From assembly GCA_011390885.1 (NCBI GenBank), contig JAABRO010000027.1, positions 1-38,947 on the forward strand: a stretch of 38,947 bases of DNA, written 5' to 3'. Below are positions 1-38,947 of the stretch, in pieces (position 1 is the stretch's first letter; each line of letters opens with the position of its first letter). Below the pieces are notes generated by a model. The model did no database searches and was not told the DNA's origin. It saw nothing but the letters and a program-made list of their open reading frames with translations. The position numbers and the translations under genes are program-made. The DNA comes from Gemmatimonas sp. (lineage in GTDB: Bacteria > Gemmatimonadota > Gemmatimonadetes > Gemmatimonadales > Gemmatimonadaceae).

Positions 1-1171
1 CCAGGATGACGAGTGCCACACTCGACTCCCCCAGCGGCACCGGCACCAGCGACAGGCGCAGCGGCAGCACGATCGGGGAGGAGAAGGGGAAGAGCGTGAG
101 CAGGTTGGCGAGCGTGCCCTCGGGCTCCGTGACCACGCCCTGCACCATGGCGAGCGTCATCACGAGCAGCAGCACCACGGGCAGCTGCGCCTGCTGGGCG
201 TCCTGCTCGTTGCTCACCATCGCGCCCACCGCGGCGAACAGCGCCGCATAGAACAGAAAGCCGAGCAGGAAGCTGAACAGGATCACCACGAACAGCTCGG
301 GCGACAGTTCCGGCATCGCGAACGGCTCGGCGCGCACGCCCACGAGCGCCAGCAGCGGCGCACGGGCCGCCAGCAGTGCGGTTGCGATCACCGTCCAAAT
401 CGCGAGCTGCAGGAAGCCCACGGCGCCGATGCCGAGCACCTTGCCGAAGAGCAGCGTATCCGACGGCACACTCGACAGGACCACCTCGGCCACCCGCGAC
501 TGCTTCTCCTCGAGTACACCGCGCATCACGTTCGAGCCGTGCATGAAGATCGTGAGGTACAGCGTGATGGCCACGCCGATCGCGAAGAGCACGCCCACCC
601 GGCCGGAGCCACCACGGCCGCGCTCGGTGAGGCGCTCCGTCTCGAGGCGAACTTCGAAGTTCGCCAGCCGCGCGCTCTGGGCCGGCTCGAGCCCGTTGCG
701 CTCCAGCTGTCGCCGCAGCATGGCGCGGCTCACCGCCTCTTCGAGCTGCGCCATCGCCACCAGGGCGGTCGTGTTGCGGCCCGAGTAGCGCACGGTGCCC
801 CCAGATGCGGAGTCGGGCAGCACGAGGTACCCGTCGATCGTGCCGGCGAGCACGGCGCGCGTGGCCTCGTCCTGCGCGGCCGTCAGCGCCTCGGGTGTGC
901 GCACGAGCCGCCATTCCGCGCGCTCCGTCCCGCCACCGGCGATGCCGCCGTTCAGGGTGGCCACGACCACGGTGCCGGTGGAATCGGCCGTCGCGTCGAT
1001 CACGCGGACGCGCGCGTCGTCCGATCGCTGCGTCGATTGCAGCAGGGAGGGCAGGAACATGACGAACGCCATGAACACCGGGCCGATCACGGTCGCGATC
1101 ACGAACCAGCGTGAGCGCACGCGCTCGAGGAACTCGCGCGCAAGGATGGTGTCGAGCTTGCTCTGGGCCAT
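1..1171 (-). CDS. ABC-2 type transporter permease (NatB-like), 3' end beyond the window
   Basis: Membrane permease of an ABC exporter, paired with the ATPase just upstream. Reading leftward from ATG at 1171 the protein begins MAQSKLDTILAREFLERVRS, followed by a hydrophobic segment (WFVIATVIGPVFMAFVMFLP), then a long extracytoplasmic domain. Near the window edge there are further membrane segments, including AALFAAVGAMVSNEQDAQQA, a stretch typical of the NatB/YhaP class of ABC-2 permeases. About 390 residues are visible and no stop is reached, so the gene continues off the left edge. The start lies 11 bases after the stop of the ATPase gene, indicating one operon. The substrate cannot be inferred; NatAB-type systems export sodium or small molecules in other bacteria. 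Confidence 0.85.
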   Translation of the reverse strand, partial: MAQSKLDTILAREFLERVRSRWFVIATVIGPVFMAFVMFLPSLLQSTQRSDDARVRVIDATADSTGTVVVATLNGGIAGGGTERAEWRLVRTPEALTAAQDEATRAVLAGTIDGYLVLPDSASGGTVRYSGRNTTALVAMAQLEEAVSRAMLRRQLERNGLEPAQSARLANFEVRLETERLTERGRGGSGRVGVLFAIGVAITLYLTIFMHGSNVMRGVLEEKQSRVAEVVLSSVPSDTLLFGKVLGIGAVGFLQLAIWTVIATALLAARAPLLALVGVRAEPFAMPELSPELFVVILFSFLLGFLFYAALFAAVGAMVSNEQDAQQAQLPVVLLLVMTLAMVQGVVTEPEGTLANLLTLFPFSSPIVLPLRLSLVPVPLGESSVALVIL

Positions 1172-1182
1172 GGGAGGTCCGG

Positions 1183-2181
1183 TCAGCCGTGACCCGAGAG
1201 GCCGGTCTCGACGCCGTCGGCGCCGACCCGCTCGAGGAAGATGCGGTGCAGTGACGGGCGCACGAGCTCGAACCGCTCGATGCGGGCGCCCGACGCCAAC
1301 AGCCCGGCGAGCAGCCGTTGCGGGTCGGCCGATGCCGTGAGCTCCACTTCGAGGTGACGGCTCGGCTCCACGCCATGCACGACCATGTTGCGGTCCTGCA
1401 GCAACGCCATCGCCGCGCCCTCGGGCGGCGCCTCGAACACCAGCCGCACGATGCGGCTCGCGTGTGCGGCCCGCACGTCGCTCACGGTGCCATCGAGCAC
1501 CTTTTCGCCCCGCGCGATGATGCACACCGCATCGCACATGCGCTCCGCGTTCTCCATCACGTGCGTGGAGAAGATCACGGTGCGCCCGCGCGCGCGCAGC
1601 TCGAGCACCGTGTCCTTGAGAGCCTGCGCGTTCACGGGATCGAGGCCGCTGAACGGTTCGTCCAGGATCACCAGCTCGGGATCGTGCAGCAGGGCGCCGA
1701 TGAACTGCACCTTCTGCTGCATGCCGCGCGAGAGCTCGTCCACACGCGCCCGGCCCCAGTCCGTGCCGCCTGCCCCCCGCAGCTGGAAGCGCTCCAGCCA
1801 GCCGTCGATCCGCGCGTCCAGCCCCGCCTTCGGCAGGCTCTTCAGCCGACCGAGGAACCGCAGCACTTCGCGCACCCGCATCTTCCGGTACAGGCCCCGT
1901 TCCTCCGGCAGGTAGCCCACGCGATCGGCGATCGACGGATCGCTGCTCGACACCCCGAGCACCCGGATCTCCCCCGCATCGGGGGCGATGATGTTCATGA
2001 TCATCCGGATCGTGCTCGTCTTGCCGGCGCCGTTCGGGCCCAGCAGCCCGTACACCGTCCCCCGCGGCACGCGAAGGGACAGGTCACGTACGGCTACGTG
2101 CGCCTCGTAGCGCTTCTGGACGCCGATGATCTCGATGGCGTAGTGGGACGGCACACGGAATGGGTTCGAGGATCGGAGCAC
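1183..2181 (-). CDS. ABC transporter ATP-binding protein (NatA-like)
   Basis: Cytoplasmic ATPase that powers the ABC-2 permease encoded downstream. Visible motifs are Walker A GPNGAGKT (about residues 48-55), the signature LSRGMQQK (about 150), Walker B LVILDEP (about 170-176) and the H-loop STHV. The roughly 100 C-terminal residues match the accessory domain seen in many NatA/YhaQ-type ATPases (DUF4162-like). The length of 332 residues is normal for that group. Start choice is uncertain: GTG at 2181 has a GGAGG about 14 bases upstream, and an in-frame GTG at 2154 lies closer to the conserved N-terminus. Gene order ATPase then permease with a short gap is the usual arrangement. Confidence 0.9.
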   Translation of the reverse strand: MLRSSNPFRVPSHYAIEIIGVQKRYEAHVAVRDLSLRVPRGTVYGLLGPNGAGKTSTIRMIMNIIAPDAGEIRVLGVSSSDPSIADRVGYLPEERGLYRKMRVREVLRFLGRLKSLPKAGLDARIDGWLERFQLRGAGGTDWGRARVDELSRGMQQKVQFIGALLHDPELVILDEPFSGLDPVNAQALKDTVLELRARGRTVIFSTHVMENAERMCDAVCIIARGEKVLDGTVSDVRAAHASRIVRLVFEAPPEGAAMALLQDRNMVVHGVEPSRHLEVELTASADPQRLLAGLLASGARIERFELVRPSLHRIFLERVGADGVETGLSGHG

Positions 2182-2654
2182 GTGCGCGGACGCGACCTCC
2201 GATCAATATCGGCAACGGACCACGCCGATGGACCCGCGGTGGCGCGCCACCCTGCGGACGCGCCAGCGTTCGGCATGTCACGGCCACCGCTCCGCTTCGA
2301 CCGTCGCGGACTCGCGGTGGCCTTCGGCGACCTTGGCCCCGACCTGTCGCTGCTTGTGGCCTGATCCTCGCCGCGAGCTCCACGCGACCGTGGTGGGCGT
2401 CGCCATGCTCGCGCTCGCGCAGACCGGTGCGCTCGGCACACCCACGCGCACTCCCGCAGCTCCTGCCCGGGCCGCTGCTCGGCAAGCCGCTGCTGGTCGA
2501 AGCGGCCACGCTGGTTGCCGTGGTGCGCGACGTCGGTCGAGCGCCTGCGGACCTCGGCGTGGTGCCGCACGCCCCTGTCGGTCCGGACCGAAGCCGATAG
2601 CTTGCAGCAGGGCGCGATGGTGCGCCCCGCCGCAGGTGAACCGGAGGGTTCCCG
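2182..2654. other. Intergenic region between divergent genes, no gene recognised
   Basis: This 473-base spacer separates the 5' ends of the ABC ATPase gene and the DUF1801 gene. Open frames cross it on both strands, but none shows a recognisable domain, a good ribosome site or plausible composition. On the minus strand TTGCCG followed by GATATT and the near-palindrome CCGATATTGATCGG lies at about 2200-2213 and could belong to the ABC promoter, but the spacing is not convincing. Nothing else is supported. Confidence 0.5.
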
Positions 2655-3122
2655 ATGCAGAGCAAGGCGACCACGGTGGACGAGTACCTCGCCGAACTGC
2701 CGGCCGAGCGCCGCGCGCTCGTGGAGGCCGTCCGCCAGACGATCCTCGCCAACCTCGATCCCGACATCGAGGAGGGCATGCAGTACGGCATGATCGGCTA
2801 CTACGTGCCGCACCGGGTGTACCCGGACGGCTATCACGTGGACCCGAAGCAGCCGCTCCCCTACGTGGCGTTGGCCTCGCAGGCCAAGCATGTGGCGCTC
2901 TACCTGATGACGGTGTACGCGTCCGGCGATGAGGAAGCGTGGTTCCGCAAGGCGTGGACCGACACCGGCCGCAAGCTCGACATGGGCAAGAGCTGCGTGC
3001 GCTTCAAGAAGCTGAGCGAGGTGCCGCTCGACGTGGTGGGCGAGGCGATCCGCCGGGTGCCCGCGGCGGCGCACATTGCGTACTACGAGGCGGCGAGGGC
3101 GGAGCGGGCTGGGGCACGGTGA
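2655..3122 (+). CDS. DUF1801 domain-containing protein (YdhG-like)
   Basis: Small cytoplasmic protein of the DUF1801 / YdhG family, whose biochemical role is not established. The sequence shows the family pattern: an N-terminal helical part (TVDEYLAELPAERRALVEAV), the central EEGMQYGMIGYYVP block, then PYVALASQAKHVALYLM and the basic GKSCVRFKKLSEVP motif near residue 115. At 155 residues it is of normal length. ATG at 2655 is preceded by GGAGG at an ideal distance, which settles the start. It ends in a perfect palindrome shared with the convergent globin gene. It appears monocistronic. Confidence 0.85.
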   Translation: MQSKATTVDEYLAELPAERRALVEAVRQTILANLDPDIEEGMQYGMIGYYVPHRVYPDGYHVDPKQPLPYVALASQAKHVALYLMTVYASGDEEAWFRKAWTDTGRKLDMGKSCVRFKKLSEVPLDVVGEAIRRVPAAAHIAYYEAARAERAGAR

Positions 3123-3137
3123 CGTTGCAGCGCCATT

Positions 3138-3167
3138 GACCCCCCGAGCCTCGAGGCTCGGGGGGTC
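3138..3167. terminator. Perfect 30-bp palindrome between convergent genes, likely bidirectional terminator
   Basis: The 30 bases are exactly self-complementary (GACCCCCCGAGCC, its complement, and a central TCGA). It lies 15 bases after the DUF1801 stop and 11 bases before the globin stop on the other strand. There is no T-tract, so classical rho-independent termination is uncertain. The arm sequence CCCCCGAGCCTCG resembles the ends of the 150-bp hairpin repeats further right, so it may be a minimal member of that family. Confidence 0.55.
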
Positions 3168-3178
3168 GACTGCAGTGG

Positions 3179-3571
3179 TCACCCGGGCTGGTTTCGCATG
3201 TGATCCGCGAGGTCCTGCAGCCGTGCGCGCAGGTGCACCTTGAGCGCCTCGGGCATCTCGTGCTCCGCGATCGCCGCATCCATGCACCACAGCCACTCGT
3301 CACGCTCGCGTGCGCCGATCGGAAACGGGAAGTGCCGCATGCGCAGTCGCGGGTGCCCGTACTGTTCCACGTACAGCTGCGGCCCGCCGGTCCAGCCGCT
3401 CATGAACTTGTACAGCTTCTCGCGCGACACCTTGAGGTTGGTCGCGTGCAGCGCGCGGATGTGCGCGGCCTCGGGCGCGGTGTCCATGAGGTCGTAGAAG
3501 CGGTCCACGAGGCGGCGCACGCCCTCGTCGCCGCCCATCTGGTCGTAGTGCGTGGGCAGGGGTGCGGTCAT
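3179..3571 (-). CDS. Group 2 truncated hemoglobin (trHbO-type globin)
   Basis: Heme protein of the truncated globin group II family, which binds O2 and sometimes detoxifies NO or peroxide. The 130 residues match the family in length. Diagnostic features are FYDLMD with the B10 tyrosine (Y26), KLYKFMSGWTGGPQLYVEQYG, HPRLRMRHFPFPIG with the proximal F8 histidine (H80), and RDEWLWCM carrying the conserved G-helix tryptophan. ATG at 3571 gives the canonical N-terminus MTAPLPTHYDQMGG; a longer reading frame upstream has no globin homology. A TAGATT hexamer sits 7 bases before the ATG, suggesting a leaderless transcript, though I see no good -35. Its 5' end overlaps the divergent metallophosphoesterase remnant. 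Confidence 0.92.
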   Translation of the reverse strand: MTAPLPTHYDQMGGDEGVRRLVDRFYDLMDTAPEAAHIRALHATNLKVSREKLYKFMSGWTGGPQLYVEQYGHPRLRMRHFPFPIGARERDEWLWCMDAAIAEHEMPEALKVHLRARLQDLADHMRNQPG

Positions 3572-4686
3572 GCATGGTAATCTAGTGGCCGTGGACCGGC
3601 GACACTTCCTGCGCCTGTCTGGGCTCACGGCCGGCGCCCTCGCCCTGCCCACGGCTGGGCTCTCCGCGCAGCGCCTCTCCGATCGTGTGCTCGCCGATCC
3701 GTACGCGCCGCTGCCGAGCGTCGACGCCCGTCGCGCGCCCATCCAGGTGACCGGCCGCGTGCACGTGGCCGGCCGCGGCGTGGGGGGCGTGCGCGTGAGC
3801 GATGGGGTGAGCGTGGTGCGCACGCGCACCGACGGACGCGACACGCTGTACGCCGACCCGCTGCAGCGGTTCGTGATGATCTCCACGCCCGCCGGCCACG
3901 CGCCCGCGCGCAACGCGACGGGCACCGCGCGATTCTACCAGCCGCTCGGCGTGCTCGACGAACAGCGAGTTGACTTCGAACTCGGGCCCGCCGCCGACGA
4001 CAGCGCGCACAGCATGCTGCTGCTCGCCGACCCGCTGTTCGACGATCTCGCGCTCTTCCCCGAGTACGAGCGCGCCGTGATGCGCATGGGCGTGCCGTTG
4101 TACCAGTTCATCGGCAACCATGAACCGGCAAGCACTGTACCGGCTGCTCGAACCGTACTCGGCGTACATCCTGTCGGGGCACACGCACGAACTCGAGCAT
4201 GTGCGTGACGGCGGCGCCACGCACGTGGTGAACGGCGCCGTCTGCGGCGCGTGGTGGAGCGGGCCGATCTGCCAGGACGGGACGCCCAACGGGTACATGG
4301 TGTACGACGTGCGCGGCACGGAGCTGCGCTGGCGCTACCAGGCCACGGGCAAGCTCGCCGAGCACCAGATGCGCGTGTACGCACGTGGCGAGGACCGCAG
4401 CGCGCTCGATGAAGTCGCGGCCAACATCTGGGCATGGGACCCGACGTGGACGGTCACGTGGTTCGAGGACGGTGCCCGACGCGGCCTCATGGCGCGGCGA
4501 GAGAGCCGCGACCCGATGTCCATCGAGCTGCACGACGGGCCGGACAAACCGGCGGTGAACAGCTGGGTGCAGCCGATCCCGACCGGGCACGTGTTCTTCG
4601 CCACGCCGTCGCGGCAGGCCAGGGAGATCACGGTGGAGGCAACGGACGGGTGGGGAGGGGTGTATCGGGAGACGCGGCGGCTGTAA
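3570..4686 (+). pseudogene. Calcineurin-like metallophosphoesterase, decayed by two internal deletions and a frameshift
   Basis: Remnant of an exported metallophosphoesterase of the type with an N-terminal cradle domain and a C-terminal MetallophosC-like domain. It starts with a Tat-like signal (DRRHFLRLSGLTAGALALP). The N-terminal domain then runs into LLLADP, where intact relatives continue for about 40 residues to GD; here the text jumps to LFDDLALFPEYERAVMRMGV. Shortly after FIGNHE (about 4118-4125) the frame is lost. Homology resumes in another frame at 4120 with NRQALYRLLEPYSAYILSGHTHELEHV and runs to the normal C-terminus at 4686. The catalytic D-x-H, GD and central histidine region is missing, so the product cannot be active. 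Start candidates are ATG 3570 or GTG 3585/3591. Confidence 0.8.
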
Positions 4687-4696
4687 AGCTCGCGGC

Positions 4697-4848
4697 TGAA
4701 CCCCCGGGACTCGTCGCTCGCCCCTTTGCCCTCGGGTCCGTTCCGTGCGATGCACGCGAAGAGCGCCAACGACCGCCTTGGCACGTTGCCTCGTTCGCGC
4801 TGAACGGACGCGAGGGCGAAGCCACGAGCCTCGAGCTCCGTGGGTTCA
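4697..4848. repeat. 150-bp long-hairpin intergenic repeat, copy P1
   Basis: An imperfect inverted repeat spans the gap between two convergent genes. The left arm begins TGAACCCCCGG and the right arm ends CCGTGGGTTCA. By hand about 42 of the 54 outer positions pair, including the conserved block CTCGGGTCCGTTC. The centre (about 44 bases) is unpaired in this simple alignment. Related copies lie at 7565-7715 and 8177-8329. There is no open frame of interest inside. The folding suggests an RNA hairpin or a MITE-like element. Confidence 0.8.
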
Positions 4849-4861
4849 ACTGCGCGTGGAG

Positions 4862-5494
4862 TCAGGCCGCGCGCGCCGTCTCCTCCGCATCCTCATCCCG
4901 CAACCCGAACGCCTCCCGCACCGCCCGCGCGCCGAACTTGCGGATCGCCCACGCGAACAGGAACACGCGCGCGAACCTCGACACGCCCAGCGCCGCAATG
5001 AACAGCGGGTACGGCATGCCGAACGCCCCCGCCGAGGCAGACAGCAGCTTCGTGCTGATCGGCGAGAACGTGCTCCCCACCACCAGCAGCCAGCCGTAGC
5101 TCGCGAGCAGCGACTCGGCGCGCTCGAGGCCGGCCGGCGTGACGCCCACGAACGGCCCGATGCTCTCGGTGAGCGCGGCCAGGGCATTGCCGCCCGCCCA
5201 GTAAAGCAGCGAGGCACCGAGCAGCGTGCCGATGCCGGCCGCCACTGCGAGCCGGTACGCGCGCGCCGGCTTCGCGAGTGACAGCGGCAGAAACAGCGCG
5301 TCCGACAGCCCAGGCACGATCAGGCTCTGCAGCACGCCATACGCGAACACGGCGGTCGCGCTCCAGCCGCGCTCGGCGAAGTCGTGCAGCCAGTGGTAGA
5401 TGCGCTGCAGTCGCCCTGTTGCGGCGTCCGCCGCCGCCGCCGATCGCGCAGGCGCCACGCGCCTGGGCGGCTCGTCAGCGCCCGTCGAGGTCAC
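4862..5494 (-). CDS. VTT-domain (SNARE-associated / DedA-YqaA-like) inner-membrane protein
   Basis: Polytopic membrane protein of the VTT superfamily, whose DedA-type members have been linked to lipid scrambling. Of 210 residues, the core about 45-190 carries GLSDALFLPLSLAKPARAYR, a glycine-rich membrane segment, FSPISTKLLSASAGAFGMPY (the conserved re-entrant motif region) and a final hydrophobic helix. The closest pattern is the shorter YqaA-like branch. GTG at 5494 is chosen because its bases overlap the stop of the upstream subtilase in a GTGA arrangement. A longer upstream reading in this frame is antisense-like and has no homology. It is the last gene of a three-gene operon. Confidence 0.8.
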   Translation of the reverse strand: MTSTGADEPPRRVAPARSAAAADAATGRLQRIYHWLHDFAERGWSATAVFAYGVLQSLIVPGLSDALFLPLSLAKPARAYRLAVAAGIGTLLGASLLYWAGGNALAALTESIGPFVGVTPAGLERAESLLASYGWLLVVGSTFSPISTKLLSASAGAFGMPYPLFIAALGVSRFARVFLFAWAIRKFGARAVREAFGLRDEDAEETARAA

Positions 5495-7209
5495 TGCCGA
5501 CGCGCGGCCCGGCGCGCTTCCGCCTGCTTCACGGCCTCGTACGCGTTCACAATGCCACCCGTGGCCGAGAGGTCGCCGAAACGCACGCGCGCCGTGGGCG
5601 GCGCGCCCGGGGGCTGCACCTGCACGTCGCCCAGCTTCGTGACCGACGACAGCAGGATCTGCCTCACGTCGGCGGCGGTGAGCTCCGGGTAGTACGCCAT
5701 GAGCAGCGCGGCCACGCCACTCACGACCGGCGCCGCCATGCTCGTGCCGCTCTGCCGCTCGTACTTGCTCCCGGGCACGGCCGAGTAGATGTCTTCGCCC
5801 GGTGCGAACAGGTCCACCATCGTCTTGCCGTAGTTCGAGAAGGGCGCGGCGAGCGACGTGCCACCCTTCCACGAGCTTGCCCCCACCTCGATCCAGAGCG
5901 AGGCGCGCCGGCCGTCGGTCAACTTGGGGGTGGGGAAGTTGGGCGTCTCGTCGATGTTTTCGGCGTCGTTGCCCGCCGCATGCACGAGCAGCACGCCCTT
6001 GCTCTCGGCGTAGCGCACCGCGTCGTCCACCAGCGCCTTCTCGGGCGAGTAGCCCTTGCCGAAGCTCATGTTGATGATGTGCGCGCCGTTGTCCACCGCG
6101 TAGCGGATGGCGTTGGCCACGTCCTTGTCGCGCTCGTCGCCGTCGGGCACCGCGCGCACGCCCATGATGCGCACGCCGTTGGTCACGCCGTCGAGCCCTT
6201 CGCCGTTGCCGCGCACGGCGGCGATGATGCCCGCCACATGCGAGCCGTGCTTGGCATCGGGACCGGCGATGTCGCTGTTGCCGTACGTGCGCTGCGCACC
6301 GTTGGCGTAGTCGTCACCCACGATGCCGCGCGGGTTGAACAGCGTGTCGAGGCCGTACTTCGCCTGGCTGCCGTAGGCCTCGCGTGCCTCCTCGAGCATC
6401 GCGGGACCGATGCCGTTGGCGTCGAGCTGCAGGAAGAGCTGCTTCGCCTGCGAGACCTGCGGGTTGGTGGTGCTCAGCGCTTCGACGCTGGCCTTGGTGA
6501 GCTCGCCCGGGATGGCGGTGCGCAGCACGCGCACCGCGCCGTCGAGCGCGCGGCCGATGTTCTCGATCTGGCCGAGCGTCTGGACGACCTCCGTGCGCTT
6601 CTCCGCGTAGGCCTCGGCGATGTCCGTGCACGACTTCGTGCGCTCCGCGTTCGCCATGCCGCCGTTGCGACGCTCGGCACCGCACGCCGCGTAGAGACGC
6701 GTGAGTTCGAAGGTGTCGTGATGCACGTTGTCGCCATTCGCGCCACCAATGAAGTTCCAGCCGCGCAGGTCGTCGGCGTAGCCGTTCCCGTCGTCGTCAC
6801 GGCCCGTGCCGCCGCGCTCGCCGTCGTTGCTCCAGAGCACGCCGCGCAGGTCGACGTGGGCGGTGTCGATGCCGCCGTCGATCACGGCCACGACCACGGT
6901 GCGCCCCGGCGTGCGGCCGGCGAGCAGCTCGCGCAACGCGCGCTCCGATCCGGTGCCGGCGATGCCGTCGGTGGCGAGGTCCTGGAGCTGCCAGTTGACC
7001 GGCGACTCGGTGAGCGTCTGCGCACGCGGCGGGGCGACGGGCGCGCTGGGCGCCGCGGGGCGTGCTGCGACCGGTGCCGGCGCGGTGGACGGCGACGACG
7101 CAGGCGCACAGGCGGCCAGCGCGCCGAGCACGAAGGCGGACGCCACGAGGCGCGTGGAGCGGACGGGCAGGGGCATGCGGAGGCTCACGAGGTCACGGGT
7201 CACAGTCAC
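5491..7209 (-). CDS. S8 family serine peptidase (subtilase), probable lipoprotein
   Basis: Secreted subtilisin-like protease. The N-terminus has a lipoprotein signal ending LGALAAC (Cys34 counted from GTG 7209). The catalytic triad is visible: Asp111 in VVAVIDGGID, His321 in HGSHVAGI and Ser490 in SGTSMAAP, with the oxyanion Asn in HAAGND. Unusually, about 210 residues separate Asp and His, far more than the 30-40 of classical subtilisins; the insert is helical and charged and has two cysteines. GTG 7209 overlaps the YciI stop as GTGA, as occurs elsewhere in this genome; ATG 7176 is the alternative and gives a shorter signal peptide. No obvious propeptide domain is seen. It is translationally coupled to the genes on both sides. 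Confidence 0.9.
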   Translation of the reverse strand: MTVTRDLVSLRMPLPVRSTRLVASAFVLGALAACAPASSPSTAPAPVAARPAAPSAPVAPPRAQTLTESPVNWQLQDLATDGIAGTGSERALRELLAGRTPGRTVVVAVIDGGIDTAHVDLRGVLWSNDGERGGTGRDDDGNGYADDLRGWNFIGGANGDNVHHDTFELTRLYAACGAERRNGGMANAERTKSCTDIAEAYAEKRTEVVQTLGQIENIGRALDGAVRVLRTAIPGELTKASVEALSTTNPQVSQAKQLFLQLDANGIGPAMLEEAREAYGSQAKYGLDTLFNPRGIVGDDYANGAQRTYGNSDIAGPDAKHGSHVAGIIAAVRGNGEGLDGVTNGVRIMGVRAVPDGDERDKDVANAIRYAVDNGAHIINMSFGKGYSPEKALVDDAVRYAESKGVLLVHAAGNDAENIDETPNFPTPKLTDGRRASLWIEVGASSWKGGTSLAAPFSNYGKTMVDLFAPGEDIYSAVPGSKYERQSGTSMAAPVVSGVAALLMAYYPELTAADVRQILLSSVTKLGDVQVQPPGAPPTARVRFGDLSATGGIVNAYEAVKQAEARRAARRQ

Positions 7210-7499
7210 AGGCGGTCGAGGTCATCCTGGCCGATCACGGGGAGCCAGGGGAGCAGTTCGTACTGCACGAGGCCGAGCTGGTGGAACGGGTCGCCGTCGC
7301 GCACACGATCGAGCGCTGCGTGCGGCTGCTCGTCGGGGACGCGCAGCAGCAGGCCGCCGCCGGTGCGCGGGTCGAACGGGCCGGAGGCGAGCAGGACCCC
7401 GTTGGACTTGAGACCCCGCAGGTAGGCCCGGTGTGCCTCGAGGTGCGGGGCAAGGGTGTCGAGCGGGTAGCGGTAGCGGAGGATGGCGAGGGCGTACAT
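7206..7499 (-). CDS. YciI family protein
   Basis: Small cytoplasmic protein of the YCII-related family (ferredoxin-like fold; function generally unknown, sometimes enzymatic or regulatory). The 97 residues are the normal size. Family features are the conserved His in HLEAHRAYL, the SGPFDPRTGGGLLL segment and the C-terminal DPFHQLGLVQYELLPW. ATG at 7499 gives the canonical MYALAILRY start; the upstream extension to 7550 reads into intergenic sequence. It is the first gene of the operon with the subtilase and the VTT protein, and its stop overlaps the subtilase start. Confidence 0.85.
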   Translation of the reverse strand: MYALAILRYRYPLDTLAPHLEAHRAYLRGLKSNGVLLASGPFDPRTGGGLLLRVPDEQPHAALDRVRDGDPFHQLGLVQYELLPWLPVIGQDDLDRL

Positions 7500-7564
7500 G
7501 GGGGTTGGTATGGGTTTCCGAAAGCTCGCGGGCGGCAGCCTGCGGGCCAAGGGTGTGGTGCGGT

Positions 7565-7715
7565 TGAACCCTCGGAACTCGTGCCTCGCCGCTTCCCGCT
7601 CGGGTCCGCTCCGTGTGATCGACGCAAGAGCGCCTGCGACCGCTTCGACTCGGGGCAGCCATCGCGTGGCACGGACCCGAGCGAGAAGCCGCGAGCCGCG
7701 AGTCTCGGGGGTTCA
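7565..7715. repeat. 150-bp long-hairpin intergenic repeat, copy P2
   Basis: Second copy of the TGAACC...GGTTCA element, here between two divergent genes (YciI to the left, four-helix-bundle protein to the right). Left arm TGAACCCTCGGAACTCG and right arm CTCGGGGGTTCA pair over roughly 55 positions with about a fifth mismatched. The shared block GCTCGGGTCCG and the central GCAAGAGCGCC..CGACCGCTT correspond to copy P1. It therefore lies in the 5' leader or promoter area of one or both neighbours. Confidence 0.8.
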
Positions 7716-7786
7716 AAGAAATCGCATGATTCCGGCCGCAGTGGATTGATGGTGCTTCGCGAGCGCCGCGACCCTAGGCTGCCCTC

Positions 7787-8179
7787 ATGCGCGACTATCG
7801 ACACCTCACCGCCTGGCAGCGCGCCCACGCGCTCACGCTGGCCGTCTTCCGCTGCACCGACCGGGGCGGGCGACACGGGCCGCCAGGACTCGTGAGCCAG
7901 GTTCGCCGCGCGGTCATGACGATTCCGACCAACATCGCCGAAGGGTGCGGGCACGATTCGCGCCGCGAGTTCGCGCGGTATCTCGCGATCGCTGCCGCGT
8001 CGGCGGTGGAACTCGAGTACCTGCTGCGTTTGGGGCACGACCTCGGGGTCATCGACGCGACGCATCACGAGACGCTGAGTGCCGAGACCGTCGCCGTGCG
8101 CCGCATGTGCCGCGGCCTGCGCGCGCGACTGCTGCACGATGAGCATCTCGCGGGCCCACCGTCCATCCGAGCGCAGTGA
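7787..8179 (+). CDS. Four helix bundle protein (23S rRNA-intervening-sequence-protein family)
   Basis: Cytoplasmic four-helix-bundle protein related to those encoded by 23S rRNA intervening sequences and, in many genomes, by free-standing genes of unknown function. The 130 residues show the family pattern: an N-terminal DYRHLTAWQRAHALTLAVF, QVRRAVMTIPTNIAEGCG, the RREFARYLAIAAASAVELEYLL helix and a last helix near residue 100-115. ATG 7787 is clear; a TAGGCT hexamer lies 6 bases upstream and may be a -10 box of a leaderless mRNA. There is no rRNA nearby. The stop codon TGA at 8177-8179 is the first triplet of repeat copy P3. Confidence 0.85.
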   Translation: MRDYRHLTAWQRAHALTLAVFRCTDRGGRHGPPGLVSQVRRAVMTIPTNIAEGCGHDSRREFARYLAIAAASAVELEYLLRLGHDLGVIDATHHETLSAETVAVRRMCRGLRARLLHDEHLAGPPSIRAQ

Positions 8180-8329
8180 ATCCCACGCGACTCGCGGCTC
8201 GCCGCTTCCTGCTCGGGTCCGTTCCGCGCGATGGTCGCAATCAGCGCGAGCGTGCGCCCAACCACTTGGCAGCCATCACACCAAACGGACCCGAGCGGGA
8301 AGCGGCGAGCCGCGAGTCGCGTGGGTTCA
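8177..8329. repeat. 150-bp long-hairpin intergenic repeat, copy P3 (best paired)
   Basis: Third copy. The arms TGAATCCCACGCGACTCG and the complement of CGCGAGTCGCGTGGGTTCA pair almost without error for about 47 bases, apart from a one-base bulge and one mismatch. The outer arm sequence differs from P1 and P2 yet keeps pairing, so changes are compensatory. The inner GCTCGGGTCCGTT block is conserved. Its first three bases are the stop codon of the four-helix-bundle gene. Confidence 0.85.
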
Positions 8330-8338
8330 AGAGCAGTC

Positions 8339-8359
8339 ACCCCCGCGAGCCTCGGGGGT
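8339..8359. terminator. Short hairpin between convergent genes
   Basis: ACCCCCG and CGGGGGT flank a 7-base loop, ten bases before the end of the minus-strand sufU gene. There is no T-tract. The sequence CGAGCCTCGGGGGTTCAA nearly repeats the right end of copy P2, so this may be a solo terminal fragment of the hairpin family that doubles as a terminator for the suf operon. Confidence 0.45.
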
Positions 8360-8369
8360 TCAACGAACC

Positions 8370-8810
8370 TCAGCCTTCCAGCGCATCCCCCAGCGCCAGC
8401 CACGCCATGCGCGCGCACCCCACCCGCTGCGGATACCTTGCCACCCCCGCCAGCGCGCGCAGGTCTCCCTCGAGCCCCTCAACTGCCTCCCCGCGCAGCA
8501 TCGCCTCCACGGCCGTCGCCATCGCCTTCACCTCCGCCACCGACCGTCCGCGCACCGCCTCCGTCAGCATCGATGCCGACGCGGTGGCGATGGAGCACCC
8601 CTGCCCGTCGAACCCCACCTCGGCGATGCGGTCCCCGTCGAGCAGCACACCCACGCTGATCGCATCGCCGCACAGCGGGTTCTTGCGCGCGCCCACACGC
8701 ACGCCCGGAGCCGCCGGCACCCCGCGGCCGTGTGGCGCGCGGTAGTGCTGCAGGATCAGCTCCTGGTACATGGCCGACAGTGACGCAGGCAGACCGGACG
8801 GCGCGGTCAT
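8370..8810 (-). CDS. sufU: SufU/IscU-family Fe-S cluster assembly protein, second copy (last suf gene)
   Basis: Scaffold or sulfur-transfer protein that accepts persulfide sulfur from SufS. The three family cysteines are C47 in NPLCGD, C72 in GQGCSIATASAS and C132 in VGCARMAW, with the metal-ligand Asp49. The length is 146 residues; the inserted region between the second and third cysteines is of SufU rather than IscU type. ATG 8810 gives MTAPSGLPASLSAMYQELIL; the longer frame upstream overlaps sufS and has no homology. It lies 13 bases after sufS and closes the operon. A paralogue sits at 10493-10954, so the two may divide Zn-dependent sulfur transfer and scaffold roles. Confidence 0.88.
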   Translation of the reverse strand: MTAPSGLPASLSAMYQELILQHYRAPHGRGVPAAPGVRVGARKNPLCGDAISVGVLLDGDRIAEVGFDGQGCSIATASASMLTEAVRGRSVAEVKAMATAVEAMLRGEAVEGLEGDLRALAGVARYPQRVGCARMAWLALGDALEG

Positions 8811-8823
8811 TCGCCGGCCCTGG

Positions 8824-10092
8824 TCAGTCGGCGACCGAGGCGAAGATCCGTTGCGCCTCGACCAGTGCGTGCACCAGGGCGTCCACGTCACTCGCGTCGC
8901 TGTACACGTAGAAGCTGGCGCGCGCGGTGGCGCTCGTGCCGAGGCGGCGCATGAGCGGCTGCGCGCAGTGGTGACCGGCGCGAATGCACACGCCGTGCTG
9001 GTCGAGGATCGTGGCCAGGTCGTGCGGATGCACGTCGGCGAGCGTGAAGCTCAGCACGCCGCTGCGCTGCTCGGGGGGCGGGCCGTAGATCGTGAGCCCG
9101 TCGAGCCCGGCCAGCTTCTCGTGGGCCGACCGCAGCAGCGCCAGCTCGTGCTCACGCACGGCGCGCATGTCGAGCGCCTCGAGGTAGCGCACGGCGGCGG
9201 CGAGCCCCACCGCATCGGCGGCGTTCGGCGTGCCGGCCTCGAAGCGGTGCGGCAGTACGTTCCAGGTGCTGTCGTGGTCGTTCACCCACTCGATCATGTC
9301 GCCGCCGAACTGCCACGGCTGGCACTCGAGCCAGCGCGCGCGCGTGCCGAGCACGCCGCCGATGCCCATGGGGCCGAGCAGCTTGTGGCCGCTGAAGGCG
9401 TAGAAGTCCACGCCGAGCGTGTCGAACGCCACCGGCAGGTGCGGCGCACCCTGCGCGCCGTCGAGCACGATGATGGCCGGCGAGGTCTCGCGCACCAGCC
9501 GCACCACCTCGGCCACCGGCGTGATGGAGCCCACCGCGTTGGACACATGCGTGATCGCGACCACACGCGTGCGCGGCGTGAGCAGCGCGGCCAGATGGTC
9601 GAGGTCGATGCGCTGGTCGGCGGTGAGCTCCACGATGCGCAGATGCGCACCGGTGCGTTTCGCCAGCTGCTGCCAGGGCACGAAGTTGGCGTGGTGCTCG
9701 AGTGCGGTGATCACGATCTCGTCACCCTCGCGCACGTGCGCCGCGCCCCACGCATTGGCCACCAGGTTCATGGCCTCGGTGGTGCCGCGCGTGAACACGA
9801 GCGTGTCTGCGTCCTTCGCGCCCAGGAAGCGCGCCACCGTCTCCCGCGCACCGGCGTACGCATCGGTGGCTGCCGCTGCGAGTGCGTACGCACCGCGGTG
9901 CGGATTGGCGTTGGCCGTGGTGTAGAAGTTCGTGAGTGCGTCGAGCACGACCTGCGGCTTCTGCGACGTGGCCGCCGAGTCGAGGTAGTGCAGCGCGGGC
10001 TGCGCTGCGAGCAGCGGAAAGTCCGCGCGCGGCGCGAGCGATGCGAGCGAGCTGTCCGCGCCGAGCGCGTCGAGAACTGGGGTGGCCGTCAT
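8824..10092 (-). CDS. sufS: Cysteine desulfurase SufS
   Basis: PLP enzyme that removes sulfur from cysteine as an enzyme-bound persulfide for Fe-S cluster building in the cytoplasm. Its 422 residues are typical. The PLP lysine is K237 in YAFSGHKLLGPMG. The persulfide cysteine is C376 in RAGHHCAQPLMRRL, and the short loop around it marks the class II (SufS) type. EHHANFVPWQ and the DGAQGAPH Asp/His pair are also present. ATG 10092 overlaps the stop of the upstream Rieske gene (ATGA), indicating translational coupling. It is directly followed by a sufU copy, its expected partner. Confidence 0.95.
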   Translation of the reverse strand: MTATPVLDALGADSSLASLAPRADFPLLAAQPALHYLDSAATSQKPQVVLDALTNFYTTANANPHRGAYALAAAATDAYAGARETVARFLGAKDADTLVFTRGTTEAMNLVANAWGAAHVREGDEIVITALEHHANFVPWQQLAKRTGAHLRIVELTADQRIDLDHLAALLTPRTRVVAITHVSNAVGSITPVAEVVRLVRETSPAIIVLDGAQGAPHLPVAFDTLGVDFYAFSGHKLLGPMGIGGVLGTRARWLECQPWQFGGDMIEWVNDHDSTWNVLPHRFEAGTPNAADAVGLAAAVRYLEALDMRAVREHELALLRSAHEKLAGLDGLTIYGPPPEQRSGVLSFTLADVHPHDLATILDQHGVCIRAGHHCAQPLMRRLGTSATARASFYVYSDASDVDALVHALVEAQRIFASVAD

Positions 10093-10496
10093 GCTGCCTC
10101 CGTGCCGGGAGCGCTCCGTCGCGCCCCGATGAACACCACCCCGCCGAGCACCTGCACGGGGAAGGTGGGAATGTCGTCGGTGCAGGGGCCGTTCAGCACC
10201 GCGCCGGTGGCGCAGGAGAAATGCGCGCCGTGCCACGGGCACTCCACGACCGGCGCCCCCTCGTGCTCGCCCACCACGTCGCCGCCGCCGAGCGCGAAGC
10301 CGCGATGCGGACACACGTCGTGCACGGCCCACACGGCGTCGCCTCGCCGCACCACGCAGACGCGCTCGCCGTTGTCGAGCACCACCCCCGTGGGCAGTCC
10401 GTCCTCGAGGTCGGCCAGAAGGCCGGCGCGCACGAAGCCGGCCGGCGCCGCCGGCTCGGACACGGACGTCCCGGCCTTCGCGGGCGTCACGGTCAC
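10089..10496 (-). CDS. Small cytoplasmic Rieske [2Fe-2S] protein inside the suf operon
   Basis: Rieske-type ferredoxin of 135 residues with no signal peptide or membrane segment. The two cluster motifs are CPHRGFAL and CPWHGAHF, that is C-x-H and C-x2-H, in a short Rieske fold resembling NirD or dioxygenase ferredoxin subunits. The start is GTG 10496, whose bases overlap the sufU stop (GTGA); its own stop overlaps the sufS start (ATGA). This tight embedding argues that it is expressed with, and probably serves, the SUF machinery, for example as an electron donor for cluster or persulfide reduction; that role is inference. The family assignment is firm. Confidence 0.88.
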   Translation of the reverse strand: MTVTPAKAGTSVSEPAAPAGFVRAGLLADLEDGLPTGVVLDNGERVCVVRRGDAVWAVHDVCPHRGFALGGGDVVGEHEGAPVVECPWHGAHFSCATGAVLNGPCTDDIPTFPVQVLGGVVFIGARRSAPGTEAA

Positions 10497-10954
10497 TCCG
10501 TGGACACCGGCGCGTCCGCGCCGCCGTCCTCCAGTGCCGCGCGCAGCGTGTGCCACGCGAGCGAGGCGCACTTCACGCGAATCGGGAAGCGCGACACGCT
10601 CGAGAACACGATGAGCTGGCCGAGCGCCTCCTTCGTGATGTCCGCCTCGGCCGCGCGCCCGGTGACGAGCGCGTGGAACTTGTCGAACAGCGCCTCCACC
10701 TCGGCGCGCGACTTGCCCGTGACCGCCGTGGTCATGAGCGAGGCCGACGCCTTGGAGATGGCGCACCCGGAGCCGGTGAACTTCACCGCCGAGAGCACGT
10801 CGCCGTCGAGCTTGACGGCCACCTCGACCTGGTCCCCGCACAGCGGATTCTTTCCTTCGGCCGTACCCGACGCCTCGTCGAGCGGGCCGAAGTTCCGCGG
10901 CTTGCGGTTGTGGTCGAGGATGACCGACTGGTACAGCTCCTGCAGGTCCGACAT
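10493..10954 (-). CDS. sufU: SufU Fe-S cluster assembly protein
   Basis: SufU-type sulfur acceptor/scaffold of 153 residues. Cysteines C39 (NPLCGDQ), C64 (GSGCAISKASAS) and C129 (VKCASLAW), with Asp41, form the classical zinc/cluster site. The N-terminus SDLQELYQSVILDHNRKPRN is highly typical of the family, more so than in the copy at 8370. ATG 10954 lies 2 bases beyond the sufD stop, and the stop overlaps the Rieske start. Two SufU proteins in one operon is uncommon. Confidence 0.93.
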   Translation of the reverse strand: MSDLQELYQSVILDHNRKPRNFGPLDEASGTAEGKNPLCGDQVEVAVKLDGDVLSAVKFTGSGCAISKASASLMTTAVTGKSRAEVEALFDKFHALVTGRAAEADITKEALGQLIVFSSVSRFPIRVKCASLAWHTLRAALEDGGADAPVSTE

Positions 10955-10956
10955 GG

Positions 10957-12275
10957 TCAGTCGGCCACGGTGGCGAGCGACGTGAAGCGGTGCAGCGTGA
11001 CGAGCTCGAGCGCGTTGCGCACGGCCTCGTTCTCGATGGTCTCGAGCACGTCGGCCGCGAAGGCATACGTGAGCAGCTGCTGCGCCGTGTCGGCGTCCAC
11101 GCCGCGGCTCTTCATGTAGAAGAGCGCCGTGCGGTCGATCTGCCCCACCGTGGCGCCGTGCGTGCACTTCACGTCGTCGGCGAAGATCTCGAGCTGCGGC
11201 TTGGCATCGATCTGCGCGGTCTTCGAGAGCAGCAGCGTGTTGTTGGTCTGCTTGCCGTCGGTCTGCTGCGCGATCGGGTGCACGTACACCTTGCCGTTGA
11301 ACACGCCGTGCGAGTGCTCGTCGAGGATGCTCTTGTAGATCTCGCGGCTGAAGCACTGCGGCTGTGCGTGCTCGATGCGCGTCTGCACGTCGCCGTGCTG
11401 CGTGCCGTCGAGCATGGTGAGCCCGTTGAGCGTGGTGCCGCAGCCGGCGCCGTCGAGCAGCGTGCTGATGTTGCTGCGCGAGAGCGCGCCGCCGGTGGTG
11501 AAGCAGAACGAGATGTAGTGCGAGTCGCGCGCCTGCTTCGACTCGATGGTGCCCACGTGGAACGCGCCGCGTCCCTCGCGCTGCACCTTGAGGTGCGTGA
11601 GCGTGGCGCCGTCTTCCACGACCACCTCGGCCACTGCGTTCGTGAAGTACGGCTGCTCGGTGAGGCCGATCCAGCTCTCGATCACCGTGGCCTTGGCGTG
11701 CCGCTCGGCGAGCAGGAGCACGCGCGGGTGGTGCATGCCGCTGGCGCCGGCGTCGGTGGTCACGAACAGGAGGTGCACCGGCGTGTCGATGACCATTTCC
11801 TTGGCCACGTGCACCACGGCGCCTTCGCCGAGGAACGAGGCGTTGAGCGCGGTGAAGCCGTCGCGCGAGGCCGGCGCGGCGCTGCCGAGCAGGCGCGAAA
11901 CCGTGTCGCCGAGCGTGGTCACGGCCTCGCCCAGCGGCAGCACGCGGATGCCCTCGGGGAGCGTGGCCAGGCTGGACAGCGACGGCTGGTACACGCCGTT
12001 CACGAACACCAGCGCCGGCCATTCGTCGGCGAAGCGATACGGCGCGAGCGTCTCGGCGGTCACGCCGGTGGCGTCGCCGGTCATGGGCGCGAACGGAATG
12101 GCCGCGAGCGAGGAGACGCTCGTGTAGTGCCAGTCCTCGTTCTTCGTGGTGGGCAGCCCGAGCAGCGCGAACTGCTGCGCGCCTTCGGCCCGCGCGGCGC
12201 GCAGCGCCTCGGGGGCGTCGGCGCCGGCCGCCTGCGTGGCCTGCTCCACGAGGGCAGGGACGGAAAGCGTCGTGC

Positions 12276-12279
<4 letters not shown>
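10957..12279 (-). CDS. sufD: Fe-S cluster assembly protein SufD
   Basis: Subunit of the SufBCD scaffold complex in the cytoplasm. The 440 residues show the SufD pattern: an N-terminal helical region with TTKNEDWHYTSVSSL, a central beta-helix, and the C-terminal SufB/SufD block SHGVFNGKVYVHPIAQQTDGKQTNNTLLLS then DDVKCTHGATVGQIDRTALFYMKSRGV. The conserved His in CTHGATVG, important at the SufB-SufD interface, is present. GTG 12279 overlaps the sufC stop (GTGA), the same coupling seen elsewhere in the operon. Confidence 0.95.
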
Positions 12280-13037
<758 letters not shown>

Positions 13038-13091
13038 ATGTGGAAGGGGCCGGGCCCCGGTTCTGGCGTGTGAGTGGATACGGCGATGCGA

Positions 13092-13131
13092 ATGCGCGGG
13101 TGGCGGACCGACCTCAGGCCGGCCCGCGCAT
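13092..13131 (-). other. Intra-operon stem-loop between sufB and sufC
   Basis: ATGCGCGGG (13092-13100) and CCCGCGCAT (13123-13131) form a perfect 9-bp stem with further partial pairing inside the 22-base loop. It sits 2 bases after the sufB stop on the transcribed strand, in the only gap of more than 15 bases in the operon. There is no U-tract. It could set the sufB to sufC ratio by attenuation or by protecting an mRNA end; this is inference. Confidence 0.45.
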
Positions 13132-13133
13132 GG

Positions 13134-14567
13134 TCAGCCCACGCTGCCTTCGAGGGTGATGCCGAGCAGCTGCTGCGCCTCGAGCGCGAACTCCATGGGG
13201 AGCTCCTTGAACACTTCCTTGCAGAAGCCGCTCACGATCATGGACACGGCCTGCTCGGCGTCGAGGCCGCGCTGCTTGAGGTAGAAGATCTGGTCCTCGC
13301 CGATCTTGCTCGTGCTGGCCTCGTGCTCGAGGATGGCCGAGTTGTTCTCCACCTCGATGTACGGGAAGGTGTGCGCGCCGCAGGCGTTGCCCACCAGCAT
13401 GGAGTCGCACTGCGTGTAGTTGCGCGCGCCCTCCGCCTTGGGGAGGATGTGCACCTTGCCGCGGTACGAGTTCTGCCCCTTCATGGCCGAGATGCCCTTC
13501 GACACGATGTTCGACTTCGTGTTGCGGCCGATGTGGATCATCTTCGTGCCGGTGTCGGCCTGCTGCATCTTCGACGCCACGGCCACCGAGTAGAACTCGC
13601 CCACCGAGTTGTCGCCCTGCAGGATCACGCTGGGGTACTTCCACGTGATCGCCGAGCCGGTCTCCACCTGCGTCCAGGAGATCTTGGCGTTGGTCATCGC
13701 CTTGCCACGCTTGGTGACGAAGTTGTAGATGCCGCCCTTCCCCTCTTCGTCGCCGGCGTACCAGTTCTGCACCGTGCTGTACTTCACTGTGGCGTTGTCG
13801 AGCGCGACGATCTCCACCACGGCCGCGTGCAGCTGGTTGGTGTCGCGCTTGGGCGCGGTGCACCCTTCGAGGTAGCTCACGTACGAGCCTTCATCGGCCA
13901 CGATGAGCGTGCGCTCGAACTGGCCGGTGTTGCTCTGGTTGATGCGGAAGTACGTGGAGAGCTCGAGCGGGCAGCGCACGCCCTTGGGGATGTAGCAGAA
14001 CGAGCCGTCGGAGAAGACCGCCGAGTTGAGCGCGGCGAAATAGTTGTCGCTGTACGGCACGACGGAGCCGAGGTACTGCTTCACCAGCTCCGGGTGCTCA
14101 CGCACCGCCTCGCCGAAGGAGCAGAAGATGATCCCTTCCTTGGCCAGCTCCTCGCGGAACGTGGTGCCGACCGACACGGAGTCGAACACGGCGTCCACGG
14201 CCACGCCGCTCAGGCGCTTCTGCTCGTTGAGCGAGATGCCGAGCTTGCTGTACGTCTCAAGCAGCTTGGGATCGACCTCGTCGAGCGAGCCGAGCGGCTT
14301 CTCGGTCTTGGGCTCGGAGTAGTACGACACGGCCTGGTAGTCGATCGGCTCGTACGTGACGTTGGGCCAATGCGGCTCGGTCATGGTGAGCCAGCGGCGG
14401 TACGCCTTGAGGCGCCACTCGAGCAGCCACTCCGGCTCCTGCTTCTTGGCCGAGATGAAGCGCACGGTGTCTTCCGACAGTCCGGGCGGCAGCGTGTTCG
14501 ACTCGATGTCGGTGCTGAAGCCGTACTGATACTCGCGGTTGACCAGCTGGTCGATGGTCGCGCTCAT
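13134..14567 (-). CDS. sufB: Fe-S cluster assembly protein SufB
   Basis: Scaffold subunit on which the nascent Fe-S cluster forms with SufC and SufD. The 477 residues match the family. Features are N-terminal [69 protein letters not shown], and the C-terminal [20 protein letters not shown] followed by [21 protein letters not shown]. The cysteine in YLEGCTAP and that in ARNYTQCDS are the ones usually discussed in cluster assembly. ATG 14567 overlaps the sufR stop (ATGA). Confidence 0.97.
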
Positions 14568-15304
14568 GCCTGCTCCTCGTCCCACACGGTGAGTCCGGCG
14601 GCGGGGGACGCATTCGCGCCCACGACCGACGAAGCGTCGATTTCGATCGGTGACGGGGCGCTCGCGCGCCCCACGTCGTACGAGCACGAGGCACAGCCGC
14701 CGAAGCGGTGCGTGCGTCGTGCCACCGGGGCGTCGAGCAGTCGCGACAACTCCCGCGCCTCCACGTCGCACGCCTCCGGGAACTGCTCGGCGATCTCGCA
14801 CATCGCACAGTTGTGGATGCGCAAGGTCGCCGTGTCCTGCGAAGTGGCCGCGCCCTCGGCCATGTAGCCGCGGGCCGTGAGCAACTCGGCCACCAACTGC
14901 ACCCGCTCGGCGAGCGGCAATCCCTCCAGCACCGGGCCCGCCTCGATCGCCAGCGCATCCCACTCGCGCGCCAGCACGTTGGCCACGGCCCGACCGCCGC
15001 GCTCCTGCTGCAGCGCCTCGAGCGCCGAAGCGAGCACCGAGGCGTAGCGTCGCGGAAACACCGCTTCACCGGCGTCGGTAAGGCGGTAGGCGAACACTGG
15101 TGCGCCCACCCCGCGCACCTCGCGCTGGTACCGCACCACGCCGTCCTCCTCGAGCACCTTGAGGTGCCGACGCAGCGCATTGGGGGTGAGGCCAAACCGC
15201 TCTCCGAGCTCCGCAGCCGTGAGCGGCTGTGCCTTCTTCAGCACGACCAGCAGCTCGGCCCGGATGCCTCGGTATCCTCCCAGCGAGCCGATGACGTCTT
15301 GCAT
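14564..15304 (-). CDS. sufR: SufR-type Fe-S-sensing transcriptional regulator, first gene of the suf operon
   Basis: DNA-binding repressor expected to sense Fe-S status and control the suf operon. The 246 residues carry a winged-helix domain (about 12-80; [28 protein letters not shown]) and a C-terminal cysteine-rich half. Candidate [4Fe-4S] ligands are C166, C169, C179, C204 and C207 (motifs [14 protein letters not shown] and GGCASCSYD). ATG 15304 gives [13 protein letters not shown]; the upstream extension overlaps the promoter. A -10 box ends 7 bases before this ATG, so the mRNA is probably leaderless. An inverted repeat matching the SufR operator overlaps the -35, supporting autoregulation. 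Confidence 0.9.
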
Positions 15305-15311
15305 TCCAGAT

Positions 15312-15340
15312 AGTATAAGTCGGGAATAACCCTTCGGCAA
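15312..15340 (-). promoter_or_regulatory. Sigma-70-type promoter of the suf operon
   Basis: On the minus strand TTGCCG (15340-15335) is separated by exactly 17 bases from TATACT (15317-15312), a near-consensus promoter. Transcription should begin at about 15305, essentially at the sufR ATG, implying a leaderless transcript for the whole operon. The -35 hexamer is covered by the CAAC-N6-GTTG repeat. Confidence 0.8.
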
Positions 15341-15356
15341 CAATTCTGTTGACGAA
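15333..15356. promoter_or_regulatory. Putative SufR operator, CAAC-N6-GTTG
   Basis: CAAC (15338-15341) and GTTG (15348-15351) are separated by six bases, and the symmetry extends outward as TTCGG/ACGAA. This is the inverted-repeat form described for the cyanobacterial SufR repressor. It overlaps the -35 of the promoter directly upstream of a sufR homologue, so binding would block RNA polymerase. The assignment rests on motif identity and position. Confidence 0.7.
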
Positions 15357-15435
15357 TCCGTATCCCCTCGGGAAGGTTCCCCACATGATTGGGTAACCAC
15401 TCCAGCCCGGCCACTTCCCCGCAGTCGCAGCCGGG

Positions 15436-15460
15436 GGCACTGTCACGTCGTGACAGTGCC
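15436..15460. promoter_or_regulatory. 25-bp perfect palindrome, candidate operator
   Basis: GGCACTGTCACG and CGTGACAGTGCC flank a single central T, a 12-bp perfect inverted repeat, in the 331-base divergent gap between sufR and the gene at 15636. The core TGACAGTG recurs in two palindromes upstream of the ECF sigma gene. It could also form a hairpin, but no gene ends here, so a protein-binding site is more likely. The rest of the gap shows no gene. Confidence 0.55.
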
Positions 15461-15635
15461 GCGGCGTGGGTGGATGGAAAGTTGCGCTGCGAACGGCATT
15501 ATTGATGGTTGCAGGGACGGCACACCGTGCCGATCCTTCCCTTCTGGGTGCGCATGTCACTGTTCGCCGGTTTGGTCGCCCGGCGCGACATGACGGCCCC
15601 CCCGGTTCCTCACCATTTCGCGGAGGCCCAGAGCG

Positions 15636-16067
15636 GTGAACGCCACGATCCTGCTGGGACTCATCGTCCTTCTGGCGGGCAGCTACTACGCCGTTCGGTC
15701 GCGCCGCATCTCGGGAGAGCGGTCGCACGAGCGGGACGCACTTGCGCAGTTTCTCGCCTCGTTCTCGGGGCGTCCGCTGCCCGAATCGCTGCTCCGGCAC
15801 AGCTTCACCTATCTGCTCGAGCGAAGCCGTGCGGCAGGCGACCTGAACGAGCAGCGCTTTGTCGTCGCCCCTGGGCATGACCTGCGAACCGTGTATCACC
15901 TGGATGACCTGGACATCGAGGACGCGGCGCTTGTGATCGCCGACAGGGCGCGCGTGCGGCTGCCCCGTGCTCATGAACTCGACGAGCTGCGACATCGCGT
16001 CCGCACGGTGAAGGACCTTGTCGAGTTCCTGGAGCCGTACTTCCTGCCTCAGCCAGTTGACGGCTAG
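15636..16067 (+). CDS. Membrane-anchored hypothetical protein with a degenerate acyl-carrier-protein-like C-terminus
   Basis: No confident family name. Of 143 residues, 2-19 form one membrane anchor (NATILLGLIVLLAGSYYAV), followed by a basic RSRR. The C-terminal half (about 85-137) follows the ACP pattern: DLRTVYHLDDLDIEDAALVI aligns with the DSLD-helix-II region, then RLP in place of the usual EIP, then RVRTVKDLVEFLE in place of the TVGDAVDYIE helix. The phosphopantetheine serine of DSL is Asp (DDL), so it could not carry a prosthetic group. The start is GTG 15636 with GGAGG nearby. It overlaps the M23 gene by 11 bases, suggesting a pair. The ACP likeness is by eye. Confidence 0.6.
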   Translation: MNATILLGLIVLLAGSYYAVRSRRISGERSHERDALAQFLASFSGRPLPESLLRHSFTYLLERSRAAGDLNEQRFVVAPGHDLRTVYHLDDLDIEDAALVIADRARVRLPRAHELDELRHRVRTVKDLVEFLEPYFLPQPVDG

Positions 16068-16731
16068 CGATCCGTTGCCCGGTGCACGCCGGGCGAGAGC
16101 GGCCGTGATCGGCGCGCTCGTTGTGGCCGTCGGATTGACCGCGTGTGGTGGCGGTCTCGCGCCGCTGCCACCGGAGTCGGCCCCCGCGCCGACGGGGGCG
16201 GTGCCGGTCGCTTCAGGGGCGGCCCGCCCTGCGCATGCCGGTCCCCTCGGCGCCGGCGTCGACGATACGGACCTCGACGCGCTCTGGGCGCGGCAGCTCA
16301 TGGTCCCGGTGCGCGGCGTGGCGCCGGACGAGGTGCGCAACGACTACGCGGCGCGGCGCGGGGCGCGGGCGCATCTGGCGCTCGACCTGCTCGCGCCCCG
16401 GGGCACCCCCGTGCTTTCGGCGGATGACGGCCGGATCGGCCGCCTGGGCACCACGCCCGTGGGGGGGAACATCGTCTACGCCACCGACCCCGATGAGCGC
16501 TTCGTGTACTACTACGCGCACCTCGACCGGCACGCACGCGGATTGTCGGTCGGCGACCGCGTGCGCAAGGGCGACGTCATCGGCTACGTGGGCACCACCG
16601 GGAACGCGCCGGCCAACACGCCCCACCTGCACTTCCAGGTGATGCGGCGCGGGAACGGACGTGCCTGGTGGGACGGTCCACCGATCAATCCGTGGTCCTA
16701 CTTCGTGCTTCCAGGCGTTACGGCGCGTTAA
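16057..16731 (+). CDS. M23 family metallopeptidase, putative lipoprotein
   Basis: Zinc endopeptidase of the LytM/M23 type acting on peptidoglycan in the periplasm. A lipoprotein signal with basic n-region (PGARRARAAVIGALVVAVGLTAC; lipobox Cys30) is followed by a proline-alanine linker. The catalytic domain occupies about 80-215: H106-x3-D110 (AHLALD), YYYAHLDRH, and H190-x-H192 (PHLHFQV), the complete M23 metal and catalytic set. The start is unclear: TTG 16057 and TTG 16075 both give a sensible signal peptide, while GTG 16105 would leave no n-region. It overlaps the upstream anchored protein gene and was probably co-transcribed with it. Confidence 0.85.
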   Translation: MTASDPLPGARRARAAVIGALVVAVGLTACGGGLAPLPPESAPAPTGAVPVASGAARPAHAGPLGAGVDDTDLDALWARQLMVPVRGVAPDEVRNDYAARRGARAHLALDLLAPRGTPVLSADDGRIGRLGTTPVGGNIVYATDPDERFVYYYAHLDRHARGLSVGDRVRKGDVIGYVGTTGNAPANTPHLHFQVMRRGNGRAWWDGPPINPWSYFVLPGVTAR

Positions 16732-16774
16732 GGATGCGGTACATTTCCGCTCCACCATTTCACCACGCCGGATC

Positions 16775-17080
16775 ATGACCATGCGGGGCAAGGATCGCGC
16801 AGCACTGCGCGCAGAAGCGCACCATCTCGACGTGGTCGTGCACGTGGGGCAGCATGGGATCACCCCCACGCTGCTCGAGAGCGTGGACGACGTGCTGCGC
16901 ACGCGCGAGCTGATCAAGGCGCAGGTCGCCAAGGGCGGCGAGCTCTCCGCGCGCGAGGCCGCCGAGCAGGTCGCGCCGCAGGTGGGCGCCGAGATCATCC
17001 AGGTGATCGGGCGGACGTTCACGCTGTACCGCGAGAATCCCGAACTCAAGCGCGGCGAGCTGCCGCCCTGGCGCCGCTGA
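16775..17080 (+). CDS. yhbY: YhbY/CRS1-type RNA-binding protein
   Basis: Small CRM-domain RNA-binding protein associated with ribosome assembly in other bacteria. The 101 residues match YhbY: KDRAALRAEAHHLDVVVHVGQHGITPTLLESVDDVLRTRELIKAQV, then QVIGRTFTLYREN near the C-terminus. The usual GxxG loop appears in variant form as VGQHG. ATG 16775 is chosen; ATG 16781 is an alternative two codons later. It lies 43 bases after the M23 gene and is followed by a hairpin with a short T-tract. Confidence 0.88.
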   Translation: MTMRGKDRAALRAEAHHLDVVVHVGQHGITPTLLESVDDVLRTRELIKAQVAKGGELSAREAAEQVAPQVGAEIIQVIGRTFTLYRENPELKRGELPPWRR

Positions 17081-17091
17081 GCGGTTCGCGC

Positions 17092-17118
17092 CGCGACGGA
17101 TCCGCACGTCGCGTTCTT
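17092..17118 (+). terminator. Weak intrinsic terminator after yhbY
   Basis: CGCGACG (17092-17098) and CGTCGCG (17107-17113) form a 7-bp stem with an 8-base loop, followed by TTCTT. It begins 12 bases after the yhbY stop. Confidence 0.5.
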
Positions 17119-17166
17119 GCATTGACACAGGGCGAGCGACGTTGCTGCCCGCCTCACCGCGTCGTC

Positions 17167-17195
17167 TTGTGAAGCACCCGATGGGCCGCTATGCT
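17167..17195 (+). promoter_or_regulatory. Promoter of the ferredoxin gene
   Basis: TTGTGA (17167-17172), a 17-base spacer and TATGCT (17190-17195) form a good sigma-70-type promoter. Transcription would begin near 17202, leaving a leader of about 45 bases before the ferredoxin ATG. Confidence 0.6.
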
Positions 17196-17246
17196 GCGGG
17201 TGGCCCAATCCGGGTTTGACGCGTCCGCCCCGAGCCGAACATCACC

Positions 17247-17510
17247 ATGCCTTACGTCATCACCGAAGCCTGCATCTCCGTCAAGGACAAGTCCTGCGTG
17301 GACGTCTGCCCCGTGGACTGCATTTACGAAGGGGAGGATCAGCTGTACATCCACCCCGACGAGTGCATCGACTGCGGTGCGTGTGAGCCGGAGTGCCCGG
17401 TCACGGCCATCTTCCCCGAGGAAGACGTGCCGGTGCAGCTCAAGTCGTTCGTGGAGAAGAACCGCACGGCGTTCACGAGCGCCAACCCGCCGGGTCGCCC
17501 CACGCGCTGA
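17247..17510 (+). CDS. fdxA: 7Fe ferredoxin (FdxA type, [3Fe-4S][4Fe-4S])
   Basis: Soluble low-potential electron carrier. The 87 residues begin [30 protein letters not shown], the classic FdxA text. Cysteines 9, 17, 21, 25, 40, 43, 46 and 50 supply the clusters: the C9-x7-C17-x3-C21 spacing with C50 suits a 3Fe cluster, and C40-x2-C43-x2-C46 with C25 the 4Fe cluster. Length and the EECP-like [15 protein letters not shown] segment fit. It has its own promoter and a strong terminator, so it is probably a single-gene unit. Its partner enzymes are not indicated by the neighbourhood. Confidence 0.93.
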
Positions 17511-17528
17511 CGCGCCCCATTGCATGAG

Positions 17529-17566
17529 AACGCGCCCCGGTCGCTCGAGCGGCCGGGGCGCGTTTT
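17529..17566 (+). terminator. Strong rho-independent terminator after fdxA
   Basis: AACGCGCCCCGG and CCGGGGCGCGTT form a perfect 12-bp stem around a short loop, ending in TTTT. It starts 18 bases after the ferredoxin stop. The A residues on the left side would also give a short U-run in the opposite direction. Confidence 0.85.
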
Positions 17567-17653
17567 GTGTCACAGCGACGGTTCACCGTCCGCGGTCTGC
17601 CGACACCGAGGACTGCGTGAAGGACCGCGAGCAGCGAGCCTCACGCGGCGCAC

Positions 17654-18283
17654 TCAGGTGAAATACCGGTCCTTGATCAGGAACGCCGCGATGAGCGCCA
17701 CGTATTGCAGCACCGTGCTGCGCTCGCTCCAGATCGCCTCGCCCCAGGTGTGTTCGCCGCTGGCGCTCCCCGACGGCGGCCGCGGGAACCAGCGCGGGGT
17801 GCGCGCCTTGTAGTCGAGATACTCCTTGCCGAAGATCGACTCGAGCACGCCCTCCTCGTACCGCACGATGAAGTAGTACTCCACGGCGAAGATCAGCGCG
17901 GCGATCGGGAGGAACCACAGCACGCCCGAGACGACCGTGAAGCCGAGCCAGATGAGCCAGTTGCCCACGTAGAGCGGGTTGCGGCACCAGGCGAAGGCGC
18001 CGTAGTCCACGAGCCGATGTACGGTGCGCGAGCGCCGACGGGTCACGGTGCCCGCGGCGGCCACGCCGGCGAGGCGCACGAACTCGCCCAGCGCCACCAT
18101 GAGCAGGCCGATGACCCAGGTCTCGGGGGCCTGGGTGCCGGGCACCAGCAGCGGCACGGCCAGGAACGGCACCGGGATCCAGCCGCGGTTGCGGAAGAGC
18201 ACCTCGCCGATGCGGGCAGCCTGCGTCTGTTCGGCAGCACAGGGCGGGGCGGCGGGAGCGGCAGCCGCGGGACTCGTGGTCAT
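17654..18283 (-). CDS. Isoprenylcysteine carboxyl methyltransferase (ICMT)-family membrane protein
   Basis: Integral membrane methyltransferase of the ICMT/PEMT superfamily, 209 residues. Hydrophobic helices near 35-55 and 60-80 precede the conserved catalytic C-terminal part: YGAFAWCRNPLYVGNWLIWLG, then EYYFIVRYEEGVLESIFGKEYLDYKARTPRWFP, the SAM-binding and catalytic RNPLYxG...EE..L...FG..Y..Y pattern. The substrate in bacteria is generally unknown. A final hydrophobic segment (VLQYVALIAAFLIKDRYF) closes the protein. ATG 18283 gives MTTSPAAAAPAAPP. A TATATT hexamer lies about 55 bases upstream but without a clear -35. Confidence 0.82.
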   Translation of the reverse strand: MTTSPAAAAPAAPPCAAEQTQAARIGEVLFRNRGWIPVPFLAVPLLVPGTQAPETWVIGLLMVALGEFVRLAGVAAAGTVTRRRSRTVHRLVDYGAFAWCRNPLYVGNWLIWLGFTVVSGVLWFLPIAALIFAVEYYFIVRYEEGVLESIFGKEYLDYKARTPRWFPRPPSGSASGEHTWGEAIWSERSTVLQYVALIAAFLIKDRYFT

Positions 18284-18480
18284 CGTCGACGTCGGGGGTC
18301 GGAGAGCGGGCGGACTCGGCAATAAGCCGACGGCCGAATATAGCACCGCCGATCGGCCCGTGCCGCCAGGATGGCAACATTGCGCCACGGAGCCGGCGGC
18401 TGCCCCGTGCACATCTTCCCCGCACGCGCATAGCTTTCGCCAGTGGCGCGCACATCGCGCGCCGTCCTCTGAGACTCCCT

Positions 18481-19737
18481 GTGTCCGACGCCCCACCCCT
18501 CTACCTCGACACCGCCGACGCCGTGGACCGATTCCTCGCGGACATCGGTCAGCCGGCGGCGATCGCCATCGACACCGAAGGCGCCAGCTTCCATCGGTTC
18601 GTCGATCGCATCTACCTGCTGCAGCTGTCGACGGAGCGGCACCACGCGGTGATCGATCCGCTGCCGATCGGCACGCCGGAGCGACTCGGTCGACTGCTCC
18701 AGGATCGTGGCGTGGAAGTGGTGCTGCACGACGCCGACTACGACCTGCGGCTGCTGCGACAGGACTACGGCTGGCAGGTGAACGCGCTCTTCGACACGCG
18801 CGTGGCCTCGCAGCTGCTCGGCCTGCGCGCCTTCGGGCTCGCGGCGCTGCTGGAGCAGTACTTCGGCATCAAGCTCGACAAGAAGCATCAGCGCGCCGAC
18901 TGGTCCATGCGGCCGCTCTCGGCCGACATGCTCGAATACGCCGCGCTCGACACGCGCTGGCTGCTCGACCTGCGCGCCAAGCTGCGCGGCCAGCTCGAGA
19001 AGCTCGGCCGCTGGCACTGGGCGCAGGAGGAGTTCGGGCGCGCCGAGGGCACGCAGTGGGCGCCCGACGAGCAGGGTCAGGCCTTCATGAAGATGAAGGG
19101 CGCGCGCGACCTGTCGCGCCGAGAGCTGGCACGCCTGCGCGAGCTGGTGGCGTGGCGCGACGACATCGCGCGCGAGATCGATCGCGCCACGTTCCGCGTG
19201 ATCGGCAACGAGACGCTGCTCGAACTCGCCAGGCTCTCGCCTGCGACCACCGGCGAACTGCTCAAGGTGAAGGGCTTCCCGCGCGGCATGTCCGAGGCGC
19301 GCACGACGGGGCTGCTCGCGGCGCTGCGCCGCGGCGACGCCGTGCCCGACGCCGACCTGCCGCGCTTCCCGAAGTCGCCGCGCTGGGATCGCGATCCCGA
19401 CTTCGACGATCGGGTGGGGCGCCTGAAGGCGGTGCGCGACACGGCCGCGACGCGGCTCGAACTCGATCCCGGCGTGCTCTGCTCGCGCGACCGACTCGAG
19501 TCGGTCGCGCGCAAGCAGCCACGTGCGCTCGAGGAGTTCGAGGCGATTCCGGAAATGCGGCGGTGGCAGGTGGAGGTGCTCGGCCCGGGGTTCCTGAAGG
19601 TGCTGCACGGACACGGCGGGAAGGCCGCGTCGGCGTCCTCCCCGGCGGTGACGGTGCCCGCAGTGCCGGCGCCCGCGAGCCGAGCGGACCAGTCGTCGTC
19701 GGGTGACGACGAGTCGCCCTACCGGAGTGACGACTGA
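18481..19737 (+). CDS. rnd: Ribonuclease D
   Basis: 3'-5' exoribonuclease of the DEDDy family involved in tRNA and stable-RNA 3' maturation. The exonuclease domain (about 8-190) shows IDTEG (D31, E33), HDADYDLRLL (D88) and YAALDTRW (Tyr and Asp of the y-type motif III). One HRDC-like domain follows (about 210-290; RELARLRELVAWRDDIAREIDRA and the helix-hairpin ELLKVKGFP), with a second divergent one after it. The tail is low complexity and acidic (SSSGDDESPYRSDD). The start is GTG 18481. The protein is 418 residues, somewhat longer than the E. coli enzyme because of the tail. Confidence 0.92.
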   Translation: MSDAPPLYLDTADAVDRFLADIGQPAAIAIDTEGASFHRFVDRIYLLQLSTERHHAVIDPLPIGTPERLGRLLQDRGVEVVLHDADYDLRLLRQDYGWQVNALFDTRVASQLLGLRAFGLAALLEQYFGIKLDKKHQRADWSMRPLSADMLEYAALDTRWLLDLRAKLRGQLEKLGRWHWAQEEFGRAEGTQWAPDEQGQAFMKMKGARDLSRRELARLRELVAWRDDIAREIDRATFRVIGNETLLELARLSPATTGELLKVKGFPRGMSEARTTGLLAALRRGDAVPDADLPRFPKSPRWDRDPDFDDRVGRLKAVRDTAATRLELDPGVLCSRDRLESVARKQPRALEEFEAIPEMRRWQVEVLGPGFLKVLHGHGGKAASASSPAVTVPAVPAPASRADQSSSGDDESPYRSDD

Positions 19738-19807
19738 CGGTTGTTGACTTCGTGCGACACGCGCATCCTGTGGCATGATCGCCACGATGTGCGGACGCAG
19801 CGAACGG

Positions 19808-19843
19808 GGCCGGTCACCGGAAACGGGATCGGCCTTCTGTTTT
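19808..19843 (+). terminator. Intrinsic terminator downstream of RNase D
   Basis: GGCCGGTC and GATCGGCC pair (one G-U) around CCG-GAAA-CGG, giving a stem capped by a GNRA tetraloop with one bulged A, followed by TTCTGTTTT. It lies about 70 bases after the RNase D stop. Confidence 0.7.
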
Positions 19844-19863
19844 CCCTAGAACTTCCAAATTCC

Positions 19864-19887
19864 GGAACGGTGAAGCTTATATAAGTC
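19864..19887 (+). promoter_or_regulatory. Possible ECF-type promoter upstream of lspA
   Basis: GGAAC (19864-19868), 16 bases, then GTC (19885-19887) resembles the -35/-10 layout of many ECF sigma promoters. It lies in an unusually AT-rich island (about 19836-19910) in an otherwise GC-rich gap. The spacer contains TATATA, so a housekeeping promoter cannot be excluded. The leader to the lspA ATG would be about 130 bases. Confidence 0.35.
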
Positions 19888-20022
19888 AATGTCTTAGCGG
19901 AAAGATATCGGCGATCTCATCCGTTCGCTCCGCGGCACGGCGGATGCACCCCTGCCGCGGCAACCAGGCGCCAGCGCGACGGTGCCGCTCACTGCCAGAT
20001 CCCGCGCCGAGAGGTTTCGCCG

Positions 20023-20586
20023 ATGCCGCAGACCATCCGACAGGACGCCACCACGCCGCACACCACGACGCAGGCGGCGATGCGCTTTCTCCTGTGGGCT
20101 TCGCTCGTGCTCGCGCTCGACCTCGGCACGAAGCACTGGGCCGTGACCTCGCTCTCGGAGCGCCTCATCCAACTCGCGGAATGGTTCTCGGTGTTTCTCG
20201 TGTTCAACACGGGTGCGGCGGGCGGCGTGTCACTCGGGCCTCACACGTGGCTCATCAACGTGGTCGGTACAGCGATCACTGTGCTGCTCGTGGCCGGCGT
20301 GGTGGTGCCGCTCGCGCGCATCGACCGGCGTGCCGGCATGGCCATGGGCGCGGTGGCGGGCGGGGCGATGGGCAACCTGGCCAGCCTGATCGGCGAGCCG
20401 CGCGGGGTGCCCGACTTCCTCGCGCTCCGCGTCTCGGACGCGTTCGTGGTGTTCAACGTGGCCGACATCGGCCTCTGGATGGGCTCGCTGCTGCTGGTGC
20501 CCATCACGCTGCGCCTGCTGCACCTGGCGCGCGAGGAGCGCGCCGGACGCCTGCCGCTGGGTGCGGTGGCTCAGAACCCCATGTAG
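20023..20586 (+). CDS. lspA: Lipoprotein signal peptidase (signal peptidase II)
   Basis: Inner-membrane aspartyl protease that cleaves prolipoprotein signal peptides, needed for lipoproteins such as those proposed here. Of 187 residues, it shows LVLALDLGTKHWAV (N-terminal helix with the D-x-x-TK motif), FSVFLVFNTGAAGG (the family FNxGAAF region), GNLASLIGEPRGVPDFL (first catalytic Asp in PDF) and VVFNVADIGLWMG (second catalytic Asp). The usual NxxDR of the third motif reads NLASL, a divergence. Membrane helices are at about 18-36, 70-95, 100-115 and 140-160. ATG 20023 adds about 19 polar residues before the first helix; ATG 20080 is the alternative. It overlaps the convergent DUF59 gene by 16 bases. 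Confidence 0.85.
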   Translation: MPQTIRQDATTPHTTTQAAMRFLLWASLVLALDLGTKHWAVTSLSERLIQLAEWFSVFLVFNTGAAGGVSLGPHTWLINVVGTAITVLLVAGVVVPLARIDRRAGMAMGAVAGGAMGNLASLIGEPRGVPDFLALRVSDAFVVFNVADIGLWMGSLLLVPITLRLLHLAREERAGRLPLGAVAQNPM

Positions 20587-20972
20587 GCGCGCACCCGCGG
20601 CTCGATGCGCTCGGGCGTCCACGCGGGCGTCCACACGAGGTTGACCACCACCTCGCCCACGCCCGGGAGCGTGCGCAGCTCCTTCTCCGCCTCGCCCATG
20701 ATCTCGGGGCCGGAGGGGCAACCGGGCGACGTGAGCGACATGTCCACGCGCACGTCGCTGCCGGCGACCGTCACGTCGTAGATCAGGCCGAGATCCACGA
20801 TGTTGAGGTTGAGCTCGGGGTCTTTCACGCGCCGCAGTACCAGGCGCGCCTGATCGGGCGAGAAGGCGGCCGGCTGGGCGGGCTGCTGCACATCGTCGGT
20901 CACCGCAGCCGTCGGCTCGGCGGCATCGGTTGGGGTGGCCGCGAACTCGGCGGCGTCGGTCTGGTTCGGCAT
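20571..20972 (-). CDS. MIP18/DUF59 family metal-sulfur cluster assembly protein (SufT/PaaD-like)
   Basis: Cytoplasmic protein of the DUF59 family, members of which act in Fe-S cluster maturation. After a low-complexity acidic/alanine N-terminus (about 1-40), the domain reads VLRRVKDPELNLNIVDLGLIYDVTV, VDMSLTSPGCPSGPEI with the conserved cysteine, and VVVNLVWTPAWTPERI. It has 133 residues. ATG 20972 has GGAGGG six bases upstream; an in-frame ATG at 20984 lies 6 bases after a TATCTT box and would be leaderless, so both starts may be used. It is unlinked to the suf operon but probably part of the same pathway. Confidence 0.87.
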   Translation of the reverse strand: MPNQTDAAEFAATPTDAAEPTAAVTDDVQQPAQPAAFSPDQARLVLRRVKDPELNLNIVDLGLIYDVTVAGSDVRVDMSLTSPGCPSGPEIMGEAEKELRTLPGVGEVVVNLVWTPAWTPERIEPRVRAYMGF

Positions 20973-21042
20973 GTATCCCTCCATGCGGTCAAGATAGCAC
21001 GGGGCGGAAGGGTTCCCGAGTAAGGTGGTCGGGGATGCTGGA

Positions 21043-21468
21043 CAGCTGATCAGCGGATCGGCTGGCCAGCTGCTCGGCTCGTATTGGCTGCGGCGCGGAT
21101 CGCGGCTACCTGCAACGTTTCGTGATGCGCCTGCAGGTTGACAGCCCCGAGCCGTTTCAGCGGGTCGGCTGGCCAGCTGACCGCGGCGTCGCATCCGGTG
21201 CGCGCCTGCGGTGATGGGCGTCGGCCCTCGAGCGGAGCGAGCGCTCGGCTGGTCAGCCACGCCGCCTCCGGCGGCGCAGCTGGGTGGTGGTCACGGACTG
21301 GGCGTGGCGCGAGCACCATCGGTGGCGATACCGCGATGGTGCAGGGGGCTGATCAGCTCATCAGCTGAAATGGCTCGGGGCTGTCAACCTGCAGTCGTCG
21401 CACCCACGCCCGAAATCGAGCGCTCACGCCGCCGCCGCGCGATGCGGCTGCTCAGCCGCTCAGCCGCC
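21043..21468. repeat. Structured 420-bp intergenic repeat, copy R1
   Basis: Fills the gap between the DUF59 and serine-hydrolase genes. Order: 8-bp array (CAGCTGAT CAGCGGAT CGGCTGGC CAGCTGCT); block GGCTGCGGCGCGGATCGCGG; arm CTGCAGGTTGACAGCC...TTTCAGC (21131-21161); a second short array; a middle with hairpin GCCGCCTCCGGCGGC (21261-21275) and CGATGGTGCAG; a third array; the inverse arm (21364-21394, 30 of 31 positions complementary); ACGCCGCCGCCGCGCGATGC; and a final array that overlaps the last codons and stop of the hydrolase gene. Copies R2 and R3 share the order and most of the sequence. It is non-coding: a one-base indel relative to R2 breaks all shared frames. Confidence 0.85.
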
Positions 21469-22833
21469 CTTCTTCTTGCTGGTCACCTTCTTCGCCACCG
21501 GCTTCCTCACCGGCGCCTTCCGCACCGGCCGCCGCGCCGCGCGCAGCGGGGTGTTCCAGTTCACCTGCTTGTCGGCCCGGAACGCGACCGGCATGGCGCG
21601 CACCCCTGACGGGTCGTCCATCACGGCCAGCAGCGCGGCGTCGGCCAGGTCGTGGCGCACGTCCATGATGACGGTGGCCGGCCGACGGGCCTTGGGGGCG
21701 TGCACGCGATTGCTCAGCAGGATCACGAACATGTCGTGGTCCGGGTCGATCCAGAGTGACGTCCCGGTGTAGCCGGTGTGGCCGTAGGCGCGGCTGGTGA
21801 GGTACTGCCCGCACCCGCCCTCGCCGGCGCAGGTGTCCCAGCCCAGAGCGCGGCGGCCCGCGGTGCGCTGCGTGAAGCGCGCCACCGTGGTGTCCGACAC
21901 GATGCGGGTGTCCCCGAAGCGACCGCCCTGCAGCAGCATCTGGGCGAACATCGAGAGGTCGGCGGCCGTGCTGAACAGCCCGGCGTGACCGGCCACGCCG
22001 CCGAGTCGGAAGGCGTTCTCGTCGTGCACCTCGCCGCGCAGCGGATAGCCGCGCGGCGGGTTGATTTCGGTGGGCGCGATGCGGCTGACCTCGCGCAGCG
22101 ACGGCCGGAAGCCGGTGTTCGTCATGCCCAGCGGCGTGAAGATGCGCTCGGAGACGAACTGATCGAACGGCTGCCCCGAAACGGCCTCGACGACGAAGCT
22201 GAGCAGCATGGGGCCGAGGTCGGAGTACTCGTACACGGCTCCCGGCTTGTTGCGAAGCGGCGCGGCGAGCACGGCCTCGCGGGCCTCGGCGGCGCTGTTG
22301 AAGCGGCGCCAGAGCTCGAGGCCGGCGGGCAGCCCCGCGCGATGTGTGAGCAGCTGTTCCAACGTGACCGCCTCGCGCCCGGCGCCGGAGAACGCCGGCA
22401 GGTAGCGCGAGACGGGCGCGTCGAGTGCGACCTTGCCCTCGTCGTACAGCACCATGATCGCGGTGGTGGTGGCCACCACCTTGGTGAGCGAGGCGAGGTC
22501 GTAGATCGTTTCGGCCGGATCGACGGGGGCGCTGCCGGTGCGCCAGTCGAGGGTGCCGATGCCCCGCGACCATACGGCGAAGCCCTTGCGCCCCACGACC
22601 ACGGCCGCGCCGGGGTAGCCGCCAGCGGCCACGCCCCGCTCGACCACGCGATCGATGGCGCCGAGCCGTTCGGCCGACATGCCGACCACGGACGGGGCCA
22701 CCTCGGGAAGGCCGTCCCCCGCGCGCGCAAGCATCGAGCGCCCGATCGCGCCGGCGTCCGCATGGGCGGAGGCGGCGTAGGCGGGGCCGGACGCAGGCGT
22801 CGCGAAGAGCAGGAACGCGGAGAGGAGAATCAC
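21460..22833 (-). CDS. Serine hydrolase of the beta-lactamase/penicillin-binding-protein-like family, exported
   Basis: Exported class C beta-lactamase-fold hydrolase (esterase, D-aminopeptidase or similar; substrate unknown). A hydrophobic signal (ILLSAFLLFATPASGPAYA) leads into the catalytic domain. The nucleophile motif is S-L-T-K in YDLASLTKVVATT; the second motif is Y-S-D in YEYSDLGPMLL; the third is HTG in AYGHTGYTGTSLW. The last 30 residues are strongly basic (RRPVRKAPVRKPVAKKVTSKKKGG), unusual for the family and reminiscent of a polyanion-binding tail. GTG 22833 is used, but it leaves almost no n-region and has no ribosome site, so the start is uncertain. The stop codon lies in the end of repeat R1. 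Confidence 0.85.
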   Translation of the reverse strand: MILLSAFLLFATPASGPAYAASAHADAGAIGRSMLARAGDGLPEVAPSVVGMSAERLGAIDRVVERGVAAGGYPGAAVVVGRKGFAVWSRGIGTLDWRTGSAPVDPAETIYDLASLTKVVATTTAIMVLYDEGKVALDAPVSRYLPAFSGAGREAVTLEQLLTHRAGLPAGLELWRRFNSAAEAREAVLAAPLRNKPGAVYEYSDLGPMLLSFVVEAVSGQPFDQFVSERIFTPLGMTNTGFRPSLREVSRIAPTEINPPRGYPLRGEVHDENAFRLGGVAGHAGLFSTAADLSMFAQMLLQGGRFGDTRIVSDTTVARFTQRTAGRRALGWDTCAGEGGCGQYLTSRAYGHTGYTGTSLWIDPDHDMFVILLSNRVHAPKARRPATVIMDVRHDLADAALLAVMDDPSGVRAMPVAFRADKQVNWNTPLRAARRPVRKAPVRKPVAKKVTSKKKGG

Positions 22834-22945
22834 CGGCGGCGCTGCTGGGGTGGAGAAGGGCGCCCGAGGGAGACGACGGACGGGACGACAGAACGTTGGG
22901 CGGGATCGGCAGGCGTTCCTGAAACAAACGCACGCGACCCCTCGT

Positions 22946-23012
22946 GTGCTGACAGTGTCGGCACCCGGAAGGTCACGGCCATCCCTGCACGTGGCAGGCA
23001 CTGTCACAGTGC
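22946..23012. promoter_or_regulatory. Two palindromes sharing TGACAGTG upstream of the ECF sigma gene
   Basis: GTGCTGACA-G-TGTCGGCAC (22946-22964; 8 of 9 pairs) and GCACTGT-C-ACAGTGC (22998-23012; perfect) lie 108-174 bases before the sigma factor ATG, about 50 bases apart. Both share the TGACAGTG core with the palindrome at 15436-15460, and GGCACTGTCAC is identical between 22997-23007 and 15436-15446. They are candidate binding sites of one regulator. Confidence 0.45.
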
Positions 23013-23119
23013 GGGTTCGCGGCCGATCCGTCAACCCATTCCAACCCCGCCTGCATCATTTCGTTGCGCGCCGCCGGGCAACCCTTGCTCGACGGCCGGT
23101 GACAGATTCCGTGGAACCC

Positions 23120-23692
23120 ATGGATACCGACGCCGCCATCGTACGCCGAGCCATCGACGGGGACGAGCGCGCCATGCGCCTGCTGTGGAACCAGCACAGC
23201 CCGCACGTGGACGCGATCGTGTCGCGCCTGGCGGGCGACCCTGACCTCGCCCAGGACCTGGCCCAGGAAGTCTGGATCCAGATCTTCCGGGCGCTGCCGT
23301 CGTGGCGCGGCGACTCGAAGTTCAGCACGTGGCTGCATCGCGTGGCGGTGAACCGGTCGCTCAACGCGCTGCGCCGCACGCGCCGGCTGGCGGCGATCGA
23401 GGCACCGATCGAGGATCACACCGTGACCGTCGATCACGACGAGGGCACGCGCACGCTGCTGGCCGAGTCGATCGAGGACGCCTGCCGGCACCTGCCGCCG
23501 GGCGCGCGCACGGTGTTCTTCCTGCACGACGTCGAAGGGTACACGCACGAGGAGATCGCCTCCGAGCTCGGCATCACTGCCGGCGGCTCCAAGTCCCAGC
23601 TGTTCAAGGCGCGCGCGAAGCTTCGTCGTCTGCTCGCGCCGCTGCTCGACCTCACCGACGACACCGCGGAACGCAGTTATGCGACACCTTGA
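23120..23692 (+). CDS. ECF-type RNA polymerase sigma factor
   Basis: Alternative sigma factor of 190 residues. Region 2 (about 8-80) shows RRAIDGDERAMRLLWNQHSPHVDAIV, DLAQDLAQEVWIQIFRALPSW and SKFSTWLHRVAVNRSLNALRR; region 4 (about 115-170) shows LPPGARTVFFLHDVEGYTHEEIASELGITAGGSKSQLFKARAKLRRLL, the ECF helix-turn-helix. ATG 23120 is taken; GTG 23111 and 23099 are in-frame alternatives. The next gene overlaps by 14 bases and encodes a membrane protein with a zinc-type anti-sigma motif, the usual arrangement. Confidence 0.93.
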   Translation: MDTDAAIVRRAIDGDERAMRLLWNQHSPHVDAIVSRLAGDPDLAQDLAQEVWIQIFRALPSWRGDSKFSTWLHRVAVNRSLNALRRTRRLAAIEAPIEDHTVTVDHDEGTRTLLAESIEDACRHLPPGARTVFFLHDVEGYTHEEIASELGITAGGSKSQLFKARAKLRRLLAPLLDLTDDTAERSYATP

Positions 23693-24590
23693 GCTGGAGC
23701 GCCTCGCGGCGCTGGACACCGACGAGCCCACCCCCGACGAGCTGGCGCACCTCGCCGCCTGCGCGCCCTGCCGCCAGGAGCGCGAGGCGTTCGCGCGCCT
23801 GGCCGACCTCGCGGCGGGTGAGGCGGATCGACTGGCGACGCGCACGGCCGACGTCGGGCGACCGCACCTCACCGATTGGGGCACGCTCTCGGCGGCGCTG
23901 CGCCGCGAGGGGCTGCTCACCCGGCCGAGCGGCGAAGGGGAGCCCGTGTCCGCCGCGCCGGTGTCCATCGCGTCGACAGCCATGGCGCCGATCGAGATCA
24001 CACCGGTCGACATCATGTCGGTCGACATCACGTCGGTCGACATCACGTCGGTCGACATCACCTCGGTTGCCGGGGAGCGGCCCGCGTTCGCGGCGTCGAG
24101 CGTGCGCGCGGCGCGCGCGGCGATGCCGACCGGAGCGCCGCGCCCCTGGTGGACGCGCGCGGCGGCTGCGGCGGCGCTGCTGCTCGTGGGCGCGGTCGGC
24201 GGTCGGATGTCGGCGAACGTGGCGGCGGGTTCGTCGGCAACGACGGAGGTCGCCGCGCTGCCGGCTTCGAGCGGCGGAGGCGCGAGCGGGGTCGAGGAGT
24301 TCGGCTCGCTGGAAGAGGCCACCGCCGTGCTCGACCGCGCGCAGCGCGACTACGAGCGCGCCTCGCTCTGGCTCGCCTCGCACGACACCACCGTGAACGC
24401 GCAGACGGTGTACCGCGCGCGCCTCGCGGCGCTCGAGCAGATGCTCACGGCCTCGCGCGCCGGCCTGTTCGAGGCGCCGCAGGATCCGGTGCTCAACCAG
24501 TACTATCTCGCCGCGTACACCGCGCGCGAGGCCACGCTGCGACAGCTCGGCGAATCGCTGCCGGTGGATCGCGTCATGGAGAGCTTCTGA
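23679..24590 (+). CDS. Putative transmembrane anti-sigma factor with zinc-type HxxxCxxC motif
   Basis: Membrane protein of 303 residues expected to hold the upstream sigma factor. The N-terminal cytoplasmic part has H24-x3-C28-x2-C31 (HLAACAPC), the ZAS-like zinc motif. About residues 106-131 hold a five-fold ITSVD repeat, encoded by a 15-bp tandem. One membrane helix lies at about 160-178 (ARAAAAAALLLVGAVGG-like), followed by a periplasmic helical region rich in Ala/Glu/Arg (EEFGSLEEATAVLDRAQRDY) resembling a coiled coil. No similarity to RseA proper is visible. It overlaps the sigma gene by 14 bases and the PDZ gene by one (TGATG), so the three form one operon. Confidence 0.78.
   Translation: MRHLELERLAALDTDEPTPDELAHLAACAPCRQEREAFARLADLAAGEADRLATRTADVGRPHLTDWGTLSAALRREGLLTRPSGEGEPVSAAPVSIASTAMAPIEITPVDIMSVDITSVDITSVDITSVAGERPAFAASSVRAARAAMPTGAPRPWWTRAAAAAALLLVGAVGGRMSANVAAGSSATTEVAALPASSGGGASGVEEFGSLEEATAVLDRAQRDYERASLWLASHDTTVNAQTVYRARLAALEQMLTASRAGLFEAPQDPVLNQYYLAAYTAREATLRQLGESLPVDRVMESF
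23997..24071 (+). repeat. 15-bp coding tandem repeat in the anti-sigma gene
   Basis: Five units of 15 bases (consensus ATCACGTCGGTCGAC); units 3 and 4 are identical and the others differ at one to three positions. They encode ITSVD repeats in the cytoplasmic linker between the zinc motif and the membrane helix. Unit-number change would keep the frame and alter linker length. Confidence 0.85.
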
Positions 24591-25930
24591 TGCGCGCTCC
24601 CGCCGTGCAGCCCTGGGCCGTGGCCATCGCCGCGGCGCTCGCGTACACGGTGGGCGCGTCGAGCGTCCATGCGCAGCCCTCGCCGCGCGTGGACGGACGC
24701 GTCACGCTCACGCGCATCGGCCCCGGCAACCTGTGTGCGCAGGAGGAAGTCGAGGGCGCGCGTCTCGCCCAGCTCCCCGAGGGGTTCGCGCTACTGCGCA
24801 TGCGCAGCGAACTCGACGCGGCCGCGCGGCTCGAAACGGTGCGTCCGGTCACGGCGATCCAGACGCGCCAGCTGGCCCGCGTGCGGCGCGAAGTGGACTC
24901 GCTCTCCGAGCTGCTCGAGGCACTCGTGCTCGCCGCGCCGCGCCGCGAGATTGCACGTTCCGAGTTCGAGGCGCGCCGCTCCATGACGGCGCGCGTGCGT
25001 CAGCTCGCGCCGCAGGTGGACGCGGTGGTGGAGTCGGCGCTGCTGCGCGTGGCCGGTACGCCGTCGGCGGTGCCCGGCGGTTATCTCGGCGTGACCATGT
25101 CGAGCGTGCCGCTCCGCACGTCGCTGCAGTCGGGGTACATCGTGAGCTACTGCGACTACCCGGTGGTGGAAGCGGTGGACCCCGGGTCGCCCGCTGAACG
25201 CGCCGGGCTCGCGGCCGGCGACACGATCCTCGCCTTCAATGGGCGCGACGTGCGCTCCGGGATGGTGGACTACACCGCGCTGCTCGAGCCGAACGCCACG
25301 CTGCGCGTGCGCGTGCGTCGCGAGGGGCGCACGCGCGAGGCCTCGGTGCGCGTGGCACCACGCCCAACGCCGGTGCCGGTGCGCGTGTATGCGCGCACCA
25401 TGGTGGGGACGGCCACGACGGCACCGACTGGCGTCGCGGTGGCGCGCGCGCCGCAGCCCCCCGAACCGCCGCGCGCACTGGAACCGCTCCGCGGCGGGGT
25501 GGCGCGCAGCGGTGCGGTCAGCGTGGCCGCCGCTGCGCCCGAACCCCCGGGATTCCCTGGCGGCAACGTGTTCGTGCTCGAACGCGCGCAGACGGCCGCG
25601 CGCTCGACGCCGTCGCCGGTCATGTCGGCCATCTTCGCGAACGCGGACGACGCCCTCGTGGGCGGCGCGCAGCTGAAGACGCTCAGCGACGAACTGCGCG
25701 CGGCGCTGTCGCTGCCGGCCGGTGTACTCGTGCTGCAGGTGCTGCGCGGCACGCCGGCGGGCGACGGGGGGATGCGCGAGGGCGATGTGATCGTGTCGGT
25801 GAATGGAGCGCCGGTGCGCCGCGTGGATGATGTGCGCGGGGCGTTCGTGCAGGCACGCGAGCGGCGCGCGTTGGAGTTTCGTGTGGTGAGGAACGATGCG
25901 GCCGAGCGCACGGTGATGATGCGGTGGTAG
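24590..25930 (+). CDS. Exported protein with two PDZ domains
   Basis: Secreted or periplasmic protein of 446 residues without a visible protease domain. A signal peptide ends GASSVHAQ (about 29). A helical region (about 60-155) precedes PDZ1 (about 164-260: GGYLGVTMSSVP, VVEAVDPGSPAERAGLAAGDTILAFNGRDV). A proline-rich linker follows, and PDZ2 fills the C-terminus (about 345-446: GVLVLQVLRGTPAGDGGMREGDVIVSVNGAPV). No catalytic Ser/His set of HtrA is present. ATG 24590 overlaps the anti-sigma stop. PDZ proteins commonly read misfolded peptides in sigma-E-type pathways, so it may sense envelope stress for this sigma/anti-sigma pair; that is inference. Confidence 0.85.
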   Translation: MRAPAVQPWAVAIAAALAYTVGASSVHAQPSPRVDGRVTLTRIGPGNLCAQEEVEGARLAQLPEGFALLRMRSELDAAARLETVRPVTAIQTRQLARVRREVDSLSELLEALVLAAPRREIARSEFEARRSMTARVRQLAPQVDAVVESALLRVAGTPSAVPGGYLGVTMSSVPLRTSLQSGYIVSYCDYPVVEAVDPGSPAERAGLAAGDTILAFNGRDVRSGMVDYTALLEPNATLRVRVRREGRTREASVRVAPRPTPVPVRVYARTMVGTATTAPTGVAVARAPQPPEPPRALEPLRGGVARSGAVSVAAAAPEPPGFPGGNVFVLERAQTAARSTPSPVMSAIFANADDALVGGAQLKTLSDELRAALSLPAGVLVLQVLRGTPAGDGGMREGDVIVSVNGAPVRRVDDVRGAFVQARERRALEFRVVRNDAAERTVMMRW

Positions 25931-25935
25931 GGGGA

Positions 25936-26350
25936 CAGCTGCTCAGCTGCTCAGCTGGCCAGCTGCTCGGCTCGCATTCGCTGCGGCGCGGATCGCGGCT
26001 ACCTGCAGCGCTTCGTGATGCGCCTGCAGGTTGACAGCCCCGAGCGGTTTCAGCCGATCGGCTGAGCAGCTTACTGCGGCATTGCATCCGGTGCGTGCTT
26101 GCGGTGATGGCGTCGGCTCTCGCGCGGAGCGAGCGCTCGGCTGATCAGCCACGCCGCCTCCGGCGGCGCAGCTGGGTGGTGGCCACGGACTGGGCGTGGC
26201 GCGAGCACCAGCGGTGGCCATACCGCGATGGTGCAGGAAGCTGACCAGCTCATCAGCTGAAACGGCTCGGGGCTGTCAACCTGCAGTCGTTGCACGGACG
26301 CCCGAACGTGAGCGCTCACGCCGCCGCCGCGCGATGCCGCTGATCAGCTG
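25936..26350. repeat. Structured 420-bp intergenic repeat, copy R2
   Basis: Begins 5 bases after the PDZ stop with four perfect 8-bp units (CAGCTGCT CAGCTGCT CAGCTGGC CAGCTGCT). It carries the 31-bp inverted arms at 26024-26054 and 26256-26286 (one mismatch), the GCCGCCTCCGGCGGC hairpin and the ACGCCGCCGCCGCGCGATGC block, in the same order as R1. It abuts R3 head to tail. Confidence 0.85.
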
Positions 26351-26809
26351 CCCAGCCCGCCTCTGCTGCGGCGCCGATCGCGGCTCGGCGCGATGATCCG
26401 TGACGCGCCAGCAGGTCGTCAGCCCCGAGCCGTTTCAGCCGATCGGCTGAGCAGCTTGCTGCGGCATTGCATCTGGTGCGCGCCTGCGGTGATGGCGTCG
26501 ATTCTCGCGCGGAGCGAGCGCTCGGCTGATCAGCAACGCCGCCTCCGGCGGCGCAGCTGGGTGGTCGCCCCGCATCGGGCGCCGCCCGAGCACTTCCGGT
26601 GGCCGCACCGCGATGGTGCAGCAAGCTGCTCAGCTGGTCGGCTGAAACGGCTCAGGGCTGAATACCGGTAGTCGTCGCACGAACTCCCGACGTCGAGCGG
26701 TCAGGCCGCCGCCGCGCGATCCCGCTGGGCAGCTGACCAGCCGCTCAGCTTGAACGCCGCTCAGCTCATCAGCCGCTCAGCCACTCAGCCTATCAGCCAC
26801 TCAGCCCCC
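26351..26809. repeat. Structured 420-bp intergenic repeat, copy R3 (diverged)
   Basis: Direct-repeat neighbour of R2. It keeps GCCCCGAGCCGTTTCAGC and its inverse GCTGAAACGGCTC, the central hairpin and the GCCGCCGCGCGAT block, but the PstI-like outer part of the arms is lost. The right end dissolves into a longer 8-bp array that runs to the matrixin stop codon. It shares with R2 the variant TCGGCTGAGCAGCTT, so R2 and R3 probably arose from one another. Confidence 0.8.
26730..26809. repeat. 8-bp tandem array (CAGCNNNN, ten units)
   Basis: Ten consecutive 8-base units in strict register: CAGCTGAC, CAGCCGCT, CAGCTTGA, ACGCCGCT, CAGCTCAT, CAGCCGCT, CAGCCACT, CAGCCTAT, CAGCCACT, CAGCCCCC. The array ends directly at the stop codon of the minus-strand matrixin gene. 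The same 8-base period appears in the short arrays of R1 and R2. Confidence 0.8.
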
Positions 26810-27634
26810 TCACTCCCGCGCCGAGCCCGCCGGCACCGAGTACAGCAGCCGCACCGTCGCGCGATCCGCGTCGCTGAGACTACGCGCGCGCACTTTCGGG
26901 GCCATGATGTGTTCGGGATCGTCCACGTGGTCGAGCCCGAGCAGGTGCCCCACTTCGTGCAGGGCGATGGCGTGCAGCTGCCCTTCGCTCACCACATCGC
27001 CGCGCGGATGCGCGATGGCCAGGTCGATCTCGCCGCCCACGAGCCACGACGCGGTGTCGCGGCTCCAGATGGTGCGTCCGCTGATCCCCTGCGGAAACTG
27101 CGCCACGAAGCGCACCCGCACGTCGGCGTCGATCGAGTCGCGCACGTACGTGAAGCGTAGCGGAATGCCCGTGTCGGCCCACGCGTCGAATGCGTCACGC
27201 ACGGTGCGCGGAAAGTTCGGGTCCCACCCATCGAGCGTGCCGCCGTCGCCGATCCAGACGCGCAGCGGCGTGATGAGGCGCTCGGGCCAGCGCGTGAGCA
27301 CGGAGTCGCGTGCCGCGAGCAGGGCGTCGATGTAGGTGCCGGCCTGCTGCTGGGTGAGGCGGTCGCGCAGGTCGGCCGCGGGCCACGGCGCGGGGCGCGG
27401 GACGTCGGGCACGAAGTGCGAGCGCGCACTCGCGCGCTCTTCCGCGAGCCCTGCCGCGAACGCGATCGGCAGCGCCGCCGTGTCGCGATCGGGCACGGCG
27501 TTGTCGGCGCTCACGCGGCCGGCGAAGGCGAGGTCGCCGTGCTGCTCCGTTCCCTTCGACGCACTGGCCTGGATCGCCACGAACGTGGCGAGCGAGGCGA
27601 CAAGGGTGACGAGGAGCAGGTCGGTGGCCTTCAT
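26810..27634 (-). CDS. Matrixin-family (M10) zinc metalloprotease, exported
   Basis: Secreted metzincin protease of 274 residues. An N-terminal hydrophobic segment (LLLVTLVASLATFVAIQASA) is a signal or anchor. The catalytic domain (about 120-268) has the WxxxF-type matrixin start (PLRVWIGDG, FDAWADTGIPLRFTYV), the zinc motif HEVGHLLGLDH (H226, H230, H236) and the Met-turn HIMAPKV (M244). No cysteine-switch prodomain is evident. ATG 27634 lies 6 bases after the alpha/beta-hydrolase stop, suggesting an operon. The stop codon abuts the 8-bp repeat array. Confidence 0.9.
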   Translation of the reverse strand: MKATDLLLVTLVASLATFVAIQASASKGTEQHGDLAFAGRVSADNAVPDRDTAALPIAFAAGLAEERASARSHFVPDVPRPAPWPAADLRDRLTQQQAGTYIDALLAARDSVLTRWPERLITPLRVWIGDGGTLDGWDPNFPRTVRDAFDAWADTGIPLRFTYVRDSIDADVRVRFVAQFPQGISGRTIWSRDTASWLVGGEIDLAIAHPRGDVVSEGQLHAIALHEVGHLLGLDHVDDPEHIMAPKVRARSLSDADRATVRLLYSVPAGSARE

Positions 27635-27640
27635 GCAGCG

Positions 27641-28594
27641 TCAGGAGTCTGGGGGCGGATGCGGGTCGGGGCGCGCGAGGAACGCCTCGACGGCGCCGAA
27701 GAACGCCGCGGGGGCTTCCCAGAACGGATTGTGGCCAGCACCGGCGAGCGCGCGGAGTTGCACCGACACGCCGGCCAGCGACAGCACGTGCGCCGTGTGC
27801 TCCGCTTCGGTGATCGGGAGCACGTCGTCGCTGCCATGGAGGACGAGCGTGGCGGCGCGGAGGGCACCGACCCGGTCGGTCCAGTCGTAGCCGTCGCGGC
27901 GAAGCCGCGCAGCCACCGTCGCGCCCGTGACGCTCAGGGCCCGGAGCGGAACGGCGCGTCGGGCGAAGTCGGCGTCGGCGAAGTAGGCTGGAAAGAACGC
28001 CTGCGAGTAGTCGGCGTGGCGCTCCGGCACGGGTTCGACGAGCGTCGCGGGATCGAGGGCCGCCAGTCGCTCGGCGGCCTCCACCTGCCCGGTGTCGCGC
28101 AGCTGCGCGAGCCCCGCGGCGTGCAGCGGCGGCAGCCAGCGGCTGGTCACGCCGACCGCGTTTACCAGGACGAGGCGTCGCACGCCGGTCGGGTCCATCG
28201 CGGCGGCGAGCATGGCGATGCCGCCGCCCCAGGAGTGGCCGAGCACGTCCCAGCGCGCGAGACCGAGGGCGGAGCGAAGGGCCACGAGGTCGCCGGCGTC
28301 GAACTCGATGCGCGAGGCGGTGACGCCGGGCGCTGCAGACGACGCACCGCGACCGCGCTGATCGTAGAGCCAGACCTGCCGCGTGTGCGCGAGCGGCGCG
28401 AGCGCGGGCCAGAGCAGCGAGTGGTCGAAGAGCATGCCACCATTCACGCACACGAGGGGCGTGGTGCCGGGCACGGGCGGCGAATGCCACACCGCGAAGG
28501 TGAGGCCGCGCGTGGACACGTCGAGACGCGTGAGCGGCGGCGAGGGCGGCTGCGCGCGCCGGAACGCGAGCCAGCGCTCGCGGGCGCCGGTCAC
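27641..28594 (-). CDS. Alpha/beta hydrolase (proline iminopeptidase-like)
   Basis: Alpha/beta-hydrolase-fold enzyme of 317 residues. The oxyanion-loop region is VCVNGGMLFDHSLLWPAL, followed by YDQRGRGASS (typical of the S33/proline-iminopeptidase group). The nucleophile is Ser121 in LGHSWGGGIAML, the acid lies in LHGSDDVLPI, and the final histidine in AGAGHNPFWEAP. No signal peptide is seen, so it is cytoplasmic; the substrate is unknown. The start is GTG 28594. It lies 25 bases after the immunity-like gene and 6 before matrixin. Confidence 0.88.
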   Translation of the reverse strand: MTGARERWLAFRRAQPPSPPLTRLDVSTRGLTFAVWHSPPVPGTTPLVCVNGGMLFDHSLLWPALAPLAHTRQVWLYDQRGRGASSAAPGVTASRIEFDAGDLVALRSALGLARWDVLGHSWGGGIAMLAAAMDPTGVRRLVLVNAVGVTSRWLPPLHAAGLAQLRDTGQVEAAERLAALDPATLVEPVPERHADYSQAFFPAYFADADFARRAVPLRALSVTGATVAARLRRDGYDWTDRVGALRAATLVLHGSDDVLPITEAEHTAHVLSLAGVSVQLRALAGAGHNPFWEAPAAFFGAVEAFLARPDPHPPPDS

Positions 28595-28619
28595 GGCTTC
28601 GGTTGCACGGGGGCGTCGC

Positions 28620-28931
28620 TCAGAAGCGCGGCGTGCCGGGCACGCGCGGGGTATCGGGCGGGGCGCCCTCGGGGGGCGGTTCGTACGAATACGTCATGAG
28701 CAGCGCCACCACCCAGCCAACGAGCGTCCAGCCGAGCAGCAGGTTGATCGCCATGATCGTCCACTTCTTCCGGCGCTCTCGCCGGAAGGCGAGCAGCGTG
28801 GGCAGCACGTACATCATCGTGGACGTGACGATGATGACGGCGCCCTTGGCGATGCCGCCGCCGAGATAGCGTGACGTCGGCTCCTCGAGCTGCAACAGGG
28901 CGACGGCGAGCAGGAACGGCAGCGAGGGCAT
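28620..28931 (-). CDS. Small membrane protein of the superinfection-immunity family
   Basis: A 103-residue protein with three hydrophobic segments. The C-terminal half reads MMYVLPTLLAFRRERRKKWTIMAINLLLGWTLVGWVVALLM, matching the family first named from phage T4 Imm-type superinfection immunity (YLLPTIIA..R.....I...N..LGWT.IGW..AL). Bacterial members are widespread and mostly uncharacterised, so a phage-defence role is not implied. A proline-rich tail follows. ATG 28931 fits the first helix. It heads the small minus-strand cluster with the hydrolase and matrixin. Confidence 0.75.
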   Translation of the reverse strand: MPSLPFLLAVALLQLEEPTSRYLGGGIAKGAVIIVTSTMMYVLPTLLAFRRERRKKWTIMAINLLLGWTLVGWVVALLMTYSYEPPPEGAPPDTPRVPGTPRF

Positions 28932-28985
28932 GCGTGAGGTCGAGTGGGGACGAAGCGGTGGGCCGCAATGGGGCGTGGTGCCGAT

Positions 28986-29924
28986 TCACTCGGCGGGCGC
29001 GGGTGGTGCGACGCGTCGCACGAGCTGGAACACGTCTGGACGCGCGTAGTGTCCCGTCACGTCGAGGTCGAGCTTCGCGCGCACCGTCTCGCCGAGGTCG
29101 AGGTCGGCCACGAGCAGCGCGTCCTCGTCGTACACCGGTCCGGCGATGACTTCGCCATACGGGTTCACGATGCAGCTGCCTCCCCGCGTGATCACCGTGT
29201 CGGCGGGCACGTCGGGTTCGAGCGGATAGTCGGCGGGATAGTCGTGCCGCCGCGCGCACTGGTTGGCGGAGAGCACGAAGCAGCGCCCCTCCATGGCCAC
29301 GTGTCGCACGGTGGCGATCCACGACTCGCGACTGTCGGCGGTGGGCGCGAGCCAGAGCTGCACGCCATCCTCGTACAGCGCGGTGCGCAGCAGCGGCATG
29401 TAATGCTCCCAGCACACCGCTGCACCCAGCACGCCAACCGCGGTGGGCACGGCGCGCACCGACGCACCATCACCCTGCGCCCACACGATGCGCTCCGCTG
29501 CGGTGGGCACGAGCTTGCGGTGCACGTGCAGCAGCGTGCCGTCGGGACCGTACAGGCACACGCTGCAGTACAGCGAGCCGCCGGCGCGTTCGATCACGCC
29601 GATGGCCAGATGCAGCGCGTGCTCCTGCGCGATGGCGCCGAGCCGGGCGGCGTCGGGCCCTGAGAGGTCCACGCTCGAGGCCCAGTAACGCGCGTACCAG
29701 GCGCGACCGGCGTCGCTCCGGCTGCCGATCACGGTGCCGAAGGTGAGGCCGCGCGGATACGCGCTGACGAAGGCCTCGGGGAAGAGCACGAGCTCGGCGC
29801 CGCGCGCGGCGGCCGACGCCACGTGCGCGCGCACGCGGTCGAGCGTGGCGTCGAGGTCGAAGGCGACAGGCGCGGCCTGCACCACGGCCACGCGCACGGT
29901 GCGGGTCAGGGGCGGAAAGGGCAT
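28986..29924 (-). CDS. Carbon-nitrogen hydrolase, nitrilase type
   Basis: Cytoplasmic nitrilase-superfamily enzyme of 312 residues, predicted to convert nitriles to acids (or amides). The catalytic triad is E50 in LVLFPEAFVSAYP, K137 in VHRKLVPT and C171 in GAAVCWEHYMPLLR. The CWEHYMPLLR context and the HRKLxPT spacing are those of true nitrilases rather than amidases. The C-terminal region includes GGSCIVNPYGEVIAGP. ATG 29924 gives MPFPPLTRTVRVAVVQAAP. It lies 33 bases after cysM on the same strand and may be co-transcribed with it. Confidence 0.9.
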   Translation of the reverse strand: MPFPPLTRTVRVAVVQAAPVAFDLDATLDRVRAHVASAAARGAELVLFPEAFVSAYPRGLTFGTVIGSRSDAGRAWYARYWASSVDLSGPDAARLGAIAQEHALHLAIGVIERAGGSLYCSVCLYGPDGTLLHVHRKLVPTAAERIVWAQGDGASVRAVPTAVGVLGAAVCWEHYMPLLRTALYEDGVQLWLAPTADSRESWIATVRHVAMEGRCFVLSANQCARRHDYPADYPLEPDVPADTVITRGGSCIVNPYGEVIAGPVYDEDALLVADLDLGETVRAKLDLDVTGHYARPDVFQLVRRVAPPAPAE

Positions 29925-29957
29925 GCGGGGAATCTCGCCGACGGAGCCGCCCCGCGC

Positions 29958-30878
29958 TCAGCCGAAGAGGCCGGTGCTCAGGTAGCGATCGCCGCGGTCA
30001 CACACGATGAACACGATCGTGGCGTGCTCGACTTCCTGCGCCACGCGCAGTGCGATGGCGCACGCGCCCGCCGCCGATGGGCCGCAGAAGATGCCCTCGA
30101 CCTCCGCGAGGCGCCGGGCCATGGCCTCGGCCTCAGCCTGCGAGATCGCCTCGGTCCGGTCCACGCGCGCCGCGTCGAAGATGCGCGGCTGGTAGGCCTC
30201 GCCCCACTTCCGGATACCCGGGATTTGCGAGCCCTCGGCCGGCTGCGCACCCACGATCGTGATGTGCGGGTTCTGCTCCTTGAGGTAGCGCCCCGCGCCC
30301 ATGATGGTGCCCGTGGTGCCCATGGCGCTCACGAAGTGCGTGATGCGCCCGTTGGTGTCGCGCCAGATCTCCGGGCCGGTGGTCTCGTAGTGCGCGCGCG
30401 GGTTGTCGGGGTTGGCGAACTGGTCGAGCACGCGTCCCTCGCCGCGCGCCGCCATCTCGGCGGCCAGGTCGCGCGCGTATTCCATGCCGCCGGCCGAAGC
30501 TGGCGTGAGGATGAGTTCGGCGCCGTACGCGCGCATGGATGCCTGACGCTCGAGGCTCGCGTTGTCGGGCATGATGAGCGTCATGCGATAGCCCTTCATG
30601 GCCGCGATCATCGCGAGCGCGATGCCGGTGTTGCCGCTCGTGGCCTCGATGAGGCGGTCGCCCGGCTTGATCTCGCCGCGCTCCTCGGCGCGGCGGATCA
30701 TGGAGTACACCGGGCGGTCCTTCACCGACCCGCCCGGGTTGTTGCCCTCCAGCTTGCCCAGGATCACCGTGCCGCGTGCGGAGATCTCGGGGCCCGGCAG
30801 GCGCTGCAGGGGAACGAGCGGCGTATTGCCGATCGTGCGGTCGATGCTCGGGTAGTCGGGCGCTGCGTCAATGCTCAT
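29958..30878 (-). CDS. cysM: Cysteine synthase B (O-acetylserine sulfhydrylase)
   Basis: PLP enzyme making L-cysteine from O-acetylserine and sulfide or thiosulfate. The 306 residues read as CysM: IDRTIGNTPLVPLQRLPG, K53 in NNPGGSVKDRP (PLP lysine), EATSGNTGIALAMIAAMKGYRM, GRITHFVSAMGTTGTIMGAGRYLKEQNP and the terminal CDRGDRYLSTGLFG. ATG 30878 is preferred over the TTG two codons upstream. No CymR- or CysB-like site was recognised. Confidence 0.93.
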   Translation of the reverse strand: MSIDAAPDYPSIDRTIGNTPLVPLQRLPGPEISARGTVILGKLEGNNPGGSVKDRPVYSMIRRAEERGEIKPGDRLIEATSGNTGIALAMIAAMKGYRMTLIMPDNASLERQASMRAYGAELILTPASAGGMEYARDLAAEMAARGEGRVLDQFANPDNPRAHYETTGPEIWRDTNGRITHFVSAMGTTGTIMGAGRYLKEQNPHITIVGAQPAEGSQIPGIRKWGEAYQPRIFDAARVDRTEAISQAEAEAMARRLAEVEGIFCGPSAAGACAIALRVAQEVEHATIVFIVCDRGDRYLSTGLFG

Positions 30879-30929
30879 GCGCAATGAACGCGTGTCTGCG
30901 TCCCCGTGTTCACGCTCGGCTGGCGGTTG

Positions 30930-31475
30930 CTACCGATCCACGGGCGGAGTTGCGGTCACCGCCACCGACCCGTCCGGCGCGGTGCCGGTGCCGGTGCCGG
31001 TGCCGGTGGCGTAGGCGGACGCCGCTCCATGCGTATAGACAAGCGCACCACCGGAGTGACCGACGCGGTAGCCGGCCACGAGCAGCCCCAATGATCCCGC
31101 CGTGGCGAGGACGCGGGCGGTCGCGCCCACGCGACCGTTCAGCAGCCCCACGGCCGCGATACCGAGCACGCCCACCGAGAGCCACAGGAACTGGTCGGCG
31201 GCGTCCTCATGCGTGTCGAGCGCCGCGTCGGGGACCACTGCCTCGACAGCCTCCTCCTGGTCCTCGCCCGTCTCCATGGACGCCCAGGCGCTGACCGAGA
31301 GGGCGGCGAACATGGCAGCGGCTACGCCCCACGTGCGAAGCGGCCTGCCGCCGCGCTGCACGGCCACGAGTGCGACGATCGCGAAGACCGGGACGAGCAC
31401 CGCCATCGCCATCGGCAGGTGCACGACGGCCGGATGGAGCGGGGTGGGAATGAGGGAACCGAGCTGGGCGAGCAT
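30930..31475 (-). CDS. DUF2231-like multi-pass membrane protein
   Basis: Inner-membrane protein of 181 residues. It opens MLAQLGSLIPTPLHPAVVHLPMAMAVLV; the LHPxxVHLPIA motif and four hydrophobic segments (about 18-40, 50-66, 98-112, 120-135) are typical of DUF2231 proteins, some of which are thought to bind heme. Between helices 2 and 3 is an acidic stretch (ETGEDQEEAVEAVVPD). The C-terminus has a Gly-Thr repeat from a hexanucleotide tandem. ATG 31475 has AGGAGG six bases upstream. It is divergent from the LuxR-type gene; the gap contains the first operator pair. Confidence 0.75.
   Translation of the reverse strand: MLAQLGSLIPTPLHPAVVHLPMAMAVLVPVFAIVALVAVQRGGRPLRTWGVAAAMFAALSVSAWASMETGEDQEEAVEAVVPDAALDTHEDAADQFLWLSVGVLGIAAVGLLNGRVGATARVLATAGSLGLLVAGYRVGHSGGALVYTHGAASAYATGTGTGTGTAPDGSVAVTATPPVDR
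30981..31010. repeat. Hexanucleotide tandem (GGTGCC) in the DUF2231 gene
   Basis: Four exact GGTGCC units and one GGTGGC encode the alternating Gly-Thr tail of the DUF2231-like protein. Unit changes preserve the frame. Confidence 0.8.
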
Positions 31476-31554
31476 GTGTGCCTCCTGGCAACCAGGGCCG
31501 GGTGAATCCCGACTCCTCGCCAGAATCATCGCGCTGCCTGGCGCCGCAGCCCAT

Positions 31555-31596
31555 CCGACATGTGTCGCAACGTGATGCGCCTGCGGCACTTGTCGG
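31555..31596. promoter_or_regulatory. Paired operator-like sites upstream of the LuxR-type gene
   Basis: Site 1 CCGACATGTGTCGC (31555-31568) and site 2 in inverse orientation, CCGACAAGTGCCGC on the minus strand (31583-31596), have centres 28 bases apart. The centre of site 1 is the palindrome CGACA-TG-TGTCG. Site 2 ends 56 bases before the ATG at 31653. A second pair with the same motif and spacing precedes the Rieske gene at 32368. A further palindrome CCGGCA-GT-TGCCGG lies at 31603-31616. Confidence 0.55.
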
Positions 31597-31652
31597 AGAT
31601 CTCCGGCAGTTGCCGGATGGCGCGAAACGGCGTCTGGCCCGATCGTTCGGCC

Positions 31653-32204
31653 ATGAAACCCGTCCAGGATGCCGACGCGGACGAGCGTCGCCTTCGCCCC
31701 CTCGTCCTCGCGATTCTCGTCGTCGTGGTGCTCGGCGGCGCCTTCGACCTGTACATGGATGCGCCGGACGACCTGCTCTCGGCGCACGTGCTGATCGAGG
31801 TGGCGCTGATGCTGATCAGCGCGACGGTGGCGGTGGTCCTCTGGCGCGCGTGGCGACGCACGGCGCGGCAGTTGACGGACACCCGGCAGTCCCTCGAGGC
31901 GTCGCAGGCCGACCGCGAGGCCTGGCGCGCGCGGGCGGAGCAGGCGCTGCACGGACTCGGGCAGGCCATCAACGAGCAGTTCGAGGCCTGGGCGCTGACG
32001 CCGAGCGAGCGTGAGGTGGCGCTCCTGCTGCTCAAGGGGTACGGGCACAAGCAGGTGGCCGCGCTCACCAACCGAAGTGAGCGCACGGTGCGGCAGCACG
32101 CGGTGTCCGTGTACAACAAGTCGGGGCAGGGCGGACGCGCCGAGTTGGCAGCGTTCTTCCTCGAAGGGCTGATGCTGCCGGCGCCACGCGCGAACGAGCC
32201 GTAG
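31653..32204 (+). CDS. Membrane-tethered LuxR-type (GerE) transcriptional regulator
   Basis: A 183-residue protein combining two membrane helices (about 14-33 and 45-63) with a coiled-coil-like linker (about 65-110, RQLTDTRQSLEASQADREAWRARAEQAL) and a C-terminal LuxR helix-turn-helix (about 120-178: LTPSEREVALLLLKGYGHKQVAALTNRSERTVRQHAVSVYNKSG). No receiver domain is present, so the signal would be sensed in or near the membrane. ATG 31653 is chosen; longer starts at 31560 and 31617 run into the operator-like region. It lies between the DUF2231 and Rieske genes and is a candidate regulator of both. Confidence 0.85.
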   Translation: MKPVQDADADERRLRPLVLAILVVVVLGGAFDLYMDAPDDLLSAHVLIEVALMLISATVAVVLWRAWRRTARQLTDTRQSLEASQADREAWRARAEQALHGLGQAINEQFEAWALTPSEREVALLLLKGYGHKQVAALTNRSERTVRQHAVSVYNKSGQGGRAELAAFFLEGLMLPAPRANEP

Positions 32205-32242
32205 CGCCGAGGTGGGGCCGCTCCGTCATCCGCCGGATCTGC

Positions 32243-32283
32243 GCGACAGGTGACGCGAATCGGGCGCGCGGGACACATGTCGG
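32243..32283. promoter_or_regulatory. Paired operator-like sites upstream of the Rieske gene
   Basis: GCGACAGGTGACGC (32243-32256) and GGGACACATGTCGG (32270-32283; complement CCGACATGTGTCCC) repeat the motif found at 31555-31596, first site forward and second inverse, with centres 27 bases apart. The pair ends 84 bases before the Rieske ATG. ATCCG-C-CGGAT lies just upstream (32229-32239). Confidence 0.55.
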
Positions 32284-32367
32284 ATGGTTCCGCCGTCGCG
32301 TTCCGGACAAGCTGGAGGTGAGCCAGCGGGATCGTCCCGCGGCTCCCACCCGCACCGGAGCTCCATC

Positions 32368-32913
32368 ATGTCCCAGCGAACCGATTCCGGTCGTGACGAC
32401 CTCACCGTCGAGCCGAACCATGGCCCGTGCCTGCACGCACTCGATCGTCGCGCCTTCCTGCAGCGCGCCGCACTCGGCGCCGTGGCGGCGCTGATTGCCG
32501 GCGGCTTCGCGCCGTCGACAGCGCTCGCCGAGCAGGTCGCGGAACTCACACCGCTGCGCCGCGTGGGCGCCGCGCGCACCTATGACATGCCGACGCAGGA
32601 TGGCGTGTTCGTGGACACGGCGAGCGAGCTTGCGATCGTTCGGAGTGGCGGCAGGCTGTTCGCCTTCTCGCTGGCGTGCCCGCACCGTGGCGCCACCTTG
32701 CAGTGGAAGGCGGGCGAGCAGCGCTTCTACTGCCCGAAGCACAAGGCGCGCTTCAGCACGGATGGCGCGCACGTGAGCGGACGCGCCACCTCCGACCTCG
32801 ACCGCTTCGCGCTGCGTCGCGTCGGCTCCCAGGTGAGCGTCGCGCTCGACCAGCCGCTCAGCGCGAAGTCGGATTCGGCGGCGTGGGCGGCGGCGGTGCT
32901 GGTGATCGCGTGA
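32368..32913 (+). CDS. Tat-exported Rieske [2Fe-2S] protein
   Basis: Envelope Rieske protein of 181 residues. A Tat signal (DRRAFLQRAALGAVAALIAGG, about 29-50) is followed by the Rieske domain with FSLACPHRGATLQW and FYCPKHKARFSTDG, that is C-x-H and C-x2-H ligands. It lacks a cytochrome-bc1 companion nearby, so its electron partner is unknown. A hydrophobic C-terminus (AWAAAVLVIA) is present. ATG 32368 has GGAG about 8 bases upstream. It is convergent with the M20-like gene, with only 13 bases between the stops. Confidence 0.88.
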   Translation: MSQRTDSGRDDLTVEPNHGPCLHALDRRAFLQRAALGAVAALIAGGFAPSTALAEQVAELTPLRRVGAARTYDMPTQDGVFVDTASELAIVRSGGRLFAFSLACPHRGATLQWKAGEQRFYCPKHKARFSTDGAHVSGRATSDLDRFALRRVGSQVSVALDQPLSAKSDSAAWAAAVLVIA

Positions 32914-32926
32914 CCTGACGACCTCG

Positions 32927-34183
32927 CTACCGGTCGCGGCCGCGCGGCGGCTGGCTGCCCATGGCGGCCGCCAGCCGGGCCACATGGCGGGCCGTTCGCT
33001 CCATCGCGATCACGTCCGCGAACTCTCCCGGCTCGCCGCGCGCGCCGCCACGCTCGCCGCCAAGCCCGATGGCCAGCGTGCCCCCCGCGATCGCCACGTT
33101 CAGGTTGGCGGAGCCCGCGTTGCCCAGCCGTGGATCGAGGCCGAGCTGACGCGCGATCGCCACCGACGAGCGCACGAGCCGCGACGTGTCGGCACCGGCG
33201 ATCTGCCCGCCACCGGTGAGCTGCACGGGACGCATGTCGAAGCGCGTGCCCGTTTCGCGTGACACGTCGGCGAGCACCGCCCGCACGGCCTCCTCGTTGC
33301 GCGTGATCTGCTCGGCGCGCAGCGACCGGATGTCGAGCGAGAACCACGCGCTGTCCGGCTTGCGGTTGAACACGTCGCCCGACTGGATCATGGAGATGTT
33401 GAGCACCGTGCGCGTCTCGGCACCGGGCTGCGGCAGGGCGAAGATGCGATCGACGGCGCGCGCGATCCCCTGGTTCACGTTGGGCAGACCGCCGGTGAGT
33501 GAATGCCCGCCGGTGTGGTAGCCCCAGACGCGCCACCAGTGAATGCCCAGCGCACCGTACGTGATGCTGCGTCCGTCGCCGAGCACGTCCACGAAGGCGT
33601 CGGCACGCGCGCGCCAGTCGGCGTACAGTGCCTTCATGCCGAGCAGCCCGGTTTCCTCCTGCGCCACGGCGGCGAACACGAGATCGTGCTCGGGCCGCAC
33701 ACCCGTGGCGAGTAGCGCCTCGGCGGCGGCGAGCATGGCGATGGTGGTGCTCGAGGTGTTGGTGCCGGGGCCGACGACCCGATCGCCCTCCACGAACGGC
33801 GGACGCGGTGCGAGTGCCTGATGTTCGGCCACGGTCGCGAGGTCGTCGAGCGTGGATACGAACACGATCGCGCGCCGCTGAGCATCAGGGAGCGAGCCGC
33901 GGATCAGGCCGATGGCGTTGGGCATGGTGTCGATCGTCACCTCGACGAGGCCGATGGTGCGCATGCGGTCGGCCACCCAGCGCGCGCGTTCCTGCTCCTG
34001 CCCCGAGGGGGAGCGGATGGCGCCGATCTCGGCGAGCGCCGCCGCGTGCGCGGCGCGGCGCCCTGTGATGTGCGCGTCGAGCCGTGTCGCGACGGGAGCA
34101 GGCTGGGCAGGGAGTTGCGCCGCCGTGACGATCGCCGCGGCGAGTGCGAGTGAACGACGACGAAGCCGAAGCAGGGCAGGCAT
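32927..34183 (-). CDS. M20-family-like exported protein lacking key metal ligands (probable pseudoenzyme)
   Basis: Protein of 418 residues with a signal peptide (LALAAAIVTAAQLPAQ) and an overall M20 peptidase architecture, including the GHS-containing lid domain (GYHTGGHSLTGGLPNVN). Active-site positions diverge: the AHLD motif reads STLD (His to Thr111), the GPGxxD motif reads GPGTNT (Asp to Thr143), and the C-terminal His appears as Arg in ERGGARGEPGE. Only the EE pair (E176/E177 in AQEETGLLGM) and a DG remain. The reading frame is intact and long, so this is a maintained protein rather than a pseudogene, perhaps a binding protein. ATG 34183 follows a short gap after the fusion gene. Confidence 0.8.
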   Translation of the reverse strand: MPALLRLRRRSLALAAAIVTAAQLPAQPAPVATRLDAHITGRRAAHAAALAEIGAIRSPSGQEQERARWVADRMRTIGLVEVTIDTMPNAIGLIRGSLPDAQRRAIVFVSTLDDLATVAEHQALAPRPPFVEGDRVVGPGTNTSSTTIAMLAAAEALLATGVRPEHDLVFAAVAQEETGLLGMKALYADWRARADAFVDVLGDGRSITYGALGIHWWRVWGYHTGGHSLTGGLPNVNQGIARAVDRIFALPQPGAETRTVLNISMIQSGDVFNRKPDSAWFSLDIRSLRAEQITRNEEAVRAVLADVSRETGTRFDMRPVQLTGGGQIAGADTSRLVRSSVAIARQLGLDPRLGNAGSANLNVAIAGGTLAIGLGGERGGARGEPGEFADVIAMERTARHVARLAAAMGSQPPRGRDR

Positions 34184-34195
34184 GGATCGATCGGT

Positions 34196-35668
34196 TCAGG
34201 TGTCGGAGACCAGTGCGTCCGCCTCGATCTCCACGAGGTACTCGTCGCCCACGAGCGCGGCCTGCACGAGCGTGTTCGCGGGCTGGATGTGCCCGAAGCG
34301 TTCGCCGTGCACACGCGCCACGGCCTCCCAGTCGGCCATGTGGCGCACGAACACGCGCGTGCGGATCACGTCGTCGAGCCGAGCGCCGAGCGCCTGCAGC
34401 GCACCGGTGATCTTGTCGATGATGGCGTGCGCCTGCGCAGCGGGATCGCTGCCGCCGATCACGCGCGATCCGTGCGTGGCCGTGGTGCCCGACACGGAGA
34501 TGGTGTCGCCCACGCGCATGGCGCGCGCGTAGCCCGCGTCGCGCTCCCACACCGTGCCCGAGAGCACGCGCCGCCGGCCGTTCGCGTCTATCCGCACCGG
34601 ATATGGTGACGGGAACGACGCCACGTGGTGCGACAGGTCGCCGGAGGCCGTGAGAAACGGCGGAACGCGGTACTCGTCGCCGGGTTCGCCCGGCAGCGGC
34701 GACAGCGTGGCGACCGCGGCCTCGAGTTCGGCGTGATCCTCGTCGGTGAGCTCGAAGGCGAACAATCGCAGCGTGTCGTCGATGTGCTCGCTGCTGCCGA
34801 GGCGCGCCCCGATGATGATGCCGCCCACCGCAGGCTGCTCGAGCACGTAGCGGCAGGCCACGTTGGCAATCGACACGCCATGCCGATCGGCGACGGTGCG
34901 CGCGGCCTGCAGCACGCGCTGCAGTCCGTCCCAGCCGCCGGCGGTGCGCACGAATCGGCCGTACTTCATCTGCGACCACGTTTCGAGCGCGGCCCAGTCG
35001 GGCTCGGCGCGATCGAGCCAGCGGTCGCTGAGGAACCCGCCGGCCACGGTGCCGTAGGCAAGCAGCGAGACGCCCTGCTGCAGGGCGTACGCCGCCATGC
35101 GCGAGCGCGGCCGCCGGTCGAGCAGCGACCAGCACACCTGGTTGCTCACGATCGGGATGCCGCTCGCGCGCGCCACGCGCAGGTGCGCGGTGTCGGTGTT
35201 GGTGAGGCCGAGCTGCGCGATCAGTCCTTCCTGGCGGAGCTCGTCGAGCCAGAAGAGCGCGTCGAGCCAGGCCGGGTCGGCGTAGTTCCAGGCATGGAAC
35301 TGCATGAGGTCCACGCGCGTGCGCTGCAGCCGATCGAGGGCGCGCTGCACCGAGGTGCGCACATCGGCGCGTGTGAGCGGGCCGGGGCTCGGCACCCACT
35401 TGGTGAGCAGCTGCACATCCTCGCGCGGTGCGCGGCCGCCGGCGAAGCGCCCCGCGATCAGTTCGGCCGAGCCGTAGTGGTCGGCCATGTCGAACGTGGT
35501 GAGTCCGCGCTCCGCGTAGGCGGCCATCGAGGCCGCCGCGACGTCGTGGTCGAGCGAGCGGCCATCGCGCTCGAGGTCGGCCACCTGCCACAGCCCCGTC
35601 AGCACGCGGGAGATGGTGAGGCCGGGCGCGATCGTGTGGCGGGGCACCGATGTCGTGGACATGGTCAT
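34196..35668 (-). CDS. Fusion of aldo/keto reductase and RidA (YjgF) domains
   Basis: A 490-residue two-domain protein. The N-terminal part (about 10-335) is an aldo-keto reductase with Asp60/Tyr65 (TTFDMADHYG), Lys90 (LLTKWVP) and His125 (MQFHAWNY), the complete catalytic tetrad, and NADPH-binding text near GARLGSSEHIDDTL. The C-terminal part (about 355-490) is a RidA-type imine/enamine deaminase domain (VSGTTATHG, IIDKITGALQALGARLDDVIRTRVFV, ANTLVQAALVGDEYLVEIEADA). Lacking DNA breaks or a frame change between them, it is one polypeptide. ATG 35668 overlaps the APC permease stop (ATGA), suggesting a pathway that imports and processes an amine or amino acid. Confidence 0.88.
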   Translation of the reverse strand: MTMSTTSVPRHTIAPGLTISRVLTGLWQVADLERDGRSLDHDVAAASMAAYAERGLTTFDMADHYGSAELIAGRFAGGRAPREDVQLLTKWVPSPGPLTRADVRTSVQRALDRLQRTRVDLMQFHAWNYADPAWLDALFWLDELRQEGLIAQLGLTNTDTAHLRVARASGIPIVSNQVCWSLLDRRPRSRMAAYALQQGVSLLAYGTVAGGFLSDRWLDRAEPDWAALETWSQMKYGRFVRTAGGWDGLQRVLQAARTVADRHGVSIANVACRYVLEQPAVGGIIIGARLGSSEHIDDTLRLFAFELTDEDHAELEAAVATLSPLPGEPGDEYRVPPFLTASGDLSHHVASFPSPYPVRIDANGRRRVLSGTVWERDAGYARAMRVGDTISVSGTTATHGSRVIGGSDPAAQAHAIIDKITGALQALGARLDDVIRTRVFVRHMADWEAVARVHGERFGHIQPANTLVQAALVGDEYLVEIEADALVSDT

Positions 35669-37164
35669 TCGGGCGGAAGCGTGGCGAACTGCGCGTCAAC
35701 GTCGACGCCGCGGCGCGACAGCGCGGCGCGTTCACGGAGGTAGATGAGTGAGGCGGCGGTGAGCACCAGCAGCCACACCGGCGTGCTGTGAAAGTACCAT
35801 GCCTCGACCGAGGCGTTGAGGTCCTTGACCACGTGCACCAGCAGCAGGCCGCCGGTGAGCAGCAGGGCGCTGGCCGCCACGGGCACACGGAGCGCGGCCG
35901 AACGCATCACGGTCACCTCCGCGGCCAGCGCTGGATTGCGACGCGGCAGCGTGAGCACGGTGAGCGCCATGAGCGCGTAGGTGACCAGCATGGAGGTCAC
36001 GAGGATGTCCACGCCGAGAAAGAAGTCGCCGGCCACGTGGCTGCCGATGATGGAGATGGACGCCACGACGGCGCTCGCCACGATCGCCACATGGGGGGTG
36101 CGCCAGGTCGTGTGCACGCGCGCGAACACGCGCGGGAAGATGCCGTCGTCGGCCCACGCGAACATGAGCCGCGAGACGGCGAGCAGCATGGCGGGCAGGT
36201 CGTTGATGAGCGCAACCGCCGCGCCGGCCACGATCGCCACCGTCCAGCCGGGTGAGAGCAGGTAGCCGAGCAGCCCCGGGGCCGTCACGTCACGCACGAG
36301 CGCCTGCTCGGCCACGTACTGCCACGGCACCGCATGGTACACGGCCGCCGTGAAGAGCATGTAGTACGCGCCCACCGACAGCACGGCAATGCCGATCGCC
36401 AGCGGCAGGTTGCGCGACGGGTTGCGTGCCTCGCCGCCCGCCTGCGCGATGGAGTCGAAGCCGATGAATGACGCGAACAGCACGGGGGTGGCCGCGAGCA
36501 GCGTGAGCAGCCCGGGCGCATCGCGCGTGACCGTGGGGATCGCGCGTCCCTCGCGCGCCAGGAGTGCCGCGGCGAAGTCGGTGTGGTTGTGCGTGAACCC
36601 GGCCACGATCACGACGCCGCCGAGCAGGAACATGAGCACCATGAGCGGCACGAGCAGCTTCTCGTAGAGCTGCGTGCCGCGCAGGTTCACGAGCACGAAC
36701 GTCCACAGCACCGCCAGCGCGATCAGGGGGCGCGCGACCGGTCCGTCGAGCGTGGCCGCCAGCGAGGTAAGCCCCAGAGGCAACGCGGCGTCGCGCAGAA
36801 AGGCCGGGATGACATACGAGACCACGCCGATCGCGATCGACAGCCCGAACCACTGCGAGAACGACGCCACGAAGCCGAGGTACGGGGAGAGCCCGCGCGA
36901 CGCATAGATGTAGCTGCCACCGGCGCGGGGCATCGCGGACGCGAGCGCGGCGTAGGCGAGCGCGGCGAGCAGCGCGGGCACGGCGGCGATCATGTACGCC
37001 GGCAGCACGAACCCGTCGATGCCCGGGACGTTGCGCTGCATCGTGAACGGAATCGTGTTGATGGCGGCGCCGAGCATGGAACAGATGCCGGTCGCGGCGA
37101 GGCCGACCAGGCCGAGGTGGCGAACGAGCGGCGGGCGGGGCGGCGCGGTGCTGGGAGCGGGCAT
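35665..37164 (-). CDS. APC-family amino acid permease
   Basis: Inner-membrane amino acid or polyamine transporter of 499 residues with about 12-14 hydrophobic helices. The first helix carries the substrate-binding GICSMLGAAIN; helix 6 has the region FASFIGFDSIAQAGGEARNPSRNLPLAI, the APC consensus. A proline/arginine-rich N-terminus precedes the first helix. ATG 37164 is clear. It is translationally coupled to the aldo-keto reductase/RidA gene, so its substrate probably feeds that enzyme. Confidence 0.9.
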   Translation of the reverse strand: MPAPSTAPPRPPLVRHLGLVGLAATGICSMLGAAINTIPFTMQRNVPGIDGFVLPAYMIAAVPALLAALAYAALASAMPRAGGSYIYASRGLSPYLGFVASFSQWFGLSIAIGVVSYVIPAFLRDAALPLGLTSLAATLDGPVARPLIALAVLWTFVLVNLRGTQLYEKLLVPLMVLMFLLGGVVIVAGFTHNHTDFAAALLAREGRAIPTVTRDAPGLLTLLAATPVLFASFIGFDSIAQAGGEARNPSRNLPLAIGIAVLSVGAYYMLFTAAVYHAVPWQYVAEQALVRDVTAPGLLGYLLSPGWTVAIVAGAAVALINDLPAMLLAVSRLMFAWADDGIFPRVFARVHTTWRTPHVAIVASAVVASISIIGSHVAGDFFLGVDILVTSMLVTYALMALTVLTLPRRNPALAAEVTVMRSAALRVPVAASALLLTGGLLLVHVVKDLNASVEAWYFHSTPVWLLVLTAASLIYLRERAALSRRGVDVDAQFATLPPE

Positions 37165-37244
37165 GCGGCGGGTGCGAGGGGGCAGGCCGGGGCACGATGG
37201 CCGCCGGTCAAGTTACCCGCGCGATCTTCCCGACGCAGGCGCGC

Positions 37245-37808
37245 TCAGTTCGTGCGCGCCCGCGTGTACCGCAGCTGCACCGCCCCGTTGGGCCAGCGGT
37301 CGAGGCCGGACAGCTCCCAGCGTGACGGCGGCACGTCGGCGCCGAAGAGCGGACGGCCCGCGCCCAGCAGTTCGGGCATCACGGTCAGCGTGAGCGCATC
37401 GACGACGTCCTCGGCGAGCGCGGCGCGTACGGTCGCGCCGCCATCGAGGTACACGTGCCGCACGCCCTCGACGGCGAGGCGGTCGAGCAGCGGCGTGAGC
37501 GCGCCGGTGTGCGTCGTGACCCACGGTGCGGCGTCCGCCGGGACCTCGCCCAGTGGGCGATGCGTGCACACGATCACGCGGCGCGTTCCGAAGGGCCACG
37601 CCACACCGAAGCCCACCACCGTGTCAAACGTGGTGCGCCCCATGATGAGCGCGTCCACGTCGGCCATGAAGGCGTCGTAGCCGTAGTCGTGCTGCTGGTG
37701 GCGATCGAGGAACTCGAGGGAGCCGTCCGCGTGGGCGATCTGCAGGTCGAGACTGACCCCGAGATACACGGAGACGCGTGGGCGCGAATCGCTGGTCGGT
37801 GCAGGCAT
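37245..37808 (-). CDS. RibD C-terminal / dihydrofolate-reductase-like protein
   Basis: Reductase-fold protein of 187 residues of the YyaP/YwjB-like group. Motifs are VSVYLGVSLDLQIA (first strand), DALIMGRTTFDTVVGFG, RRVIVCTHR, HVYLDGGATVRAALAEDVVDALTLTVMPELLGAGRPLFG. The substrate is unknown; these proteins are not usually the folate-pathway DHFR. ATG 37808 is used; a TACCTT hexamer lies 5 bases upstream and may indicate a leaderless mRNA. The frame upstream to 38099 has no homology. Confidence 0.87.
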   Translation of the reverse strand: MPAPTSDSRPRVSVYLGVSLDLQIAHADGSLEFLDRHQQHDYGYDAFMADVDALIMGRTTFDTVVGFGVAWPFGTRRVIVCTHRPLGEVPADAAPWVTTHTGALTPLLDRLAVEGVRHVYLDGGATVRAALAEDVVDALTLTVMPELLGAGRPLFGADVPPSRWELSGLDRWPNGAVQLRYTRARTN

Positions 37809-37884
37809 GCGTGAAGGTACGTGTGCCGCGCGCCACCGGACAGGTGCGGATGACCCGTACCGGACGACCGTGACAGCGGCGCCC

Positions 37885-37914
37885 TTGCCCCTCCGCTCCT
37901 GCCGTGGGTAGCCT
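37885..37914 (+). promoter_or_regulatory. Putative promoter of the porin gene
   Basis: TTGCCC (37885-37890), 18 bases, then TAGCCT (37909-37914), with the ATG beginning 6 bases later. If used, the mRNA would be leaderless. Confidence 0.45.
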
Positions 37915-37920
37915 GTCGCG

Positions 37921-38947
37921 ATGCCCACCTTGCATCCGGACCGGACCGTCAAGATCGCTGTCACGAAAGCGCGCCCCTGGGTCGCCGCGCTGTGGCTGGC
38001 CGCCGCGCCGTCACTCGGCGCGCAGCCCGACACCGCCCGCGTCGCCACCGACGAGCGAGGAGCGCTGCGCCTGGGCAGCTCGGGCGACGTCGCGCTCACG
38101 CTCGGCGGCTACCTGCAGGTGGACGGGCGGTGGGTCTCGGGCGCGCTGCAGTCGCAGCCGGACGGACTGCTGCTCCGGCGCGCGCGTCTGATCTTCGACG
38201 CGGAGATGCCGTCAGGGTGGCATGTGCGACTGCAGCCCGACTTCGGACAGGGACGCGTGCTCGTGCAGGATGCGTACATCGGCTGGAAGGGAACGGCGGC
38301 CACCGCGCGCATCGGTCGCTTCCGGCCGGCGTACGGCGTGGAGCGATTCCAGTCGTCGGCCACGCTGCTGCACGGGGAGCGCTCGCTCGTGAACTCGCTC
38401 ATGCCGAGCCGGAGCTTCGGCGCACAAGTGACGGCGCGGCGCGGTGCGTTCACCCTGTCGGCCGGCGGCTTCCGCACGCCCATCGGGACGGACGTGCAGG
38501 TCGTGGACACCGATGGCGACGTGGACGCGCTCGACGGTTCGGGGCATGACGTGCTGCTGCGCGTCGCCTGGGCGCGCCAGCGCGGCGCACGCTACGTCGA
38601 CGCGCAGGTGGCCGTGCTCGCAGGGCGGGAACGTGGCGAGGCGGAGGCGACGGGACTCTCTCGACTGCTCACCGTCGGACAGCAGCCGCTGCTCGCCTTC
38701 CGCAACGACGGCACGCCGACCGGCACCGCCTTGGCGGACGGCGACCGGCAACGGCTGTCAGCCGGTGCGATGGCTGGCGACGCGCGCACGGTGATGGCGT
38801 TCGAGGGCGCGCTGTTCACGCAATCGGCGCGTGCGGGGACGCAGCGTCGTGAGCTCACGGCCGGTGTCGTAGCCTGGCGCATGGCGTACGTGATGGGCGG
38901 GATGCGGCGTCCCACGCAGGAGGTGGTGCCGGCCGCGCGCCGCGGCG
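37921..38947 (+). CDS. Phosphate-selective porin OprO/OprP family, 3' end beyond the window
   Basis: Outer-membrane beta-barrel porin. About 342 residues are visible. A signal peptide ends near PSLGAQP (about 38). The barrel start is LTLGGYLQVDGRWVSG, followed by LLRRARLIFDAEMPSGWHVRLQPDFGQG, VQDAYIGWKGTAATARIGRFRPAYGVERFQSS and the loop ERSLVNSLMPSRSFGAQV. The alternating pattern and the RRxRxxF..G.....F..QxDF motif are typical of OprP-type proteins. The gene runs off the right edge. Anion or polyphosphate uptake is the family role; the precise substrate is unknown. Confidence 0.88.
   Translation, partial: MPTLHPDRTVKIAVTKARPWVAALWLAAAPSLGAQPDTARVATDERGALRLGSSGDVALTLGGYLQVDGRWVSGALQSQPDGLLLRRARLIFDAEMPSGWHVRLQPDFGQGRVLVQDAYIGWKGTAATARIGRFRPAYGVERFQSSATLLHGERSLVNSLMPSRSFGAQVTARRGAFTLSAGGFRTPIGTDVQVVDTDGDVDALDGSGHDVLLRVAWARQRGARYVDAQVAVLAGRERGEAEATGLSRLLTVGQQPLLAFRNDGTPTGTALADGDRQRLSAGAMAGDARTVMAFEGALFTQSARAGTQRRELTAGVVAWRMAYVMGGMRRPTQEVVPAARRG

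Follow-up and report, generated by a model that had tools for sequence, protein, structure and literature searches.

A widespread aldo-keto reductase–Rid fusion linked to an amino-acid permease, with asparagine in place of the RidA arginine and a probable role in uptake and breakdown

On a 38,947-nucleotide stretch of a Gemmatimonas sp. contig (hereafter the window), the gene for a CAT-like APC permease overlaps a gene in which an aldo-keto reductase (AKR) is fused to a Rid domain. Many bacterial phyla have this pair too, which makes an unstudied pathway of uptake and breakdown a more probable setting for it than the known detoxification of imines. We give a probability of roughly 0.55 to the reading that the pair serves a catabolic (or salvage) pathway, as yet uncharacterised, which handles an amino-acid-like compound taken up by the cell, with a Rid half that is not a RidA-type imine deaminase. 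A more specific version, in which the pathway is a widespread and undescribed one of uptake and redox chemistry and the Rid site has been re-tooled (Arg to an invariant Asn, with the Glu kept) for a new AKR-coupled reaction, is tentative and falls somewhat short of even odds. Each domain comes from a known family, and an undescribed pathway possibly lies behind their fusion; the functional labels of all the parts, importer families included, are drawn from sequence families and form the weakest link in the argument.

The earlier note on this DNA had described an AKR/RidA fusion coupled to an APC permease, and the gene structure bears this out: the fusion is one open reading frame of 490 aa, the permease stop and the fusion start share the letters ATGA (35665-35668), and both proteins have clear Pfam matches (Table 1). 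The permease scores 135.2 bits against PF13520 and 95.3 bits against PF00324 (cut-offs 27 and 24.6), and its closest solved chains are CAT4, AdiC and CAT1. Like these it is an APC-family protein by sequence; unlike the CAT/APC references, it falls below every NCBIfam cut-off listed and is linked to the fusion. An M20-type gene starts 12 bases downstream of the fusion and is kept there only in close relatives, the same gene being found in L002 and L031. Other M20-like genes lie behind the fusion in L060, L063 and L078 (the Pfam run covered L078), as does an M55 D-aminopeptidase gene in G154 (L163:6984-7913), a hint that some lineages may use peptide or N-acyl substrates. Elsewhere in the window, at 28986-30884 on the minus strand, is a Nit6803-like nitrilase that scores below its NCBIfam cut-off and adjoins a clear cysteine synthase, CysM. 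The assembly that contains the window amounts to 4.07 Mb; among the matches listed, Gemmatimonas sp. S07.Bin085 is its nearest named relative, at 87% across the fusion. Nine Rid domains, at nine places, occur in this genome, some of them in long open frames (451, 666 and 761 aa), which could be either additional fusions or merely open frames in high-GC DNA.

Table 1. Positions in the window of the permease–fusion pair, its domains and the gene downstream.
Feature	Position	Strand	Basis or remark
CAT-like APC amino-acid permease, 499 aa, first gene of the pair	35665..37164	(-)	PF13520, E 4e-39
AKR::Rid fusion, 490 aa, single ORF	34196..35668	(-)	ATGA overlap with permease stop
AKR domain, aa 23-318	34715..35602	(-)	PF00248 Aldo_ket_red, E 5e-58; tetrad D60/Y65/K90/H125
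Inter-domain segment, aa 327-353, core LTASGDLSHH	34610..34690	(-)	Alignment and predicted structure
Rid domain, aa 378-486, without catalytic Arg	34211..34537	(-)	PF01042 Ribonuc_L-PSP/Rid, E 5.3e-22
Asn465 codon, replacing RidA Arg105	34274..34276	(-)	Alignment
M20-family peptidase/deacylase, possible third gene	32927..34183	(-)	PF01546/PF07687

The AKR half combines the PF00248 barrel with the Asp-Tyr-Lys-His tetrad of the superfamily; the tetrad was matched to solved AKRs by alignment (4xk2), and its columns are at least 97% conserved in the 92 fusion rows drawn from the matches listed. Whole-chain Foldseek comparison likewise returns AKRs as the best matches (4xk2, 1lqa and 7utf), and the solved AKRs in that list are approximately 18-26% identical to the fusion. 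A TIM-barrel AKR with a full tetrad is common to the fusion, MtmW (6ovq), the Polaromonas protein (4xk2) and AKR11B (1pz1). Unlike the solved AKRs, the fusion has a Rid domain at its C-terminus, preceded by a conserved inter-domain segment.

The claim that both enzyme halves retain their key residues is thus correct for the AKR tetrad and fails for the Rid half, where Asn465 occupies the Arg105 position. Against PH0854 and YabJ, this residue aligns with the catalytic Arg; it is Asn in all 92 aligned fusions, which span many phyla, and in 99 of the 100 rows of a larger alignment, the remaining row being unreadable (matches listed in both cases; the 92 rows are 91 loci plus the window, which is the same as L001 and is therefore counted twice). 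Other parts of the site are intact in the same 92 rows of the matches listed: Glu480, the partner or catalytic Glu equivalent to Glu120, is always Glu; position 380, equivalent to Tyr17, is always Tyr or Phe; and Arg382, two positions after it, is always Arg. W374 and Thr396 are also fixed in the fusions among the matches listed. Sixteen unfused Rid relatives, taken from genomes of the same order as the window, have Ser (five), Thr (six), Ala (three) or Cys (two) at the Arg position, and R382 and W374 are kept in the 15 that are readable. The Arg is thus absent across this whole Rid neighborhood, with Asn fixed in the fusion alone. Since the position is invariant in fusions and variable in unfused relatives, the fixed Asn suggests selection for a definite pocket function.

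The domain can be compared with the described Rid groups. It shares with RidA and Rid1-3 (YjgF/YER057c/UK114) the Rid fold, by Foldseek and Pfam, along with the Glu and Tyr/Phe positions equivalent to Glu120 and Tyr17, and differs from them in having Asn465 instead of Arg105 and in sitting behind an AKR rather than being free-standing. The absence of Arg and the retention of Glu are features shared with the Arg-less Rid proteins (Rid4-Rid7), among them Rv2704 (3i7t) and PA3499 (2ig8). When the Rid half is modeled alone, its best Foldseek match is 3i7t (Rv2704, the nearest solved structure, 42%), followed by PH0854 and RutC. The E. coli Rut pathway, a nitrogen-source utilization operon, also includes a Rid-family protein and, to our knowledge, has no AKR. 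That protein, RutC, is reported to be a 3-aminoacrylate deaminase (PMC8113886). In the paper that defines Rid4-7, these groups are termed ‘mysterious’, and the Arg position holds Trp in Rid4 and Rid7 and variable residues in Rid5 and Rid6 (PMC4433059), whereas the Asn of the fusion is fixed.

The predicted structure bears on how the two halves relate. An AlphaFold2 model built from 36 rows has a mean pLDDT of 90 and a pTM of 0.91, and packs the AKR and Rid domains together confidently. Channelling between these halves, as suggested by the earlier note, is hypothetical. The inter-domain segment contains many invariant residues and is among the most conserved parts of the protein; confidence is low at 341-343, a loop that may become ordered upon ligand binding or in an oligomer. 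Conceivably, the Rid half is catalytically dead and has been retained as a trimerization or substrate-gating domain for the AKR. The loss of the catalytic Arg, the highly conserved segment and the confident domain packing would all agree with such a role, as would the reported formation of trimers by Rid proteins (PMC4433059). Lost function should relax the pocket, yet Asn465, Glu480, Arg382 and Thr396 are fixed, and the Arg position varies in the unfused relatives; we therefore regard a dead Rid half as unlikely.

Less likely again is a Rid half that is still an imine or enamine deaminase, in which some other residue, such as the invariant Arg382, takes over the carboxylate. Glu480 and Tyr/Phe380 are indeed kept, and R382 and W374 are invariant, but because R382 is found equally in the unfused Arg-less relatives, it is no marker of a new activity. 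Published work points the same way: imine hydrolysis is tied to the Arg that Rid4-7 lack, the Arg-less Salmonella Rid7 displayed no imine hydrolysis up to 100 uM (PMC4433059), and Arg105 is named as the determinant of deaminase activity (PMC5619798). By that published criterion, the Rid half should not deaminate imines. The earlier note had proposed removal of reactive imines or enamines and had named a missing catalytic arginine as the observation that would count against it; the arginine is missing, and the known RidA mechanism of removal finds no support here. The preferred reading, in which the Asn/Glu pocket has a different task, draws its remaining evidence from the distribution and gene neighborhood of the fusion.

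Near-full-length matches to the fusion, at 58-87% identity, are found at at least 80 contig loci, and the phyla represented among the matches listed include Gemmatimonadota, Bacteroidota, Acidobacteriota, Chloroflexota, KSB1, Planctomycetota, Calditrichota, Pseudomonadota and others. Cultured carriers among them are Algoriphagus ornithinivorans DSM 15282, Runella defluvii DSM 17976 and Neolewinella persica DSM 23188. Homologous fusions at such identities across many phyla led us to reject a chance fusion. In addition, 17 plasmid records match the fusion query over 80% or more of its length, those named among the matches listed being from alphaproteobacterial genera; public plasmid records that list the gene name it ‘aldo/keto reductase’. 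Our search of the open-access literature found no paper on an AKR-Rid fusion, and other spellings of the name may have escaped it. The two locus sets used here share some genomes (L002 and L031, for example, resemble each other), and the counts from the alignments and of linkage still include such duplicates.

Within Gemmatimonadota, 249 genomes of at least 90% completeness were surveyed, and none of the 84 fusion matches looked like two separate genes, so that split genes were rejected as well. The matches that came in two pieces (G066, G071, G079, G092, G121, G170 and G233) each have one reported frame, of 547-877 aa. In genus g64 (G066, G079, G092, G121, G170 and G233), the match breaks near aa 262, as if there were an insert in the AKR barrel. 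Three matches are short (G171, G229 and G230), the one in G229 starting at a contig edge. Recoding of TGA was considered for six genomes of genus g69 flagged ‘1 TGA’ and was rejected: G103 (L153) has an intact ORF of 484 aa, and from this one opened genome we attribute the flag to an edge effect.

The linkage to the permease, which the earlier note had made a test of its proposal, is conserved. Among the matches listed, 72 of 91 loci encode the permease upstream of the fusion and on its strand, and four of the 19 loci without it have <1,000 bases upstream. All nine strong permease matches in an initial set of 60 relatives adjoin the fusion. The association is also reciprocal: the 249 Gemmatimonadota genomes include 84 with the fusion, 73 with the permease and 72 with both, leaving a permease alone in one genome (G253) and a fusion without it in 12. 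Nearly all of these permeases (71/73) share the fusion's strand and are no more than 6 kb away from it, 64/73 being within 250 bp. An exact ATGA overlap is not typical, as the gap is <=3 bases in 11 of the 64 close pairs; in G066, G079, G121 and G170, 0.9-3.9 kb separates permease from fusion. Apart from the permease, the neighbors recurring across the 91 listed loci were only shadow ORFs, which ORF-level lists contain in high-GC loci, and small lineage-bound sets. A search for conserved neighbors in permease-less loci (12 from the listed set plus L043 and L054) led nowhere. When 11 regions from the 12 permease-less Gemmatimonadota genomes were opened, only two had another carrier directly upstream, an SSS symporter (G029) and a short-chain fatty acid transporter (G154).

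In other lineages, the permease is exchanged for a different importer. Seven of eight opened alphaproteobacterial plasmid regions have LivGFHM-type ABC genes in or beside the fusion cluster: the fusion comes immediately after the Liv genes in five regions (L111, L112, L114, L117 and L118, the last having no livM in its gene table) and is near them, not directly behind, in L115 and L116. All seven also carry TIGR04076 and a second AKR, here called AKR2 (tblastn), and six have a GntR regulator, which was not found in L116. In the eighth region, L113 (Antarctobacter), the fusion is surrounded by ABC genes of the polar amino-acid and PotD types, and there is no AKR2. In Neomarinimicrobiota L141, TIGR04076, AKR2, LivG, LivF, LivH, LivM, a substrate-binding protein (SBP) and the fusion fall within 8 kb. 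L058 and L102 carry a different Liv set. On a tree of 91 fusions from the matches listed, the Liv label requires three changes, all three forced by starred branches, and by this mapping Liv-type ABC importers replace the permease in three lineages. The exchange supports the earlier suggestion that an imported amino acid or amine is the source compound. The nearest solved structures to the binding protein are generic Leu/Ile/Val and amino-acid binders. Separately, a Gemmatimonadota contig, L155 (G255:C16), holds LivG, a Liv-type binding protein and TIGR04076 in an arrangement resembling the alphaproteobacterial cluster.

AKR2, a paralogue approximately 40% identical to the AKR half of the fusion, forms a second unit with TIGR04076, which lies <=500 bp from it at 54 of 64 places. 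In Gemmatimonadota, 50 of the 84 genomes with the fusion have AKR2, compared with 6 of the 165 that lack the fusion (Fisher p 4e-23, not corrected for phylogeny). Counted by genus, 18 have the fusion with AKR2/TIGR04076, 10 the fusion alone, 4 AKR2/TIGR04076 alone and 74 neither, giving an odds ratio of 33 (p 6e-10) that takes no account of host phylogeny or transfer. At E 1e-40, with six candidates scored per genome, 34 of the 84 fusion genomes have no AKR2, which may mean that it is optional or that its step is unrelated. A search of 48 genomes with fusion loci outside Gemmatimonadota, leaving out seven such loci and L056, found AKR2 in 21 among the matches listed. TIGR04076 was seen by ORF BLAST at 18 of these 21 loci, the exceptions being L129, L135 and L145; in L140 it is about 6 kb from AKR2. 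Overall, the importer with AKR::Rid and TIGR04076 with AKR2 appear to be scattered in most phyla, whereas Alphaproteobacteria and Neomarinimicrobiota have them brought together around a single ABC importer.

The second unit has carriers of its own. Beside AKR2 in the other phyla are SNF/NSS symporters (8/21) and NhaC-type carriers (8/21; matches listed), and NhaC genes occur at five of nine Gemmatimonadota AKR2 loci, including that of the window's own genome (L119, G000:C61:48000-65000), where TIGR04076-AKR2 and a divergent NhaC-type carrier occupy about 6221-9184. APC and NhaC carriers are capable of export too. In a Lysobacterales locus (L148:3954-8310), TIGR04076-AKR2-NSS is flanked by genes for an FAD-dependent DAO-type oxidoreductase, possibly an amine-oxidizing partner, and a DUF3291 protein. 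No function for TIGR04076 was found in the literature searched; one paper guesses at redox or iron-cluster metabolism (PMC8667426).

These neighborhoods bear on two further explanations. General carbonyl detoxification, with a broad AKR tied to an exporter or importer by history only, would draw on the fact that AKRs are often broad in substrate and on the unlike carbonyls acted upon by the nearest solved AKRs (MtmW, DepB); reciprocal linkage to one permease clade, together with the Liv exchange, points instead to a specific imported compound and makes this explanation improbable. An AKR that acts as a redox-sensing regulatory subunit of the transporter, in the manner of Kv-beta with potassium channels, is scarcely credible: Kv-beta is itself an AKR and among the fold matches, and AKRs of this group adjoin transporters, but the carriers come from unrelated families (APC, ABC, NSS, NhaC, SSS and SCFA), to which one docking mode would be unsuited.

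The preferred reading, an uptake-and-breakdown pathway, would thus combine an amino-acid-like substrate, two redox steps and a re-tooled Rid pocket, as judged from the families of its parts. An importer, usually the CAT-like APC permease and in some lineages a Liv-type ABC system, would bring in the compound, which is likely to be amino-acid-like because the APC, Liv and NSS families have such substrates in common. The AKR half might then oxidize or reduce a hydroxyl or carbonyl group of this compound or its product, and the Rid half, which probably supplies a trimeric core, could bind and process the resulting intermediate through hydrolysis, hydration or tautomerization, its Asn/Glu pocket being made for a group other than an alpha-carboxylate. 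A second redox step could be performed by AKR2 with TIGR04076.

If this is true, it would provide a first function for an Arg-less Rid domain and for TIGR04076. In the fusion, Arg-less Rid chemistry comes partly labeled, by a covalent redox partner and a tie to an importer, and the cluster in Alphaproteobacteria and Neomarinimicrobiota contributes a periplasmic binding protein (L112:1382-2608 in Paroceanicella profunda) that is open to direct ligand screening; together, these features make the role of Arg-less Rid proteins testable. They also carry a warning for annotation, which is that the fusion should not be labeled an imine deaminase.
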